From Rhizophagus prolifer (lineage: Eukaryota; Glomeromycota; Glomeromycetes; Glomerales; Glomeraceae): a stretch of 64,000 bases of DNA. A program made the position numbers and the translations under genes. Shown one piece after another: positions 1 through 64,000 of this stretch. The stretch is taken from contig NQWY01000012.1 in the NCBI GenBank assembly GCA_019425655.1, positions 1-64,000 on the forward strand, written 5' to 3'. The notes beneath the pieces are model-generated. The model searched no databases. It saw only the letters and a program-made list of their open reading frames with translations, and was not told the DNA's origin. The stretch's first letter is position 1. Each line of letters begins with the position of its first letter.

Positions 1-1
1 C

Positions 2-1072
2 AAAGCATCACGCATTAACCCAGACTCATCTAATGAATTTGAAACCAAAGTTTTAGACTTTATAAAAGAATGGTTTTCGGAGTCCAAAACGGTAAAAGTT
101 CAGAGCTCCGGTTCTACAGGCAAGCCTAAAGTGTTTGATATTGAAAAATCAAAAATGTTGAATTCTGCTGAGATGACTTGTGATTTTCTAGGTTTAAAGG
201 GAGGAGATCTGGCACTACTCTGTCTTCCGATTGAATATATCTCAGGCAAAATGATGGTTGTAAGAAGCATTTCACAACAATTAAAACTAAAAATTGCTCA
301 ACATTCTCTCAAACCTTTAGAAAATCTTAAAGAAGAAATTGATTTTTGTGCGATGACACCTTTGCAGGTTGAAAATTCTTTGGACAAAATTCACTGGATC
401 AAAAGTCTGATTATCGGTGGCGCCACAGTTTCAGAAATTTTAAAAACTAAAATCTATCAAACTCTTCAACGCTCCAATTCCCAAACACAAATCTTCGAGA
501 CCTATGGCATGAGTGAGACGCTTTCTCATATAGCTTTGAAAAAAATTTTTCCCAGTCAGGAAGATTGGTTTACGGTTTTTGACGGTGTTGATATTTCTTT
601 AGACGAAAGAGGTTGCTTAAAAATATTTGCGCCCAAACTGAATGCGGAAGTTTTGCAGACCAATGATTTGGTTGAGCTGAAAACAAAAAAACAATTCAGA
701 TTTTTGGGACGATTGGATAACGTAATTAATTCCGGGGGAGCAAAGATTTTTCCGGAGGAATTGGAAAGATTAGTCAAAAAAGAGATTCCAAATGAAGCTG
801 TTTTTCTTGGAATTGAGGATGAAAAATTAGGACAGAAATTAGTTTTGGTAGTTGAAGATAAAAGATACAAGATGCAAGGCTTAACAAATGATGATTTAAA
901 TCCCGAGTTACAAAATTTTAAGTCTCAAATCTCAAATCTTAAATTCGAAAAGTCATTTCATAAGCCAAAAGAGATTATTTTTGTTGAACAAATCCCAAGA
1001 ACGCCGAACGGAAAGGTGAACCGTTCCGAACTCCGACAACTGGTGAAAGAAATGACACACGGTTTGCAATAG
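2..1072 (+). CDS. menE: o-succinylbenzoate-CoA ligase (MenE-type), 5' partial
   Basis: Acyl-adenylate-forming enzyme that would activate o-succinylbenzoate with ATP and CoA in menaquinone synthesis. The frame is open from base 2 to the stop, so the true start lies before the window. The GTG at 131 is not the start, because the AMP-binding P-loop (SSGSTGKPK, bases 107-133) straddles it. Further motifs are YGMSET near base 500, the hinge region LGRLDNVINSGG, and PRTPNGKVNR with the C-terminal catalytic lysine. The protein looks short for the superfamily, as MenE of Bacteroidota usually is. MenE is preferred over other acyl-CoA ligases on length and motif style; the substrate is inference. Confidence 0.8.
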   Translation, partial: KASRINPDSSNEFETKVLDFIKEWFSESKTVKVQSSGSTGKPKVFDIEKSKMLNSAEMTCDFLGLKGGDLALLCLPIEYISGKMMVVRSISQQLKLKIAQHSLKPLENLKEEIDFCAMTPLQVENSLDKIHWIKSLIIGGATVSEILKTKIYQTLQRSNSQTQIFETYGMSETLSHIALKKIFPSQEDWFTVFDGVDISLDERGCLKIFAPKLNAEVLQTNDLVELKTKKQFRFLGRLDNVINSGGAKIFPEELERLVKKEIPNEAVFLGIEDEKLGQKLVLVVEDKRYKMQGLTNDDLNPELQNFKSQISNLKFEKSFHKPKEIIFVEQIPRTPNGKVNRSELRQLVKEMTHGLQ

Positions 1073-1143
1073 CGATAGTAACGGTTATCCTTTTGCTTGC
1101 CTTGTCAGGCAAGCAAAAGATAATAGTGGATAGCGCGGTGACA
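1061..1143. repeat. palindromic intergenic element A
   Basis: A perfect 12-bp inverted repeat (1090-1101 with 1108-1119, 6-base loop) is flanked by arms that resemble element B at 2781-2853 when read on the other strand. There is no T-tract after the stem, so it does not look like a plain terminator. The rest of the 200-base gap between menE and arfB shows no gene. Confidence 0.6.
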
Positions 1144-1271
1144 CAGATTAGCATTGGATTTGCAGTGGGAAATCTGTGGCAATTGCCCAAAATATATTAA
1201 CAAACCACCTCGTCAAATTTTTCAAGAAAAATTTGCCACCCCTCCAAAGGAAGGGAATTTTGAAAAACTAA

Positions 1272-1664
1272 ATGAAAGATTTTTCTACCGAGATCAGTTA
1301 TAAAACTTCCCGCTCTTCCGGAGCTGGCGGACAAAACGTGAATAAAGTAGAAACAGCTGTGACAGGGATTTGGAATGTAATGGAAAGTCAGTTTTTTTCT
1401 TTTGATGAGAAAATGCGGATCTCGGAAAAGCTGAAAAACAGAATCAATTCCGAAGGTTTGCTGCAAATGACCTCGTCGGAAAGCCGAACACAATTACAGA
1501 ACAAAAAAATTGTGACAGAGAAAATGTTGGAACTTGTGGAAAAATCACTCTTTGTTCCAAAAAAACGTGTTGCTACAAAGCCTTCAAAAGGTCAAGTCCA
1601 GAAACGCATCGACAACAAAAAGAAGTTGTCCGAGAAAAAAGAAAATCGAAAATTCAGATTTTAA
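1272..1664 (+). CDS. arfB: alternative ribosome-rescue factor ArfB (peptidyl-tRNA hydrolase, YaeJ family)
   Basis: Releases peptidyl-tRNA from ribosomes stalled on mRNAs without a stop codon. The 130-residue protein starts with the RF1/RF2-like domain carrying the GGQ motif (SGAGGQNVNK, about residues 17-26) and ends in a lysine/arginine-rich tail (from about residue 95) of the kind that enters the empty mRNA channel. It lacks the codon-recognition domains of true release factors and has the normal ArfB length. The ATG at 1272 puts the GGQ at the family position. Its last 11 bases overlap the 3' end of the convergent gene at 1654. Confidence 0.92.
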   Translation: MKDFSTEISYKTSRSSGAGGQNVNKVETAVTGIWNVMESQFFSFDEKMRISEKLKNRINSEGLLQMTSSESRTQLQNKKIVTEKMLELVEKSLFVPKKRVATKPSKGQVQKRIDNKKKLSEKKENRKFRF

Positions 1665-2181
1665 AGTCTGACAATTTTTCTATTTCCTGATTGATTTTCT
1701 CACTGTACTCCAATTGCTTCTCACGAATTCTCCCGTGATTGGTAACCGTTTCATAATCCTGCTGAAAATCTTTATAAGCCTCATAAACATTAGTATAATG
1801 CTTTTGAAGTGTCTTTGCGTCGAGTATTTCGTCGCTGATTAATTTCCTGAATCTTCTCGCAAACAGTTCGGCAATGTCGAAGTGACTTTGTTCGTGCATC
1901 AAAACCAAATCCGTTTTGTGGTCACTGTGCGCCCACGATTTTGAAGGCACAAAAAAAGATTCGATCTTAACTTCTTTGGAACTGAATTTTTTGGTTGGGC
2001 TATTCAACAAATAAGAGATTCCACAAAAGGTTGTAGCAGCAGCTTTGGAAGTGTTCGGCTGGCTTTTTGACTGAAAATCTTCCCAAACCAGCTTTCGGTT
2101 TTCACTCCAAAAAATCTTGTCCTGGGCTTTCGTCAGTCCAATGATAAACATAAAAATAGCTGCTAAAAATATTCGTAACAT
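1654..2181 (-). CDS. exported DUF922-like protein with HExxH motif
   Basis: A 175-residue protein with a clear N-terminal signal peptide (MLRIFLAAIFMFIIGLTKAQ). The sequence MHEQSHFD contains an HExxH arrangement (H96, E97, H100), which suggests a zinc-dependent hydrolase. This, the length and the KLVWEDFQ stretch after the signal fit DUF922 proteins of Bacteroidota, whose function is unknown. The C-terminal half is charged and helical. It is convergent with arfB and overlaps it by 11 bases. Protease activity is inference from the motif alone. Confidence 0.7.
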   Translation of the reverse strand: MLRIFLAAIFMFIIGLTKAQDKIFWSENRKLVWEDFQSKSQPNTSKAAATTFCGISYLLNSPTKKFSSKEVKIESFFVPSKSWAHSDHKTDLVLMHEQSHFDIAELFARRFRKLISDEILDAKTLQKHYTNVYEAYKDFQQDYETVTNHGRIREKQLEYSEKINQEIEKLSDFKI

Positions 2182-2259
2182 ATCTGTTAGATGTTTTTTT
2201 TCAATTAATGTTAATTTATTTCCACAAAAAATGTATTTTTACCTCCCTCATTTTAAAAA

Positions 2260-2739
2260 ATGGAAAAAGAGATAAAAATCAACTTTGAAGTGATCCCGAG
2301 TTACGAAAAACTCAATGATATAGAAAAAATACTTTTTGACAAAGCTAAAACCATCCGCGAGCAGGCTTATGCACCTTATTCCAATTTCCTGGTCGGCTGT
2401 GCGGTTCAGCTGGAAAATGGCGAAATCATCACAGGGAGCAATCAGGAAAATGCCGCGTATCCATCCGGACTTTGTGCGGAAAGAACCACAATTTTTTGGA
2501 CTTCGGCCAATTATCCTGACGTGAAAATCAAAAAACTTTTTGTGATTGGTGCACCAAAAGATGCGTTAACTTCTACTCCAATTCCGCCTTGTGGTGCCTG
2601 CAGGCAATCAATTCTGGAATATGAGTCCAAACAAAAAGAGGAAATCGAAATCTACTTTGCATCGCTTGACGGGGAAATACTGAAAACAAAATCCATTCGG
2701 GATCTGTTGCCATTTTCTTTTGATGCAAGTTTTTTATAA
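2260..2739 (+). CDS. cdd: cytidine deaminase
   Basis: Hydrolytic deamination of cytidine and deoxycytidine to uridine forms in pyrimidine salvage. The zinc site is visible: C72-A-E74 (LCAERT) supplies one cysteine and the catalytic glutamate, and PPCGACRQ supplies C111 and C114. This is the homotetrameric three-cysteine type. The 159 residues include a short N-terminal extension compared with the compact 130-residue enzymes. The ATG at 2260 follows an AT-rich leader with no Shine-Dalgarno sequence. It stands alone between divergent and convergent neighbours. Confidence 0.93.
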   Translation: MEKEIKINFEVIPSYEKLNDIEKILFDKAKTIREQAYAPYSNFLVGCAVQLENGEIITGSNQENAAYPSGLCAERTTIFWTSANYPDVKIKKLFVIGAPKDALTSTPIPPCGACRQSILEYESKQKEEIEIYFASLDGEILKTKSIRDLLPFSFDASFL

Positions 2740-2780
2740 TTTTTCAGGAGCAAACCGTTAGTTCTTCGGCAGAAGGTTCC

Positions 2781-2853
2781 AGCCTGCTGTCCACTGTATC
2801 TTTTTTGTCCGTTAAAAACAGACAAAAAAGGATGCCGTTCCCATCAGGGCTAT
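2781..2853. repeat. palindromic intergenic element B
   Basis: A hairpin with stem 2800-2809 / 2821-2830 lies between conserved-looking arms (CTGTCCACTGTATC on the left, GGATGCCGTTCCCATC on the right). Read in the opposite direction, element A at 1061-1143 has matching arms around a different stem. The element lies downstream of both cdd and recF. Confidence 0.6.
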
Positions 2854-2883
2854 GTTGAAGGTTAGTCTTTCTTTTCAACGTTT

Positions 2884-3963
2884 TCAAATTTCAAAGATTC
2901 TACTCTCTTCGTTGATCCTTCTCACCACATTTTCTGTCCGCTCTTTGTGCGTATCCGTAATGAAAATCTGCCCAAAACTCTCTTTGTTAACTAATTCGAT
3001 TAGTTGAAAAACTCTGGTATCATCCAGTTTATCAAAGATATCGTCCAGAAGAAGGATTGGAGACTTTCCTGTCAATTCTTTGATTCGGTTGATCTGAGCT
3101 AATTTTAGTGAAATCAAGAAAGATTTCTGCTGGCCTTGCGAACCGATTTTTTTGATAGAATTCCCATTCATCTCGAACAGCAAGTCATCTTTATGTGTTC
3201 CTTTGGAAGTGTAGGTCAAAGCTCTGTCTTTGTCAATTGAACCAGATAAAAGGCTGTGAAATTCTTCAGTCAAAAGATGCGATTCATAGATAACATTCAC
3301 GATTTCTTTTCCACCGGAAATGATTTCGTAAAAATGCTGAACAATGGGATTCAGTTTTTCAACAAACTCTTTTCTTTTCTCAAAAATCCTTGTTCCGAAA
3401 TTGGAAATCGGCTCGTCATAGATCTCCAAAGAATCCTTGTCGAAGACTCTGTTCTTCGCAAAATATTTCAGTAAAGCGTTTCTCTGCTGGATAGTTTTCT
3501 GATATTGGATCAAATCAAAAAGATAAGAAGAATCGGTTTGCGAAATCATCGCATCCAAAAATTTTCTTCGGCTTTCCCCGGAATCGGAAATCAGATTGGA
3601 ATCGTAAGGTGAAATCATCACACTCGGTAAATAGCCAATATGGTCGGCTAATCTATCGTAATTTTTATCATTTTTCTTGATGATTTTTTTAGATTCTTTT
3701 GGCTGAAGAATTTTAATAATATCCTCTTTCTCTTCATTCTGAATTTCGGATTCAATAACAAAAAAATCTTCATCAGATTTCACATTATTAATATCAGAAT
3801 TTCCAAGAAAGCTTTTCCCTACAGAAAGATAATGAAGCGCATCCAGAACATTAGTCTTCCCTACGCCATTATTCCCGACAAAACAATTGATTTGAGGAGA
3901 AAATTCGAAAGCTCTTTCCGAGTGGCTCTTAAAATTGATGAGTGAAAGTTTGTTGATAATCAT
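2884..3963 (-). CDS. recF: DNA replication/repair protein RecF
   Basis: SMC-like ATPase that helps load RecA on gapped DNA with RecO and RecR. Domains visible in order are Walker A (GNNGVGKT, residues 30-37), the ABC signature-like SQGQQKS near residue 275 and Walker B (ILLLDDIFDKLD) near residue 305. The 359 residues are the normal length. Its ATG overlaps the stop of the upstream toxin gene in an ATGA arrangement, so it is very likely translated from the toxin-antitoxin transcript, which is unusual for recF. Confidence 0.93.
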   Translation of the reverse strand: MIINKLSLINFKSHSERAFEFSPQINCFVGNNGVGKTNVLDALHYLSVGKSFLGNSDINNVKSDEDFFVIESEIQNEEKEDIIKILQPKESKKIIKKNDKNYDRLADHIGYLPSVMISPYDSNLISDSGESRRKFLDAMISQTDSSYLFDLIQYQKTIQQRNALLKYFAKNRVFDKDSLEIYDEPISNFGTRIFEKRKEFVEKLNPIVQHFYEIISGGKEIVNVIYESHLLTEEFHSLLSGSIDKDRALTYTSKGTHKDDLLFEMNGNSIKKIGSQGQQKSFLISLKLAQINRIKELTGKSPILLLDDIFDKLDDTRVFQLIELVNKESFGQIFITDTHKERTENVVRRINEESRIFEI

Positions 3964-4268
3964 AATCCCAAAAGTTTTTTCAGTTTACTCGGATTTTGCC
4001 GATTATCCCACAAAGAAATAATGTAGAGTAAATCTTTTTCTAATCTATAGACCAATCCGTAATTTTCAAAATGCCGAATTCGGTATGGTTCGAAATTGGT
4101 TTCAGTATCACTTAAAGGATTAGACTTTAATAAATCAATTTTTTGATAAATAGTAAGGTTTAGTTTTATAGAATAACGATTACTTTTATTTCTATTATTC
4201 CAGTAATCGAAAATGGCGTTTCTCTGTTTTATTGCAAGCGTTGTCCAAATGACCTTTACTTCATCCAT
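3960..4268 (-). CDS. RelE/ParE-family toxin
   Basis: A 102-residue protein with the ParE-like layout: an N-terminal helix pair (TTLAIKQRNAIFDYW), a middle loop with NPLSDTETN and a C-terminal strand pair RIRHFENYGLVYRLEKD followed by LLYIISLWDNRQNP. RelE-type members cleave ribosome-bound mRNA and ParE-type members poison gyrase; the sequence does not settle which. It overlaps the antitoxin gene by 13 bases and recF by 4, so the three form one operon. The frame looks complete. Confidence 0.8.
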   Translation of the reverse strand: MDEVKVIWTTLAIKQRNAIFDYWNNRNKSNRYSIKLNLTIYQKIDLLKSNPLSDTETNFEPYRIRHFENYGLVYRLEKDLLYIISLWDNRQNPSKLKKLLGL

Positions 4269-4495
4269 TCTTCATCCAATTTTCTTAACTCCTCGTCGGA
4301 AATAGTTCGTCCATATTTAATATCCTCTTCCGCAACTAGAATCATTTCTTTCTGACTTTTGGACAAAATATATTTTGCATCTTCTTCAGGCTGAACAGAC
4401 AAAAAAAGATTTTCAACGGCTTGTAAGAAATTGACATTCGTAGTAGAAAAGATTCTTTCTACCAGTTTGCTTCTTAGTACTTCAATATTTTCCAT
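4256..4495 (-). CDS. type II antitoxin partner of the ParE-like toxin
   Basis: A 79-residue acidic protein directly upstream of the toxin and overlapping it by 13 bases. The N-terminal half is helical, and the C-terminal TISDEELRKLDEEWMK resembles the toxin-wrapping tails of antitoxins found beside RelE/ParE toxins in Bacteroidota. No DNA-binding fold is obvious, so autoregulation of the operon is uncertain. The assignment rests mainly on position and size. The ATG at 4495 follows an AT-rich leader. Confidence 0.72.
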   Translation of the reverse strand: MENIEVLRSKLVERIFSTTNVNFLQAVENLFLSVQPEEDAKYILSKSQKEMILVAEEDIKYGRTISDEELRKLDEEWMK

Positions 4496-4538
4496 CCCTC
4501 AAAAATTTATGTAAAGATAAAACTTCTTAACAAGAAAA

Positions 4539-6338
4539 TCAATTTCCGAAGTTCACAAAATGCGGAATATCAGCCGCAAAAGTATTCATCGGCATCATAT
4601 TGTTTCTATAGCTGTTGAAATCAAAAACAGAACTATTGTCAAATGGCACCTTCGGATAATACATAAAAGAAACTTGAATCCTGTTGAAAACCAGATAAGG
4701 ATTGTTGATCAGAACCCCGATTCCAACTTTTGTATTGATACTGGTTTTCAATAATTTCTCATCCGGCATTCCCAGCCAACCAACAGCCGTTGTCAAATAT
4801 GGACTGAAATGAAAATTTTTCCAGGTTTTGCTGATGAAAAACTGCAACTGGTATCTCAAAACAAGCTTTTTTGTCCCGATATAATCATAATTATAAACAG
4901 GAAATTCATCATTAGCAGAAAGGTTGATCCGGTCTTTGTAGGAATAATTATTTTGTGGATTACCCAAAGCCAGAGTCGGCGAAAAGAAATGACGGACCTT
5001 GGCAAATTTCCAATCCATAAGGTTGGTAAAATATGTTCCATCGACGCGAAATGCATCACGGTTAATTCTTTCTTCATTAAAAAACCGTCCGAACTGTGCT
5101 TTGATATTAAAATATCCTATTTTCGTGAAGTCACCATAAGCCGCAGAAAGTCCCGCATAGGGAACAACTTCTTTACTTCTGGATAGTAAACCGGCTGTAA
5201 CATTAAATGCATTTCCGTAAGGAATATCTTCAGGCAAATCGTACTGGAAAACCTGTTTCTCCACCGAGAATTTTCTCTGGATAAATCCCGCCGAAGCCAA
5301 AAAACTATTATACGAACGGAAATACTGAAACTGATCAATGCCCGGACTGTCTTTATACTGATAATTCTGGAATCGACCTATTAAAGCAATATTACTGGAG
5401 ATTCTTTCAGCAGGATTAGACGAAACGGGTATCTGGTAACCACCCCACAAATCCTGACTGTAAACTTTGATCTGAACTTCCGGAAACGCTGTCAGATCAT
5501 CCATTGGCAAGGTTACATTTCGCATAAAATATTCGAAAGTGAAACCTCCTGCCCATTTTGTCAAAGGCGAGAAAAAATCACGTCTTGCACTCAGGTTGAC
5601 GCGCTCATTTTTCAAAAAATCTTTTTCTCCCAAAATTTGTGCAGTAATATAACTTCCAAAAAGATTATTCGCCGTATAACTTCCATAGAAATAATCCTGT
5701 TTTTCTTTGGAATCATTCCTGTAAAGAAAGTCCGCTTCATGGCCAAGACCAAGGAAATTCTCTTCTGTTACGCCTAATCCTATTTTGCTCCCGGAATAGC
5801 TTAATCTTGGTTTCAAACTCCAGGAATCCAAAACTTTCACAACAACATCAATTGAGTCGTTAGAACTGTTTTCAACTGCAATTTTTACACGGTTGACAAA
5901 AGGCATTTCTCTCAGCAAGCGTTCGGATTCATAGAGTTTTTGTGCATTATAAGCATCACCTTTTCTGAAAAGTAAATAATTGTTAACCGTCGAGATTCTG
6001 GTGTTGGAATGGAGATGATTCGTGAACCAGTCGTACCATTTCGCTTTCTCTTTTTTTTCTTTGGTGTTGTATCCAAACGGGTCGATGGTTTCAATTTTTA
6101 TATCCCGAATAAATTTTCCATCATAAGATTCCTGAGATTGCTTTTCCGTTCTTGTAGCAACTGACGCAGAATCAGCTTCCCGACGAAATATAAAGCGGTG
6201 AATGAATCTTGTAAATTTTCTTTTATCTGAAAATTCTTCAATCTTATAATAAATCGAATCTTTTTTCTCCTGCGCCTCAGCAATGGAAAAGAAACTTAAA
6301 AAGACAATAATCAGGAGAATAGATTTGTTATTGAACAT
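4539..6338 (-). CDS. BamA/TamA-like outer-membrane protein (POTRA plus beta-barrel)
   Basis: A 599-residue protein with a signal peptide ending SIAEAQ. After a charged linker, residues of roughly 75-175 look like a single POTRA region (FIRDIKIETIDPFG, then ERLLREMPFVNRVKIAVEN and DVVVKVLDSWSLKP). The rest is a series of alternating strands rich in Y, F, G and N, typical of an Omp85 barrel. It is much shorter than BamA (five POTRA domains), so it is a smaller paralogue that probably inserts or exports outer-membrane components. Substrate unknown. Confidence 0.72.
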   Translation of the reverse strand: MFNNKSILLIIVFLSFFSIAEAQEKKDSIYYKIEEFSDKRKFTRFIHRFIFRREADSASVATRTEKQSQESYDGKFIRDIKIETIDPFGYNTKEKKEKAKWYDWFTNHLHSNTRISTVNNYLLFRKGDAYNAQKLYESERLLREMPFVNRVKIAVENSSNDSIDVVVKVLDSWSLKPRLSYSGSKIGLGVTEENFLGLGHEADFLYRNDSKEKQDYFYGSYTANNLFGSYITAQILGEKDFLKNERVNLSARRDFFSPLTKWAGGFTFEYFMRNVTLPMDDLTAFPEVQIKVYSQDLWGGYQIPVSSNPAERISSNIALIGRFQNYQYKDSPGIDQFQYFRSYNSFLASAGFIQRKFSVEKQVFQYDLPEDIPYGNAFNVTAGLLSRSKEVVPYAGLSAAYGDFTKIGYFNIKAQFGRFFNEERINRDAFRVDGTYFTNLMDWKFAKVRHFFSPTLALGNPQNNYSYKDRINLSANDEFPVYNYDYIGTKKLVLRYQLQFFISKTWKNFHFSPYLTTAVGWLGMPDEKLLKTSINTKVGIGVLINNPYLVFNRIQVSFMYYPKVPFDNSSVFDFNSYRNNMMPMNTFAADIPHFVNFGN

Positions 6339-6347
6339 TCGGAGATT

Positions 6348-7069
6348 TTAACAAAACTGCAATATCAATTTGTAAGCCAAAAGACATATCAAAGGAAGTC
6401 CACTACAGCTTTCCACCCAAAAACTAAAATAAGCTTCCCGATTATTATTTTCAGAAAAATAAATTAATAAAAATGTGATAATTGTAGTCAGGAAAAAATA
6501 CACTGCAAAAGCAAAATCCAGGTAGAAAACACTTAACAAGCCTGAGATACAAACTAATAAATATGCCAGGAATTTAGTTTTCTGGACACCAATAAGAATC
6601 GGAAAAGTCACCACATCATCGCTATTCATATCCCGGATATCAAAAGGCAAAACCAAAGCTGAAATAAATAACCAGGTAATCATAAAAATTTCCCAATCAA
6701 ATTCCGGAAGAATGAGCCAGGAATTGATTAAAGCCCAGGTTAATCCAACATAAAAAACCTTTAGCAAAGGAATTTTGCGTATAAATTTTTCCAAAAAAAA
6801 GGAATTGTAAAGCAATCCGAGAATAACAATAATTGCCCATTTCAAAAGTCGTATTTCGTTATGATTCCTGAGTTAAAAAAAATTTTCTTATCGTACTGAT
6901 ATTTGGTGTAAAGGTAACCGCTGAAATAAGTAATAAAAATTAAAAGTAAAGTCGGCCAACGGAATATGTTTTGCTCCAGCATAAAATAGGCAGCCAAACA
7001 GGTTCCCATCAAAGAAACATATATCTGACTGTCAATAACATATTTTTTTGTTAAATTTAAAATCGACAT
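6348..7069 (-). pseudogene. UbiA-like integral membrane protein, split in two frames
   Basis: Two overlapping frames encode halves of what looks like one membrane protein: 7069-6842 (75 residues, ends YTKYQYDKKIFFNSG...) and 6845-6348 (165 residues, starting on a weak TTG). The second carries LPFDIRDMNSDD, resembling the second aspartate-rich motif of UbiA prenyltransferases, and several membrane helices. Its frame stays open upstream of the TTG (reading NHNEIRLLKWA), back to a stop next to an eight-T run. The halves therefore probably belong together, with a small deletion or length change between them. The canonical first UbiA motif is not visible, so enzyme activity is doubtful. Confidence 0.55.
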
Positions 7070-7124
7070 TTTACTTTAACAAATGTCGGAAAAAACTATC
7101 TTACACAAGAGAAAAAATAAACTT

Positions 7125-10100
7125 ATGAAAATCTTAAAGTCCTTATCAATTTTCTTATTGATATTTATCACTATGAATTTTTCTGCACAAAACTACTACG
7201 ATCAGCAATGGAAAAAAATCGAAGACCATTATAAAAAAGGAACTTACAAATCCAATCTTCCCATCATTCTGGACATTCAGAATCAGGCTTTGAAGGATAA
7301 TAACGCGATACAAATTATCAAATCTTTAAAAGCTGAATTCAGTATTACAAAACAAACTTATGACGATGTAAAAAATGATGAAAAATCTGTTTTTTTTGCC
7401 AAACTGAAAAGCATTGAACCCAAACTGAAAGGTGAAGAAAGGCAATTATTTCGTCTGTTGACTTTGGAATTTATCAGAGATTATTACCAAAGCAACTCCT
7501 GGAAAATCAATCAGAAAACCAATATAGACAACGTAGATTTGTCGCAAATCGAAACCTGGAGCAAGCTGGATTTTAAAAATTATTTGTCAAAGAATTATTC
7601 GGATCTGGAAAAAGACAATGCTGCTTTGAGAAAAATCCAGATGAAAAAATACAGCGAAATATTCGATACGACGGACAATTTTGAATATTTCCCGACACTT
7701 GCCGACTGGTACAATTATAATTATATCGATTTTCTTACCAATCAGAACATTTTCACACCGAACGAACTGAAGATCAATTCGACGAAAATCAATGATATTT
7801 ATGACTCGGAAATTGCTTCGCTGTCAGGAAATGCTCAGTTGTATTTTAAACATCAGAAAATCAATTATAACTGTGAAGCGAATCATTGCAAAGACCAATT
7901 CGCTCAACTTGAAAAATTGGTTAAAGACGAATCTGCAAAAGGCGATTACAAAGTTCAGATTATTAATGATATGATTGAAATCCTTCAGCAAAAGCAGGAT
8001 TACAAAGCAGCTCTAATTTGGATTGGTGATGCAAAGAAGCTTTATCCAAAATCGAAATTCCTTAATAATGTCATAAATAAGGAAAATGACATCAAAAATC
8101 CGCAACTGATTCTTTTTTATGAGAACGAAACACAGAGCAATAAACCAATTCATATTGTTGCGGAAGGAAAAAACCTCACAATGTTTTCTTTGAATATCTA
8201 TGAACTACAAGACAATTATCAGAGTTTCCTCAATTATGTTACTAATTCCTATCAAAAGCCGTTTTCAAGCGTTAAAAAATCTTTGATAAGAACAGAGCAA
8301 TTCAGTTTGCCACAATCTCCTGATTATAAAACACACAGGACATCTTTAGAAGTAAAACCTCTTCCACCAGGGATTTATCTGGCGGAATATGTTGTAGGAA
8401 ATTCTGTCCAAAGTAATTTTTACTTTATCGTTTCTGACACCAAAATCATTTATTCCAAAAAGAATGACAGCGGTTCCAATCCGGATATTATGAAATTGGT
8501 CAATAATGAGAATGGAAAAGCTTTTATGAATGAAAATCTTGAAATTACAGAATTTACCGAAGGTAATTCGGCAAAAAACTATACTGCAAAAACGGATAAA
8601 TTGGGTAATTTTCAGTTTCCAAAATCGCTTGACAACAACTATTACAGATACTACCTTGTTAAAAACGGAAATAATGTTGTAATGATTGATGTTTACGGAA
8701 ATAACCGATATAATAGAAAACAATCTGAAAATCAGGAAACAGCACAAATTTTCCTCGACAGAAAAATCTACAGACCTGGACAAATTGTTTATTTTAAAGT
8801 CATTGCTACAGGAATCAACGGAGAAACCCAGAAAGTGAAAACATTAGAAAAGGTTCCGTTGAATATTATAATTCACGATGCCAATGGTGAAGAATTACAA
8901 ACTTTGAAACTGACGACCAACGAATTTGGTTCTGTCAACGGCAGCTTTACACTTCCAAAAAATAAATTGAATGGGAACTTTAACATTCAAGTAGAGGAAA
9001 ACGATAATAACTCGGATTATAACATTTCCGGTTACGCGGATTTCCAGGTTGAGGAATACAAGCGCCCGAAGTTTGAAGTGACTTTTGAGCCAATAAAAGA
9101 AGAGTACAAATACGGCCAAACTATTGAATTGAAAGGAAAAGCAACGATGTTTTCCGGCGTTCCTTTGAGCAATTCAACAGTGAATTATGAAATTAAAAAA
9201 CAGAATATCCGTTGGAGATATTTTTGGTGGTATCCTCGTGAAAATGACAATGAGAATTCGATTCTTGGAGATGTAAAAACCAACGAAAAAGGAGAATTTA
9301 CTATCAAAATTGAGTTGAAAAAAGATGAAACGTTGGAAGGAATCCAAATTGATAATTATGCAATCAATGCTTCTGTGACAGACATCAATGGTGAAACGCA
9401 ATCTGCCAATACCAATGTGAAAGTCGCTTCGGTTTCTCATTATATCACTGCCAACGAAATTGGAAATACATTTTCTGACGAAGATGTGAAGTTGAATGTT
9501 GACACCAAGAATTACAACGACCAAATTCTTAAGAAATCATATAACGTAAAACTGGAAAAACTGGAAGAACCGAAACAGATTTTCAGAAAGAATTTTGCTT
9601 CTGTAATTCAGGATTTGCCACAATTATCAAAGAATGAATTTGTACAGAAATTTCCTCACGACAGATTTGATAAAAATGATGATGTGAAGAATTGGAAAGT
9701 TTCTTCTGTCATTCTTAATGAAGTAAAGAATCCTGTCATTCAGAACCAAGCGAAGCGCAGTGAAGAATCTAAAGATTCCTCATCCCTCGAAATGACAAGC
9801 GAACCGCTTAACTTAGGAAAATTAAATGCCGGCACTTATAAACTTCAGCTTTACAATATTGAAGGAAAAGACACGATAAAAACAGAGCAATTTTTCAAAG
9901 TTTGGGATAAAAAGTCGTTGGGTGAAAATCAAAATCCATTCTTGGAAGTGATTAAACCAACTCAGGATTTCAAACGGGGAGAAAAAGCAAAAGTGTTTGT
10001 TTATTCTGCGATTCCGGATGCTTTGGTCAATATTTTCATTCAAAATGGAAAAGGTGAAACCGTGACTGAAACCAAATCTTTCAAAAATGGAATTCTGGAA

Positions 10101-13100
10101 TATGAAACAGTAATTCCAACAGGTGAAAGTATCTCGAGAGTGAATTTGCAGTTCCAACTGGTCGCTTTCAATGATGTGAAAACCGAATCGGTTGATTTGA
10201 AAATTGCAGACAGCAAAGATGATTTGAAAATTGAAACGGTGACTTTCCGGGACAAATTACAGCCTGGACAAAAAGAAAAATGGACAATCAAAATTTCTGG
10301 TGCCGATAAGGAAAAAATCAACGCGGAAGTTTTGGCAAACATGTATGATAAATCACTTGATCAGTTCGCAGTGAATTCCTGGAATTGGCAGAAATTCCAT
10401 TCGGCTTTTTATGAAAGTTCTTATGCTATAGGAAATTATCTGCAACAGCAATATTATCGGAATTATTTTACTTACCAGAGCAATTATTACATTCAGTCAC
10501 CTGATTTTAATTGGTTTGATGGCAGAATATATTATGGTTCAAACCTGGATACAGATGGCGACGGCATTCCAAATTCATTAGATGCTTGTCCAACAGTTCC
10601 CGGAACATCTCAATATCAAGGTTGTCCAAAACCAGCTATGGCTTATGCAAGCGAGGTTGAAATGTCAGCACCAGTTGCAAAACTCCAAGGAAAAGCAGCA
10701 GGGATAAATTTACAAGATTCTACAAATAAAAACCTTGAAGAGGTTGTAATAGTTGGTTATTCTGAAAAGAAGAAAACAACGGAAAATATAGAAAAAATCC
10801 CAGTTCGTCAAAACCTCAACGAAACTGCATTTTTCTATCCAAATCTTCTTACAGACAAAGATGGAAATGTATCGTTTGAATTCACTTCTCCGGAAGCTTT
10901 GACACAATGGAAACTGATGTTTTTAGCTCATACTAAAGACGCGAGAGCAGCAATTCTGGAAAAATCTGTGGTTACTCAAAAAGACTTTTCGATTACGCCA
11001 AATTATCCAAGATTCTTGCGAGAGGGTGACGAACTGAATCTTCAGACAAAAATTTCAAGTTTAATCAATCAAAAACTAACTGGCTTTGCACAATTGCAGA
11101 TTTTGGATGCTTTTACCAACGAGGATGTTACAGATAAATTCGGAATCAGTCAATTGACCGCAGTTTCAGGATACAATAAGGAACAAAGTTTTTCATTAGC
11201 TGAAAATGGAAACACATCTGCAACCTGGAAATTGAAAGTTCCAAACAATGTTTCTTCGATTATTATTAAAATTGTTGCTAAAGCCGGAAACTTTTCTGAC
11301 GGCGAACAAAAGGCAATCGCAGTTCTTCCGAACAGAATGTTGGTAACCGATGTACTTCCGATTTTTGTGAAAGAAGGTCAGACAAAAACATTCACTTTAG
11401 ACAATCTGAAAAATTCCAATTCTAAAACTCTGACCAATGTTTCCAACACTCTGGAACTGACGACGAATCCGATCTGGGAAATTATGTTTGCATTACCGAG
11501 TTTGAAAGATGATATCAATAATTCGGCAGATGTTGTTTTCAACAAATGGTTTGCAGATGTCCTGGCTTCGGAGATTTTCAAAGCGAATCCAAAGTTGAAA
11601 ACTGTTTTTGATGAATATCAATCCAAAGGTCTTTTGACCTCGAATCTTGAAAAAAATCAGGAGTTGAAACAGTTGTTACTGGACGAAACGCCTTGGATTT
11701 TAGAATCGAGAAATGAAACGGAACAAATGCAGAAACTCGCCAGATTATTCGATGCGAATACGATGCGAAATTCTATTAATGAAGATTGGTCAGAATTGGT
11801 AAAACTTCAAAACCCTGATGGTGGATTTAGCTGGTACCAAGGTTATCCGAGCTCTTATTACACTTCGCTTTATATCTTGAAAAATTTGGGTAGAATTAAT
11901 GAATGGCTGAAAGGAAATCTTTCTGATTACCAAAGTTCCGAACAAAAAGAAATGGTCAAAAAACTGGTTTCTTACGTGGATAATGAAGTCAATAAATATT
12001 GGGACTCTTCGACTCCACTCAGAATGACAAAGGAGAACATTTGGAATAATTTTGTTCTCGATTATCTTGACACAAGGCATTATTGGGAAAAAGAATATGC
12101 TTTGAAGGCAAAAGGTGCCACTTTGAAAACTTCGGTTATTTCAAAAGCGAAAACAGCAAAAATTACCGATTTTACTTTCTTTGGATTGCATCGTTCGGCT
12201 TTATTATTCAACAATTATGGATTGAAAGATGTTTCGAAAAAACTGATGACTTATCTGAAAGAAACGTCAACAGAAACGGAAACGCAAGGCGTTTATTGGA
12301 AACAGAATCTGAACGACTGGGGTTGGTATTCTTCAAAAACCGTAAATCACGCAGGTGCTTTGGAAGCCTTCCAAAAACTGACTCCACAAGATGAAAATTT
12401 CATTGAAGAAATGAAAATCTGGCTAATCACTCAAAAAGAAGTGAATTCTTGGGGAAATTCGAGAGGAACAGCAGAAGTTATTTTCACGATTTTAAATTCC
12501 GGGAAATCTTGGACAACTACAGAATCTGACAAAGCACAAATCACTTGGGGCGGAAAACCACTGAATCCGCAAGAACAAGCGACTGGCTATGTAAAACAAA
12601 CTGTAACTTCAGATAATATTGACAAAAATCTGTCAACAGTTACAATCAAAAAAGAAAGTCCTGGAATTGTTCAAGGAGGTCTGTTCTGGCAATATTATGA
12701 AGACCTTGATAAAATAAAATCTTCGGAAAGTTATATCTCGATTTCTAAGGAATTGTACAAAAAAGTGAAGACTGAAAATGGCGAACAATTAATTAAAATC
12801 AATGAAAATTCGCCTTTAAAAGTTGGAGATAAAGTGACTGTACGAATGATTCTTAATACAGACAGAAATATGGAGTTCATTCATCTGAAAGATATGCGAG
12901 CAGCCGGATTCGAACCTTTGGATGTTATTTCCGGTTATCAGTGGAAGAATAATCTGGGATACTATCAATCCACAAAAGATGCTTCAACTAATTTTTACAT
13001 CGAATATATGCCAAAAGGAAAATATGTTTTCGAATATGATTATGTTGCCAATGCTAGTGGAAAATTCAGTAATGGAATTACAACTTTGCAGAATTATTAT

Positions 13101-13154
13101 GCGCCGCAAATGAGTGCACATACACAGGGAACAAAAGTCAAAATAAACGAATAA
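7125..13154 (+). CDS. alpha-2-macroglobulin family protein, thioester-less, with TSP3 and repeat-derived insertions
   Basis: A 2009-residue secreted protein. The ATG at 7125 gives a clean signal peptide (MKILKSLSIFLLIF...NFSAQ); the ATG at 7083 would add a charged N-terminal extension and is disfavoured. MG domains run to about residue 1100, with an MG2-like stretch around ETAQIFLDRKIYRPGQIVYF. A linker at 1142-1224 holds a thrombospondin-3 motif and a TonB-plug-like LEEVVIVGYSEKK. The A2M domain follows (ETAFFYPNLLTDKDG from E1233), then an alpha-toroid TED-like domain (LQNPDGGFSWYQGY) and a receptor-binding-like end. The CxEQ thioester is absent; residues 1457-1482 read LPSLKDDINNSADVVFNK. 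Segments 862-891 and 1627-1635 derive from dispersed repeats. Expected role: periplasmic or surface protease inhibitor. Confidence 0.88.
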   Translation: MKILKSLSIFLLIFITMNFSAQNYYDQQWKKIEDHYKKGTYKSNLPIILDIQNQALKDNNAIQIIKSLKAEFSITKQTYDDVKNDEKSVFFAKLKSIEPKLKGEERQLFRLLTLEFIRDYYQSNSWKINQKTNIDNVDLSQIETWSKLDFKNYLSKNYSDLEKDNAALRKIQMKKYSEIFDTTDNFEYFPTLADWYNYNYIDFLTNQNIFTPNELKINSTKINDIYDSEIASLSGNAQLYFKHQKINYNCEANHCKDQFAQLEKLVKDESAKGDYKVQIINDMIEILQQKQDYKAALIWIGDAKKLYPKSKFLNNVINKENDIKNPQLILFYENETQSNKPIHIVAEGKNLTMFSLNIYELQDNYQSFLNYVTNSYQKPFSSVKKSLIRTEQFSLPQSPDYKTHRTSLEVKPLPPGIYLAEYVVGNSVQSNFYFIVSDTKIIYSKKNDSGSNPDIMKLVNNENGKAFMNENLEITEFTEGNSAKNYTAKTDKLGNFQFPKSLDNNYYRYYLVKNGNNVVMIDVYGNNRYNRKQSENQETAQIFLDRKIYRPGQIVYFKVIATGINGETQKVKTLEKVPLNIIIHDANGEELQTLKLTTNEFGSVNGSFTLPKNKLNGNFNIQVEENDNNSDYNISGYADFQVEEYKRPKFEVTFEPIKEEYKYGQTIELKGKATMFSGVPLSNSTVNYEIKKQNIRWRYFWWYPRENDNENSILGDVKTNEKGEFTIKIELKKDETLEGIQIDNYAINASVTDINGETQSANTNVKVASVSHYITANEIGNTFSDEDVKLNVDTKNYNDQILKKSYNVKLEKLEEPKQIFRKNFASVIQDLPQLSKNEFVQKFPHDRFDKNDDVKNWKVSSVILNEVKNPVIQNQAKRSEESKDSSSLEMTSEPLNLGKLNAGTYKLQLYNIEGKDTIKTEQFFKVWDKKSLGENQNPFLEVIKPTQDFKRGEKAKVFVYSAIPDALVNIFIQNGKGETVTETKSFKNGILEYETVIPTGESISRVNLQFQLVAFNDVKTESVDLKIADSKDDLKIETVTFRDKLQPGQKEKWTIKISGADKEKINAEVLANMYDKSLDQFAVNSWNWQKFHSAFYESSYAIGNYLQQQYYRNYFTYQSNYYIQSPDFNWFDGRIYYGSNLDTDGDGIPNSLDACPTVPGTSQYQGCPKPAMAYASEVEMSAPVAKLQGKAAGINLQDSTNKNLEEVVIVGYSEKKKTTENIEKIPVRQNLNETAFFYPNLLTDKDGNVSFEFTSPEALTQWKLMFLAHTKDARAAILEKSVVTQKDFSITPNYPRFLREGDELNLQTKISSLINQKLTGFAQLQILDAFTNEDVTDKFGISQLTAVSGYNKEQSFSLAENGNTSATWKLKVPNNVSSIIIKIVAKAGNFSDGEQKAIAVLPNRMLVTDVLPIFVKEGQTKTFTLDNLKNSNSKTLTNVSNTLELTTNPIWEIMFALPSLKDDINNSADVVFNKWFADVLASEIFKANPKLKTVFDEYQSKGLLTSNLEKNQELKQLLLDETPWILESRNETEQMQKLARLFDANTMRNSINEDWSELVKLQNPDGGFSWYQGYPSSYYTSLYILKNLGRINEWLKGNLSDYQSSEQKEMVKKLVSYVDNEVNKYWDSSTPLRMTKENIWNNFVLDYLDTRHYWEKEYALKAKGATLKTSVISKAKTAKITDFTFFGLHRSALLFNNYGLKDVSKKLMTYLKETSTETETQGVYWKQNLNDWGWYSSKTVNHAGALEAFQKLTPQDENFIEEMKIWLITQKEVNSWGNSRGTAEVIFTILNSGKSWTTTESDKAQITWGGKPLNPQEQATGYVKQTVTSDNIDKNLSTVTIKKESPGIVQGGLFWQYYEDLDKIKSSESYISISKELYKKVKTENGEQLIKINENSPLKVGDKVTVRMILNTDRNMEFIHLKDMRAAGFEPLDVISGYQWKNNLGYYQSTKDASTNFYIEYMPKGKYVFEYDYVANASGKFSNGITTLQNYYAPQMSAHTQGTKVKINE

Positions 13155-13172
13155 CAATTATTCCCGAATGTT

Positions 13173-13212
13173 AAAAAAGCAATCAGATAGCATTATTTGA
13201 TTGCTTTTTTTT
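13173..13212 (+). terminator. Rho-independent terminator after the macroglobulin gene
   Basis: AAGCAATCA pairs with TGATTGCTT across an 11-base loop and is followed by a run of T. It lies about 20 bases after the stop. Confidence 0.8.
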
Positions 13213-13302
13213 ATTTTTACCCAGCTATTAATATTAAAGAGTTTAAAATTATTTAATATTCTTCAAGAAAAAAGAAATTCAATTATAGTAATACAATTAA
13301 TT

Positions 13303-15567
13303 ATGATCAAACATTTATTAACGGCAACCGGTATCATGGCTTCCATGCTATTGAGTGCACAAAAAAACTTCTGGACTCCTGTACAAAATTTAATCGTTGC
13401 AGGAAAATCAGGACTAAAAGACAGAAAAACCCTTCCTACTGAATACAAAATTTTCAGTTTGAATGTTGATGGAATAAAATCAGAATTAGACAAAGCTCCA
13501 AACCGCGGAACTCAGAATGAGAGTCTTGTTTTAAAATTCCCTAACGCTTCAGGAAAACTTGTTGATTATGTGATACAGGAAGCGGCAGTTATGGAAAAAG
13601 AATTATCTGACAAATATCCCGGTATCAAATCTTATTTGGGATATCAGAAAGATAATAACAACAACACGATCAGGTTCAGCATCTCTCCTTTTGATGGGAT
13701 GAATGTGATGTATTTTGATAATTGGGAAGTAAGCTATATGGATTCTTATTCTAACGATCTATCCAATTATATTGTTTACAAAAGGGCAAGCTTACCTGCT
13801 GATCCGGAACGCTTCAACTGTGATTTTGAAAAAGTAAATATCCAAACACCGCCTACTGCTGAACCTATTAAGCTAAAAGCAGCGATTGTAAAAGATGGGC
13901 TTCTGAGAAAATACCGTTTGGCACTTTCCTCAACAGTAGAATATTCTAATTATCATATCAACAGAGCCGGCCTTTCCGGAGGAACAACAGATCAGAAAAA
14001 AGCAGCTGTACTTGCGGCGATGAATACAACGATGACAAGAGTAAACGGAGTTTATGAAAAAACAGTTTCTCTTACAATGGTTATGATTGCTAATAATGAT
14101 CTTTTACTTTCTATAGGAACTGATGCTTATGGTCCGGGATTTACAAACAATGACGGATCAGCTTTATTAAGCGAAAACCAAGCTTTTACGGATCAGACTG
14201 TTGGTACAGCAGCATATGATATCGGTCACATCTTCAGTACTGGTGGTGGCGGTATTGCGTCATTACAGTCACCTTGTAACTCTTCCAGAAAAGCAATGGG
14301 AGTTACAGGATCTAGTGCTCCAAGAGCCGATGCGTATGACATTGATTATGTAGCTCACGAAATGGGACATCAGTTTGGAGGAAACCATACCTTCCGAGCA
14401 AATACGTCAGACTCCGGATCTTGTTATGGTAATTCTAATACAGCAACTTCCGTGGAACCGGGAAGCGGATCAACAATTATGGCTTATGCCGGCATCTGTG
14501 GCTCAACATATAATTTACAGGCACATAGTGACCCGTACTTTCATTCGGTAAGTGTTAATGAAATGTATAATTTTATTACTAGAACAACAGATTGTTCTGC
14601 AAAAACGGCTAATAATAATGGAGTACCAACAGCTGATGCAGGACCGGATTACACTATTCCTTACGGAACTGCATTTGTATTAACGGGTGCAGGCACAGAT
14701 CCTGATGGTGATGCTTTAACTTACCTTTGGGAACAAACAGATTTTGCCGCTCTTTCAGCGACTAATCCTCAACCTCCTGTAGCCACTGCAACTGGTGGAA
14801 CAGTTTTCAGATCTTACAACCCGACAACATCTAATCAAAGATATTTCCCGGCAATGGCTTCTGTTGCGGCAAATACATTAACTCCAAAGTGGGAAGTTAT
14901 ACCAAACGTAGCAAGAACACTTAATTTTTCGTTATTGGTTAATGATAACAAAGCAACAGGAAATCAATCCGCAAGAGATCTAATGAAGGTGACAGTTGCT
15001 AATACCGGGCCTTTCAAAGTTACATCTCAAACCGTAGCTGCTAATTATACCGGTGGTTCTCAGATAACCGTAACATGGGATGTAGCCGGGACTAATGCTG
15101 CTCCAATCAATACCCAAGATGTTCAGATTTTATTATCATCTGATAATGGACTTACATTTAATACGGTATTAGCTGATGCTCCTAATACAGGCAGCGCAGT
15201 TGTTACTCTTCCAAATGAAAGCAATGGGAATGCAAGAATCATGGTAAAAGCGGTCAATAACATCTATTTTGCGGTCAATTCTGCCAGATTTAATATTAAT
15301 AAAAACCTTGCTGTCGATGAATCTGCTTTTAACAAAGGATTCGCAATCTATCCAAACCCAGCAAAAGGGGAAGTTAACATTTCTTTGAATAGCATAACAA
15401 AAGGTGCTACTTATCAGATCGTTGATCTTTCGGGAAGATTAATTTCCAACGGATCTTTAGAAAATGAGAAAACAAAGATTAATATTTCTAATTTGAAACC
15501 AGGAACTTATAAGATTGTAATTTCCAACAACGGAGAAACTACAAGTAAAAATCTTATTGTTAAGTAA
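13303..15567 (+). CDS. secreted reprolysin-type zinc metalloprotease with T9SS sorting domain
   Basis: A 754-residue secreted protease. ATG 13303 is chosen over TTG 13201 because it starts a proper signal peptide (MIKHLLTATGIMASMLLSAQ); the longer frame would begin inside the preceding terminator. After a propeptide, the catalytic domain carries HEMGHQFGGNH (H352 first) and the Met-turn GSTIMAYAGIC, the metzincin signature of the reprolysin-like M12B group. A PKD-like region follows (GPDYTIPYGTAFVLTGAGTD). The C-terminus AIYPNPAKGEVNISL is a T9SS type A sorting domain, so the enzyme is exported to the surface or medium. Flanked by terminators on both sides, it forms its own unit. Confidence 0.9.
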   Translation: MIKHLLTATGIMASMLLSAQKNFWTPVQNLIVAGKSGLKDRKTLPTEYKIFSLNVDGIKSELDKAPNRGTQNESLVLKFPNASGKLVDYVIQEAAVMEKELSDKYPGIKSYLGYQKDNNNNTIRFSISPFDGMNVMYFDNWEVSYMDSYSNDLSNYIVYKRASLPADPERFNCDFEKVNIQTPPTAEPIKLKAAIVKDGLLRKYRLALSSTVEYSNYHINRAGLSGGTTDQKKAAVLAAMNTTMTRVNGVYEKTVSLTMVMIANNDLLLSIGTDAYGPGFTNNDGSALLSENQAFTDQTVGTAAYDIGHIFSTGGGGIASLQSPCNSSRKAMGVTGSSAPRADAYDIDYVAHEMGHQFGGNHTFRANTSDSGSCYGNSNTATSVEPGSGSTIMAYAGICGSTYNLQAHSDPYFHSVSVNEMYNFITRTTDCSAKTANNNGVPTADAGPDYTIPYGTAFVLTGAGTDPDGDALTYLWEQTDFAALSATNPQPPVATATGGTVFRSYNPTTSNQRYFPAMASVAANTLTPKWEVIPNVARTLNFSLLVNDNKATGNQSARDLMKVTVANTGPFKVTSQTVAANYTGGSQITVTWDVAGTNAAPINTQDVQILLSSDNGLTFNTVLADAPNTGSAVVTLPNESNGNARIMVKAVNNIYFAVNSARFNINKNLAVDESAFNKGFAIYPNPAKGEVNISLNSITKGATYQIVDLSGRLISNGSLENEKTKINISNLKPGTYKIVISNNGETTSKNLIVK

Positions 15568-15593
15568 TTTATCTAACAAAAATAATATCAACA

Positions 15594-15630
15594 ATAAGCC
15601 CCAACTTATTTGTTGGGGCTTATATTTTTT
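15594..15630 (+). terminator. Rho-independent terminator after the reprolysin gene
   Basis: A perfect 12-bp stem (ATAAGCCCCAAC / GTTGGGGCTTAT) with a 6-base loop is followed by ATTTTTT. Confidence 0.85.
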
Positions 15631-16219
15631 AGAATCCATATTGAAAGCCTATTTGCAATCCATTATTTCTTAATTGCTTGTCATCATTATTCCAGCTTGT
15701 AGAGCCGGATTTTTTAATGTCGGTAAAGCCAAACAGATATCTCGCACCAACTGACATATTATTAAATCTAAATCCCAAACCTAAGCCTGCGCTCAAATCG
15801 AGCTGATTATAAGCATCTTTATCCTTCTCAATAATTGTCTTATTGCTGCTCTCATATTTGTTTTTATTTCCAACCAGATAAGAAAACTGCGGACCAGCTT
15901 CAAAATATAATCTTGGGATTGGCTCAAACTGAAACATAACAGGCATCGCAAGATAATTCAGGTTCAGAGTATGAGTTGTATTTGCATTTTCATATTTCAC
16001 ACCCATATTATTATAAATCAGTTCCGGCTGAATACTCAAAATACTATTTACAGAAGCATGCATGTAAACGCCTGCAAAATATCCGATCTTGGCATTCGTA
16101 TCATTCCAGCCATTATCTTTGCTGATAGTCGATACATTCAAACCTCCTTTTACACCAAACGATTGTGAGTATGCTAACGACATCATTGTTAGTCCAAACA
16201 ATCCAAAAATTTTCTTCAT
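15629..16219 (-). CDS. PorT-like outer-membrane beta-barrel protein
   Basis: A 196-residue protein with a signal peptide ending SLAYSQ, followed directly by SFGVKGGLNVSTIS, the usual first strand of the PorT-family eight-stranded barrels of Bacteroidota. Later strands include SIQPELIYNNMGVKYE, FEAGPQFSYLVG and SVGARYLFGFTDI, and it ends in an aromatic (FQYGF) as outer-membrane barrels do. It is a paralogue of the protein encoded just upstream at 16311, from which it is separated by a terminator. Function unknown; a structural barrel role is inference. Confidence 0.82.
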   Translation of the reverse strand: MKKIFGLFGLTMMSLAYSQSFGVKGGLNVSTISKDNGWNDTNAKIGYFAGVYMHASVNSILSIQPELIYNNMGVKYENANTTHTLNLNYLAMPVMFQFEPIPRLYFEAGPQFSYLVGNKNKYESSNKTIIEKDKDAYNQLDLSAGLGLGFRFNNMSVGARYLFGFTDIKKSGSTSWNNDDKQLRNNGLQIGFQYGF

Positions 16220-16260
16220 ATATAATCGTTTATGAGTGACAAAAATAAAAATTATACAAT

Positions 16261-16288
16261 AAAAAAAGACCGAATTAATCGGTCTTTA
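16261..16288 (-). terminator. Rho-independent terminator of the 16311 gene
   Basis: The stem AAAGACCGA / TCGGTCTTT, read on the minus strand, is followed by a T-run. Confidence 0.8.
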
Positions 16289-16310
16289 AAAATATTTAAT
16301 ATTTAACTTC

Positions 16311-16955
16311 TTAGAATTTATATGACAACCCAACCTGGAAAGTACCATCTGAGCCATCACTTTTCTTGTTGATATCTGTGAAACCCGCAACATATCTTGC
16401 ATTGATTCCGAAATTTGGAGTAAAATTAAATCCTAAACCAAGCCCCGCTCCCATATTGAAACTACTGATATTATCTTTGATATCTGTAGATCCAGAACTT
16501 GAGCTAGTACTGGTTGATCCTCCAGTAGTTATTGTAGTTGTAGTATCACCTTTTGATTTAGCACCAACTAAAAAACCAAACTCCGGACCAGCTTCTAAAT
16601 AAAAATTTGGTGTTGCATTAAATTGAAACATAACCGGAACTGTGATATAATCCAAGTTAACACTATTAGATCCTTTTACGGTTGTAGTTGTAGAACCAAT
16701 TGTAGAGCTTCTGCTACTTGTAACTTTTGCTCCATATTGGCTATACAAAACCTCTGGTTGAATACTGAATTGCTCTGACAATGGTGCATTCATAAAAACA
16801 CCTCCGTAAAAACCTGCTTTAGCTTTAGAGTCTTCGTACCCGTCATCTGAGATTGATGAAACGTTAAGACCTGCTTTTAAACCGAACGACGGACTAGTTT
16901 GTGCAAATGCAAATGTTCCTGCTACTAAACCTAATCCTAAAAATAACTTTTTCAT
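16311..16955 (-). CDS. PorT-like outer-membrane beta-barrel protein (tandem paralogue)
   Basis: A 214-residue barrel with a signal peptide (MKKLFLGLGLVAGTFAFAQ) and the same strand pattern as the 15629 protein: SFGLKAGLNVSSIS, FSIQPEVLYSQYGAKV, YLEAGPEFGFLVGA, GINARYVAGFTDI, ending VGLSYKF. Two serine/threonine-rich loops (around TVKGSNSVN and TTGGSTSTSSSSG) are longer than in the paralogue and are probably surface loops. The two genes look like a local duplication. No specific function can be assigned. Confidence 0.82.
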   Translation of the reverse strand: MKKLFLGLGLVAGTFAFAQTSPSFGLKAGLNVSSISDDGYEDSKAKAGFYGGVFMNAPLSEQFSIQPEVLYSQYGAKVTSSRSSTIGSTTTTVKGSNSVNLDYITVPVMFQFNATPNFYLEAGPEFGFLVGAKSKGDTTTTITTGGSTSTSSSSGSTDIKDNISSFNMGAGLGLGFNFTPNFGINARYVAGFTDINKKSDGSDGTFQVGLSYKF

Positions 16956-17114
16956 AATTTCAAATTTTAAATTTTGTTTTACGAGTTGGGTAATTCCAAA
17001 ATCTTTGCCAAAATTTAAAAATTTGATATTTATAAAGACTTATCAATTAACAAAAATCAAAATAAGACATTTATTATCAGCGAATTAAAAACATTATTCA
17101 TTAAATAATAACAT

Positions 17115-18161
17115 CTAATTTTTTTTTAGATCTTTATAGAAATTTAAAGTCAAAATTATTTGTTCAGCACTTAGTTTTTGATCATAAAGGCAGGATCCGA
17201 TCCCGTTAATCAATGAAAAATTGATATTCCCATCCTGATTTTTCTTATCATTAAACATCAGATCCATGATAGCACCGTTTTTGAATTCGGAGATATCTAT
17301 ATAAGGAAATAATCTTTGGATCTTACTGATGATCACAGATGAAACCTCTACATCTATCAATCCGCAGAGAAATGCCAGATGCGTTTCACAGATCATTCCC
17401 AGAGCAACCGCTTCTCCGTGAGGAATCAGATTCCCTTTTTTAAGGAACAGGCTTTCTACGGCATGACCAATCGTGTGTCCAAAGTTGAGCGTTTTTCTCA
17501 CATTTTCTTCCTTGAAATCTTTGGAAACCACTTCATTTTTAATTGCCATACTTCTATTGATAAAAGGTGTAATAGATTCCGGAGTTATTTTATGCAATGA
17601 ACTCAAATCATTCCAATGAGCTGCATCAGCAATCAGACCGTGTTTCAGCATCTCTGCAAAGCCACTTCTCAGTTCTTCGAACTTTAATGTTTCAAGAAAT
17701 CCCGGATAAAAGAAAATAGCTTCCGGCAAAGCAAAAGTTCCAATGATATTTTTAAGATACTGATGATCAATTCCCGTTTTCCCGCCAATCGAAGCATCAC
17801 ACATCGACAATAATGTGGTCGGAATATTAATAAATTTAAAACCTCTTTTATAGGTTGATGCCACAAAACCGCCTAAGTCGGTAATAACGCCGCCGCCAAG
17901 ATTAATCAAAAGAGATTTTCTGTCAGCTTCCATTTCCGAAAAAATCTCCCAAAGCTGCGTTGCTGTTTCGATATTCTTATGTTCTTCGCCTGCTTCTATT
18001 TCTATAACTTCAAAAGGAGCATCAGTTTCCAGATTCGGGAGCAAAACCGGTAAGCAGTGATTATGTGTGTTCTCATCAACCAGAATGAAAATTTTGCTTG
18101 GTTTGATTTGATCTATATATTCGTTAAGGCTTGTAAAATCCTTATCCAGTTCCTTGATCAT
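17115..18161 (-). CDS. aroB: 3-dehydroquinate synthase
   Basis: Second step of the shikimate pathway: converts DAHP to 3-dehydroquinate using NAD and a divalent metal. Family motifs are EAGEEHKNIET, the nucleotide-binding GGGVITDLGGFVASTYKRG, the metal-ligand stretch GFAEMLKHGL, and NFGHTIGHAVE followed by HGEAVALGM. The 348 residues are normal. It has its own leader, and the neighbouring genes are unrelated to aromatic synthesis. Confidence 0.95.
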   Translation of the reverse strand: MIKELDKDFTSLNEYIDQIKPSKIFILVDENTHNHCLPVLLPNLETDAPFEVIEIEAGEEHKNIETATQLWEIFSEMEADRKSLLINLGGGVITDLGGFVASTYKRGFKFINIPTTLLSMCDASIGGKTGIDHQYLKNIIGTFALPEAIFFYPGFLETLKFEELRSGFAEMLKHGLIADAAHWNDLSSLHKITPESITPFINRSMAIKNEVVSKDFKEENVRKTLNFGHTIGHAVESLFLKKGNLIPHGEAVALGMICETHLAFLCGLIDVEVSSVIISKIQRLFPYIDISEFKNGAIMDLMFNDKKNQDGNINFSLINGIGSCLYDQKLSAEQIILTLNFYKDLKKN

Positions 18162-18269
18162 AACTAATGTTTTAACAAAAGTAAGAACAAAATAGGAATA
18201 ATCGGTTTTAATTAGACAATGTTTGTATCACTTAACTCTATCAAATTGATGTGCCAGCTATTCAATTAA

Positions 18270-18303
18270 ATAAAAAAGAGAAGCTCAATCAATGGCTTCT
18301 CTT
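18270..18303 (-). terminator. Rho-independent terminator of the DUF4476 gene
   Basis: AAGAGAAGC / GCTTCTCTT stem; on the minus strand it is followed by TTTTTTA. Confidence 0.78.
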
Positions 18304-18309
18304 AATTTT

Positions 18310-19233
18310 TTATAATCTTGATATATAATCCCGCAATTCCTGGGCAGAACTTTGAAATTGAAACGAAGGATAGATCACAAAATAATTGTTTGGATCTGCA
18401 CATCGGGAATAAGCATATTTTGCTACATCTAATCTGTCTTTATCATAGTTTAAGGTTTCTATAAGTATTTTAATCTGTTCAGAAGTCACTATTGTGTTTC
18501 TTAATTGTTGCTTGATAACAGATACCTTATCACTGTCGAAGTTTGTTTTCCTGACAACCTGTAAAAAAGAATTAAACATCGTACTGTTCATGACATTTCC
18601 ATAATTTCCCTGGTTATTATTGTTTCCGTAAGAACCATTCTGCGTACCATAAAAAGGATCCCATTGTCCCGGATTGCCATTATTATATGGTGAATTCCAC
18701 ATATCGTTCCAGATATCACCATAATTGCCATAAGCCTGGTTTTGAAGCTGGTAAGTTCCTAAAAGATATAATCCACGATTACTGAAGAAGTCCAAAACCA
18801 ATCTGGAATTATTCCGAACATTAATTCTTGTTCTGTAAAGCAAATACCCGTTTGCATAAACAGAAATGGGAACTAGACCGGGAATGATGTCAAAGAACCT
18901 GTATTTTCCTGATGAATTGGCAGACATCTGATCACCAACTTCTACTGTGTAAAAACCTCGTTCAGGAATTCTTAAAAATATCTCTGCATAACCGTAACCA
19001 TAATTCTGATTCCAGTTATAACCCGAATTGTTATTCCCTCTGTTGTTGCTGTTTTGATTATTCCTGTATCCCGAATTGTCGAGCGTCACTTCTTTTTTGC
19101 TGCTGTTTCCGTTTCTTTGGGACATTTCGCTTTTGGAAGCTTCATTTTTCAGTAGTTCACCAGCTTTTCCTGCCTCTTGCCCGAAAGAAATAATACTGAA
19201 AACTAATAAACAAGTAGTAAAAATATTTTTCAT
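18310..19233 (-). CDS. exported DUF4476-domain protein
   Basis: A 307-residue protein with a signal peptide ending ISFGQ. An asparagine/glycine-rich low-complexity stretch follows (NNRGNNNSGYNWNQNYGYG), then a beta-rich PEGA-like part (YTVEVGDQMSANSSGKYR, ISVYANGYLLYRTRINVRN). The C-terminal 90 residues (FDSDKVSVIKQQLRNTIVTS through SAQELRDYISRL) match the helical DUF4476 domain of Bacteroidota. No catalytic residues stand out. Probably periplasmic or surface-located; function unknown. Confidence 0.75.
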   Translation of the reverse strand: MKNIFTTCLLVFSIISFGQEAGKAGELLKNEASKSEMSQRNGNSSKKEVTLDNSGYRNNQNSNNRGNNNSGYNWNQNYGYGYAEIFLRIPERGFYTVEVGDQMSANSSGKYRFFDIIPGLVPISVYANGYLLYRTRINVRNNSRLVLDFFSNRGLYLLGTYQLQNQAYGNYGDIWNDMWNSPYNNGNPGQWDPFYGTQNGSYGNNNNQGNYGNVMNSTMFNSFLQVVRKTNFDSDKVSVIKQQLRNTIVTSEQIKILIETLNYDKDRLDVAKYAYSRCADPNNYFVIYPSFQFQSSAQELRDYISRL

Positions 19234-19365
19234 AAATAATAGTTTAATAATATTCTAATAAAATCTATTATTATGCCAAAATAAAAATCAATTAAAATAA
19301 TATTTAAAAAAAAAGAAAAGATGAAAAAGTTAAATTAGCCTTGTTTTTTTACATTGATAAAGGTC

Positions 19366-19398
19366 AAAAAAAAGAGAAGCTTGCGCTTCTCTTTTTAT
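19366..19398 (-). terminator. Rho-independent terminator of lpdA
   Basis: AAAGAGAAG / CTTCTCTTT stem with a short loop and T-runs on both sides, so it could work in either direction. It lies about 20 bases after the lpdA stop. Confidence 0.8.
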
Positions 19399-19415
19399 AT
19401 AATCTCCATAATCTA

Positions 19416-20819
19416 TTACATATGAATAGAACGCTTGTCCGTTGCATCCAAAGCAGCTTCTTTTACGGCTTCTGCATAAGTCGGGTGCGCGTGAGACATT
19501 CTTGAGATATCTTCTGCACTTGCACGGAATTCCATGGCTGTAACACCTTCTGCAACCAAATCTGCAGCTCTTGCCCCGATCATATGAAATCCTAAAACTT
19601 CGTCAGTCTTTGCATCAGCTAAGATTTTTACAAATCCGTCCGTGTCACCACTTGCACGGCTTCTTCCCAAAGCTCTCATTGGGAAATTCCCTACTTTGTA
19701 ATCTATACCTTCTGCTTTCAGTTGTTCTTCTGTTTTACCAACACCTGCAACTTCCGGCCAAGTGTAAACAACACCCGGAATCAGGTTATAATTGATATGT
19801 GGCTTTTGTCCTGCCAAAGTCTCAGCAACAAAAGTTCCTTCCTCTTCTGCTTTGTGAGCCAGCATTGCACCTGCAACAACGTCTCCGATTGCATAGATAT
19901 TGGAAACGTTAGTCTGAAGGTGGTCATTGGTTTTCACTCGTCCTCTTTCGTCCAGTTCCACACCGGCTTTTTCCAATCCAAGGCCGTCCGTATAAGGTCT
20001 ACGTCCTACGGAAACAAGAACATAATCTCCGTCAAAAGTTACCTCTTCCCCCTTTTTATTTTTTGCAGTTATTTTCACAGAATCTCCATTTCTCTCCACT
20101 GCAGAAACGGCTGTAGAAAGCTCGAATTTCATCCCTTGTTTTCTAAGGACTTTTTGCAATTCTTTTGACAGACTTCCGTCCATTCCCGGGATAATCTTAT
20201 CCATAAATTCCACAACAGTCACCTGAGAACCTAATCTCAAATAAACAGAACCTAATTCAAGTCCGATAACACCGCCACCTATAACCACTAAATGCTTAGG
20301 AATTTCTTTCAAATTCAAAGCTTCTGTGGAAGTGATGACTCTTTCTTTATCTAAAGTGATGAATGGCAAACTGGATGGTTTTGAACCGGTTGCGATAATA
20401 GTGTATTTTGAATCGATGATTTCTGAAGAACCGTCGTTTTTCGTCACTTTGATTTGTGTTGCAGACTCAAAGCTTCCAACACCTTCAAAAACAGTGATCT
20501 TGTTTTTGTCCATCAGGAAGTTGATTCCTTTTGTCGTTTGTTCTACAACACCGTTTTTACGCTCAATCATTTTTGCCAGATCCACTTTCGGCTCGTTGAT
20601 AATAATTCCGTAATCCGCAAATTCGTGTTTTGCCTTTTCAAAATGTTCAGAACTATCCAACAACGCTTTTGAAGGGATACAGCCTACGTTAAGGCATGTT
20701 CCGCCCAAAGTAGGATATTTTTCAATAATTGCTGTTTTGAAACCCAATTGCGCAGCTCTGATTGCTGCAACATATCCGCCAGGACCGGAACCGATAACGG
20801 TTACATCAAATTGATTCAT
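19416..20819 (-). CDS. lpdA: dihydrolipoyl dehydrogenase (E3)
   Basis: FAD enzyme that reoxidises dihydrolipoyl groups of 2-oxoacid dehydrogenase complexes and the glycine cleavage system. Visible are the FAD-binding GSGPGGYVAAIRAAQLG, the redox disulfide in GGTCLNVGCIPSK (C42 and C47), the NAD-binding GGGVIGLELG, the second FAD motif IYAIGDV and the C-terminal HAHPTYAEAVKEAA with the catalytic His-Glu pair. At 467 residues it is standard and lacks an N-terminal lipoyl domain. It stands alone, away from E1 and E2 genes. Confidence 0.96.
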   Translation of the reverse strand: MNQFDVTVIGSGPGGYVAAIRAAQLGFKTAIIEKYPTLGGTCLNVGCIPSKALLDSSEHFEKAKHEFADYGIIINEPKVDLAKMIERKNGVVEQTTKGINFLMDKNKITVFEGVGSFESATQIKVTKNDGSSEIIDSKYTIIATGSKPSSLPFITLDKERVITSTEALNLKEIPKHLVVIGGGVIGLELGSVYLRLGSQVTVVEFMDKIIPGMDGSLSKELQKVLRKQGMKFELSTAVSAVERNGDSVKITAKNKKGEEVTFDGDYVLVSVGRRPYTDGLGLEKAGVELDERGRVKTNDHLQTNVSNIYAIGDVVAGAMLAHKAEEEGTFVAETLAGQKPHINYNLIPGVVYTWPEVAGVGKTEEQLKAEGIDYKVGNFPMRALGRSRASGDTDGFVKILADAKTDEVLGFHMIGARAADLVAEGVTAMEFRASAEDISRMSHAHPTYAEAVKEAALDATDKRSIHM

Positions 20820-20853
20820 ATTTTTTGTGATTATTATTCGAAAAAAATTTCCT

Positions 20854-20876
20854 CAAATTTACGAATTTTAGAGCAA
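20854..20876 (-). promoter_or_regulatory. putative lpdA promoter (-7 box)
   Basis: TAAATTTG on the minus strand (20861-20854) matches the Bacteroidota -7 consensus TAnnTTTG, 34 bases before the ATG. A TTGC lies 11 bases upstream of it, which is closer than the usual -33 spacing. Confidence 0.45.
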
Positions 20877-20976
20877 TTTTAGAATATAATTTTAACACAA
20901 GGAATACGAAGTTGTTGTCAAAAAGAGCACCATTTAATCGATTTCATTTTGTGTTCTTTATGAAAGCTTTGAGACT

Positions 20977-20999
20977 TTGTGGTTAAAAAACTATTTTTG
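20977..20999 (+). promoter_or_regulatory. putative promoter of the yggS-type gene (-7 box)
   Basis: TATTTTTG at 20992-20999 matches TAnnTTTG, about 27 bases before the ATG. TTGT lies 11 bases upstream. Confidence 0.45.
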
Positions 21000-21026
21000 C
21001 ATTGGATTTTTCAAAATTGATTTACA

Positions 21027-21683
21027 ATGTCGCTCGAGCAAAATTATCAGAACATCCTTTCTCAGCTTCCGCAAAATGTAAAGCTGGTTGCAGTTTCCAA
21101 AACCAATCCTGCTGTTAAGATCAAAGAACTTTATGATTTGGGACAAAAAGCTTTTGGAGAGAACAAAGTTCAGGAATTACTGGAAAAACAACCCGTTCTT
21201 CCCAACGATATTGAGTGGCATCTGATTGGTCATCTACAAACCAACAAAGTGAAGTATATCGCCGGTTTTATCACAATGATAGAAAGTATCGACAGCGAAA
21301 AACTATTGAAAGAAGTTGATAAAGAGGCTGCAAAAAACAATAGAAAAATCAATGTTTTACTCCAGGTCAAAATCGCAAAGGAAGACACAAAATTTGGGTT
21401 AACAACAAACGAAGCCAAAGACATTTTCAGCCAATATCTAGCAGGAAATTTTCCTAATGTTGAAATCAAAGGGTTAATGGGAATGGCAAGTTTTGTGGAT
21501 GATGAGACTCAAATCCGTGAAGAATTTTCTATTCTGAAAAACCTTTTTGACGAATTGTCTCAATTGAAACCATTAGAGACCCTATCAATGGGAATGAGCG
21601 GTGATTTTCCGATTGCAATAGAATCGGGGTCTAATTCGGTAAGAGTTGGTTCAGCAATTTTTGGGGAACGGAATTATGTTTAA
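21027..21683 (+). CDS. YggS/PROSC-family pyridoxal-phosphate homeostasis protein
   Basis: A 218-residue single-domain TIM-barrel PLP protein thought to buffer free pyridoxal phosphate rather than catalyse a metabolic step. The PLP lysine is K25 in KLVAVSKTNP. AFGENKVQELLEK, IEWHLIGHLQTNKVK and SMGMSGDFPIAIESGSN with VRVGSAIFG are the diagnostic family motifs, the last ones binding the PLP phosphate. The length is slightly below the usual 225-235. It is monocistronic, flanked by repeat-like intergenic DNA on both sides. Confidence 0.9.
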   Translation: MSLEQNYQNILSQLPQNVKLVAVSKTNPAVKIKELYDLGQKAFGENKVQELLEKQPVLPNDIEWHLIGHLQTNKVKYIAGFITMIESIDSEKLLKEVDKEAAKNNRKINVLLQVKIAKEDTKFGLTTNEAKDIFSQYLAGNFPNVEIKGLMGMASFVDDETQIREEFSILKNLFDELSQLKPLETLSMGMSGDFPIAIESGSNSVRVGSAIFGERNYV

Positions 21684-21762
21684 ACACAAAGTTCATCAAG
21701 CATTAACACGATGTTCACTAGGAAACTTGTGCGCTTTGTGAATCGTTGTGTCTTTATGGTTT
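21684..21762. repeat. CACAAAG-type dispersed intergenic repeat
   Basis: Starts with AAACACAAAGTTC and ends with GCGCTTTGTG...TTGTGTCTTTATGG, an imperfect inverted arrangement of the same words seen at 39702-39778, 34763-34845 and 56495-56652. It fills the gap between two convergent genes. Confidence 0.5.
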
Positions 21763-22860
21763 TTATAAACCTTCATAAACTTTCATCAAATCTTTTGCAA
21801 TCACATCATCATTGAATTTCTGTGCAAACTGCAACCCTTTTTCCACACGGCGTTTTCTTTCAGATTCGTTGTCCCAGAGGAACAGGATTTTAGCTTTGAT
21901 ATCATCTACATTGTCAGGATTGACATAGACAGAATCCGGACCGCCGGCTTCTGGCAGACAGCTTGTATTACTTGTAATTACAACGGTTTCTGAAAACAAA
22001 GCTTCTATGACAGGAATCCCAAAACCTTCAAAAAAACTTGGATAAATAAAAATATCCGCCAACCTGTAAACCGAAGCTAATTCTTCCATAGAAACATCTT
22101 GAAGAAAATAAACTTCTACTCCGTTTTTTCTGATTTCAGACTCTATTTTTTTTACATATTTTTTTTTCTTTCTGCTTCCCACAACTACTAATGGAATACC
22201 AGAATCCTTAAGGGCTTTTACAACATTCAAAAGGTTTTTTCTTTCTTCGATAGTTCCGACATTCAGGAGAAACCTATCAGGAAGATCGAATTTTTCTTTA
22301 ACCTGTTCTAAAAATTCGTCAGTTGGCTTTTCTTTGAAACCGGCGTGACAGCCTTGGTAAACGACATCAATTTTATTTTCTTTGATTTTCAGAAAATGGA
22401 TAATATCTTCTTTAGTCTGCTGAGAGATTGCAATAATTCTATCCGCTGTATTAGCTGCTTTTCTGAATTTCCAAAAATGGATTTTTCTATCAAACCAAGT
22501 GTAATATTGGGGAAATCTTACAAAAATCAAATCATGGATCGTCACCACTTTTTTGATTGGCTTTTTGTTCCATTTCAAAGGCAATTCACCGGATAACCCG
22601 TGAAAAATATCCGCACCTATATTTTGTGCATCTTTTCCCATTTTGAATTGTCTGGACATTGTCCCATCGGAAGTTTTCACAAAAGAAACATTGGGCAAGT
22701 CCAAGATATCTCTACCTCGTTCCGACTTGTTCTTGTTAAGAAGAATATATTGATTTTGTGGATAAAACTCAGCAAGAATCCTAACCAGGTCACGAGAATA
22801 GTTTCCTAAACCAGATGTGTTATGAAAAAAACGTTTGGCATCGTAAGCAATCTTCATCAA
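21763..22860 (-). CDS. glycosyltransferase family 4 protein
   Basis: A 365-residue retaining GT-B glycosyltransferase. The C-terminal half has LLNVGTIEERKNL, a nucleotide-sugar region, and FFEGFGIPVIEAL, the E-x7-E signature of GT4 enzymes, followed by TSCLPEAGG. The N-terminal acceptor domain begins MKIAYDAKRFFHNTSGLGNYSR. It overlaps the upstream deacetylase gene by 4 bases, so it is the last gene of a four-gene cell-surface glycan operon (25742 to 21763). Donor and acceptor cannot be deduced. Confidence 0.87.
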   Translation of the reverse strand: MMKIAYDAKRFFHNTSGLGNYSRDLVRILAEFYPQNQYILLNKNKSERGRDILDLPNVSFVKTSDGTMSRQFKMGKDAQNIGADIFHGLSGELPLKWNKKPIKKVVTIHDLIFVRFPQYYTWFDRKIHFWKFRKAANTADRIIAISQQTKEDIIHFLKIKENKIDVVYQGCHAGFKEKPTDEFLEQVKEKFDLPDRFLLNVGTIEERKNLLNVVKALKDSGIPLVVVGSRKKKKYVKKIESEIRKNGVEVYFLQDVSMEELASVYRLADIFIYPSFFEGFGIPVIEALFSETVVITSNTSCLPEAGGPDSVYVNPDNVDDIKAKILFLWDNESERKRRVEKGLQFAQKFNDDVIAKDLMKVYEGL

Positions 22861-23645
22861 TTCTTATTTTTTTGAGTCCAATTTTCTAAAAAATCCCTGG
22901 TTGTAGAAAACTGATAATTATTTTTTTTTGCCCATTTGATAAAATCATCAAACCGCTTTATCATTACTTCATTCGTATTTTTGAAAGTAAAAGCCGGTAG
23001 TTTATATTTTGGATCCGATATATCCGCAAATTCCCAGGGATGAAAATAGATGTTCAAAAATCCTGTGGAACTTAATGATAATTGGGACAACAATTTATAA
23101 ATCCAAAGTGGAAAGTTATGAAAACTTAACCAAAATAGAGGAATCCTGAATATTGTAGAAACCGAAGCAGGAAATTGTAAGACCTTTTTTTGCCAGAATG
23201 GTTTTCTGCTGACGCTGAAGTTGTTATATCTCCCAGGCAGATAAGTCGGGTTAATGGAAGAATTATAAAAATAGCCTGCATTAGAAACAGCATCTTCCGA
23301 CACGGGACTCATTCTCGGCATCCTTAGCCCTACTACTTTTGTATCGAATAATTGTTCTAATTCCTTTCTGGACTCTGACAGATGCTTTTCCTCAAAATCC
23401 GAATGAAACCAAGTGTGAGAAGCCAACTCGTGCCCTTCGGAAAGTAATTGCTGAATCAAATCTTTATTATTTTCGGCAAAAACAACTGTGGAAAAAAAAG
23501 TAGCTTTGATATGATTCTCATTCAAAATCCTGAGAATATTTTGCAATCCTTTCCTGGAAACAGCCAATTGCTCTTCCAAAGCAATTTCGCCATTATATTC
23601 CAAAGGCATATCAAACTCTTCGATATCGAAACTTAATAGAATCAT
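22857..23645 (-). CDS. polysaccharide deacetylase family protein
   Basis: A 262-residue NodB-homology protein. LLSFDIEEFD carries the aspartates of motif 1, and HELASHTWFHSDF carries the metal histidine pair of motif 2. RMPRMSPVS resembles motif 3, and NIYFHPWEF near the end supplies the last conserved histidine. No signal peptide is present, so it acts in the cytoplasm or at the inner face of the membrane, like deacetylases working on lipid-linked sugars. It sits between GT4 and GT2 genes with 4-base and 0-base spacing. Confidence 0.85.
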   Translation of the reverse strand: MILLSFDIEEFDMPLEYNGEIALEEQLAVSRKGLQNILRILNENHIKATFFSTVVFAENNKDLIQQLLSEGHELASHTWFHSDFEEKHLSESRKELEQLFDTKVVGLRMPRMSPVSEDAVSNAGYFYNSSINPTYLPGRYNNFSVSRKPFWQKKVLQFPASVSTIFRIPLFWLSFHNFPLWIYKLLSQLSLSSTGFLNIYFHPWEFADISDPKYKLPAFTFKNTNEVMIKRFDDFIKWAKKNNYQFSTTRDFLENWTQKNKN

Positions 23646-24575
23646 TTATAAATTTTTTGAACGAATGATGTAATTAGGCCTTTCTTTTACCTGCTTGAAA
23701 ATTTTACCCAGATAAATTCCGAAAATCCCCAGGATAATCAATTGTAATCCGCCAAAAAAAACAATCGTCATAATGAGTGATGCCCAGCCGGATATTTCCG
23801 TTCCGGAAACAAAAGATTCGATGACATAAATTCCATAGCCGACAACAGAAAGCACAGAAAACATAAATCCCAGATAAGCCGCAAGATAAAGTGGTTTTAC
23901 ACTGAAGGCTGTAATTCCTGTAAATGCAAACTTCATCATTTTCTTGATATTATAACTGCTTTCGCCAGCGTTCCTCTCACCAGCTAAAAAATTGACCGAT
24001 GCCTGCCTGAAGCCCATCCAGCTTGTTAAACCTCTTAAAAACAAATCGTCTTCGTTAAATTTTTTGAAGATTTCTACCACACTTGCATCCATCAATCGAA
24101 AGTCAGAACCTCCACCTTTTTTCAAATCGACATCAGAAATCCTGGACAGAAATCTGTAAAAAATCTCCGATGTTTTTTTCTTGAAATAAGAAATCTCCTT
24201 AGGATATTTTCTGTTGGTCAAAACCACATCAAAACCTTCCTCCCATTTCCGGATCATCTCGGGAATAAGTTCCGGTGGATGTTGCAAGTCGGCATCCATA
24301 GAAATCACGGCATTCCCGTCTGCAAAATCCATCCCAGCTTTAACAGCCGGCTGATGTCCAAAATTTCGTGAGAACTCTATAAACTTAATTTCGCTGTGAT
24401 TTGTAGCAAGTTCCTCTAAAATCAGTTGTGTTCTATCCCTGCTACCGTCATTGACAAAAATGATTTCGAAATAATAATCTTCAAGCTGCGAAAAAACAGT
24501 CTTTATTCTCTGATAAATCAGAGAAATATTGCCTTCTTCGTTATGAGCGGGAATTACAACCGAAATTTTTTTCAT
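23646..24575 (-). CDS. glycosyltransferase family 2, membrane-anchored (DPM/GtrB-like)
   Basis: A 309-residue GT2 enzyme. KISVVIPAHNEEGNI starts the GT-A fold, and SMDADLQHPPELIP carries the DxD metal/nucleotide motif; KGGGSDFRLMD is typical of the dolichyl/undecaprenyl-phosphate sugar synthases. Two C-terminal helices (LAAYLGFMFSVLSVVGYGIY and IMTIVFFGGLQLIILGIFGI) anchor it. It probably makes an undecaprenyl-phosphate sugar that the GT87-like neighbour at 24588 could use. It abuts the deacetylase gene directly. Confidence 0.87.
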   Translation of the reverse strand: MKKISVVIPAHNEEGNISLIYQRIKTVFSQLEDYYFEIIFVNDGSRDRTQLILEELATNHSEIKFIEFSRNFGHQPAVKAGMDFADGNAVISMDADLQHPPELIPEMIRKWEEGFDVVLTNRKYPKEISYFKKKTSEIFYRFLSRISDVDLKKGGGSDFRLMDASVVEIFKKFNEDDLFLRGLTSWMGFRQASVNFLAGERNAGESSYNIKKMMKFAFTGITAFSVKPLYLAAYLGFMFSVLSVVGYGIYVIESFVSGTEISGWASLIMTIVFFGGLQLIILGIFGIYLGKIFKQVKERPNYIIRSKNL

Positions 24576-24587
24576 TGGAGCATGTCT

Positions 24588-25742
24588 TTAATCTAATTTA
24601 TAATCCTTTTCAAAATCCCGGGTTAACAATTCGTATATAACCCTGAACCAAACCAAAATGCATGGAATTGCTTTTGTGGAATATTTAACAAAAACATTTT
24701 CTTTTATAGATTTTGGAAATAAATCTGAAAATGCGAAACAAGTAAAAATCATTACAAAAATCAATAACCCTATATCCAATTTTGAAAATCTCTTTTGCAT
24801 CAGAAACCAAAGCATAACACCAGCAATTGCAATGATATAGGTCGGACTTTCTGAACCCGAGCTGAAAAGAACAACAAACAATAATGTTGACGCTAAAATC
24901 ATCAGTTGAAATGGCAAATGTTTGTACTGTTTGATCCTGAGATAAGGCAGCATAAAAATGATAGCTCCCGGAATCAGAAAAACCAGATTTGAAATGCTTG
25001 CATTCTGTAAAATCCTTCTCACAACACCCATTAACGAATAATCCTGACGTGTTCCCAAGGCTTGATTTTCAAGATTTTTTCCGGACAAAGAAGTATACCA
25101 ATCGAGGTATGATTGAATTCCAAATTTCGGACTGGAAATCAGCATTGGTAAAACAAAGAACAGGATTGCGAGGATTATAAAACTCAGAATAAACCGAAGT
25201 TGGTTTTTAATAAAAAAGAATGCGGAAAGTCCTACAATGCCATAAACTTTCACAAAAGTTCCGATGAGAATTGAAAAGGCAGATTGGGTTTCTTTTCTTT
25301 CGTAAATATAAATTGCAGATAACATCAGCAATCCTGTCAAGATAATATCCTGCAGGCAAAGCCACGCAAAAAAAGATTTCTTTTTATCCGAAAACGGAAG
25401 TTTATAAACTGCATAAAGAAAAACTGATGTGATTGCCATATTCCATAGAACACAGCCTAGCCAATCCGGCATCATTGCAAAAGGTGCAATCAGAAGGCTG
25501 AAAAAAACACCATAGTGATTGCTGTCAAAAAATAGATCCGGATATTGCAGGAATATGTTTTTCTCTTGCAAAGTGCTATAAAACACACCTTTAAAAATCA
25601 GGTAATTATTATAACCGCCAGTTCCCCTCTTGTATTTGCTATAAGCAGTAACGCCTGCTACAATAATATAGATTACGAAAATGATTCTGTAATCTGAGAT
25701 AAATTTTAAGAATTTTTGTTTCACAAAATTGGCTATTAGCAT
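24588..25742 (-). CDS. GT87/DUF2029-like polytopic mannosyltransferase-type membrane protein
   Basis: A 384-residue protein with about ten predicted membrane helices. DSNHYGVFFSLLIAPFAMMPD after the first helix resembles the GT-C/GT87 (DUF2029) family, where an acidic residue in the first periplasmic loop is catalytic. GT87 enzymes use polyprenyl-phosphate sugars. It lies 12 bases before the GT2 gene whose product could supply such a donor, which supports a joint role. The family call is moderately sure; the substrate is unknown. Confidence 0.68.
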   Translation of the reverse strand: MLIANFVKQKFLKFISDYRIIFVIYIIVAGVTAYSKYKRGTGGYNNYLIFKGVFYSTLQEKNIFLQYPDLFFDSNHYGVFFSLLIAPFAMMPDWLGCVLWNMAITSVFLYAVYKLPFSDKKKSFFAWLCLQDIILTGLLMLSAIYIYERKETQSAFSILIGTFVKVYGIVGLSAFFFIKNQLRFILSFIILAILFFVLPMLISSPKFGIQSYLDWYTSLSGKNLENQALGTRQDYSLMGVVRRILQNASISNLVFLIPGAIIFMLPYLRIKQYKHLPFQLMILASTLLFVVLFSSGSESPTYIIAIAGVMLWFLMQKRFSKLDIGLLIFVMIFTCFAFSDLFPKSIKENVFVKYSTKAIPCILVWFRVIYELLTRDFEKDYKLD

Positions 25743-25791
25743 TAGATAACTGCCTATCAGATTTGACAGGCAGCTTTTATTTTTCTAAATC

Positions 25792-26604
25792 CTAAACCGC
25801 AACATTATTTTCCCTCAGCGCATCATTCAAGGATGTTTTCTTATCTGTAGATTCTTTTCTTTTACCGATGATCAAAGCACAAGGCACCTGATATTCTCCG
25901 GAAGGAAATTGTTTGGTATAACTTCCCGGAATCACAACAGAACGCTCCGGCACATAACCTTTCATTTCAACAGGTTTGTCACCAGTTACATCAATAATTT
26001 TGGTAGACATTGTCAAACATACATTTGCGCCCAAAACTGCTTCTTTGCCAACACGAACGCCTTCTACCACGATACAACGCGAACCGATGAATGCATCATC
26101 TTCAATAATAACCGGAGCCGCTTGCAATGGTTCCAAAACGCCTCCAATTCCTACACCTCCACTCAGGTGAACATTTTTACCAATTTGAGCGCAGCTTCCT
26201 ACAGTTGCCCACGTATCAACCATTGTCCCGGAATCCACATAAGCTCCAATGTTAACATAAGAAGGCATCATAATCACCCCGCTTGCAACAAAACTTCCGT
26301 GTCTTGCAATCGCATGCGGAACTACTCTCACGCCCTTTTCAGCATAGTTTTTCTTCAAAGGAATTTTATCATGGAATTCGAAAGGACCAACTTCTATGGT
26401 TTCCATTGTCTGGATCGGGAAATACATTACCACACCTTTCTTTACCCATTCGTTAATTTGCCATCCGTTTTCCGTTGGCTCAGCTGTTCTCAGCTCTCCT
26501 GAATCCAGCTTTGCAACTACTTCTCTTACAGCATTCTGATATTCTTCTTCTTTCAATAGTTCGCGGTTATCCCAAGCTTTTTCGATTTTTTCCTGTAAAG
26601 ACAT
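25792..26604 (-). CDS. dapD: 2,3,4,5-tetrahydropyridine-2,6-dicarboxylate N-succinyltransferase
   Basis: Succinylates tetrahydrodipicolinate in the succinylase branch of diaminopimelate/lysine synthesis. The 270-residue protein has an N-terminal helical domain and a left-handed beta-helix of hexapeptide repeats (PSYVNIGAYVDSGTMVDTWA, IGKNVHLSGGVGIGGVLEP, IEDDAFIGSRCIVVEGVRVG). This length and the RVVPHAIARHGSF stretch are typical of DapD. Diaminopimelate is also needed for peptidoglycan. It lies 49 bases before the glycan cluster and could be co-transcribed with it. Confidence 0.94.
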   Translation of the reverse strand: MSLQEKIEKAWDNRELLKEEEYQNAVREVVAKLDSGELRTAEPTENGWQINEWVKKGVVMYFPIQTMETIEVGPFEFHDKIPLKKNYAEKGVRVVPHAIARHGSFVASGVIMMPSYVNIGAYVDSGTMVDTWATVGSCAQIGKNVHLSGGVGIGGVLEPLQAAPVIIEDDAFIGSRCIVVEGVRVGKEAVLGANVCLTMSTKIIDVTGDKPVEMKGYVPERSVVIPGSYTKQFPSGEYQVPCALIIGKRKESTDKKTSLNDALRENNVAV

Positions 26605-26631
26605 ATGATGAGATTAATAACAACGAATTGC

Positions 26632-26714
26632 ACGCAGCCCGACCTGAGTGGAGCTCTTTTTCTTTTTTTACAAAAAAAAGAAAAAAGCGGGAACGGAGGG
26701 CGGATAAAGCTGCC
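26632..26714. repeat. palindromic intergenic element C
   Basis: GC-rich arms (GCACGCAGCCCGACCTGAG on the left, GCGGGAACGGAGGGCGGATA on the right) flank a long CTTTTTCTTTTTTT / AAAAAAAAGAAAAAAG hairpin. The arms share words such as CCGTTCCC (minus strand) with element B, but overall resemblance to A and B is weaker. It fills most of the 200-base dapD upstream region. Confidence 0.5.
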
Positions 26715-26804
26715 ATAAAATTTATCATCCAGCACTCCAACAAAAAAGTCCAATAAAAAATTATTGAACCTCATCATTACATATCTCCCGACAAAAATAA
26801 TAAA

Positions 26805-27344
26805 TTATAGAACACTTCTTGCAAAAAGAAAAGCTTTATTCCAATAAGCTTCGTTAAGGGACGAAATTATAACGCCTTTGGTAGTAGAAGAATGGATGAA
26901 TGTCACCTCGCCAGTATTCATCACGTCATGAACAATACCGACATGGGTAACTGCTGAACCGCCTGCTGTTGCAAAAAATAACAGATCTCCGGGTTTGACT
27001 TTTGAGATATCTATGGAAACGCCTGCTTTTCCCTGATCCTGAGAACGTCTGGGCATTTTCATATCGTTCTCGTCAAAAACTTTGCAAACCAAACCGGAAC
27101 AATCAAAACCGGCTTTTGTATTACCGGCATACTTGTAAGGTGTTCCCAAATAGTTTTCCGCATCACTGATAACAGAGGCTCTTTTGCCGGAAACTGAGCC
27201 AGAATAAGTGGAATTTAGTTTTTTAAGATTGCTGGCCTTGGTTGTGGTTGTTGGCCTTTTGTAAGCGTATTTTTTTACAGGCTTTGAAGCACCGCAAGAA
27301 ACCAGAATAATTGAAAATATAATTACCAGTACAGATTGTTTCAT
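26805..27344 (-). CDS. NlpC/P60 (C40) peptidase, lipoprotein
   Basis: A 179-residue murein endopeptidase-type protein. The N-terminus MKQSVLVIIFSIILVSCGAS is a lipoprotein signal with lipobox LVSC. A low-complexity S/T/K linker leads to the C40 domain: AGFDCSGLVCKVF carries the catalytic cysteine, VTHVGIVHD the histidine and FIHSSTTKGV the third polar position. It would cleave peptide stems of peptidoglycan at the outer membrane. It is transcribed toward dapD with a 200-base gap holding element C. Confidence 0.88.
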   Translation of the reverse strand: MKQSVLVIIFSIILVSCGASKPVKKYAYKRPTTTTKASNLKKLNSTYSGSVSGKRASVISDAENYLGTPYKYAGNTKAGFDCSGLVCKVFDENDMKMPRRSQDQGKAGVSIDISKVKPGDLLFFATAGGSAVTHVGIVHDVMNTGEVTFIHSSTTKGVIISSLNEAYWNKAFLFARSVL

Positions 27345-27672
27345 CTAATCAAATTTAAATAGTAATTGTTTCTCAATAAGAATTTTTCTCTGTTATCTAC
27401 ACAAAAATAGCTTAGATTATTTTATCAAACAAGCATTTAAGATAAAAAACACAGAATTTTCACAAAGAAAAAGAGAAGCTTATAAAAACTTCTCAGGCTA
27501 AATTATCAATTTGATTAATTATTTCAAAAATTAAGAGGGCAACGAGTGCCCCCTTTAATCAATAATCAGGTTCTATGAACTTGATTATCTTATGTTTTAC
27601 ACATCAAATTTTTTGCCAAAATAAAAAAATCAACCCCCTGAAAGTCAGAAGATTGATTTGACATGTAGCTTG
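27345..27672. other. gene-free stretch with hairpins
   Basis: No open frame with coding character is seen in these 328 bases. They contain the leader of the NlpC/P60 gene, an imperfect hairpin (AGAGAAGC...ACTTCTC, near 27470-27494), a stem AGAGGGCA / TGCCCCCT near 27533-27555 and a weak inverted repeat near 27564-27588. These could end the tRNA transcript on the minus strand. Confidence 0.4.
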
Positions 27673-27746
27673 TGGAGAATACGGGGATCGAACCCGTCAC
27701 CTTTAGACTGCCAGTCTAACGCTCTAGCCAGATGAGCTAATTCCCC
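27673..27746 (-). tRNA. tRNA-Ala (anticodon GGC)
   Basis: A 74-base cloverleaf on the minus strand. The acceptor stem GGGGAAT / ATTCTCC includes G3-U70, the alanyl-tRNA synthetase identity pair. The D arm is AGCTCATCTGGCTAGAGC. The anticodon stem TTAGA / TCTAA encloses loop CTGGCAG with anticodon GGC, and the T arm is GGGTTCGATCCC. CCA is not fully encoded: after the discriminator A the DNA reads CAA. Confidence 0.93.
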
Positions 27747-27874
27747 AATTGGTATTGCAATGATAAGGATTTTGTCTGAACATTTTCTAAAAAAATTTAA
27801 TAAAAAAATAAAAAATCGGGCTCAAATAAATTTGGACCCGATTTCTGTAAAACGTAAAATTTAAAAATATGAAA

Positions 27875-28102
27875 TCAATTTTGGTTTGATTTTAAATATT
27901 CATCGATGATGTCAAAGGATTTTTTTTCATCCCTGATATCAACTTTAATAAAAGTATTGGTTGCAGTGGGAGTCGAAAGAAAACTAAGATAAGAATTCTC
28001 AACATCACATTTTATTCCTGCATCTTCCAGCTTAGATTTGATGAGCTGGATCTCCTGTGGGCTGCTGCTTTCATACACAGCAACTCTTGTTGTTGCATCC
28101 AT
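27875..28102 (-). CDS. DUF2007-family small protein
   Basis: A 75-residue protein. VAVYESSSPQEIQLIKSKLEDAGIKCDVEN followed by the beta-strand IKVDIRDEKKSFDIIDEYLK is the ferredoxin-like DUF2007 fold, annotated elsewhere as putative signal-transducing, with no proven function. No signal peptide or membrane helix. It lies 66 bases upstream of no gene on its strand but downstream of the lysine aminotransferase, so co-transcription with 29488-28169 is possible. Confidence 0.75.
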   Translation of the reverse strand: MDATTRVAVYESSSPQEIQLIKSKLEDAGIKCDVENSYLSFLSTPTATNTFIKVDIRDEKKSFDIIDEYLKSNQN

Positions 28103-28168
28103 AGATTTTCAGATTTTGATTTTTTAAGCAAAGCAATTTACGAAAAAAATATCATAATCCGAAATTCT

Positions 28169-29488
28169 TTATATTAAATCCTCAAATATTGAATTTATTT
28201 TATCTAAAATAACCTGAATTTCTTCTTTTGTTACATTAAGATGTGGACGAAACCTAAGTGACTGATCTCCACAGGTTAAGATGATAATCCCTTCGTCGTA
28301 AAGTTTGCTTCTTAACCACTCTCTGCTTTCACCGTCTTTAAGATCAAATGCACACATCAATCCCTTTCCTCTTGCAGCAGAGATGTGATCCGGAAACTTT
28401 TGTTCTAATTTCTTTAATCCGTTCAAAAGGAATTCTCCCACAACTCTGGAATTCTCAACCAGATTTTCATTTTCAATGATTTCCAAAACCAATTGGAAAC
28501 GTAGCATATCGATAAAATTACCTCCAAAAGTAGAATTGATTCTTGAACTTTCCTTGAAAACATGATGTTCTACTTCGTCCAGTTTTTCTTTATTTGCCAG
28601 GATTCCACAAACTTGTGCTTTTTTACCAAAAGTGATTACATCCGGAATAATATCCAAGTGTTGGAACGCCCACATTTTTCCAGTCATTCCGATTCCTGTT
28701 TGTACTTCGTCCAGGATCAAAAGGATTTCATTTTCATCACAGATACGTCTCAGTTCTGTAAAGAATTCGTTTCTGAAATGGTTGTCGCCGCCTTCAGCCT
28801 GAATCGGCTCGATAATCACACAGGCCACCTCATCCGGATGAGATAAGATCGCTTCCTGAATATGCAACAAAGCTAACTGTTCGTGTTTGATGGTTTCTTC
28901 CAGATTTCCCTCTGTAATTGGGAAGTTCAGTTTTGGATTGGTGATTCTTGGCCAATCGAATTTTGGAAAATATTGATACTTTCTTGGATCAGAAGTATTG
29001 GTTAAAGACAAGGTATAACCGCTTCTTCCATGAAAGGATTGTTTAAAATGAATCGCAATCCCCGCTTCTTTATCTATATCTTTTTGCCAATTTTTTCTGG
29101 TTTTCCAGTCAAAAGCTGTTTTCAAAGCATTTTCAACTGCCAAAGCACCGCCTTCTATGAAAAAGCAATAAGGCAGTTCTTTCGGAATTGCAACTCTGGA
29201 AAAAACTTCCATAAAGTCTGCATATTCCTGAAGATAAACATCACTTAAAGTCGGTTTATAAATTGCCATTTTTCCAAGCCAATTGGCCTTTTCTACAATA
29301 TAAGGATGATTGTATCCGACAGATGCTGATGCGAACATGGAGAACATATCAAGATATTTTTTTCCTGTCAGCTTGTCAACAATGTAAGAGCCCTGAGATG
29401 CTTCATAATCCATTACGAAATCGAACCCGTCTGCAAGAATATGTTTACCTAATGTTTCTTTTACTTTATTTTCTGTAGTTGTTATCAT
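28169..29488 (-). CDS. lat: L-lysine 6-transaminase
   Basis: PLP class III aminotransferase that moves the epsilon-amino group of lysine to 2-oxoglutarate, giving aminoadipate semialdehyde (cyclising to piperideine-6-carboxylate). The 439-residue protein has DMFSMFASASVGYNHPY, LILDEVQTGIGMTGKMWAFQ (PLP aspartate) and VITFGKKAQVCGI (PLP lysine), the LAT pattern rather than that of ornithine or GABA aminotransferases. The dehydrogenase gene for the next step lies 9 bases upstream, which strongly supports the assignment. Confidence 0.9.
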   Translation of the reverse strand: MITTTENKVKETLGKHILADGFDFVMDYEASQGSYIVDKLTGKKYLDMFSMFASASVGYNHPYIVEKANWLGKMAIYKPTLSDVYLQEYADFMEVFSRVAIPKELPYCFFIEGGALAVENALKTAFDWKTRKNWQKDIDKEAGIAIHFKQSFHGRSGYTLSLTNTSDPRKYQYFPKFDWPRITNPKLNFPITEGNLEETIKHEQLALLHIQEAILSHPDEVACVIIEPIQAEGGDNHFRNEFFTELRRICDENEILLILDEVQTGIGMTGKMWAFQHLDIIPDVITFGKKAQVCGILANKEKLDEVEHHVFKESSRINSTFGGNFIDMLRFQLVLEIIENENLVENSRVVGEFLLNGLKKLEQKFPDHISAARGKGLMCAFDLKDGESREWLRSKLYDEGIIILTCGDQSLRFRPHLNVTKEEIQVILDKINSIFEDLI

Positions 29489-29497
29489 ATTGTTTTT

Positions 29498-31036
29498 TTA
29501 TAAGTCAAACTTAATCCCTTGAGCTAAAGGTAAATTAGTTGTATAATTGATTGTGTTTGTTTGTCTTCTCATATAATATTTCCAGACATCCGAACCGGAC
29601 TCCCGTCCGCCGCCGGTTTCTTTTTCGCCACCAAATGCACCGCCAATTTCAGCTCCGGAAGTTCCGATATTAACATTAGCTATTCCGCAGTCAGAACCAG
29701 CGTGAGAAAGGAATAATTCCGCTTCTCGTAGGTTTTGTGTCATAATTGCAGAACTCAGACCTTGCGGAACATCATTCTGGATTGCGATGGCTTCATCCAA
29801 AGTTTTATACTTGATCAAGTAAAGAATTGGCGCAAATGTCTCGTGCTGAACAATTTCGTAGCTATTCTCAACCTCAGCAATACAAGGTTTTACATAACAA
29901 CCTGAAGTATAATTCCCACCTTCCAAAACACCACCCTCAACAATGAAATTTCCGCCTTCTGCTTTGCATTTTTCGATAGAATCCTGGTATTGTTTTACCG
30001 CAGCTTTGTCAATCAGCGGACCAACATGATTAGTTTCGTCCAATGGATTCCCGATTTTCAGTTGTCCGTAAGCTTTAACCAATCGGTTTTTAACCTCATC
30101 ATAAACAGATTCGTGGATGATAAGACGTCTTGTAGAAGTACATCTTTGACCCGCTGTTCCAACAGCTCCGAAAACGGCACCGATAATCGACATATTGATG
30201 TCTGCATTTTCTGTAATAATAATAGCGTTGTTTCCACCTAATTCCAAAATCGATTTTCCAAACCGTTCAGCAACATTTTTCCCAACAATTCTTCCAACTC
30301 TTGTGGAACCGGTAAAGGATACCAATGCTATTTTTTTATCATTAACTAATTGATCTCCAATCTCATGATCAGCAATTACTAAGTTTGAAATTCCTTCGGG
30401 AAGATCATTTTCTTTTGCTACTTCATTAAAGATATTCTGACAAGCGATTGCGCAAAGCGGTGTTTTTTCTGATGGTTTCCAAATCACTACATTTCCGCAA
30501 ATCCAAGCCAGAGCAGCATTCCAGCTCCAGACTGCAACAGGAAAGTTGAAAGCCGAGATCACACCAACAATTCCCAGTGGATGGTATTGCTCATACATCC
30601 TGTGTCCGGGCCTTTCGGAATGCATCGTGTAACCATGAAGCTGTCGGGACAAACCAACTGCGAAATCGCAAATATCGATCATCTCCTGAACTTCTCCCAG
30701 ACCTTCCTGAAGAGATTTTCCCATCTCATAGGAAACCAATTTTCCAAGATCCTCTTTGTATTCTCTAAGCTTATTACCAAATTGGCGAACCAGATCTCCT
30801 CTTTTTGGTGCAGGAATTTTTCTGAATTCCAAATAAGCCTGTTCTGCTTTTGCTACAACTTTCTCGTAGTCTTGTTTATCTGATGTTTTTACCGAAGCGA
30901 TAAGATTACCGTCTACCGGTGAATAACTTTCTATTGCTTTACCGGAAGAAAAGAAATCCAAACCTGTAGCAGTTCCGTTATTTTCTGTCGAAATTCCCAG
31001 TCTTTTCAGGTTTTCTGATATTGAAATTGAGGACAT
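29498..31036 (-). CDS. amaB: aminoadipate-semialdehyde / piperideine-6-carboxylate dehydrogenase
   Basis: NAD(P)-dependent aldehyde dehydrogenase (512 residues) oxidising the product of the adjacent lysine aminotransferase to 2-aminoadipate. Motifs are SFTGSTRVG (cofactor), LELGGNNAI (catalytic glutamate) and [12 protein letters not shown] (catalytic cysteine); [19 protein letters not shown] is characteristic of the ALDH7/AmaB group. The ATG at 31036 is preferred to the upstream start at 31105, which would add an unlikely 23-residue extension. First gene of the lysine catabolic operon. Confidence 0.87.
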
Positions 31037-31296
31037 AAAGTTTTTTATTTTTAAAGTGTCTAAAGATAAAAATATATTTTGACCAGCAAAATCAAAAACT
31101 AACAATCGTTAGTAAATAAATAAAAAAGACTGAAAATCATTGGCTTGAATAATTTTGGCGCTTTAATTGTTATTCAAAAAACTTTTAATTTACTTTTATG
31201 TTTGAAAACGATAGAGAACACATCTAATTATTGGAGGTTGAAATATTTGTTAATTATTTATAAAATACAGTTTTACTTATTTTGAATAAATCTAAA

Positions 31297-31319
31297 TTGC
31301 ACAATTTTTCTTATTTTTG
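31297..31319 (+). promoter_or_regulatory. putative promoter of the 63-residue membrane protein gene (-7 box)
   Basis: TATTTTTG at 31312-31319 matches TAnnTTTG and lies 15 bases before the ATG. TTGC is 11 bases upstream. The rest of the 230-base gap from amaB shows no gene. Confidence 0.4.
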
Positions 31320-31334
31320 AAAAAATAAATCGGG

Positions 31335-31526
31335 ATGGAAAATAATGAGACCACTCAAAAATCTGAAAATAAATCGTCCAAGTGGAAAAGCCTGGTGAAA
31401 AAATTTGGTATCGGTGGTATTATTTTTTTTACTGTAAAAGGGATTATCACTTCTACTCTGATCTATTTTCTGGGAAAAAACTTTTGGATCATTATTAAAG
31501 ATTATATCGCCCAATGGTTTGATTAA
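31335..31526 (+). CDS. small single-pass membrane protein
   Basis: A 63-residue frame: a polar, lysine-rich N-terminus (MENNETTQKSENKSSKWKS), a glycine-containing hydrophobic segment (GIGGIIFFTVKGIITSTLIY) and an amphipathic end. An ATG, a -7 box close upstream and a terminator just after the stop support it as a real gene. No family recognised; probably inner-membrane. Its place, convergent with era, does not reveal a role. Confidence 0.6.
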   Translation: MENNETTQKSENKSSKWKSLVKKFGIGGIIFFTVKGIITSTLIYFLGKNFWIIIKDYIAQWFD

Positions 31527-31549
31527 ACTATGTTCTTACAATATATCGA

Positions 31550-31585
31550 AATAAAAAAATCCTTTATAATAAAGGATTTTATCTG
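31550..31585. terminator. bidirectional terminator between the small membrane protein gene and era
   Basis: AAAATCCTTT (31556-31565) pairs with AAAGGATTTT (31571-31580), with T or A runs on both sides. The right arm includes part of the era stop codon at 31579-31581. Confidence 0.7.
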
Positions 31586-32454
31586 TAACCGAAATTCTTA
31601 AGATCTCTGTCATTTTTTCGCCAGTCTTTTTTGACTTTTACAAAGAGATTAAGGTGTATTTTTTTGTTGAAGAATTTCTCCAGGTCAACACGTGCTTCTG
31701 TTCCCACCTTTTTAATGGCTTCACCTTTGTGTCCAATGATAATACCTTTTTGGGTATCGCGTTCCACGTAGATTATGGAATCAATAAAAATAATTCCTTC
31801 TTTTTCTTTGAACATCTCTGTAACAACTTCTACAGAATAAGGAATTTCTTTCTCATAATTCAAAAGAATTTTTTCACGAATAGCTTCGTTGACAAAGAAA
31901 CGTTCTGGTTTGTCCGTAAACTGATCTTTATCGTAATATGGAGGATTTTCCGGCAACAAGGATTTCAGTTTCGGAAGAATAATATCCGTATTAAAGGCAT
32001 TGAGAGCAGAAATTGGTAAAATTTCGGCCTTCGGAATCCTGTTGTGCCATTCGTCAACCAGCTTTTCCAAACCTTCCTGATTGGTCTGATCTACTTTATT
32101 CAGAAGTAATAATACCGGAACCGGGATCTTGTTAAGTTTATCTATTAAAAATTCCGACGGTTCTTCTTTGTCGGTCACATCTACAATGAATAAAAAAACA
32201 TCAGCATCCTGTAAAGAATCTTTTACAAAATCCATCATTTTTTCCTGCAGATTATATTTCGGATCCAAAACCCCGGGTGTATCGGAAAAAACAATCTGCA
32301 AATCTTCCTCATTGTATATCCCGAAAATCCTGTGACGTGTTGTTTGTGCTTTTTGGGTCACAATTGCCAGCTTCTCTCCCATCAATTGATTGAGAAGTGT
32401 AGATTTTCCTGCATTGGGTTTCCCGACGATATTTACGAATCCTGCTTTGTGCAT
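31579..32454 (-). CDS. era: GTPase Era
   Basis: Essential GTPase that binds the 3' end of 16S rRNA during 30S assembly. G motifs are visible: G1 GKPNAGKSTL near residue 12, G3 DTPG near 58, G4 NKVD near 119 and G5 ISALN near 149. The C-terminal KH domain has IIIGHKGEAIKKVGTEAR. The 291 residues are normal. Neighbours are unrelated and it has its own promoter-like sequence. Confidence 0.96.
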   Translation of the reverse strand: MHKAGFVNIVGKPNAGKSTLLNQLMGEKLAIVTQKAQTTRHRIFGIYNEEDLQIVFSDTPGVLDPKYNLQEKMMDFVKDSLQDADVFLFIVDVTDKEEPSEFLIDKLNKIPVPVLLLLNKVDQTNQEGLEKLVDEWHNRIPKAEILPISALNAFNTDIILPKLKSLLPENPPYYDKDQFTDKPERFFVNEAIREKILLNYEKEIPYSVEVVTEMFKEKEGIIFIDSIIYVERDTQKGIIIGHKGEAIKKVGTEARVDLEKFFNKKIHLNLFVKVKKDWRKNDRDLKNFGYR

Positions 32455-32482
32455 TACTTTTTTGAATATATTGAATAATGTA

Positions 32483-32490
32483 CAAAGGTA
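32483..32490 (-). promoter_or_regulatory. putative era -7 box
   Basis: TACCTTTG on the minus strand matches TAnnTTTG, 28 bases before the ATG. No convincing -33 box. Confidence 0.4.
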
Positions 32491-32566
32491 CGGAAATTTT
32501 GAAGTAAGAGTTTAAGAATTTACAACATGGAATATATCAAAACTTTACAAAAAAATATCAGGATTT

Positions 32567-33631
32567 TTGAAAAAACTCTACATTTTATTTCTTGGTATTT
32601 TAGGAATTTTAAGTTCTGCCCAAAATTCTTTACTGTTCAATAAAAATTGGAAAATTGAACAAGTGAATGTCAATGGATCAAACAAAGACATTTCTAATGA
32701 TCAATATGCTTATTTTTTAACTTTTCATTCGGATTTTTTATTTAATTACATCAGTACGATATGTTCGGAGAATTTTGGAAAGGTTAATTTCAGCAGTACT
32801 TCGAATGATTTTGTTATTACGGAAGCTAAAACATCTTCTTCGAATTGTCAATCTAATGAATTGAATGACAATTATTCTTTATTCTTTACAAAAAATGCTT
32901 CGGCAAATAACAAAATCAGTTATAATATAGAAACAGTTTCTTACGGTTATAAGCTTAAACTGACCAATATCTCCGGGGATTATATCTCATACAGCTTTTA
33001 TACACCTCCAACAGACCTTACAAATACTGTATGGAATATTTCTTCTCTCAAAATTGCATCAGTTAATTATTATAAGCCGACACACTGGGCAGGAAATAAT
33101 ACGACAATTTCCTCAAATGGAGATATCATAACTAGTTATTTCAACGCTGGTAGCGGAAGCGTTGGGTTTTATTCTGATAATAGATTTCGCGTATTGAACC
33201 TGGCTATAACTCTTGCTGACAGTTTTGATCAGGAAATCAATAACTTTGATGGATTATATTTTGGTAATTTTTTCAGCGGAACAGATGGCAGAATCAATCC
33301 CTATTCTTATGCTATATCCAATGGAAATGAGACATTAGTAATTACAAAGTATAACGGCGACACAGCAACATATACTAAAAAAGCATTAGCAACTTCCGAA
33401 GCTGCAAAATCAAAGATTTCAGTTTATCCGAATCCATCATCTGATGTTATAAAAATTGAAAAATTGAAACCCAATTCATCATTAGAATTGACAGACAGTT
33501 CAGGAAAATTGATCAGAACAATTTCTAATATTAAATCGGATAAAACTGAGATTAATATCAAAAATTTAGCGTCTGGAATATATTATTTAAAAGTCGACGG
33601 GCAATCTGTACAGAAGATTATCAAAAAATAA
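32567..33631 (+). CDS. secreted lipocalin-like protein with T9SS sorting domain
   Basis: A 354-residue protein starting on TTG (the only in-frame start giving a proper signal peptide, MKKLYILFLGILGILSSAQ). The body holds two lipocalin/META-like beta repeats: FNKNWKIEQVNVNG near residue 25 and NTVWNISSLKIASVNYY near 155. The C-terminal part SKISVYPNPSSDVIKIEKL through LASGIYYLKV is a T9SS type A sorting domain, so it is exported across the outer membrane. No catalytic motif; ligand or binding role unknown. Confidence 0.78.
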   Translation: MKKLYILFLGILGILSSAQNSLLFNKNWKIEQVNVNGSNKDISNDQYAYFLTFHSDFLFNYISTICSENFGKVNFSSTSNDFVITEAKTSSSNCQSNELNDNYSLFFTKNASANNKISYNIETVSYGYKLKLTNISGDYISYSFYTPPTDLTNTVWNISSLKIASVNYYKPTHWAGNNTTISSNGDIITSYFNAGSGSVGFYSDNRFRVLNLAITLADSFDQEINNFDGLYFGNFFSGTDGRINPYSYAISNGNETLVITKYNGDTATYTKKALATSEAAKSKISVYPNPSSDVIKIEKLKPNSSLELTDSSGKLIRTISNIKSDKTEINIKNLASGIYYLKVDGQSVQKIIKK

Positions 33632-33642
33632 TTTTAAAAAAA

Positions 33643-33681
33643 TCAAAAAAATCGGCTCAAAATTGAATCGATTTTTTTTGA
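33643..33681 (+). terminator. terminator after the lipocalin-like gene
   Basis: CAAAAAAATCG pairs with CGATTTTTTTG around a 14-base loop, ending in a T-run. AT-rich stem, so moderately strong. Confidence 0.6.
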
Positions 33682-33718
33682 CCAATATACCCATGTGAAA
33701 CTTTGGTTTTAATTTCAT

Positions 33719-33726
33719 TATCTTTG
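33719..33726 (+). promoter_or_regulatory. putative -7 box of the nrnA-like gene
   Basis: TATCTTTG matches TAnnTTTG, 25 bases before the ATG. A TTTG lies 13 bases upstream. Confidence 0.4.
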
Positions 33727-33751
33727 AAACTTTATTCTCAAAAAGACATTA

Positions 33752-34756
33752 ATGTTTACAGCCAAAGAAATCTCAGAAATCAATAATCTTCTTATCCCGA
33801 AAAACAACGTCGTCATCGTAACTCATCAAAATCCTGACGGCGATGCGATCGGCTCTTCTTTGGGACTTAAACATTATCTGAAAACAAAAGGGATTGAAGC
33901 GATCGTGATCACACCCAACGATTTTCCGAAATTCCTGAAATGGATGCCGGAAGCAAAAAAAATTGTTATCGGGGAATATAAAAGAAAAGTAGCTGGTGAA
34001 GCCATCTATAATGCTGACGTTATTTTTTGTCTGGATTTTAACTCACCCTCCAGAATTGGGATTCTTGGCGATTGGGTTACAAAATCACGTGCTAAAAAAA
34101 TACTGATTGACCATCACCAGATGCCGGAACAGTTTGATTACGTTTATTCTGACACCACAGTTCCTGCAACATGCCAAATGGTTTATCATTTTATCCAGGC
34201 CAATCAAGATGAAAAATTGGTGAATGTTGATATCGCACAGTGTCTTTATACTGGGATAATGACCGATACGGGAGGCTTCAGATTCCGTTCCACAAGCGCC
34301 ACAACACACAGAATTGTTGCTGATCTTATAGAAAAGGGTGCTGATCCCGCTATCATCACTTCCAATACTTGGGACACTAATACCATTTCCAGGTTACATC
34401 TTCTTTCTTTGGTTCTTGGCAGAATAGAATTGGTAAAAGATGGAAAAGTCGCTATTCTTTGGCTAAAGCGTTCAGAACTGAAAGAATTTGGTTTTGATAA
34501 AGGCGATACGGAAGGTTTCGTAAACTATGGGCTGAGTCTTGCCGGAACCAAAATGGCCGTTTTTTTTATGGAAGACCTTTATGAAGATTTTATCAAAATC
34601 TCTTTCCGCTCCAAAGACAATGTTGATACGAATCAGTTTGCAAGAAAATATTTCAATGGTGGCGGACACATCAATGCCTCTGGCGGAAAATATTTCAAAA
34701 CTATCGAAGATACTATTGAAGATTTCAAAGAAAAAGTTGAAGAAGAGGATTTCTAA
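33752..34756 (+). CDS. DHH/DHHA1 phosphoesterase, NrnA-like oligoribonuclease / pAp phosphatase
   Basis: A 334-residue manganese phosphoesterase. Motifs: VTHQNPDGDAIGSSLG (DHH motif I and II), FCLDFNSPSRIG, ILIDHHQMP (the DHH signature) and YTGIMTDTGGFRF; the C-terminal DHHA1 substrate clamp has NGGGHINASGG. NrnA-type enzymes degrade nanoRNA and dephosphorylate pAp, and related ones hydrolyse pApA; the sequence does not separate these. The ATG at 33752 has a -7 box upstream. Confidence 0.88.
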   Translation: MFTAKEISEINNLLIPKNNVVIVTHQNPDGDAIGSSLGLKHYLKTKGIEAIVITPNDFPKFLKWMPEAKKIVIGEYKRKVAGEAIYNADVIFCLDFNSPSRIGILGDWVTKSRAKKILIDHHQMPEQFDYVYSDTTVPATCQMVYHFIQANQDEKLVNVDIAQCLYTGIMTDTGGFRFRSTSATTHRIVADLIEKGADPAIITSNTWDTNTISRLHLLSLVLGRIELVKDGKVAILWLKRSELKEFGFDKGDTEGFVNYGLSLAGTKMAVFFMEDLYEDFIKISFRSKDNVDTNQFARKYFNGGGHINASGGKYFKTIEDTIEDFKEKVEEEDF

Positions 34757-34762
34757 TATTAA

Positions 34763-34845
34763 TCACAAAGTCCTAAAAGAAATCGACTTAAGTCTGAAAA
34801 ACGAATTTATTTGAAACAATAATAATCTTTGTAACTTTTGTGGCA
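34763..34845. repeat. degenerate CACAAAG-type intergenic repeat
   Basis: Begins ATCACAAAGTCC and ends CTTTGTAACTTTTGTGGCAACC, the same outward-facing words as the other copies. It fills the gap between convergent genes. Confidence 0.4.
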
Positions 34846-34847
34846 AC

Positions 34848-35213
34848 CTATCTCAACAAAACGAAAAGCAATGCGATAATCGCGGGCAACGCCTGCACAA
34901 AAAATATCTTCTTCGAAGCGGATAATGCGCCGTAAATTCCTGCCGCAATAATACAGCCTAAAAAGAAAATTGCAACATTTTTTGCCCAGATCGAATCACA
35001 AATAAAGAAACTCCAGATGAGTCCTGCCGAAAGAAATCCGTTGTACAGACCTTGGTTGGCTGCAAGTTTTTTTGTCGGTTTAAACATCTCGTCCGGTAAC
35101 GACCCTTTGAATGTTTTTTTACCTAATGTTTCCCATGCGAACATTTCCATATAAAGAATGTAAAGATGCTCCAGAGCAACGATTGCAACAAGGATTTTTG
35201 ATATAATTTCCAT
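34848..35213 (-). CDS. DUF1304 integral membrane protein
   Basis: A 121-residue protein with four hydrophobic helices. VALEHLYILYMEMFAW in helix 1 and AANQGLYNGFLSAGLIW are the DUF1304 signature. The ATG at 35213 starts one base after the stop of the upstream hydrolase gene; a longer frame reaching back into that gene is an artefact. Function unknown; operon with the alpha/beta hydrolase and the small lipoprotein. Confidence 0.82.
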   Translation of the reverse strand: MEIISKILVAIVALEHLYILYMEMFAWETLGKKTFKGSLPDEMFKPTKKLAANQGLYNGFLSAGLIWSFFICDSIWAKNVAIFFLGCIIAAGIYGALSASKKIFFVQALPAIIALLFVLLR

Positions 35214-35214
35214 T

Positions 35215-36000
35215 TTAAAAAACAAGATTTTTGGGTAAATGATGCAGTAATTCCGTATTGATAACAGAAGCACAAATCTCTGGCTTTTCCCAATGTCCAT
35301 TGTGTCCGCAATCCAGAACGTAAGATTTGATATTGGTTCTTTCAGGGAGATTCTTAATGGTTTTTTCCGAATTGACCGCAGAATCATGCTTGCCTGACAA
35401 AACCAGAATTTTCCCTTCAAATTGTTCTAAAACCGAGGTTCTGTCGGCACGTTCTATCATGCCTTTCTGTGATGCCAAAACACCGTCAACAGATGATGTG
35501 TAAGCAATTTCTTTTGCCAGTTTGATTTTAGATTCCAAAACATCGTACTCATTGGGATTGAAAAGATTGGGAACGCCGGCATTGACAAAAGCCCGAAGAT
35601 TTTCTTTGATGATTCTCAAACCCTTCCTACGGGTTTCTTTTTTGGTCTCGTCATCGGCAAAATAAGTAGAAAAAAACAAAGTAAATGATTTCAGTAATTC
35701 CGGATATTTTTCTGCAAAAGCTAAAGAAATATAACCGCCCATCGAATGTCCAAGCAAATGGAATTCTGTCAAACCTAACTTATCCGTTACTTTTTTGACT
35801 TCGTCAGCCATTATCTCAGAAGTTTGGACCTCTGCAACAACTTCTGACTTTCCAAATCCCGGCAAATCAATTTTTACCAGCCTGAATCTGTCAGACAAAA
35901 ACGGAATCATGCTGTCCCAAATCGACAGATTCTCCATAAATCCATGAAGAAGAACAAGATTTTCATTACCGTCACCTTCTATTTCGTAGTTGAGCATCAT
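35215..36000 (-). CDS. alpha/beta hydrolase
   Basis: A 261-residue cytoplasmic hydrolase. LVLLHGFMENLSIWD contains the oxyanion HG motif, LLGHSMGGYISL the nucleophile elbow (G-H-S-M-G), VLSGKHDSAV the acid and DCGHNGHWEKPE the catalytic histidine. This layout fits the MhpC/BioH-like group, but the substrate is unknown. Two ATGs in tandem (36000 and 35997) make the exact start uncertain by one codon. It abuts the lipoprotein gene upstream and lies one base before the DUF1304 gene. Confidence 0.87.
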   Translation of the reverse strand: MMLNYEIEGDGNENLVLLHGFMENLSIWDSMIPFLSDRFRLVKIDLPGFGKSEVVAEVQTSEIMADEVKKVTDKLGLTEFHLLGHSMGGYISLAFAEKYPELLKSFTLFFSTYFADDETKKETRRKGLRIIKENLRAFVNAGVPNLFNPNEYDVLESKIKLAKEIAYTSSVDGVLASQKGMIERADRTSVLEQFEGKILVLSGKHDSAVNSEKTIKNLPERTNIKSYVLDCGHNGHWEKPEICASVINTELLHHLPKNLVF

Positions 36001-36498
36001 TTACATTTTAATAATTATTTTGTCAGCAAACCCAGCATTATTGACGGATTCATAAAGCTTAAACGTTTTCCCGCCGTCTTTTGTTGAGAAATTTTTCTTG
36101 CCTTTTCTTATATCCAATTTCCCCTCATCATAGTCTGAAATACTTTGCGTAATGGTTCCGTCGAATTTAAGATTTTTTGGTGAAGTCATTCTTGCAGTTC
36201 CTTCAATTTTCAGAAAATCGCGGCCTCTTTTATTTTCACCTGATATTTTATATTCGTCCTGGCCTGTTTTTGTAAAACTTATTTTACCATTGCCGGAAAT
36301 CATATCGTGTGTCAGAATATGCGTGCCTTCCAGATTTTTGTAACCGCGACTGATTCTAATACTGTCATTGATTTTCGTTCTCACCACATTGATTGAATCG
36401 ATGATTTTCGCGCTGTCAACTTTCCGATCTGTAATTTCTTCGGATTTTTTACAGGAAATGACAGACAGTAGAACAATAACAGGAATCAGTTTTCTCAT
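36001..36498 (-). CDS. small lipoprotein, family not recognised
   Basis: A 165-residue protein with lipobox VISC (MRKLIPVIVLLSVISCKKSEE). The mature part is beta-rich and begins with a charged linker, then THILTHDMISGNGKISFTK and ISENKRGRDFLKIEGTARM-like strands. No family recognised. First gene of the lipoprotein, hydrolase, DUF1304 set, with no gap to the next gene. Probably attached to the outer or inner membrane facing the periplasm. Confidence 0.65.
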   Translation of the reverse strand: MRKLIPVIVLLSVISCKKSEEITDRKVDSAKIIDSINVVRTKINDSIRISRGYKNLEGTHILTHDMISGNGKISFTKTGQDEYKISGENKRGRDFLKIEGTARMTSPKNLKFDGTITQSISDYDEGKLDIRKGKKNFSTKDGGKTFKLYESVNNAGFADKIIIKM

Positions 36499-36530
36499 AG
36501 TTTTTATTTTCCTTACGAAAATATATAAAT

Positions 36531-36569
36531 TAAATCAAAAACCTTTCTAAAAATTGATTCAGAAAGGTT
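36531..36569 (-). terminator. terminator of exbD
   Basis: AACCTTTCT (36540-36548) pairs with AGAAAGGTT (36561-36569); on the minus strand TTTTTGATTT follows. Confidence 0.65.
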
Positions 36570-36571
36570 AT

Positions 36572-36635
36572 AAGTCACTCCTACGGACTTTGATTTGAAT
36601 TTCTGTAAACAAACATTTCGCTCCTACGGAGCTTG
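36572..36635. repeat. intergenic repeat with CTCCTACGGA words
   Basis: Two CTCCTACGGA words about 42 bases apart; the second is the 13-base palindrome GCTCCTACGGAGC (36620-36632). It lies between the exbD stop and its terminator. Confidence 0.45.
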
Positions 36636-36640
36636 CCCGG

Positions 36641-37159
36641 TTACTGCACTTTCTTTTCGTACAGTTCTTTTTCTTTATCATTCATTTCAGCAATGCCGTA
36701 CTTTTCAGATTTTGTAATGGTCATTTCGTCCAACATATCCACCATTGTTTTGTACTGCGAATCGTCAGCGGGTTTTATAATAATCGTAAAGTTTTCTTTT
36801 TTAGGAGCGTTCGCTTTTGCTGCTTCGATGGTTTTCGCCACCTGAGCTTTATCAAATGAAACTTCTGTAAGACTATTGTCATTCAAATCATTTTTCTCTG
36901 CCTGATAGTAGAAAACCCTTCCATCTCTACCAAGAATAAATGTTATTGAATTTCTAATATCAACGTGTGTTTCTATATCCGTTGGATTTTTCGGAGGGTT
37001 GGAAAAATTAATGGCGTTTGGTTTTGAGAAATTGGTTGTGAACATAAAAAATGTAATCAATAAAAATCCCAAATCTACCATTGGCGTCATATCCACACGA
37101 ATTGGTTTCTTGTTCTGAGTTTTTCCGTTAGATTGCTCTTTAATTTGTACTTCTGCCAT
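36641..37159 (-). CDS. exbD: ExbD/TolR-family proton-channel component
   Basis: A 172-residue inner-membrane protein. The cytoplasmic N-terminus ends in RVDMTPMVDLGFLLITFFMF, with the single membrane helix and the conserved aspartate (MVDLGF) that carries protons. A periplasmic domain follows. ExbD works with ExbB and TonB to energise outer-membrane receptors, or with a GldL-like motor. Here no exbB or second exbD lies beside it, so it is probably an extra copy. Its own terminator follows. Confidence 0.85.
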   Translation of the reverse strand: MAEVQIKEQSNGKTQNKKPIRVDMTPMVDLGFLLITFFMFTTNFSKPNAINFSNPPKNPTDIETHVDIRNSITFILGRDGRVFYYQAEKNDLNDNSLTEVSFDKAQVAKTIEAAKANAPKKENFTIIIKPADDSQYKTMVDMLDEMTITKSEKYGIAEMNDKEKELYEKKVQ

Positions 37160-37285
37160 AGCTTTAATTTTTAGTAGTTAGTAATAAAAAATAAAAATCC
37201 GTAACGATTTATCATCATTATGGATTTCCAAATACAAATTATGTACCTAATTTTTAATTTTAATACAAAAATACTATTTATCGAA

Positions 37286-37720
37286 TTACAAATTCTGCCA
37301 ATTCTCAGAAGTCATCTGGAATTTGATTTCTTTTCCGTGTGTTCCGATTTCCTCCCAACCTGAAAACCGATAAAATTGTGCGGCTCTTGTACCAGGTGCT
37401 GTTCCAAGCCATACAGGATTTTTGGTTTGTTTAAAATACCAATTCAGCATCTGGTTATGCAATTGTTTTCCAATACCCTGATCTTCAAATTCTGGTTTTA
37501 CAAATAATGCCCAAACGTTATTTTCAACCAAATCTACGATGGCAAATCCGACAATTTCATTTTCAATTTCACAAACCCAGCCTTTTCCGTTGTCTGTTAA
37601 ATAGATTTCATAATCTTTATCTTTGACAACATCCTGACTTGATAATTGATTTTCCTTCACAGAATTGCGGACAATCTGCATTTGTGAAATATCGCTGATA
37701 TTAGCTTCTCTGAAAACCAC
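37286..37720 (-). CDS. GNAT-family N-acetyltransferase
   Basis: A 144-residue acetyl-CoA-dependent transferase. VVDLVENNVWALFVKPEFEDQ-like strands lead to the acetyl-CoA pyrophosphate loop QGIGKQLH, and the end has WLGTAPGTRAAQFYRFSGW, a common GNAT motif B. Substrate unknown. It starts 2 bases after the dsbD stop and is translated in the same direction, so it is part of that operon. Confidence 0.85.
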   Translation of the reverse strand: MVFREANISDISQMQIVRNSVKENQLSSQDVVKDKDYEIYLTDNGKGWVCEIENEIVGFAIVDLVENNVWALFVKPEFEDQGIGKQLHNQMLNWYFKQTKNPVWLGTAPGTRAAQFYRFSGWEEIGTHGKEIKFQMTSENWQNL

Positions 37721-37722
37721 AA

Positions 37723-39729
37723 TTATTTATTCTTAAAATAATCAATTCCACATTTCAGGAATTTTTTGAAATCCTCTTTTGGCATATATCCTGAAACCGG
37801 AGAATTAATCACCTTTTGGTCTGGTGTTACCAATACATAATGCGGTTGAGAATTATTATTGAAATTAACTTGTTGAAACAAACTCCATTTATCGCCAATC
37901 GTCTTTACTTTCTTCATTTGACCTTCGCCCATATCGATTTTGATTTGCTCATTTTCCGGCAATTCTTCTTTATCATCCACATAAACAGAAGCCAGAATCA
38001 CATCATTTTGGATCATTGGTAAAATATCTTCCTGGCTCCAAACAAACTCTTCCATTTTACGGCAGTTTTCGCAACCATAACCTGTGAAATCTATTAAAAC
38101 GGGTTTGTTCTCTTTTTTCGCCACTTCTATGGCTTCGAAGTAATTGTGATAAGGCTTCAAACCAAGAATTCCATCTTCTTCTTTATGAAAATAACTAACA
38201 TTCAACGGCGGTAAAATCCCACTTAGCAATTGTAATTTTGGTTTTTCCGAAGGAATCAATCCCTGAATCAAATATGCGATGAATACAACCCCGAAAACCC
38301 CAAGAATTCTTCTTCCTAAACTGATTTTCGGATTCTTATCATCGTGCGGAAATCTGATTTTCGCGAATAAATAAACAACTAATCCAATCGCAATGATAAT
38401 CCAAAGCACGATGAACAATTCTCTTTTCAGCAAGAAAGTTTTGGAAACCAAATCTGCTTTGGATAAGAATTTCAACGCCAAAGCCAATTCGACAAATCCA
38501 AGAACAACTTTCACCGTGTTCATCCAACCGCCTGATTTTGGTAAACTTTGAAGTGCTTGCGGGAACAGTGCCAACAATCCGAAAACCAATGCCCAAGCCA
38601 ATCCGAAACCAGCTAAAGCAAATGTCAACAATGTTGGAACATTGGTCGCTCCAGCTACAACACCACCTAATAAGCTCCCTAAAATCGGGCCTGTACAAGA
38701 GAATGAAACGATCACTAAAGTCAATGCCATAAAGAAAATCCCAATGATTCCGCCCGCTTCTTCAGCTTTGGAAGATTTATTGGCAATCCAGCTTGGCAAA
38801 ACAATTTCATAATAGCCGAAAAAGCTAAGAGCAAAAAATAAAAATATAGCGAAGAAGAATAAATTCAGCCAGATATTGGTCGAAATTTGATTGAAAATAT
38901 TCCCAGAAATTCCATCAATAATATGCGTAAATAAAGGCATCACTGTGAAAAATGAAACCGTCAACGGAATCATTGGGAAAACACACGGCGTAAGCAATGC
39001 AATCAGTCCGCCTAAAAATCCTAATCCGAGAACGAGCCAATTATCGTTAGCCGGTTTTTGCTGAGCAGTTCCACAATTGGTCAAAGGGTTTTTGAAATCC
39101 AAAGAATTGACCTTCAAACCGTCTTGTTTTGCAACAGTAGGCGTTGCAACATTTGTCGGTTTCAGAACTGTTCCGACTTTTCCGGACGGAGCAACCTCAT
39201 AAACAGTGTCTTTTGTTTTACCAACATTTTCGTCAGAAGCAACGGTTGTTTTACTGCCTTCAATTTGTTTTTCAAATTCTAATGTATTTGGCGCCAAACA
39301 AACACGGTCATTACAAGTCTGATACATTATTTCAGCGGTAATTGTCGCCGGTTTTGCGGCATCTTTTGGTTTGAATTTTTGCTTGAAAACGACTTTGTTT
39401 GAATAATAAACAATCTGAGCACCAAAAGCTTCCGAAAATTCATCATGTTTTTTTCCTATTTCCTGAACTTTACCAATCAGTTGGATTCCTTGTTTTGAAG
39501 TGATTTTAAATTCCGTTGGGATTCCGGAATCAGGTGGCAAATCCTGAGAATAAACGTGCCAGTTATCTTCAATTGTTCCTGTCAAAACAGCTTCATATTC
39601 GTCTTTCCCAACAGCATTAATATCGAACTTGAACTTAACCGGATTTTTTATCTGTGCATTGAATAGGGTTATTATTAATAGAAAAAGTGTGGATAACACC
39701 TCACCACAAAGGTCACAAAGTTTTTTCAC
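37723..39729 (-). CDS. dsbD: thiol:disulfide interchange protein DsbD
   Basis: A 668-residue protein passing electrons from cytoplasmic thioredoxin to the periplasm. Order: DsbDalpha-like N-terminal domain, a transmembrane core from about residue 230 (LIALLTPCVFPMIP with the first membrane cysteine, SFSCTGPILG with the second), and a C-terminal thioredoxin domain with CENC. The start is a GTG and residues 1-10 (MKKLCDLCGE) are encoded by a CACAAAG-type repeat (39702-39729), giving an odd cysteine-rich start before the hydrophobic LSTLFLLIITLFNAQ. No better start is visible, so the native N-terminus may have been overwritten. Confidence 0.9.
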   Translation of the reverse strand: MKKLCDLCGEVLSTLFLLIITLFNAQIKNPVKFKFDINAVGKDEYEAVLTGTIEDNWHVYSQDLPPDSGIPTEFKITSKQGIQLIGKVQEIGKKHDEFSEAFGAQIVYYSNKVVFKQKFKPKDAAKPATITAEIMYQTCNDRVCLAPNTLEFEKQIEGSKTTVASDENVGKTKDTVYEVAPSGKVGTVLKPTNVATPTVAKQDGLKVNSLDFKNPLTNCGTAQQKPANDNWLVLGLGFLGGLIALLTPCVFPMIPLTVSFFTVMPLFTHIIDGISGNIFNQISTNIWLNLFFFAIFLFFALSFFGYYEIVLPSWIANKSSKAEEAGGIIGIFFMALTLVIVSFSCTGPILGSLLGGVVAGATNVPTLLTFALAGFGLAWALVFGLLALFPQALQSLPKSGGWMNTVKVVLGFVELALALKFLSKADLVSKTFLLKRELFIVLWIIIAIGLVVYLFAKIRFPHDDKNPKISLGRRILGVFGVVFIAYLIQGLIPSEKPKLQLLSGILPPLNVSYFHKEEDGILGLKPYHNYFEAIEVAKKENKPVLIDFTGYGCENCRKMEEFVWSQEDILPMIQNDVILASVYVDDKEELPENEQIKIDMGEGQMKKVKTIGDKWSLFQQVNFNNNSQPHYVLVTPDQKVINSPVSGYMPKEDFKKFLKCGIDYFKNK

Positions 39730-39778
39730 AAGAAACTCAATTTGTGAACTTTGTGAAATCTTCGCAGTCTTTGCGGTT
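39702..39778. repeat. CACAAAG-type dispersed repeat, overlapping the dsbD start
   Basis: On the plus strand it reads CACCACAAAGGTCACAAAG, then a central part, and ends in AACTTTGTG and GCAGTCTTTGCGGTTAA, the outward-facing words shared with the copies at 21684, 34763 and 56495. The left arm is within dsbD. Confidence 0.6.
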
Positions 39779-40970
39779 AAATTTCAAGTTCAAGATAATC
39801 GGATTTTTGAGATGAAAATCTTCTGTCCTGACGAAAAGGCAAAACACCTAAAACTTGGTCATTCGTATCACAAAGAAGCCAGATTTTTTGCTTCGCTAAA
39901 ATAGACAATTTTTCATCCTTAAAAAACTTCGAAATTTTCTTTTTGCCAATCATTCCGATAGGAAAAAACAAATCGCCTTCATGTTTTCTTCGTAATTTCA
40001 AAGGCTTTTTAACTGTCTTATTATCAATTTTCCAAAAACAATGACCAAATTCCTGGATTTCATTTTTAATATTTTCAGGAATAATGATTTTGTTATCAAA
40101 AAAATCAACTCATTCCTATTAACTACCAATTGAAATTCAGAATTGAAAAAAGAACTTCCGGTTTGAGATGTCAGAAACTTTTGCATTTCGTTTTCGTCAT
40201 TAAAACCGAATCTTTTTAAAATCTCGTATCGAATCAACTCAGATTCTGCTGAGAATTTTTGTTTATCAATAATTATTTGATCTTCATCAAAATTTATCTT
40301 TAATTTTTCAATTTTTTCATCAACTTCTTGAAAAATTGGTCAGAAAATCCGGATTGACTTTCTCCAATTCAGTAACGATATTGTGACGGATTTTATTTCT
40401 CAGATAATCCGTTTTTTGATTGGACTTATCTTCACGGTATTTGATTTGATTCTCTACTGCAAAATCATAAATTTCATCCTTAGAAAAATCAAGAAGAGGA
40501 CGAATGATTCCGTTTTCATTTTGCGGAATTCCGCTCAGACCACGGATTCCCGATGCTTTGGAAAGGTTGATGATAAAAGTTTCCAAATGGTCATTCAGAT
40601 GATGCGCTGTAACTAAAAATTCCAGATTTTCTTTTTTCTGAATTTCTCTAAAAAACCGATATCGCAGTTTTCTCGCCCAATTTTGGATCGAGTTTTCCGG
40701 CTGAATATCCTTTTGAGAAATTTCATATAAATGAAAAGGAATTTTATGTTTTTCACAAAAATCGGAAACCAACTGTTGATCCAGGTTAGAATCCTCATTA
40801 CGGAGATGATAGTTGATATGTGCAACATGAAAATCAAAACCCGAAACCTGAAATAAATCAGCCAAAACCATAGAGTCCACTCCTCCACTTACCGCTAAAA
40901 GGTATGTTTTTTGTTGCGAGTTTGGAAGTAATCGCTCAATAGCGTTTTGAAATTTTAAGAGACTTAACAC
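39777..40970 (-). pseudogene. tilS: tRNA(Ile)-lysidine synthase, interrupted frame
   Basis: TilS makes lysidine at the wobble base of the tRNA-Ile that reads AUA and is essential in most bacteria. The first frame (40970-40320, 216 residues) has the PP-loop AVSGGVDSMVLADLF. The C-terminal TilS domain follows in two further frames (about 40330-40100 and then 40001-39777, the latter with DLFFPIGMIGKKKISKFF). The frame changes once at a five-T run near 40330 (one T too many) and back at a seven-T run near 40106 (one T too few). Net length is normal. This suggests sequencing error in homopolymers or a very recent lesion. Confidence 0.8.
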
Positions 40971-41023
40971 AAATTTATAACGAAATATTAAGTTATAACC
41001 ACAAATATACAGTTATTAATTCT

Positions 41024-41031
41024 TACTTTTG
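41024..41031 (+). promoter_or_regulatory. putative -7 box of the OmpA-like gene
   Basis: TACTTTTG matches TAnnTTTG, 22 bases before the ATG. No TTTG at the -33 position. Confidence 0.4.
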
Positions 41032-41053
41032 AAACGATTAAAATCATTATACT

Positions 41054-41890
41054 ATGAAATTATTTAAGATTTTGACCATCACAGCACTGGGGCTTTCCCT
41101 TGCGTCTTGCGTCAGCAAAAAACAGTTCGATGCCCTTAATCTCAATTACAAACAATGTGTTGAAGATGCTGGTGAAAGAATGCGCCAGATCCAGGATCTA
41201 AAAGGTGAAAACTCATCACTAAAAGGTCAGAACGATTTACTTTTAGGACAAAACAATGCATTAAAATCCAGCTTGGATGCGTGTCTATCCAATGCAGGAA
41301 AAGGTTCTGCAAATATTGATAAACTGGTTGGAGAAATCAACGCTTCTAATGCTTACATCAAGCAATTGATTTCCGGGAAAAGTAGAAATGACAGTTTGAA
41401 CATTGCTTTATCTAATAAATTGAAACGTTCCCTTGATAACGTCGCAGACCAGGATGTAGATGTAAAAGTTCTGAAAGGTGTAGTATTGATTTCATTATCG
41501 GATAAGATGCTTTATCAGGTTGGAAAATATGATATTCAGCCAGCCGCTGCGGATGTTCTTGCTAAAGTGGCTAAAGTTATCAACGATTACGATACTTACA
41601 GTGTTTTGATCGAAGGTAACACGGATAATACGCCATTGAACAGTGCTAATGCACCAAGAGACAACTGGGATCTTTCTGCTCTTAGAGCGACTGCCGTTGC
41701 AAAAGTTTTACAAAATCAGTTTGGTGTGAATCCTAACAGAATCACTGCAGGTGGTAGATCAGAATATAATCCTAAGACAACTAACGCATCAGTTTCCGGA
41801 AGATCTGAAAACCGAAGAACAGAGATTATCATTATGCCGAAACTGGATGAGTTCATGAAGCTCATGGACATTGCTCCAGTTAAGAAATAA
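41054..41890 (+). CDS. OmpA-family lipoprotein
   Basis: A 278-residue lipoprotein (lipobox LASC, C19). Residues 30-80 form a heptad-like coiled coil (SLKGQNDLLLGQNNALKSS). From about 140 an OmpA C-terminal domain binds peptidoglycan: VEGNTDNTPLNS and NRITAGGRSEYNP. In the final part SGRSENRRTEIIIMP is the conserved NRRTEI end. This class links outer membrane and cell wall; no barrel is present. A strong terminator follows. Confidence 0.9.
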   Translation: MKLFKILTITALGLSLASCVSKKQFDALNLNYKQCVEDAGERMRQIQDLKGENSSLKGQNDLLLGQNNALKSSLDACLSNAGKGSANIDKLVGEINASNAYIKQLISGKSRNDSLNIALSNKLKRSLDNVADQDVDVKVLKGVVLISLSDKMLYQVGKYDIQPAAADVLAKVAKVINDYDTYSVLIEGNTDNTPLNSANAPRDNWDLSALRATAVAKVLQNQFGVNPNRITAGGRSEYNPKTTNASVSGRSENRRTEIIIMPKLDEFMKLMDIAPVKK

Positions 41891-41913
41891 TACAATTCTT
41901 AGAAATATAAAAT

Positions 41914-41946
41914 AAACCTTGTCAGATTTTGGCAAGGTTTTTTTGT
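41914..41946 (+). terminator. Rho-independent terminator after the OmpA-like gene
   Basis: AAACCTTG / CAAGGTTT stem, 11-base loop, followed by TTTTG. Confidence 0.8.
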
Positions 41947-41976
41947 TTACTAAATTTGAACCTTAATCCTTGATCA

Positions 41977-42624
41977 ATGAGTTATTTTGAAGAATTGGAC
42001 AAAGAGATGGATCGATATCTGGAAGACAACGCTTCCGAAGAGCCTGTCATTTTAAAAAAATTAAGAAAGGAAACTTATCAGAAAACCACTCAGCCACATA
42101 TGATCTCCGGTTATCTGCAAGGCCGTTTGTTAAGCATTTTGTCACATATTGTCCAGCCAAAATATGTTTTGGAAATCGGAACATTTACCGGCTATGCAGC
42201 TCTGAGTATTGCAGAAGGATTACCAAAAGACGGGAAAATCTACACGATTGATAAAAATGAAGATCTGGCTTACATTCCTCAAAAATATTTTGCAGAAAGT
42301 GATTATAAAAACCAAATCGAATTCATCATCGGTGATGCGAAAGAAGAAATCAAAAAACTGGATAAAGTTTGGGATTTGATTTTCATTGATGCAGACAAGG
42401 AAAGCTATTTGGAATATTTAATGCTCATCAAACCTAATCTCCGTTCCGGAAGTATCATTCTTATTGATAATGTTCTTTGGTACGGAAAAGTGCTCGAAAA
42501 TAATCCGAAAGACAAGCAAACCGAACAAATCAAACTCGTGAATAAAATCATTACCGAAGATCCTGATTTCGAAAATCTAATCTTACCTTTGCGGGACGGA
42601 TTACACTTGATAAGAAAGAAATAA
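41977..42624 (+). CDS. SAM-dependent O-methyltransferase (CCoAOMT-like)
   Basis: A 215-residue class I methyltransferase of the catechol/caffeoyl-CoA O-methyltransferase family. SAM-binding motif I is VLEIGTFTGYAALSIAEGL, motif II IYTIDKNED, and the metal ligands lie in FIDADKESYLEY and ILIDNVLWYG. The length is standard for bacterial members, whose natural substrates are mostly unknown. A second-position gene (42655) follows 30 bases later and probably shares the transcript. Confidence 0.9.
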   Translation: MSYFEELDKEMDRYLEDNASEEPVILKKLRKETYQKTTQPHMISGYLQGRLLSILSHIVQPKYVLEIGTFTGYAALSIAEGLPKDGKIYTIDKNEDLAYIPQKYFAESDYKNQIEFIIGDAKEEIKKLDKVWDLIFIDADKESYLEYLMLIKPNLRSGSIILIDNVLWYGKVLENNPKDKQTEQIKLVNKIITEDPDFENLILPLRDGLHLIRKK

Positions 42625-42654
42625 TTCGTATTTTTAAATTCATAATTGATTGAA

Positions 42655-43371
42655 ATGAATAAAGGCATTTGCAATGTTTCCATCGCTCCGCTGAGAGCAG
42701 ACAGTTCCGACAAAAGCGAAATTGTATCACAACTTCTTTATGGTGAATCTGCTGATATTTTGGAAGTAAAAGACAACTGGACCAAAATCAAAACCCATTA
42801 CGACAATTATGAAGCGTGGATGGACACAAAACAAATTTCACCGGTTTCTGACGAATTTTTAGCATCAAGAAAAACAAACCTTGTGAAAGAATCTTTCCAA
42901 TCTACAATGACAGAAAGTGGAAAAGTGCTTTTATCAATGGGTTCTGAAGTCAATTTTGAAACCACTTCGCCAACACGTGGCCACGATCTCAGCGAAAGCA
43001 TTGTCAACTGCGCCAAGGAATTCCTGAATGTTCCCTATCTCTGGGGCGGCAAAAGCTTTTTCGGAATCGATTGCAGTGGTTTTACGCAAATTGTTTACAA
43101 AATCCACGGTATCAAAATCCCGAGAGATACTTATCAGCAGGCCGAGCTAGGAGATGTTTTGACTTTCATAGAAGAAGCAAAGCCTGGCGATTTGGCATTT
43201 TTTGAAAATTCGGAAGGAAGGATTATTCACGTTGGTTTTATCCTAGCAGACCAGAAAATCATCCACGCGCACGGAAAGGTAAGAATTGACAGCTTGGATT
43301 CATCAGGCATTTTCAACAAAGACCAAAACAGACACACACACAAACTGAGATTCATCAGATCTTATTTTTAA
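42655..43371 (+). CDS. NlpC/P60 (C40) peptidase with N-terminal SH3 domain (YkfC-like)
   Basis: A 238-residue protein without a signal peptide. ATG 42655 is preferred over the TTG three codons upstream. The N-terminal SH3b-like domain (CNVSIAPLRADSSDKSEIV to YEAWMDTKQIS) precedes the C40 domain: GIDCSGFTQIVYKIHG carries the nucleophile, IIHVGFILADQ the first histidine and IIHAHGKVRID the second. This order matches gamma-D-glutamyl-L-diamino-acid endopeptidases that recycle muropeptides in the cytoplasm. Substrate is inference. Confidence 0.87.
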   Translation: MNKGICNVSIAPLRADSSDKSEIVSQLLYGESADILEVKDNWTKIKTHYDNYEAWMDTKQISPVSDEFLASRKTNLVKESFQSTMTESGKVLLSMGSEVNFETTSPTRGHDLSESIVNCAKEFLNVPYLWGGKSFFGIDCSGFTQIVYKIHGIKIPRDTYQQAELGDVLTFIEEAKPGDLAFFENSEGRIIHVGFILADQKIIHAHGKVRIDSLDSSGIFNKDQNRHTHKLRFIRSYF

Positions 43372-43376
43372 AAATA

Positions 43377-43412
43377 AAAAGCTTCCAATTTTTGGAAGCT
43401 TTTATTTATTAT
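43377..43412. terminator. bidirectional terminator
   Basis: AAAAGCTTCCA / TGGAAGCTTTT perfect stem with a 5-base loop, T-rich outside on both strands. It serves the C40 gene and the 43422 gene. Confidence 0.85.
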
Positions 43413-43421
43413 TAAGAAGAA

Positions 43422-43676
43422 TTACTTTATCAGATTTCTTGATTTAGCTTCTTCTTTTACTTTTCCATGGCTCATAATATTGGCAATCAAAACCGGTAAA
43501 AATGCCAAAGGTAAAAATGTAAACACTCCAAAACCCTGAGTAATGCTGATATAAACGCAGGTTATAATCATAATGAAAAAGATGACAGAAAAAGATATCA
43601 AAACTGTTCTTGCGATCTTCAGATTCTTCAACACTTGCTCATTGCTTAATTCTGAAAGGTTTTCTGATCTTTTCAT
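43422..43676 (-). CDS. small two-helix membrane protein
   Basis: An 84-residue protein. A charged N-terminus (KRSENLSELSNEQVLKNLK) precedes two membrane helices (TVLISFSVIFFIMIITCVYI and FTFLPLAFLPVLIANI) and a basic tail. Small proteins of this pattern are common in Flavobacteriia and are sometimes called redox-active disulfide protein 2, but only one cysteine is present here, so that name says little. It lies just downstream of the TonB-dependent receptor gene in the same direction. Confidence 0.65.
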   Translation of the reverse strand: MKRSENLSELSNEQVLKNLKIARTVLISFSVIFFIMIITCVYISITQGFGVFTFLPLAFLPVLIANIMSHGKVKEEAKSRNLIK

Positions 43677-43694
43677 AGGATTTGATTTTGATAA

Positions 43695-46130
43695 TTACAG
43701 TTTGAAATTCACTGACACGTTAAAGAATCTCCCTGTCAATCTTACCGGAACCGGATAATAGACGTGCGGAGAAGAATTAACATCACTGATCCATTGATTG
43801 GCAATCGTGTTATTGATATTAAATGCGTTGAAAATCTGAACGCCTAAAGTTAGTTCTTTAAAGTTTCTCCAGAAAGTTCCGCTGGCTTTATTATCTTTTT
43901 GATCGATGAAAACTTTTGTCAAACCGATATCCACTCTTTTATAAGCCGGCAATGTTTTTTGATAACGATAAGCTGCCAGATAATCCGGCAAACCATTAGA
44001 ATCAAATAAAACAGGTGTTCCTGACGGTAATCCGCTTGCATAGGTCAAAGTCAGGTTAACTCTCATACTTGGGAACTTTGGCATATAATCCTGATAGAAC
44101 ATAGAGAATTTGAAACGTTGGTCAGTTGGTCTTGGAATATATCCCATCCCTTCGATATTCTCATAAACTCTTGCATAACTCGCAGAAACCCAGGAATCAA
44201 TACCCGGAACAAATTGCCCGAATAATCTTGCATCAACTCCATAAGCATAACCTTCGGAATTATTTTTGCCTGAATACCTAACTCTCACGTTATCTAAATA
44301 ATACGGAATTAGATTTTCCATCTTTTTGTAATATGCTTCTGAAGTCAGCTTAAATTTCCTATCCTTAATTTGGAATTCGTAATCATTGGATAAAATAACC
44401 TGATAAGATTTCTGAGCTGTAATATCCGAATTAAAAGCACCCGTCAGATCTTTAATTTCTTTATAAAATGGCGCCTGATAATAAACTCCGCCCGCAAGCT
44501 TGAACAACATATCCATATCCCAGTTTGGCTTCACCGCAATCTGCGCTCTCGGACTGAATAATGTTTCTTTGTTAAAGCTCCAGTTCTGGATTCTCGCACC
44601 TCCGTTTACAAAAACTCTGTTATTTCCCCAATAGAATTTTTTCGAAAACTGAGCATAAGCTGAAATTCTTGTTGGTGTAATATTATTTTGCCCGGCAATA
44701 TGGTAGTTAAGATTAAGATCAGATATATCCAATTGTCCTGGAAGAACAAAATCTCTTGGATTACTGTAACCAATAGAATCTACAAATTGCCATTCATTAG
44801 TAAAATCCTTTATCGTTTCTCTCTCGAATTTTGCCCCAACTTCGATATCCGTATTGATGTCCGGAGAAAACTTGGTTCTGAACTGGGATCCAACTACTCT
44901 AACTAATAAGTCATTTCTGGCGTGATCAATTTGTCCGCCAGCGTCATAGCCCGCAACAGGATTTCCATCCTCATCAAAAGCTTCTAAAATATATCCCGAT
45001 GCGATTGAATAGTATTCTCTTTCTCTGTTTTGATAAGCAAAATTATCAAGTGTAAACTGCCATTTTTTACTAGGCTTGAAATTCACACTTACAGTTCCCA
45101 TCATATTTTTATATTGGTCATCTTCTTGCCCATTATAGAAAACCGTCAGTTTCAATGGCTGTAAAAGGCTTCCAAAATCTACTTCCTTTTTTTTAGGATA
45201 CATCTCGTAATCGTTCTTTGCAAAATATCCTAAAAACGATAAAGACCACTTGTCATTAAACTGATAATTAAGATAAGACTGCAAATCAAAATATCTTGGA
45301 TTGAAATCTGTATCTTCATTCAAAGTATTAAGAACCAAATTAGTATTTCTATATCTCCCGGAAACGATTCCTGAGAATTTTTTATCTTTCGAAGCAAAGC
45401 CTGTTGATAATCTCCCACCAATTAAACTCGCTTCCCCGGAAAGTTCAAATTTTTCCGGTTGTCTGTAATAGATATTGAGAGCAGACGACATTTTATCACC
45501 ATATCTTGGTTCAAAGCCACCAGCAGAGAAATTAATTGTGGAAACCATATCGGGATTAATGATACTCATCCCTTCCTGTAAAGAATTACGAACCAAAAAT
45601 GGTCTGTAAAGCTCAATATCATTGATGTATATCAGATTCTCGTCATAGTTTCCTCCTCTTACCATATATTGGGAACTCAGTTCTGCATTGGAGTTTACAG
45701 AAGGTAAACTTTTAATAAGACTTTCTACACCGCCGCCTAACGAAATCACTGTCTGAGCTTCTTTTGCAGAAATCTCAATGGATGTCAGGTCGTTGGTTTT
45801 ATTTTTAGCTCTTTTCTGGAAAACAACTTCCTGAATCTCATTCTCCTTAACCGCCGGCAGGAAAAGGACATTGATCGATTGTGATCTTGGCGATGTTTTG
45901 ATGAGCTTGGAAAAACCTTTGAAGTTTTCCTTTTGAACCTTTAATTCCTGTTCAGAATCTGCTAATGGAATCCTGATGAATCCGTTTTTATCGGTCTGGT
46001 AAGTTTGATTATTATAAGTGACTTCTGCTTCAGAAACGGTTTTTCCATCTTCGTCCAGGACTTTTAGATTGATTTGAGAAAAAGCCAGTACCGGCAGAAA
46101 GAAAAGAATTAAAAGGATATAATTTTTCAA
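43695..46130 (-). CDS. TonB-dependent receptor with N-terminal regulatory-like domain
   Basis: An 811-residue outer-membrane receptor: signal peptide (ending LAFSQ), a carboxypeptidase-like beta-sandwich (INLKVLDEDGKTVSEAEVTY), the plug from about residue 115 (AQTVISLGGGVESLIKSLP, YMVRGGNYDENLIYINDIEL) and a 22-strand-type barrel ending in VSVNFKL. No SusC-type motif and no SusD partner nearby, so the ligand is unknown. It could be an iron-complex or other ligand receptor. The 43422 gene follows 18 bases downstream. Confidence 0.88.
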   Translation of the reverse strand: MKNYILLILFFLPVLAFSQINLKVLDEDGKTVSEAEVTYNNQTYQTDKNGFIRIPLADSEQELKVQKENFKGFSKLIKTSPRSQSINVLFLPAVKENEIQEVVFQKRAKNKTNDLTSIEISAKEAQTVISLGGGVESLIKSLPSVNSNAELSSQYMVRGGNYDENLIYINDIELYRPFLVRNSLQEGMSIINPDMVSTINFSAGGFEPRYGDKMSSALNIYYRQPEKFELSGEASLIGGRLSTGFASKDKKFSGIVSGRYRNTNLVLNTLNEDTDFNPRYFDLQSYLNYQFNDKWSLSFLGYFAKNDYEMYPKKKEVDFGSLLQPLKLTVFYNGQEDDQYKNMMGTVSVNFKPSKKWQFTLDNFAYQNREREYYSIASGYILEAFDEDGNPVAGYDAGGQIDHARNDLLVRVVGSQFRTKFSPDINTDIEVGAKFERETIKDFTNEWQFVDSIGYSNPRDFVLPGQLDISDLNLNYHIAGQNNITPTRISAYAQFSKKFYWGNNRVFVNGGARIQNWSFNKETLFSPRAQIAVKPNWDMDMLFKLAGGVYYQAPFYKEIKDLTGAFNSDITAQKSYQVILSNDYEFQIKDRKFKLTSEAYYKKMENLIPYYLDNVRVRYSGKNNSEGYAYGVDARLFGQFVPGIDSWVSASYARVYENIEGMGYIPRPTDQRFKFSMFYQDYMPKFPSMRVNLTLTYASGLPSGTPVLFDSNGLPDYLAAYRYQKTLPAYKRVDIGLTKVFIDQKDNKASGTFWRNFKELTLGVQIFNAFNINNTIANQWISDVNSSPHVYYPVPVRLTGRFFNVSVNFKL

Positions 46131-46246
46131 AGCTGTAGTTTTTTATCTAAATTTATTTTTAACACATTCTTGAATCAACAAAAATAGCAATTAATACAAA
46201 GAACGAAAGAATATTTGTAAATCTTATACGAAAAACTGAAATTAAT

Positions 46247-46277
46247 AAAAAAGTCCGGCAATTCCGGACTTTATTTT
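46247..46277 (-). terminator. Rho-independent terminator of kdsA
   Basis: AAAGTCCGG / CCGGACTTT stem with a 5-base loop; T-rich on the minus-strand side. Confidence 0.82.
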
Positions 46278-47086
46278 TATAGTATCGCTTCTCGGATTCT
46301 TGTTAATTTTCCGAGTAAACCGTCCAGTAAATCCAATTTTAGCATATTGGCGCCATCGGATTTTGCGACAGAAGGATCAGGATGTGTCTCTATAAACAAT
46401 CCGTCTGCTCCAACAGCAATTCCCGCTTTGGCAATGGTTTCAATCAACGCTGGTCTTCCGCCCGTAACACCGGAATTCTGATTCGGTTGCTGAAGCGAGT
46501 GCGTTACGTCCAATATCACCGGAGAATATTCTCTCATGGTTGGGATTCCACGGAAATCTACTACAAGATCTGTGTAACCAAAAGAATTACCTCTTTCAAT
46601 GATGGCCGTCTTATCGTTTCCGGAATCCTTTACTTTCTGAACTGCAAACTTCATTGACTCTGGCGAAAGGAATTGTCCTTTTTTAAGCGTTACTGCTTTT
46701 CCTGTTTCAGCAGCAGCGATCAAAAGATCTGTTTGCCTTATTAGAAATGCAGGAATTTGTAAAACATCCACATATTCCGCAGCCAAAGCAGCATGACCAT
46801 TTTCATGAATATCTGTTGTTGTAGGAATATTAAAGGTCTCTCCTACTTTTCTAAGAATCTTTAAAGCTTTCTCATCACCAATTCCTGTGAAAGAATCGAC
46901 ACGACTTCTGTTGGCCTTTCTGAAAGAACCTTTGAAGATATAAGGAATATTGTATTTGTCAGAAAGCTTCACGATATGTTCTGCAATCTGCAAAGCCATT
47001 GTTTCATCTTCGATCGCGCAAGGTCCTGCAATCAGGAAAAAGTTCCTGGAATCTTTGTGATGAATGTTATCTAAATATTGTATCAT
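46277..47086 (-). CDS. kdsA: 3-deoxy-8-phosphooctulonate (Kdo-8P) synthase
   Basis: Condenses arabinose-5-phosphate with phosphoenolpyruvate to form Kdo-8-phosphate for LPS inner core. The 269-residue TIM barrel has LIAGPCAIEDETMALQ, FKGSFRKANRSRVDSFTG (substrate loop) and IERGNSFGYTDLVVDFRG. LDVTHSLQQPN and FIETHPDPSVAKSDG supply further active-site residues. Length normal. A -7 box (47148-47141) precedes it and a terminator follows, so it is its own unit. LPS with Kdo is thus expected. Confidence 0.95.
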   Translation of the reverse strand: MIQYLDNIHHKDSRNFFLIAGPCAIEDETMALQIAEHIVKLSDKYNIPYIFKGSFRKANRSRVDSFTGIGDEKALKILRKVGETFNIPTTTDIHENGHAALAAEYVDVLQIPAFLIRQTDLLIAAAETGKAVTLKKGQFLSPESMKFAVQKVKDSGNDKTAIIERGNSFGYTDLVVDFRGIPTMREYSPVILDVTHSLQQPNQNSGVTGGRPALIETIAKAGIAVGADGLFIETHPDPSVAKSDGANMLKLDLLDGLLGKLTRIREAIL

Positions 47087-47140
47087 TTTTTTGATTTTAA
47101 ATTATAAATTTCAGATTGTTTTCTGTCTGAAAATCGAATA

Positions 47141-47148
47141 CAAATATA
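47141..47148 (-). promoter_or_regulatory. putative kdsA -7 box
   Basis: TATATTTG on the minus strand matches TAnnTTTG, about 55 bases before the ATG. Confidence 0.4.
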
Positions 47149-47205
47149 CGGAATTAATGCAGGAAAACCTTTTCCAACCCAAACTATCGAAAGGGTTGAA
47201 ATTAT

Positions 47206-47739
47206 CTATTTATTGAATTTCTTGATAATCTTTTCAAACGTATTGACATTCCTGCTCGTCATTTTATCTTTCAGACTTTTCTTCCCGAGAACTTTACCGA
47301 AATCGGAATCCAAAGTCTGACCTTTGGGAACTTGCCAATAGAATATATTATTGACGATTTTCCCTTTTTCGCCTTCTGATTTGCTTGATTTCTCGAATTC
47401 TTCTAATAACGTTTCTTCTACTTTTTCTGAGCCGAGGAAAATGTAATTGTGGAAATTCTCTATTGGCGGAAAAGGGTCATTTTTCAAGATTTCGTTGATT
47501 TCTTTTTCATTTTTGATGAAGAGAAAAGCTTCGTAATTGAAATGTTCCGACATTGCTTTTTCCAGAATTGTCTTCAGTTCCGTCGAATTTTTATCTGATT
47601 GGAACAGGATATTACCGCTTGCCAAAACCGAAGATACATTTTGGACGCCAGCATCCGAAAAGACTTTGCAGACATCTGCCATTTTCATATTAGTTCCTTT
47701 GACATTGACACCTCGGAGAAAAGCACAGAAATTGATCAT
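47206..47739 (-). CDS. DUF1697 family protein
   Basis: A 177-residue protein starting at ATG 47739 (MINFCAFLRGVNVKGTN); an upstream start at 47808 would run through a non-coding leader. FCAFLRGVNVKGTNMKMADV and the GNILFQSDKNS stretch define DUF1697, whose members have two alpha/beta modules and unknown function. No signal peptide. Monocistronic between kdsA and the DUF2723 gene. Confidence 0.85.
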   Translation of the reverse strand: MINFCAFLRGVNVKGTNMKMADVCKVFSDAGVQNVSSVLASGNILFQSDKNSTELKTILEKAMSEHFNYEAFLFIKNEKEINEILKNDPFPPIENFHNYIFLGSEKVEETLLEEFEKSSKSEGEKGKIVNNIFYWQVPKGQTLDSDFGKVLGKKSLKDKMTSRNVNTFEKIIKKFNK

Positions 47740-47803
47740 AGTTGATAGTTGATGGTTAATGACAAAATTACATTTTAAAATTTTGACTGATGGATAATAC
47801 TTA

Positions 47804-47845
47804 AACAAAACCCTTTCAGAGTTTTAGAGCTCTGAAAGGGTTAAT
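47804..47845 (-). terminator. Rho-independent terminator of the DUF2723 gene
   Basis: AACCCTTTCAGAG-type stem (47808-47821 with 47830-47842), T-rich on the minus-strand side (TTTTGTTTAAG). Confidence 0.78.
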
Positions 47846-47866
47846 ATATTTTGAGTAGATAACATT

Positions 47867-50800
47867 CTACTGGGTGACTTTCATCAGCTGTTTCGTGATG
47901 TTGTCCATCTTTTCAGCTTCATAAGTCGTATCGTAATCTTTCATAATATCGAAAAGATAAGAATAGAACGATGTCACTTTCTGGACATCATCTGCTTTTT
48001 TGAAAGCCTTTTCTTTGCCCATCTCCTGCAAATCTTTGATGAATGTATTGAATCTCTTATCAATGACATTCAGAGATTTTATAAGATATTGATAGCCTTT
48101 TTCTTTCTGGCCGATTTTGTTATAAGCATCAGAAACCGCACCAACTACCAAAGAATATTCCATCGGTTTGGTTTTCATTTGTCTTGCTGCATAAACCTGG
48201 AATTTCGGCGATAATCTAGTGTAATAATCATACTCTTCGAAGATTCCTTTCTTAAGGTCTTCTGCCAGTTTTAGCCCTTTTTGCTCTTGTCCGGCAACGA
48301 TATAGGCGTAAACAATAGAACTCAAAGACCTTGGGTCATTGTATTTGGAAACCGGGATTTCTCTGCTTGCCAAATCTAGAACTTCGATCGCTTTTTGCTT
48401 CTCGCCTTTCAGAACCAAAGCTTCTGCAGCTCTGCTTGCAGATGACCTGTAACTTACAATATTCTGTGTACAAGTCTCATCAAAATGAACTTTCAAATCC
48501 TTGAAATTACCCCATCTGTAATTTTTTACAATGTTGTAAAGCTCGTCTGCATTTACCATTCCCAATTCGCCGTCCGAAGATTCTTCCGTTTTGATTGGAA
48601 CCAATCTGTAACTGAATCCATCAAACTTAAGATAATTGGACAGGAAGAATAGATTGCTTCCGTCATAGATTCCACCGCTTGAGAAGTTGATCGGACGTTT
48701 CCAATCGAAGTTCGCAAGGATATCCAGCATCATCATATTATTCTTGAACATACTAGAACCTTTATAATCGATGACGATTTGTTTTTCTGCTTTTTGCGCT
48801 TCGGCTGGCGTGATGATGCCTGATTTAACGGCATTATTCACATTCACCGGAAGTACAAATTTGGAAACCGGAAGGAAGTTGAATTTCTCATAACGCTCTT
48901 CCCCAAAAATCATTTTAACGATTTCATCTTTTGCAGGAGATTTCATTTTCAAGAAATTAATAGCCTCTTTCATCGTAATCGAATCCTGGGTCAGATATTT
49001 TCTGAAAGCCGCAAATTCTGTATCTGGCACACCCTGGTCTTTTAGATTCGCAAAAATATTAGACCAATCATCTTTAGTCATCATATAAACCTGGTCGTTG
49101 GAACCTTCGCGGTAATCTTCATGAGTTAAAGTTGAAGGAACCGGCATTGAGTTATACGTTCTTCTCTTCACTTGGTCAATATTCCAAGGTGTCGATAACA
49201 ATGTGAAATTGACCACTTTTACATCCGGACGGAATTCCTCAGTCTCCTGAATGGCCCAAACCGGATACGTATCATTATCACCATAAACGAACATTATGCC
49301 GTCTTTCGGTAAAGATTTTAAACTTGAATAAGCGTAATCGTAAGCTGTGTAACGTCCACTTCTGTCGTGAACATTATAATTCTGAAAGCCCATCATAAAA
49401 GGAATTCCTAATAAAACTACGCCTACAATAATCTGAGCTGATTTGCTTTTTACTTTTTTCTGAAGCAACCAATAGATTGCAGCGACACCTAATCCAATCC
49501 AAATCGCAAATGCGTAGAAGGAACCTACCATCGCATAATCTCTTTCACGAGGTTCGAATGGTTTCATCCCTGTGTAGAATACAATCCCGACACTTGTTAA
49601 AATGAATAAAGATAATATTGCATAGAATCTTCCGAAATCTCTATTAAGTTGAAAGAAAAATCCTAGTAATCCCAAAATTAATGGAAGCATAAAGAACTTC
49701 ACTGTACTTTCATTCTGGAATTTAGCAGGCATCTCGCTCTGGTCGCCCCAAATATTATTATCGATGAAAGGAATCCCTGTAATAAAGTTTCCATTCGTAT
49801 TTTCCATATGCCCTTCGACATCATTCTGGCGACCTGCAAAATTCCAAAGCAAATATCTTCCGAAGTAATAGTAATTCTGGAATGTGATGAAATAGTCAAG
49901 ATTCTGAGCTAAAGTCGGTTTCTGAACATTGATAATTCCGAATTGTTTCGCTTTCAGATAATCATCCATTTTGATGGTTCCGTTCTCATATTTTTGACGA
50001 AGTTCATCAAAGAATTGTTTTGCTTCCGGACTTTCGGAGATTTGCTCATTCCCATAATTGAAAGTGAAATCCGGCGCACCGTACATTGAGATGTAATTCG
50101 GCATTACTGATTTATCCTCACTAAACATTCTTGGTAAGAATCCAACGTGTTCTTTGCTGTAAACATAATTGAACTTCTCTCCTACTTTGCGATATTGTCC
50201 AGTTGTAGCATCTTTCTCGTAAGTATCACCTGTTTTTTCAGTTTTGTAACTTCCGTCTTCATTTTTCTCGATTCCATTCGGGTCAAGATAAGCGGTATAA
50301 TTTTGTCCGTACAAAGTTGGCCAGTCACCGTATTGTTCTCGGTTATAGTAATCCAGCATTCCCAAAGCGTTGTCAGGGTCATTAAGGTTCATTGGCGGAT
50401 TGGCAATAGCTCTGATCGGGATGACCAGCCAGCAAGAAAATCCAATTATCATATAAACAACTGATAATGCAACTGTTTGATACAATGATTTCCCGGTTTT
50501 TCTTGTATAAGTAATGAATAAATAGCAAAGAACTGACAAAATAACAAATGCGAAAACTGTCCCTGAGTGAAAAGGCAGACCTAGTCCGTTAACAAAGAAT
50601 ATTTCAGATTTTCCGAATAACGTCATTATGACAGGGAAAATAATCTTGAAGACAATCGCCAGAATTACCAGCGTAATTCCATTAGCCCAAAGGAAAGATT
50701 TCCAGGTGAACTTATAATTTCTTGTATAATAAATCAGGCAAACTGCCGGCAATGCCAACATACACATCATATGTACACCGATAGACAAACCGATCACGAA

Positions 50801-51352
50801 AAACAAAAGGATAATCCAACGTTCATTATCTTTTTCCAGATATTCATTTTCCCATTTGGTAATCAACCAGACAATCAATGCAATAAACATACTTGCCATT
50901 GCATAAACCTCGCCTTCTACCGCTGAAAACCAAAATGTATCCGAAAATGTAAAACATAAAGCACCAACTGCTCCTGCAAATAAGGTTGCAATTTCTTCGG
51001 CAATTGTAATATTTTCAAATTCTTTATTGAGTAATCGTCTTACAAGATGGGTAATCGTCCAGAATAAAAACAGAATTGTAAACGCACTGAACAAGGCCGA
51101 CATCGCATTAATCACAAAAGAATAATGCTGACCGTCACCAAAAGAAAATAATGCAACAACGGCTCCAACCAGTTGGAAAAGTGCAGCTCCCGGTGCGTGT
51201 GTAACCTCCAATTTAACAGCGGAAGAAATGTATTCTCCACAATCCCAAAAACTGAAGTTGGGTTCTATGGTTGATAAATAAGTGATAAATGCAATTACAA
51301 AAACTACCCATCCAAGAATAGTGTTCCATCGTTTAAAAGTCCAATTCTTCAT
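47867..51352 (-). CDS. DUF2723 / glycosyltransferase family 117 polytopic membrane protein
   Basis: An 1161-residue protein with about twelve to fourteen membrane helices in the first 650 residues. NFSFWDCGEYISSAVKLEVTHAPGA is the DUF2723 signature, with an acidic pair in the first extracytoplasmic loop as in GT-C enzymes (protein O-mannosyltransferase-like). The C-terminal 500 residues are soluble and end in TPR-like helices (GLKLAEDLKKGIFEEYDYYT). GT117 members are proposed protein O-glycosyltransferases of Bacteroidota. Its own terminator follows. Confidence 0.82.
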   Translation of the reverse strand: MKNWTFKRWNTILGWVVFVIAFITYLSTIEPNFSFWDCGEYISSAVKLEVTHAPGAALFQLVGAVVALFSFGDGQHYSFVINAMSALFSAFTILFLFWTITHLVRRLLNKEFENITIAEEIATLFAGAVGALCFTFSDTFWFSAVEGEVYAMASMFIALIVWLITKWENEYLEKDNERWIILLFFVIGLSIGVHMMCMLALPAVCLIYYTRNYKFTWKSFLWANGITLVILAIVFKIIFPVIMTLFGKSEIFFVNGLGLPFHSGTVFAFVILSVLCYLFITYTRKTGKSLYQTVALSVVYMIIGFSCWLVIPIRAIANPPMNLNDPDNALGMLDYYNREQYGDWPTLYGQNYTAYLDPNGIEKNEDGSYKTEKTGDTYEKDATTGQYRKVGEKFNYVYSKEHVGFLPRMFSEDKSVMPNYISMYGAPDFTFNYGNEQISESPEAKQFFDELRQKYENGTIKMDDYLKAKQFGIINVQKPTLAQNLDYFITFQNYYYFGRYLLWNFAGRQNDVEGHMENTNGNFITGIPFIDNNIWGDQSEMPAKFQNESTVKFFMLPLILGLLGFFFQLNRDFGRFYAILSLFILTSVGIVFYTGMKPFEPRERDYAMVGSFYAFAIWIGLGVAAIYWLLQKKVKSKSAQIIVGVVLLGIPFMMGFQNYNVHDRSGRYTAYDYAYSSLKSLPKDGIMFVYGDNDTYPVWAIQETEEFRPDVKVVNFTLLSTPWNIDQVKRRTYNSMPVPSTLTHEDYREGSNDQVYMMTKDDWSNIFANLKDQGVPDTEFAAFRKYLTQDSITMKEAINFLKMKSPAKDEIVKMIFGEERYEKFNFLPVSKFVLPVNVNNAVKSGIITPAEAQKAEKQIVIDYKGSSMFKNNMMMLDILANFDWKRPINFSSGGIYDGSNLFFLSNYLKFDGFSYRLVPIKTEESSDGELGMVNADELYNIVKNYRWGNFKDLKVHFDETCTQNIVSYRSSASRAAEALVLKGEKQKAIEVLDLASREIPVSKYNDPRSLSSIVYAYIVAGQEQKGLKLAEDLKKGIFEEYDYYTRLSPKFQVYAARQMKTKPMEYSLVVGAVSDAYNKIGQKEKGYQYLIKSLNVIDKRFNTFIKDLQEMGKEKAFKKADDVQKVTSFYSYLFDIMKDYDTTYEAEKMDNITKQLMKVTQ

Positions 51353-51516
51353 ACGGAAAATGAAATATCGGCGAATTTAACGTTTTTGATTCAGTTATTT
51401 AAGTTTTTAACAAAAATTAAAATTTTGGTGCGCTTTTTGAAAATTGCAGAAAATCAGTTGAATTATTAATAATATTTTCAATGCAAAATCAGATTCACAG
51501 CTCAAAAATAAAAACA

Positions 51517-51539
51517 TTGCAATTTTTTTTTTATTTTTG
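51517..51539 (+). promoter_or_regulatory. putative promoter of the cysteine-synthase-like gene
   Basis: TATTTTTG at 51532-51539 matches TAnnTTTG, 32 bases before the ATG; TTGC lies 11 bases upstream. The 220-base divergent gap has no other gene. Confidence 0.45.
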
Positions 51540-51571
51540 CAGACAGTTTTTGAGAGAAAAAATGATATAAA

Positions 51572-52609
51572 ATGACGAATGTATACGATAATATTCTTGG
51601 TTTGATTGGCAACTCACCGTTAGTCAAGTTAAATCAGGTTACCAAGGACATTCCTGCGACAGTATACGCTAAGTTGGAATCTTATAACCCAGGGCATTCT
51701 ACAAAAGATAGAATTGCACTTCATATTATAGAAAATGCAGAAAGACAGGGAATCCTGAAATCAGATTCTGTAATCGTAGAAACCACTTCCGGAAACACCG
51801 GTTTTTCTATTGCAATGGTTTGTATCGTCAAAGGTTACAAATGCATTCTTGCAGTTAGCGATAAAACAAAGGCTGAAAAAATCGCTTATCTAAAGGCACT
51901 TGGCGCAACAGTTTATGTTTGCCCGGCTTCAGTTCCTGCAGATGACCCAAGATCTTATTATGAAGTAGCTAAAAGAATTGCTGCGGAAACTCCTAATTCG
52001 GTTTACATCAATCAGTATTTCAACGAATTGAATATTGATGCACATTACCAAACCACAGGCCCTGAGATTTGGAAACAGACGGAAGGCAAAATAACTCACC
52101 TTTTTGCCTGCACAGGAACTGGCGGAACGCTTTCCGGCTCCGCAAAATATCTGAAAGAACAAAATCCTGACATCAAAGTGATTGGTGTAGATGCGGATGG
52201 CTCTATCCTGAAAACTTACCACGAAACAGGAAAAATCAATAAAACAGAAATTCATCCTTATCAGATTGAAGGTCTTGGAAAGAATTTAATCCCGGGAGCA
52301 CTTTTATTTGATACGATTGATGAATATGTACGAGTTAATGACGAGATGTCAGCTTACAGAACCCGAGAGATTGCTTTGAAGGAAGCAATAATGGGCGGTT
52401 ACACAACTGGAGCAGTAACTCAGGCTTTGATTCAGTATGCCAATTCCCATGAGTTCAAAGAAGATGACTTGATAGTATTAATTTTTCCAGACCATGGTTC
52501 CCGCTATATCACTAAAGTATACAGCGACAAATGGATGGAAGAACAAGGCTTTATCAACAACTGTTTTCACAACTATGATGAAGTTTTCAAAACAGAAATC
52601 ATCAAATAA
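51572..52609 (+). CDS. cysteine-synthase-family PLP enzyme, candidate cysteate synthase
   Basis: A 345-residue fold-type II PLP enzyme. The Schiff-base lysine K45 lies in GHSTKDR, where typical CysK/CysM have G(N/S)S(V/I)KDR. VETTSGNTG binds the substrate carboxylate (EPTSGNTG in most), and TGTGGTLSG holds the PLP phosphate; FPDHGSRY ends the core. Family sense: beta-replacement on O-activated serine. The divergent active-site words and the SPT-like gene 75 bases downstream suggest it may use sulfite to make cysteate for sulfonolipids. Plain cysteine synthase remains possible. Confidence 0.72.
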   Translation: MTNVYDNILGLIGNSPLVKLNQVTKDIPATVYAKLESYNPGHSTKDRIALHIIENAERQGILKSDSVIVETTSGNTGFSIAMVCIVKGYKCILAVSDKTKAEKIAYLKALGATVYVCPASVPADDPRSYYEVAKRIAAETPNSVYINQYFNELNIDAHYQTTGPEIWKQTEGKITHLFACTGTGGTLSGSAKYLKEQNPDIKVIGVDADGSILKTYHETGKINKTEIHPYQIEGLGKNLIPGALLFDTIDEYVRVNDEMSAYRTREIALKEAIMGGYTTGAVTQALIQYANSHEFKEDDLIVLIFPDHGSRYITKVYSDKWMEEQGFINNCFHNYDEVFKTEIIK

Positions 52610-52629
52610 AATTTAAACACAAAATTCAT

Positions 52630-52658
52630 AACCTTTTGTCATACAAAAGGTTTTTTCA
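52630..52658 (+). terminator. terminator-like hairpin between the two PLP-enzyme genes
   Basis: AACCTTTTGT / ACAAAAGGTT perfect stem with loop CAT, then TTTTT. It could limit read-through from the upstream gene into the next one, which starts 27 bases later. Confidence 0.65.
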
Positions 52659-52684
52659 ATCAATAAAAATATCAGTTAGAAAAA

Positions 52685-53956
52685 ATGGACATTTTTGAAA
52701 GAATAAAACAAAATCCAGGTCCGCTGGGACAATTTGCAGATTATGGTGAAGGATACTATATTTTCCCAAGATTAGAAGGACCAATTGGACCGAGAATGAA
52801 GTTTCAGGGGAAAGAGGTTATTTTTTGGAGTGCTAATGATTATTTGGGTATGTGTAATCATCCCGAAGTTTTGGAAGCTGATGCCAAAGCCGCTGCAGAG
52901 TTTGGAATGTTTTATCCGATGGGAGCCAGAGCAATGTCCGGAGAAACTGAACAGCATTTGCAATTGGAAAGAGAATTGGCGGATTTCGTTAAGAAAGACT
53001 CTGCTTATCTTTTGAATTTCGGTTACCAGGGAATGGTTTCTACGATTGACGCTTTGGTCTCAAGAAATGACGTGATTGTTTATGATGTAGACTCTCACGC
53101 TTGTATCGTGGACGGTGTCAGACTGCACGCTGGAAAACGTTTCACTTACAGACACAATGATATCGAAAGTTTTGAAAAGAACTTAATCAGAGCTCAAAAG
53201 GTCACTGAAGAAACAGGCGGCGGAATTTTAGTAATTACCGAAGGTGTTTTCGGAATGCGAGGACAACAAGGTAAACTGAAAGAGATCTGCGCGCTTAAAG
53301 ACAAATATAAATTCAGAATCCTGGTTGACGATGCTCACGGATTTGGAACATTGGGAGAAACCGGAGCCGGAGCTGGAGAAGAGCAAGGCTGCCAGGATCA
53401 GATTGATGTTTATTTCTCTACGTTTGCTAAGTCTATGGCTGGTTTCGGAGCATTCTTAGCTGGAGACAAAGAGATTATCCGTTATTTGAAATTCAACCTG
53501 AGATCTCAGATTTTTGCTAAATCTCTGACAATGCCAATGGTAATCGGAGGTTTGAAAAGATTGGAACTGTTGAGAACAAGACCGGAAATCAAGGCTAAGC
53601 TTTGGGAAAATGTTGAAAAACTTCAAGGTGGATTGAAAAAAATCGGATATAATCTTGGTGACACCAACACTTGTGTAACGCCGGTTTTTATCCAGGGAAC
53701 ACCTGTTGAAGCGACTTTATTAGTTAAAGAATTAAGAGAAGATTACGGAATTTTCACATCTGTTGTGGTTTATCCGGTAATTCCAAAAGGAATGATTCTT
53801 CTTAGATTAATTCCAACCGCTTCTCATACCGATGCTGAAATCAACGAAACCCTTGCAGCTTTCGAATCGATTTACAACAAATTAGCAAGCGGTTATTACA
53901 AAGAAGCTGAAGCTAAATTATTGAAAGAGCAAAACTTAGAATTTAAGCCAATTTAA
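52685..53956 (+). CDS. alpha-oxoamine synthase (SPT/KBL-like), candidate serine or cysteate acyltransferase
   Basis: A 423-residue PLP enzyme of the family that condenses an amino acid with an acyl thioester and releases CO2. Motifs: WSANDYLGMCNHPEV, PMGARAMSGETEQHLQLE, NFGYQGMVSTIDAL, VDDAHGFGTLGETGAG (PLP aspartate) and YFSTFAKSMAGFGAF with the lysine K249. FSTFAKSM is closer to serine palmitoyltransferase than to 8-amino-7-oxononanoate synthase or 2-amino-3-ketobutyrate ligase. In Bacteroidota such enzymes make sphingoid or capnine-type bases. Next to a cysteine-synthase-like gene, a role in capnine synthesis is the best guess. Confidence 0.82.
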   Translation: MDIFERIKQNPGPLGQFADYGEGYYIFPRLEGPIGPRMKFQGKEVIFWSANDYLGMCNHPEVLEADAKAAAEFGMFYPMGARAMSGETEQHLQLERELADFVKKDSAYLLNFGYQGMVSTIDALVSRNDVIVYDVDSHACIVDGVRLHAGKRFTYRHNDIESFEKNLIRAQKVTEETGGGILVITEGVFGMRGQQGKLKEICALKDKYKFRILVDDAHGFGTLGETGAGAGEEQGCQDQIDVYFSTFAKSMAGFGAFLAGDKEIIRYLKFNLRSQIFAKSLTMPMVIGGLKRLELLRTRPEIKAKLWENVEKLQGGLKKIGYNLGDTNTCVTPVFIQGTPVEATLLVKELREDYGIFTSVVVYPVIPKGMILLRLIPTASHTDAEINETLAAFESIYNKLASGYYKEAEAKLLKEQNLEFKPI

Positions 53957-53977
53957 TGTGGTTTGAATTCTTATTAA

Positions 53978-54018
53978 ATAAAACGCCTAAACAAAATTGT
54001 TTAGGCGTTTTTATTTTA
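53978..54018. terminator. bidirectional terminator
   Basis: AAAACGCCTAAACAA / TTGTTTAGGCGTTTT, a 15-bp stem with a 2-base loop and T-rich flanks on both strands. It separates the SPT-like gene from the convergent serine hydrolase. Confidence 0.88.
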
Positions 54019-54032
54019 TCAAATCAACTTTT

Positions 54033-55568
54033 CTAATTAATCTTCTTCAAATCCAAATCCTCAAAATCAAAACTAAAATCCGTCACATCAGAAATCGGTT
54101 TCATTTTCGCAGAAACCGCTTTTCCGTTTTCATCAAAATTCAAAATAAAAAACGCATCGGCATCGTAACTTCTGTCATCCCATTTCGCCACAAAAGAATT
54201 CGCAGAATAGGGAATCAAATCACCTTTAAGTCTTGGAGAAGATTTAGAAATAATTCTATAGCCTTTGCCTTGTTTAGAAACCTCAACAATCCCGAACCAA
54301 TCATCTTTGTACCAGCCGATAAATTGGTCGTCTTTCAAATCAGATTTGAACTTCGAAGCTTTATCATAAACATCTTTCTTCTGCTTGGCAAAAGTCTCTT
54401 CATTCTTCTTATTTCTGTCGCCATAAAGCTTCAGCCAATCACGGTTTTCAAAACCTAGATATGCATCCTTCACAGAATTGGTAATCGTCGAGAAAGCTGC
54501 GCCAGATTGTTGATTCGTCAAAACTACAATTCCCAGTTTCAAATCCGGAATCAATGTAAAATGGGTTACCGTTCCTATCAAACCTCCGGAATGCTGAACC
54601 TGCAAATGACCTTTAACATCGCTCAAAAACCAGCCCAATCCATACCCATAAAAATGCGTATCATAAGGCGAAGTCAATCCAACTTTATCCGGAATCTGAA
54701 GACTCCACAATTCGTGAGCATTTTTTTCAGAAACCAAACGTTTCCCGTCTTTGGTCACAAATCCATTCAGAAGAAAATTGGCCCAAGTCGTCATATCTTG
54801 GATGTTACTCATAATGCCACCTGCAGCGTTCGCCGTTTCGTTCCAGTCGTGTGGAACAGCAATCGCTTTCCCATCAACCGGAGCGTGCGCATCAATGATA
54901 TTCTGAGAATTTTTCGCTCTATTATAAGAACCGAAACTCGCTGTCATCCCGACAGGTTTCATAATTCTCTGCTCGATAAAATCTGCCCATTGCAAACCGG
55001 AAACTCTATGAATCACTTCTCCGGCAACAATGAACATGATATTATTATAATCCAAAGTTGTTCTGAAAGGATTTTCCGGCTTGAGGAATCTTACATTATG
55101 AACAATATCATTCACTGTCAAATTACCACCTTCCGGAAAAAACATTAGATCGCCTTGTCCCAATCCCAATCCTGCTCTATGCGTAATCAAATCTTTTATC
55201 GTTACATTTTGAGAAACGTAAGGGTCAGCCATCTGGAATTCCGGTATGTATTTGGTCACTTTATCATCCCAATTGAGTTTGCCTTCGTCTGCTAAAATGG
55301 CAAGAGCTGTACAGGTAAAACCTTTACTGTTAGAAGCAATACCAACCAGGGTATTGGCGTCCATCGGCTGATTATTGTTGAGCGAGCGAACACCAAAACC
55401 TTTCGCATAAATTAGTTTTCCATCTTTCACAACGCCAACAGACATTCCCGGAACATCAAAAGTTTTAAGAGAATTTTGAATAAGTTCATCCAGTTTTTTT
55501 TCCTCAATCTGAGCATTGATAAAGACAAAAGAGAAAAGTAAAAAGAAAAAAGATATTGATTTATACAT
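54033..55568 (-). CDS. serine hydrolase (class C beta-lactamase-like, DUF3471 C-terminus)
   Basis: A 511-residue secreted hydrolase. ATG 55568 gives the signal peptide (MYKSISFFFLLFSFVFINAQ); the TTG six codons upstream is rejected. The catalytic set is SNSKGF (serine and lysine, S-x-x-K), YNN (Tyr motif) and HSGGLIG in the KTG position. The C-terminal 120 residues match DUF3471, common after this domain in Bacteroidota. These are mostly esterases or D-aminopeptidases, not true beta-lactamases. The function is undecided. Confidence 0.86.
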   Translation of the reverse strand: MYKSISFFFLLFSFVFINAQIEEKKLDELIQNSLKTFDVPGMSVGVVKDGKLIYAKGFGVRSLNNNQPMDANTLVGIASNSKGFTCTALAILADEGKLNWDDKVTKYIPEFQMADPYVSQNVTIKDLITHRAGLGLGQGDLMFFPEGGNLTVNDIVHNVRFLKPENPFRTTLDYNNIMFIVAGEVIHRVSGLQWADFIEQRIMKPVGMTASFGSYNRAKNSQNIIDAHAPVDGKAIAVPHDWNETANAAGGIMSNIQDMTTWANFLLNGFVTKDGKRLVSEKNAHELWSLQIPDKVGLTSPYDTHFYGYGLGWFLSDVKGHLQVQHSGGLIGTVTHFTLIPDLKLGIVVLTNQQSGAAFSTITNSVKDAYLGFENRDWLKLYGDRNKKNEETFAKQKKDVYDKASKFKSDLKDDQFIGWYKDDWFGIVEVSKQGKGYRIISKSSPRLKGDLIPYSANSFVAKWDDRSYDADAFFILNFDENGKAVSAKMKPISDVTDFSFDFEDLDLKKIN

Positions 55569-55678
55569 TTTAAAAAAGCTTTGCACGAAGATAAGAAATT
55601 GTTAATTCTAATCCTTAATCATATTCACAGTTGATTAAACAATATTTCAAACCAGATATCATTGTTAAATTTTAAACT

Positions 55679-55887
55679 TTGACTGATAATCTACTTAAGA
55701 TCTTTGATTATCTACTTATTACCTTTGACTGTCTACTGAACTCGTCTGAATGCTCACTAAAGACCCCTGACTATCTACTCAAGTCTTCTGACTACTTACT
55801 TAACTCTTCTGAATGCTTATTGAAGACCTCTGACTGTCTACTCAACTCTTTCTTTTGTTTACTTTACTCTTCCTTTTACCTATTTTA
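55679..55887. repeat. 21-bp tandem repeat array, about ten degenerate units
   Basis: Unit consensus TCTTCTGACTATCTACTTAAC, ten copies in a row with substitutions but no length changes for about nine units. Because 21 is a multiple of three, one frame stays open through the array, giving a seven-residue pattern like DYLLKSS, but there is no ATG and no ribosome-binding context. Located between two divergently transcribed genes (55568 minus, 55947 plus). Strand-biased: pyrimidine-rich on the plus strand. The rest of the 378-base gap has no gene. Confidence 0.85.
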
Positions 55888-55946
55888 GGGAAATTTTAAT
55901 AACCGGTAAAAAAAATTACCTTTACATTCAATTTTAAAAATATAAG

Positions 55947-56495
55947 ATGTCATACTGCCAAGCCATAGAAACAATGCAGCCCGAAGACCGGAAAGCGTTG
56001 CACAAAAACTACCACGATAATCATTATGGTTTTCCGATTCACAATGATGATGAATTGTTTGGAAGACTCATAATGGAAATCAATCAGGCTGGATTGAGTT
56101 GGGAAACGATTCTCAAAAAGGAAGATTCTTTCCGAAAAGCCTACAGCAATTTCAGTATCGAGAAAATTGCCGCTTACACAGAAAAAGACCGGGAGAGATT
56201 ATTGGCTGACCCGGGAATCATCAGAAACAAACTCAAAGTCAATGCAGCCATAGAAAACGCCAAAACCATTTTGGAACTCAAAAAGGAATTTGGCTCATTC
56301 GAAAAATGGCTGGAACATCATCATCCGAAAACAAAGGAAGAATGGGTAAAACTGTTCAAAAAAACCTTTAGATTCACAGGCGGCGAAATCGTCGGTGAGT
56401 TTCTGATGAGTATTGGTTTTCTGAAAGGCGCACATTCCGACGATTGCAAAATCAATGAAAAGATTTTTGCTGCGAATCCGAAGTGGAAAGAATAA
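55947..56495 (+). CDS. tag: DNA-3-methyladenine glycosylase I
   Basis: Base-excision repair enzyme removing 3-methyladenine. 182 residues. The zinc snap is visible: C4 near the N-terminus, histidine in NYHDNHYG, and H and C in GAHSDDC near the end. The substrate pocket has the usual EINQAGLSWETILKK, and TFRFTGGEIVGEFLMSIGF lies in the C-terminal helical region. Family length is about 185. The upstream region holds the 21-bp repeat array, so expression could depend on it. Confidence 0.93.
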   Translation: MSYCQAIETMQPEDRKALHKNYHDNHYGFPIHNDDELFGRLIMEINQAGLSWETILKKEDSFRKAYSNFSIEKIAAYTEKDRERLLADPGIIRNKLKVNAAIENAKTILELKKEFGSFEKWLEHHHPKTKEEWVKLFKKTFRFTGGEIVGEFLMSIGFLKGAHSDDCKINEKIFAANPKWKE

Positions 56496-56652
56496 ACCAC
56501 AAAAGTCACAAAAGAAAGTGGTGAAAAATTCAATGAAATATTTTGAGCATTTAGTTTGTCATTCCGTAGGAATCTAAGCAAACTCTGTAGGGATTCCTAC
56601 GGAATGACAAAATTGTGTTTTTGATTTTCAAACTTTTGTGCCTTTGTGGTTA
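56495..56652. repeat. CACAAAG-type repeat carrying a nested GTCATTC hairpin
   Basis: Outer ends ACCACAAAAGTCACAAAAG and CTTTTGTGCCTTTGTGGTTAA face outward as in the other copies. Within it, GTCATTCCGTAGGAATC (from 56559) and GGATTCCTACGGAATGAC (to 56607) form an inverted repeat, the same GTCATTC/GAATGAC ends as the element inside the macroglobulin gene. Confidence 0.6.
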
Positions 56653-56674
56653 ATAAAAATTAGCCTTAAATTTG
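56643..56674 (+). promoter_or_regulatory. promoter of the fused UMP synthase gene
   Basis: TTTG (56643-56646), 20 bases, then TAAATTTG (56667-56674): a full match to the Bacteroidota -33/-7 layout, 20 bases before the ATG. The TTTG falls inside the right arm of the upstream repeat, so the repeat supplies part of the promoter. Confidence 0.7.
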
Positions 56675-56694
56675 TCGAAATCTAAAGAAAGTCA

Positions 56695-58053
56695 ATGGAA
56701 AGTAAAAAAGAATTCTTCCTCGAGTGTTACAAACTCGGGATCATCAAGTTTGGGCGTTTTACACTGAAAAGCGGAATAGAAAGTCCGTTTTATGTGGATT
56801 TGCGGCCACTCGCTTCTGATCCGAAAATCCTGAAAAAACTAGCTAATTATCTCTTGGAAATGTTGCCGCTGGATAATTTTGATATCATCTGTGGTGTTCC
56901 TTACGCCGCGCTTCCAATGGCGACAGCAATGTCGCTGGAAAGTTATCTCCCATTAATTATTAAGAGAAAAGAAGCCAAAGCTTACGGAACAAAAAAACTG
57001 ATTGAGGGAATCTACGAGAAAGGACAAAACTGTCTATTGGTAGAAGATGTCATCACCTCCGGAAAATCTTTGGTAGAAACCATTGATGAGGTTGAAAATG
57101 AAGGCATCAAGGTTTCTGACATTGTTGTAGTTCTTGATAGACAGCAAGGCGGAAAAGAAAAACTAGAAGCTAAAGGTTACAAAGTTCATTCGCTTTTCAA
57201 TATCTCTGAGGTTGTGGAAATCCTGAGAGAAGTTAATTACATCGATGATGAGGAAGTATCGAGAATCAGAGATTTTGTGAACGGAAACCAAGTGGTTTTT
57301 GAAGAGAAAAAACGTCTGTCTTACGAACAAAAACTGGAAGTAGCGGAACATTCTTTTGCTAAGAAAATCCTTGAAATCGCTATTGAAAAAAGATCAAACT
57401 TAATTGCATCGGCAGATTTTATTACCACAAAAGAATTATTGGATTTCGCTGACATTGTTGGTCCTCACATTGTGGCTCTTAAAACTCATATCGATATTCT
57501 GAACGATTTTGATGCTGACGAAACCATTCTTCCGCTCAAAGATTTAGCAACGAAACATAATTTCCTTTTGATGGAAGACCGGAAATTTGCTGATATCGGG
57601 AACACTCAGGAACTGCAGTTTTCTTACGGAACTTATAAGATTTCCAACTGGGCAGATCTGGTAACATCTCACGTGATCGGCGGAAGCAAAAGCTTAGATT
57701 GCTTTATTAATGTTGGTGTGGTTGCGATTTTAGGAATGTCTTCTCAAGGCACTTTAACCGATGCTCATTATCGTGAAGAAGCTTTGAAAATCATAGAGAA
57801 TCATCCAAGTATAATCGGCTGTGTAGCACAAAATCAAGTTTCTGACCAAATCTTATTGTTTACACCAGGTGTGAATTTGGGTGCAAGTGGCGATGACAAA
57901 GGCCAGCAATACAATTCTCCGGAACATGTGATTAAAAATTACGGTACCGATTTCATCATCGTTGGACGCGGCATCTATAAAGCAGACGAGCCGGAACAAG
58001 AAGCTTTACGTTACAAAAACGAAGGCTGGAAAGCTTATCAGGATTCTTTGTAA
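56695..58053 (+). CDS. pyrEF: bifunctional orotate phosphoribosyltransferase / OMP decarboxylase (fused UMP synthase)
   Basis: Converts orotate to UMP in two steps in one 452-residue chain. OPRT domain (1-200): SPFYVDLRPLASDP and the PRPP loop LLVEDVITSGKSLVET. ODC domain (from about 215): ALKTHIDILNDF, LLMEDRKFADIGNTQE (D295 and K297), and FTPGVNLGASGDDKGQQYNSP ending VGRGIYKA. The order OPRT then ODC and the residue-level look of the ODC half are like eukaryotic UMP synthase, unlike the separate pyrE and pyrF of many bacteria. A proper promoter precedes it. Confidence 0.92.
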   Translation: MESKKEFFLECYKLGIIKFGRFTLKSGIESPFYVDLRPLASDPKILKKLANYLLEMLPLDNFDIICGVPYAALPMATAMSLESYLPLIIKRKEAKAYGTKKLIEGIYEKGQNCLLVEDVITSGKSLVETIDEVENEGIKVSDIVVVLDRQQGGKEKLEAKGYKVHSLFNISEVVEILREVNYIDDEEVSRIRDFVNGNQVVFEEKKRLSYEQKLEVAEHSFAKKILEIAIEKRSNLIASADFITTKELLDFADIVGPHIVALKTHIDILNDFDADETILPLKDLATKHNFLLMEDRKFADIGNTQELQFSYGTYKISNWADLVTSHVIGGSKSLDCFINVGVVAILGMSSQGTLTDAHYREEALKIIENHPSIIGCVAQNQVSDQILLFTPGVNLGASGDDKGQQYNSPEHVIKNYGTDFIIVGRGIYKADEPEQEALRYKNEGWKAYQDSL

Positions 58054-58115
58054 TTTTAACAATATAACATCTCGCTTCATCAGAAAAAAGTAGTAGTTTT
58101 AGTTACTTATATTTT

Positions 58116-60935
58116 TTGATGAAGCAATTTCTTTTATGTTTGGTCTTATTTTTTCCTTTTTTCTGGGCAAAGTCTCAGCAAGACAGCATTTTGTTGAATG
58201 TAAAACTGAATGATGATCAAAAATCGATTTCTGTAGAACAGACTTTGATTTATCATAATCCGCATCAGAAATCCATCAATCAAATCAAGCTGCTGAATTG
58301 GGTTTCGGCTTACCAAAATCGCAAAACACCACTTCTCAAAAGAAAAGTTGAAGACAGGAAAAAAGATTTGTATTTTGCTAAAGATGATAAACTGGGGAAA
58401 TTAGAAAATCTCCAATATTCTTATGGGAATATCTCCTCAGAAATCCTTAATAAAACTCAGGAAAACATTTTTATTCCGCTTGGGCAGCCTTTGGAATCTG
58501 GAAAGAGTATTAGACTTAATCTGAAATATCAAATTCAGTTGCCTGACGCCCGTTTTACAGGTTATGGTGTGGACGCCAATCGCATTCTTTTAAAATATTT
58601 TTTCCTGGTTCCGGAAACTTATGAAAATGAAAATCAAAGTAACGTTTCATATAGAGATACGGAAGAAACTGCCAACGCCGGCTCATTTTGGAATGTGAAT
58701 TTTGAAATTCCAAACAGTTGGAAAATTTATTCTAACCTTAATCAAAAATCAGATTCCAAATTTGAAGGAACTTCGATCAATGACCCAGAATTTCAATTGT
58801 CCAGAGAGATTTATCCCGAATTTTTATTAGATGTTGACGGTCAGAAAATCAATATCCAACTAGGTTATCAGATCACTGAATATCAAAGACAGGTTTTAAG
58901 TTTTCTTTTGCCGACACAACTCAAATTCATAAAGGCAAGAGTTGGAAATCTTCGTGACAAATTGTTCATTACTCAAAAATTCCTGAATAAGGAAGAATTT
59001 ATCGGTATTGATGACATCAAATTCTGGAAATTCAAATTCCAGATGTTTACGGATTATGAAAAGACGGATCTAGATTACTTCAGTGCGGTCTCAAAGAAAA
59101 TAATGGACGAATATTTCATTACTAATAAAACGGAAGAACACTGGCTGAAAAACGGCTTGAAATCCTACCTCGAAATCCAATATCTGAAAAATTTCTACCC
59201 CAATCATAAGCTTCTTGGGAATCTTCCCGATAATGCAAAGATTTTCGGAATCAAACCTTTGAAATTATTTCATGCCTCCAAGCTGAAGCTTTCCGAGCGT
59301 TACGGACTGGCTTATCATTATATCTATACGCAGAATCTCGACCAGAAAATAACAACGCCTTATTATCTGTTGAGCAATTTTAATACAACTGCAATAAGTC
59401 AATTTGAAATGGGAAGTCTTTTGAATTATATTTCGGAATACCAAGGGCAGAATTCGTTTGATTTTTTCCTGAAAAATTATCTGTCTTCTAATTATAAAAC
59501 CAAAACAACAGGTAAAGATTTCCTCAATAATATTGAAAAATTCACTTCCGGAAAATCAGTCTTTCTGAGTCCGATGATGGATGAGAAGCACAGGATTAAT
59601 TTTAATTTGAAAAATATTAAAGAACAAAACGATCATTATCAGGTAAATATTAAAAATAGAAATGCTTCCAATATCCCTTTAAAAATTGAATCGGAAAATA
59701 AGAATGATGAGAAAACAACTTATTGGAAAGATGGCAGCTCCAAAGCAAAAGACTCGATTCTGATTCCAAAAGAAAATGTGGCAAAAATTGTTTTAAATGA
59801 TAATTACATTTTTCCTGAATCCAATTACAGAGACAATTATATCTATACAAAAGGCTTATTTTCCAACACAAAAAAAATAAAATTCAAGCTGATTAAAGAC
59901 ATTCAAAACCCTGAATACAATGAAATCTTTTTAACACCGAGATTAACATTCAATGCTTATGATAAGATTTTGGTTGGTCTCAATTTTAAGAATCAGGGGA
60001 TCTTTGACCAGAAATTTGATTATTCGTTCACACCGTATTACAGTACAGGAACAGGGAAATTGACGGGTTCGGGTGCACTTGGCTATTCGATTCTTCCACC
60101 GAACAGCTTTTTCAGGAGCTGGAATTTTGCAGTTTCAGGTTCCTATTTTCATTATAATACGGATTTGGCTTATAAAAAATTTGGAGCAGCAACGGCTCTC
60201 AATTTCAACAAAAATCCCAGAAGTGCCATCGGAAGAAGTTTATATTTCTCATATAACTATTATGAGCGGGAATTGACACCATTGATGATTGAGAATAACT
60301 TGTATTCCAAATATAACCTTTGGAATCTTGGTTATTCCTATTCCGATAACCGATTGATTCACGAAAAATACATCTCGGGCAATTTGCAATGGATGGAAGA
60401 TTTTCAGAAAATTTCTGCTGAAGCGTTTTACCGCTGGGAATTTGCTAAAGACAAAAAAATCAGCTTCCGTTGGTTTTCAGGCTATTTTTTGAGGAACGAC
60501 ACGAAGAATGCTTTGTTCAATTATGGGATATCCCGTGTTTCCAATTATTCTTTTTCTTATGGATTATTGGGGCAGAGTGCCACCTCGGGAATCCTATCTC
60601 AACAGTTTATTCTGGCAGAGGGCGGTTTCAAATCGATGTTTAATACTTCTGTGAATCAATTCATCACCAGTATTAATGTTGATTCTCATCTTTGGAAATG
60701 GTTCAACCTGTATGCTGATGCAGGGATTTATAAAAATAAGAGCAAAAGCACCGAATTCATTTGGGATTCCGGCGTAAAGGTAAAAGTGGTGCCAGATTTT
60801 TTGGAAATCTATTTTCCTGTAGCGTCCAGTTTAGGATTTGAGCCCTCATTCAAAGACTATGGTTACAGGATACGATATACCTTGGTTCTGAATCTTGGTG
60901 CTCTGATTAATAATCTTAGACGAGGAGTTTATTAA
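58116..60935 (+). CDS. M1-peptidase-like domain fused to an outer-membrane beta-barrel
   Basis: A 939-residue protein with a signal peptide ending AKSQ. The N-terminal half folds like the M1 aminopeptidase N-terminal saddle (HNPHQKSINQIKLLNW, FFLVPETYEN), then an M1-like helical part with EEHWLKNGLKSYLEIQYL in the place of the WLNEGFASYLE motif. No HExxH is seen anywhere, and the second zinc glutamate is replaced, so peptidase activity is unlikely. The C-terminal 330 residues are beta-barrel strands. Probably an outer-membrane anchored binding or processing protein; no operon partner. Confidence 0.65.
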   Translation: MMKQFLLCLVLFFPFFWAKSQQDSILLNVKLNDDQKSISVEQTLIYHNPHQKSINQIKLLNWVSAYQNRKTPLLKRKVEDRKKDLYFAKDDKLGKLENLQYSYGNISSEILNKTQENIFIPLGQPLESGKSIRLNLKYQIQLPDARFTGYGVDANRILLKYFFLVPETYENENQSNVSYRDTEETANAGSFWNVNFEIPNSWKIYSNLNQKSDSKFEGTSINDPEFQLSREIYPEFLLDVDGQKINIQLGYQITEYQRQVLSFLLPTQLKFIKARVGNLRDKLFITQKFLNKEEFIGIDDIKFWKFKFQMFTDYEKTDLDYFSAVSKKIMDEYFITNKTEEHWLKNGLKSYLEIQYLKNFYPNHKLLGNLPDNAKIFGIKPLKLFHASKLKLSERYGLAYHYIYTQNLDQKITTPYYLLSNFNTTAISQFEMGSLLNYISEYQGQNSFDFFLKNYLSSNYKTKTTGKDFLNNIEKFTSGKSVFLSPMMDEKHRINFNLKNIKEQNDHYQVNIKNRNASNIPLKIESENKNDEKTTYWKDGSSKAKDSILIPKENVAKIVLNDNYIFPESNYRDNYIYTKGLFSNTKKIKFKLIKDIQNPEYNEIFLTPRLTFNAYDKILVGLNFKNQGIFDQKFDYSFTPYYSTGTGKLTGSGALGYSILPPNSFFRSWNFAVSGSYFHYNTDLAYKKFGAATALNFNKNPRSAIGRSLYFSYNYYERELTPLMIENNLYSKYNLWNLGYSYSDNRLIHEKYISGNLQWMEDFQKISAEAFYRWEFAKDKKISFRWFSGYFLRNDTKNALFNYGISRVSNYSFSYGLLGQSATSGILSQQFILAEGGFKSMFNTSVNQFITSINVDSHLWKWFNLYADAGIYKNKSKSTEFIWDSGVKVKVVPDFLEIYFPVASSLGFEPSFKDYGYRIRYTLVLNLGALINNLRRGVY

Positions 60936-60942
60936 TAAAAAA

Positions 60943-60985
60943 ATCCTTCGACAAGCTCAGGATGACATTGCAAATACATTATGCC
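60943..60985. repeat. short dispersed repeat (CTTCGACAAGCTCAGGATGAC)
   Basis: ATCCTTCGACAAGCTCAGGA then TGACATTGCAAATAC is repeated nearly exactly at 63419-63456 and ends like the macroglobulin-internal segment at 12003-12028. Confidence 0.6.
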
Positions 60986-61008
60986 CCCCGAAAAACATAT
61001 ATAAAATA

Positions 61009-61042
61009 AAAAGGCCTCCAAAATTTGGAGGTCTTTCTATTT
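61009..61042 (-). terminator. terminator between convergent genes, mainly minus strand
   Basis: AAGGCCTCCAAA / TTTGGAGGTCTT stem (one wobble) followed on the minus strand by TTTTATTTT. Confidence 0.78.
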
Positions 61043-61057
61043 TATAAAAAACTATAA

Positions 61058-62707
61058 TTAGTTTTTTATAAAATGTATAGTTTTTTCTCCAGAACTATTA
61101 TATATTTTTAGAATATAATTACCTTGTGGTAAATTTCTAACATCTATTTGATTGCTTTTATATTTGCAAGAGAATGATTTATTTAAAAGATTATAAATTT
61201 CAATCTTAGAAATCTTACTTTTGGTTTCTATATTTACAAAATCTCCAGTTGGATTAGGATATATTCGATAATTTTCATCAATTACAGTGTTTTGTATAAT
61301 ATTTTTATTGGCTTTATTTGACTTATTATCAATAACTGTTTTTCCGTTTGTTAAAGGCGTATTATCAGCATATGCATAAAAATGATCGGTGTCAATTAAT
61401 GTATTTGGGTTGATTAAAAGAAATCCTTTACCTTCTACTTTTATACCATTCCATGTAGAATTATTTGCAGATATAATTTCTGCTCCTTCAATTATAAAAT
61501 TGCTACCATCTTTCACAATGAATCTACTTTGAGGAGCCATGATGATTTTACACGTCGCTTTCAAGCTAGAATTATTGTCAACTTTAACATTAGAGTATAA
61601 TCGGAAATTAAGATCCCATGTTTCATTGTTTGTTACATTTATATTAGCATTTTTAAAAGAATTTTCTGTAAAATATTGTCTTACATTTGAGATAGATGCC
61701 ATTCTATAAAGCTGCGAAATATTAGAGTTACTAAGATAATCACGAGTTCCTACATAATAACTCATTATATTAGATCCGCATACACTGTAATGGGGAGGTA
61801 AATCAAAATTATGTCCCAATTCATGCAAAAATCCACCGTTTGAACCTATTGAAATCCCCCAAGACCTGACGGTTTCCCAAGTTGGACTTCCCCAACGAGG
61901 ATTCCCAACCACATAATTCTTCATCCATAGATATTTTGTAAAAAAATCTGGCCAGTATTGTCTCAGTTTTTTGTTAAAATCATAGGTATTAGGACCTTCA
62001 GATGCAGCCCATTGATCTTTTGGTCCATCTGGATAATTACTATACAAACCATTCAAAAAATCATTGTATGTATTTCCATTATTTGAAAATACGACGTTAA
62101 TTCCAGCAGGAATTGTTGGGTCATTATCCAAGTATGTGTAATAATAATTAGATGCTGGCGGATATAACATTTGGTTTGTTGCACATATACCTGGGTTGCC
62201 ACAAGAAGGATCATATCCTGTATATAGAAAATCCCAGGCTGGATCCACTTTCCATATTTTATTAACAATTACTCTTACTTTTGTGTCCGTTAAATTAGCA
62301 TTGCCATAACCTTCACATTCTGATGTGGGAGTTCCGAGATTACCTAATCTGTAATTCATAGCTTCAATAACATCATCCCAAAACTGAATATGCTCAGTAT
62401 TATTTTGTTCAAAATTACCTGTCCCGTCAGGTTTTGTTAAAAAAATAAAATTTAATTTTATATAAATTATATCATCTGATGTTGTAGGCAAATACAAATT
62501 ACTATTACTATAATAAGATGATGTACGATTACATGCTCCAGGAGTTAAAACTTCTGTATCAGGGCCATCAGGGGGATTTCCTGGCAAATGAGCTCCTCCA
62601 CTTCTTATAATTTCTTCAATACATTGAATAGGAAATGGATTATTCTGTTGTGCTTTGGATAAACTAATTATCCAAAAAAGCATAAAAACGTTGAAAAACT
62701 TTTTCAT
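61058..62707 (-). CDS. secreted zinc metalloprotease with T9SS sorting domain
   Basis: A 549-residue secreted protein; ATG 62707 begins the signal peptide MKKFFNVFMLFWIISLSKAQ. FLHELGHNFDLPPHYSVC has H295-E-x-x-H with a third histidine, a metzincin-like site, and GSNIMSYYVGTRDYL is the Met-turn. The region before it is cysteine-rich (CEGYGNAN, DPSCGNPGICATN). A beta-helix-like stretch (KVDNNSSLKATCKIIMA) and the T9SS type A sorting domain (YRIYPNPTGDFVNIE) follow. The subfamily is not certain. The coding start lies 5 bases after the stop of the 62712 gene, so the two are one operon. Confidence 0.8.
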   Translation of the reverse strand: MKKFFNVFMLFWIISLSKAQQNNPFPIQCIEEIIRSGGAHLPGNPPDGPDTEVLTPGACNRTSSYYSNSNLYLPTTSDDIIYIKLNFIFLTKPDGTGNFEQNNTEHIQFWDDVIEAMNYRLGNLGTPTSECEGYGNANLTDTKVRVIVNKIWKVDPAWDFLYTGYDPSCGNPGICATNQMLYPPASNYYYTYLDNDPTIPAGINVVFSNNGNTYNDFLNGLYSNYPDGPKDQWAASEGPNTYDFNKKLRQYWPDFFTKYLWMKNYVVGNPRWGSPTWETVRSWGISIGSNGGFLHELGHNFDLPPHYSVCGSNIMSYYVGTRDYLSNSNISQLYRMASISNVRQYFTENSFKNANINVTNNETWDLNFRLYSNVKVDNNSSLKATCKIIMAPQSRFIVKDGSNFIIEGAEIISANNSTWNGIKVEGKGFLLINPNTLIDTDHFYAYADNTPLTNGKTVIDNKSNKANKNIIQNTVIDENYRIYPNPTGDFVNIETKSKISKIEIYNLLNKSFSCKYKSNQIDVRNLPQGNYILKIYNSSGEKTIHFIKN

Positions 62708-62711
62708 ACTT

Positions 62712-63272
62712 CTATTTTTTATTATTAGCTTCAAGCTCTTCTATTCTCTTATTCTGCTCAATCAGATGCAATGTCAATTCTTCCACTTTCTTAAGAAGCA
62801 GGATATTCATCTCTTTCAGCTCTATCCCATTTTTGATTGCTTCTTTTGTAGATGGTACTTCCGGAAGGTGGCCATTTATATTAATATAGTTTTCCACTTC
62901 TTTGAGTGACATTAGCTTATAATCTTTAGCAAAAACATAATCTGCCCAATCATTTTCAGCAGATATTTCCACCTTTAATTTCTCAGTTTTTATTCCATCC
63001 TTAACAAAAAGTCTATAATTTTCCACAGGAGGACAATCCAAGCTATTACAGACAGCGAGTTCAGGAAAAGACGTAACTCCAATTCCTACTTTTCCATCCG
63101 TGCTAATCCTCATTTTTTCTGTATTGCCAGTTTTAAAAATTAAATTTTTGTTATCAGTTGTACCTACAAAATTAGCACCTGGTGTTGTTCCAGTGTTCCC
63201 AGATAATGACCAGCTCTGTGCATTAATGGCTAATCCACATAGGATTCCCATTAGAATAATTGTTTTTTTCAT
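62712..63272 (-). CDS. secreted tail-fibre-like protein with C-terminal coiled coil
   Basis: A 186-residue protein with a signal peptide ending AINAQ. SWSLSGNTGTTPGANFVGTT and GKVGIGVTSFP are the repeat types of fibre-like proteins in Bacteroidota; the C-terminal DYKLMSLKEVENYINING, HLPEVPSTKEAIKNGIEL and a coiled-coil end (KKVEELTLHLIEQNKRIEEL) resemble S74/endosialidase-chaperone-adjacent tails. No peptidase S74 catalytic residues are clear. Probably surface or extracellular, co-exported with the metalloprotease. Function unknown. Confidence 0.65.
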   Translation of the reverse strand: MKKTIILMGILCGLAINAQSWSLSGNTGTTPGANFVGTTDNKNLIFKTGNTEKMRISTDGKVGIGVTSFPELAVCNSLDCPPVENYRLFVKDGIKTEKLKVEISAENDWADYVFAKDYKLMSLKEVENYININGHLPEVPSTKEAIKNGIELKEMNILLLKKVEELTLHLIEQNKRIEELEANNKK

Positions 63273-63418
63273 AGTTAAAATATTAATTTGTTACTTTTTT
63301 TTCTAAAATACAAATAAAATCAACACCAAAAAATTATTATATTATTCATAAATACAACCATATTAATAAAACTATTACAATACTTATAAATTGAAATTTA
63401 TAATGTATAAAATCAAAG

Positions 63419-63456
63419 ATCCTTCGACATGCTCAGGATGACATTGCAAATACTAG
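63419..63456. repeat. second copy of the CTTCGAC...CTCAGGATGAC repeat
   Basis: ATCCTTCGACATGCTCAGGA then TGACATTGCAAATAC; differs from the 60943 copy by one base in the shared part. Confidence 0.6.
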
Positions 63457-63494
63457 CAGAAATGATTAAGAACTCCCGACAAAACACATTAAAA

Positions 63495-63530
63495 CAAAAA
63501 AGACCTCCAAAATTTGGAAGCCTTTTTGAT
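63495..63530 (-). terminator. terminator of the window-edge T9SS gene
   Basis: AGACCTCCAAA / TTTGGAAGCCT imperfect stem, T-rich on both sides. Similar in sequence to the hairpin at 61009. Confidence 0.6.
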
Positions 63531-63550
63531 TTTTAAGTAAAAAACTATAA

Positions 63551-64000
63551 TTAGTTTTTGATAACTTTTTGAGATACTTTCTCACCGTTTACTATACCTG
63601 TTACGATATAAACACCTTTTGCAAGAGAAGAAACATTCAATATAGAACCTTCTGTTACTTTAGCGGCTTTTACAACTTGTCCAGCAGCGTTGATAATTTG
63701 GATGTCAGCAGTTTTAGCAAAAGAGATAGATTCACCAACAACAGTATTCTTAACCAAGTTAGAGCTTGCTTTTGTGAAATCAGCAACTGCAAGTGATGCA
63801 GATCCTTTGATATCATCTACAAACAATGCATTAGTTGAACTTTTTTGTAATTTGATAGAGAATGCTGGAGTTGATCCCCAATTTACACCAGTAAGATCCA
63901 ATGTAATTGTGATCCAATCATTAGCATTAATGCTTCCCGTATAGGCATTTGCTCCTGTTGCAGTCAAAGTAACATTGCCAGTAGTACCTGCAGGAACGTT
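63551..64000 (-). CDS. C-terminal end of a T9SS type A cargo protein (5' partial)
   Basis: The frame is open to the window edge, and the TTG at 63967 is not its start. The visible part has a beta-sandwich (WITITLDLTGVNWGSTPAFS, LFVDDIKGSASLA) like carbohydrate-binding or reelin-type domains. The T9SS sorting domain follows (IQIINAAGQVVKAAKV, LAKGVYIVTGIVNGEKVSQK). The rest, lying to the right, will hold the functional domain. Confidence 0.8.
   Translation of the reverse strand, partial: NVPAGTTGNVTLTATGANAYTGSINANDWITITLDLTGVNWGSTPAFSIKLQKSSTNALFVDDIKGSASLAVADFTKASSNLVKNTVVGESISFAKTADIQIINAAGQVVKAAKVTEGSILNVSSLAKGVYIVTGIVNGEKVSQKVIKN

Follow-up and report, generated by a model that had tools for sequence, protein, structure and literature searches.

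Described systems

Capnine synthesis begins with two enzymes, CapA and CapB, which have been published. Phosphoserine is described as the substrate from which CapA forms cysteate (PMC10191378), and CapB and SulA condense cysteate with acyl-ACP to give 3-ketocapnine (PMC9304779). Sulfonolipids have roles in gliding motility, inflammation, and choanoflagellate development (PMC11211663).

The CapA and CapB proteins of Capnocytophaga ochracea (C7M8J5 and C7M8J6; Liu et al. 2022, as cited in PMC12927429 and PMC10191378) belong to the same two families as the proteins reported here and act in the same step order. Their consecutive accessions suggest that the two genes are also neighbours. This system belongs to a different bacterium, and the CapA reported here scores under the NCBI cut-off for CapA. 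In the related Weeksellaceae species Chryseobacterium gleum DSM 16776, Cys and CFAT were shown to catalyse the two opening steps of sulfobacin synthesis (PMC11211663). Alistipes finegoldii SulA (PDB 7u7h) has its acyltransferase family, active-site residues, and Lys281 in common with the second protein reported here (PMC9304779), whereas the cysteate of Alistipes comes from a distantly related archaeal-type cysteate synthase and not from CapA (PMC10191378).

The capA-capB locus

The window, which is the whole 64,000-nucleotide stretch of DNA that was analysed, has its nearest named relatives in the Epilithonimonas branch of the Weeksellaceae. The nearest genome compared (G001) is 98.4% identical to the window over the capA-capB locus. 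Two intact open reading frames with ATG starts lie on the + strand 75 nt apart, at the positions given for them in the initial annotation, and both are kept across the genus.

51572..52609, + strand: predicted capA-type cysteate synthase gene (ORF1), 345 aa, fold-type II PLP enzyme, assigned by model score, tree, and 15 clade-specific residues
52685..53956, + strand: predicted capB/sulA/CFAT cysteate acyl-ACP transferase gene (ORF2), 423 aa, assigned by PDB matches, tree, and Lys279

The initial annotation read these genes as a capnine pair, and the clade placement of both proteins, the SulA-type lysine, and the lack of a serine palmitoyltransferase (SPT) in G001 support that reading. The pair is almost certainly capA-capB, encoding the first two steps of capnine (sulfonolipid) synthesis. 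Family membership, residue markers, gene pairing, and the lack of an SPT are directly supported. The substrates and products are assigned by analogy with characterised relatives, and the strain itself is predicted on the same grounds to produce sulfonolipids. Capnine synthesis by this route is known from close relatives and is general in the family, and the finding is in this respect an ordinary one.

In the proposed pathway, CapA would form L-cysteate by PLP-dependent beta-replacement, most likely from O-phospho-L-serine and sulfite. CapB would then condense cysteate with acyl-ACP, with loss of CO2, to yield 3-ketocapnine, and completion of the lipid would fall to an unlinked reductase together with an N-acyltransferase. 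The pair predicts sulfonolipid production in Epilithonimonas and most Weeksellaceae.

CapA

The PALP fold of ORF1, its PLP lysine and SGNTG loop, and its 371 bits with the NCBIfam model for cystathionine beta-synthase would fit an ordinary enzyme of the cysteine synthase or cystathionine beta-synthase type, placed next to an acyltransferase gene by chance. However, the cysteate synthase model (NF053679, CysteaSynCapA) gives 552 bits, a lead of 181 bits over the next family, and CysK gives 262. The maximum-likelihood tree places ORF1, its relatives, and the solved protein 9k2p together (support 94/94), with a paralogue clade apart (100/99), which sets ORF1 off from the ordinary cysteine synthases. 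A separate cysteine-synthase-like enzyme exists alongside it: all genus genomes carry an ORF1 counterpart scoring 548-557 bits with the CapA model, and most carry a second enzyme scoring 430-446 bits. The second enzyme of G001 is 50% identical to ORF1, scores 439 bits with the CapA model versus 425 with that for cystathionine beta-synthase, and carries the ordinary-type words GNSVKDR and IEGTSGNTG. The ORF1 gene also remains the neighbour of capB in most genomes of the family. An ordinary enzyme is therefore very improbable here; judged by the tree, ORF1 belongs to the CapA cysteate-synthase clade and falls outside the ordinary cysteine synthases.

The closest solved relative of ORF1 is PDB 9k2p, which carries the generic deposited name PLP-dependent protein beta subunit. 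It is 57% identical to ORF1, shares the His and Thr markers discussed below, and passes the CapA cut-off of 600 bits with 630.7. The fold is settled by solved relatives with identities of 57% or more. C. ochracea CapA and C. gleum Cys stand outside the sequence set and are linked to ORF1 through the NF053679 model and 9k2p; the C. aquifrigidense pair, which is in the set, is about 87-88% identical to the window pair.

With 552 bits, ORF1 misses the 600-bit cut-off of NF053679, which is a naming threshold and not a biochemical property; ORF1 was accordingly filed in the CapA clade and not under the NF053679 equivalog. The CapA-type protein of C. aquifrigidense also falls below it (545 bits), as does every match in 79 of 80 sampled family genomes, while Flagellimonas CapA scores 654 bits. 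The low scores are read as the product of a threshold tuned on other families and not as a functional difference, since experiments support Cys and CFAT in the related C. gleum (PMC11211663). Automatic pipelines may miss these genes, since the cut-off leaves out nearly the whole family. The markers gained for annotation are His42, Thr71, and Lys237 in CapA and Lys279 in CapB.

Two conserved words of ORF1 contain CapA-specific residues:

51692..51712, + strand: GHSTKDR codons, residues 41-47, with CapA-specific His42 and the PLP-lysine position Lys45, from alignment with CysK
51776..51802, + strand: VETTSGNTG codons, residues 69-77, with CapA-specific Thr71 before the SGNTG substrate loop, from residue comparison

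Both words are present in ORF1. The corresponding words are FSVKCR and VEPTSGNTG in E. coli CysK, GSVKDR and IEATSGNTG in CysM, and GGSIKDR and IEPTSGNTG in a cystathionine beta-synthase. The initial annotation described the ORF1 words as altered active-site words. They do differ from those of CysK and CysM, but the SGNTG core and the PLP lysine are unchanged, and the real changes are His42 and Thr71. Each is found in 40/40 CapA-type proteins and 0/11 others, which have Gly, Phe, or Asn at position 42 and Pro, Ala, or Gly at position 71. These two and 13 further positions separate the CapA-type proteins from the others completely (40 versus 11); among the further positions are Cys180, Lys237-Asn238-Leu239, and Thr278.

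Invariant in the CapA-type set and absent elsewhere, His42 and Thr71 are markers of the clade. The proposal that the altered residues mark sulfite use is thus half borne out: they mark CapA, and they may also form the site for sulfite or phosphoserine. As possible anion-holding residues, Lys237 and His42 stand out.

CapB

ORF2 belongs to the alpha-oxoamine synthase superfamily, as profile and structure matches confirm for a protein first described as SPT-like. Among solved proteins it matches 28eh, deposited as 'Cysteate-C-fatty acyltransferase', with 645 bits, A. finegoldii SulA (7u7h) with 548, and the Sphingobacterium multivorum SPT (3a2b) with 233. The tree groups ORF2 with 7u7h and 28eh in a cysteate-acyltransferase clade (100/100) that leaves SPT, Kbl, and BioF outside. 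The SulA active-site residues Asn53, His140, Asp217, His220, Lys251, and Arg376 are all present, and ORF2 Lys249 corresponds to the SulA PLP lysine, Lys251. ORF2 Lys279 corresponds to SulA Lys281, a residue that the SulA authors found essential and proposed as the discriminator between SulA and SPT (PMC9304779).

53519..53521, + strand: Lys279 codon, the residue separating cysteate acyltransferases from serine palmitoyltransferases, from alignment

This position is Lys in 127/127 relatives at >=60% identity and in 28eh and 7u7h; it is Ala in SPT, Asn in Kbl, and Thr in BioF.

An SPT, with the pair then serving sphingolipid synthesis, would share the superfamily of ORF2, and 3a2b has the same fold and PLP chemistry. 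SPT is also the top NCBIfam model for ORF2. Its 283 bits, however, are equal to the glycine C-acetyltransferase score and far under the SPT cut-off of 640, and ORF2 has a lysine at the site where 3a2b has alanine. The cysteate-acyltransferase clade is separate from that of 3a2b, and serine was not a substrate for A. finegoldii SulA (PMC9304779). None of the four genomes tested encodes an SPT above the SPT cut-off. G001 has no SPT, and at the thresholds used its single other superfamily enzyme scores as a glycine C-acetyltransferase, with 672 bits against a cut-off of 493. An SPT identity for ORF2 has a negligible probability. ORF2 is predicted, from its characterised relatives, to convert cysteate and acyl-ACP to 3-ketocapnine and CO2.

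Neither grouping named at the outset as fatal to the capnine reading was found: in the trees the first protein lies outside the ordinary cysteine synthases and the second outside the SPTs, where Lys279 and the SPT-free G001 also place it.

Spacer and transcription

The spacer between the two genes (52610-52684, 75 nt) holds one hairpin, which is terminator-like and had been described as the only feature between the genes. A promoter motif precedes capA and a further hairpin follows capB.

51532..51539, + strand: presumed Bacteroidota-type -7 promoter motif TATTTTTG, match to TAnnTTTG, 40 nt ahead of the start of capA
52630..52652, + strand: terminator-like hairpin in the capA-capB spacer, 10 pairs (3 G-C), loop of 3, T-rich tail
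53980..54011, + strand: terminator-like hairpin after capB, 14 pairs (5 G-C), loop of 4, T-rich tail

A chance fold was ruled out as the origin of the spacer hairpin by its z-score of -5.3 against shuffled sequences, its recurrence, and compensatory pairs. Of the 110 distinct spacers, 65 form a comparable stem, compared with 3% of shuffled sequences, and a 14-sequence alignment contains two compensatory pairs (G-C/A-U and C-G/U-A; 9 cells versus 3.1 in shuffles).

Of 124 distinct sequences, 117 have TAnnTTTG, which we take to be the Bacteroidota -7 promoter motif, in the 150 nt upstream of capA, where 17.7 would be expected to have it; its usual distance from the ATG is 38-42 nt. The capA-capB spacers have two layouts: a long one with terminator and promoter motif, and a short one with the terminator and without the motif. 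Among spacers longer than 95 nt, 28/31 contain TAnnTTTG, mostly 3' of the hairpin; it is missing in 75/79 spacers of 95 nt or less, to which that of the window belongs.

The simplest reading is that capB was formerly a separate unit and here would rely on read-through from the capA promoter. Since the spacer motif is missing in the window, capB is probably dependent on read-through there; a non-consensus promoter for capB is possible. More tentatively, and with less than even probability, the Epilithonimonas/Chryseobacterium branch may have lost the capB promoter while keeping the terminator, so that read-through would set output and hold CapB below CapA. If this is true, sulfonolipid synthesis would have a control point that is so far unrecorded. 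The layout with a terminator and without a promoter motif ahead of capB appears to be a new but minor feature, no description of it having come up in the literature consulted for the gene pair.

Gene neighbourhood

The capA-capB pair is present in 23/23 genus genomes. In a sample of 80 family genomes, 77 have capA and 79 have capB; of the 76 with both, the genes are neighbours in 61, lie within 9 kb of each other in 8, and are apart in 7. The pair is adjacent in 75 of 80 named loci. Chance proximity of the two genes was ruled out by their adjacency across family genomes.

It carries next to no weight that the pair is correct and cysteate serves mainly another use (a taurine-like solute or export) with lipid secondary, as an extra capA beside a membrane protein gene in some Chryseobacterium genomes might indicate, given that the capA copy sits with capB in the window and in nearly all of the genus and family.

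That extra capA has as neighbours a gene for a DUF1275 membrane protein and a Crp-like gene, and not capB (L128:4001-5038, L154:4001-5026, and L182:4004-5011). In C. tagetis, the DUF1275-side capA and the capB-linked copy are 98% identical in DNA, over the gene alone, which marks a recent copying event and hints at another use of cysteate.

In two other genera of the family, capA and capB are separated by a gene for a short-chain dehydrogenase (L085:2499-3348, locus reverse strand in oriented coordinates; L064:2606-3457), and most of the family lacks one at this site. The intervening gene is likely capC, encoding the 3-ketocapnine reductase. A search of G001 with this dehydrogenase as query returned 17 generic reductases, the best at 34% identity, and no CapC was assigned. 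This agrees with C. gleum, in which the ketocapnine reductases are reported to be unlinked (PMC11211663).

A second capB-like gene, with 61-63% identity and the SulA-type lysine kept, is present in three genomes of the genus (G023, G021, and G011; L061:8252-9490, L062:8401-9636, and L063:8941-10170). In the two of these neighbourhoods examined, L061 and L063, no capA lies beside it.

Elsewhere in the window, positions 47867-51352, transcribed away from capA, encode a membrane protein of 1161 aa that belongs to the TMEM260-like protein O-mannosyltransferase family. Positions 56695-58053 contain a 452-aa gene that joins a phosphoribosyltransferase (orotate phosphoribosyltransferase-like) to an OMP decarboxylase, in the order found in eukaryotic UMP synthase.
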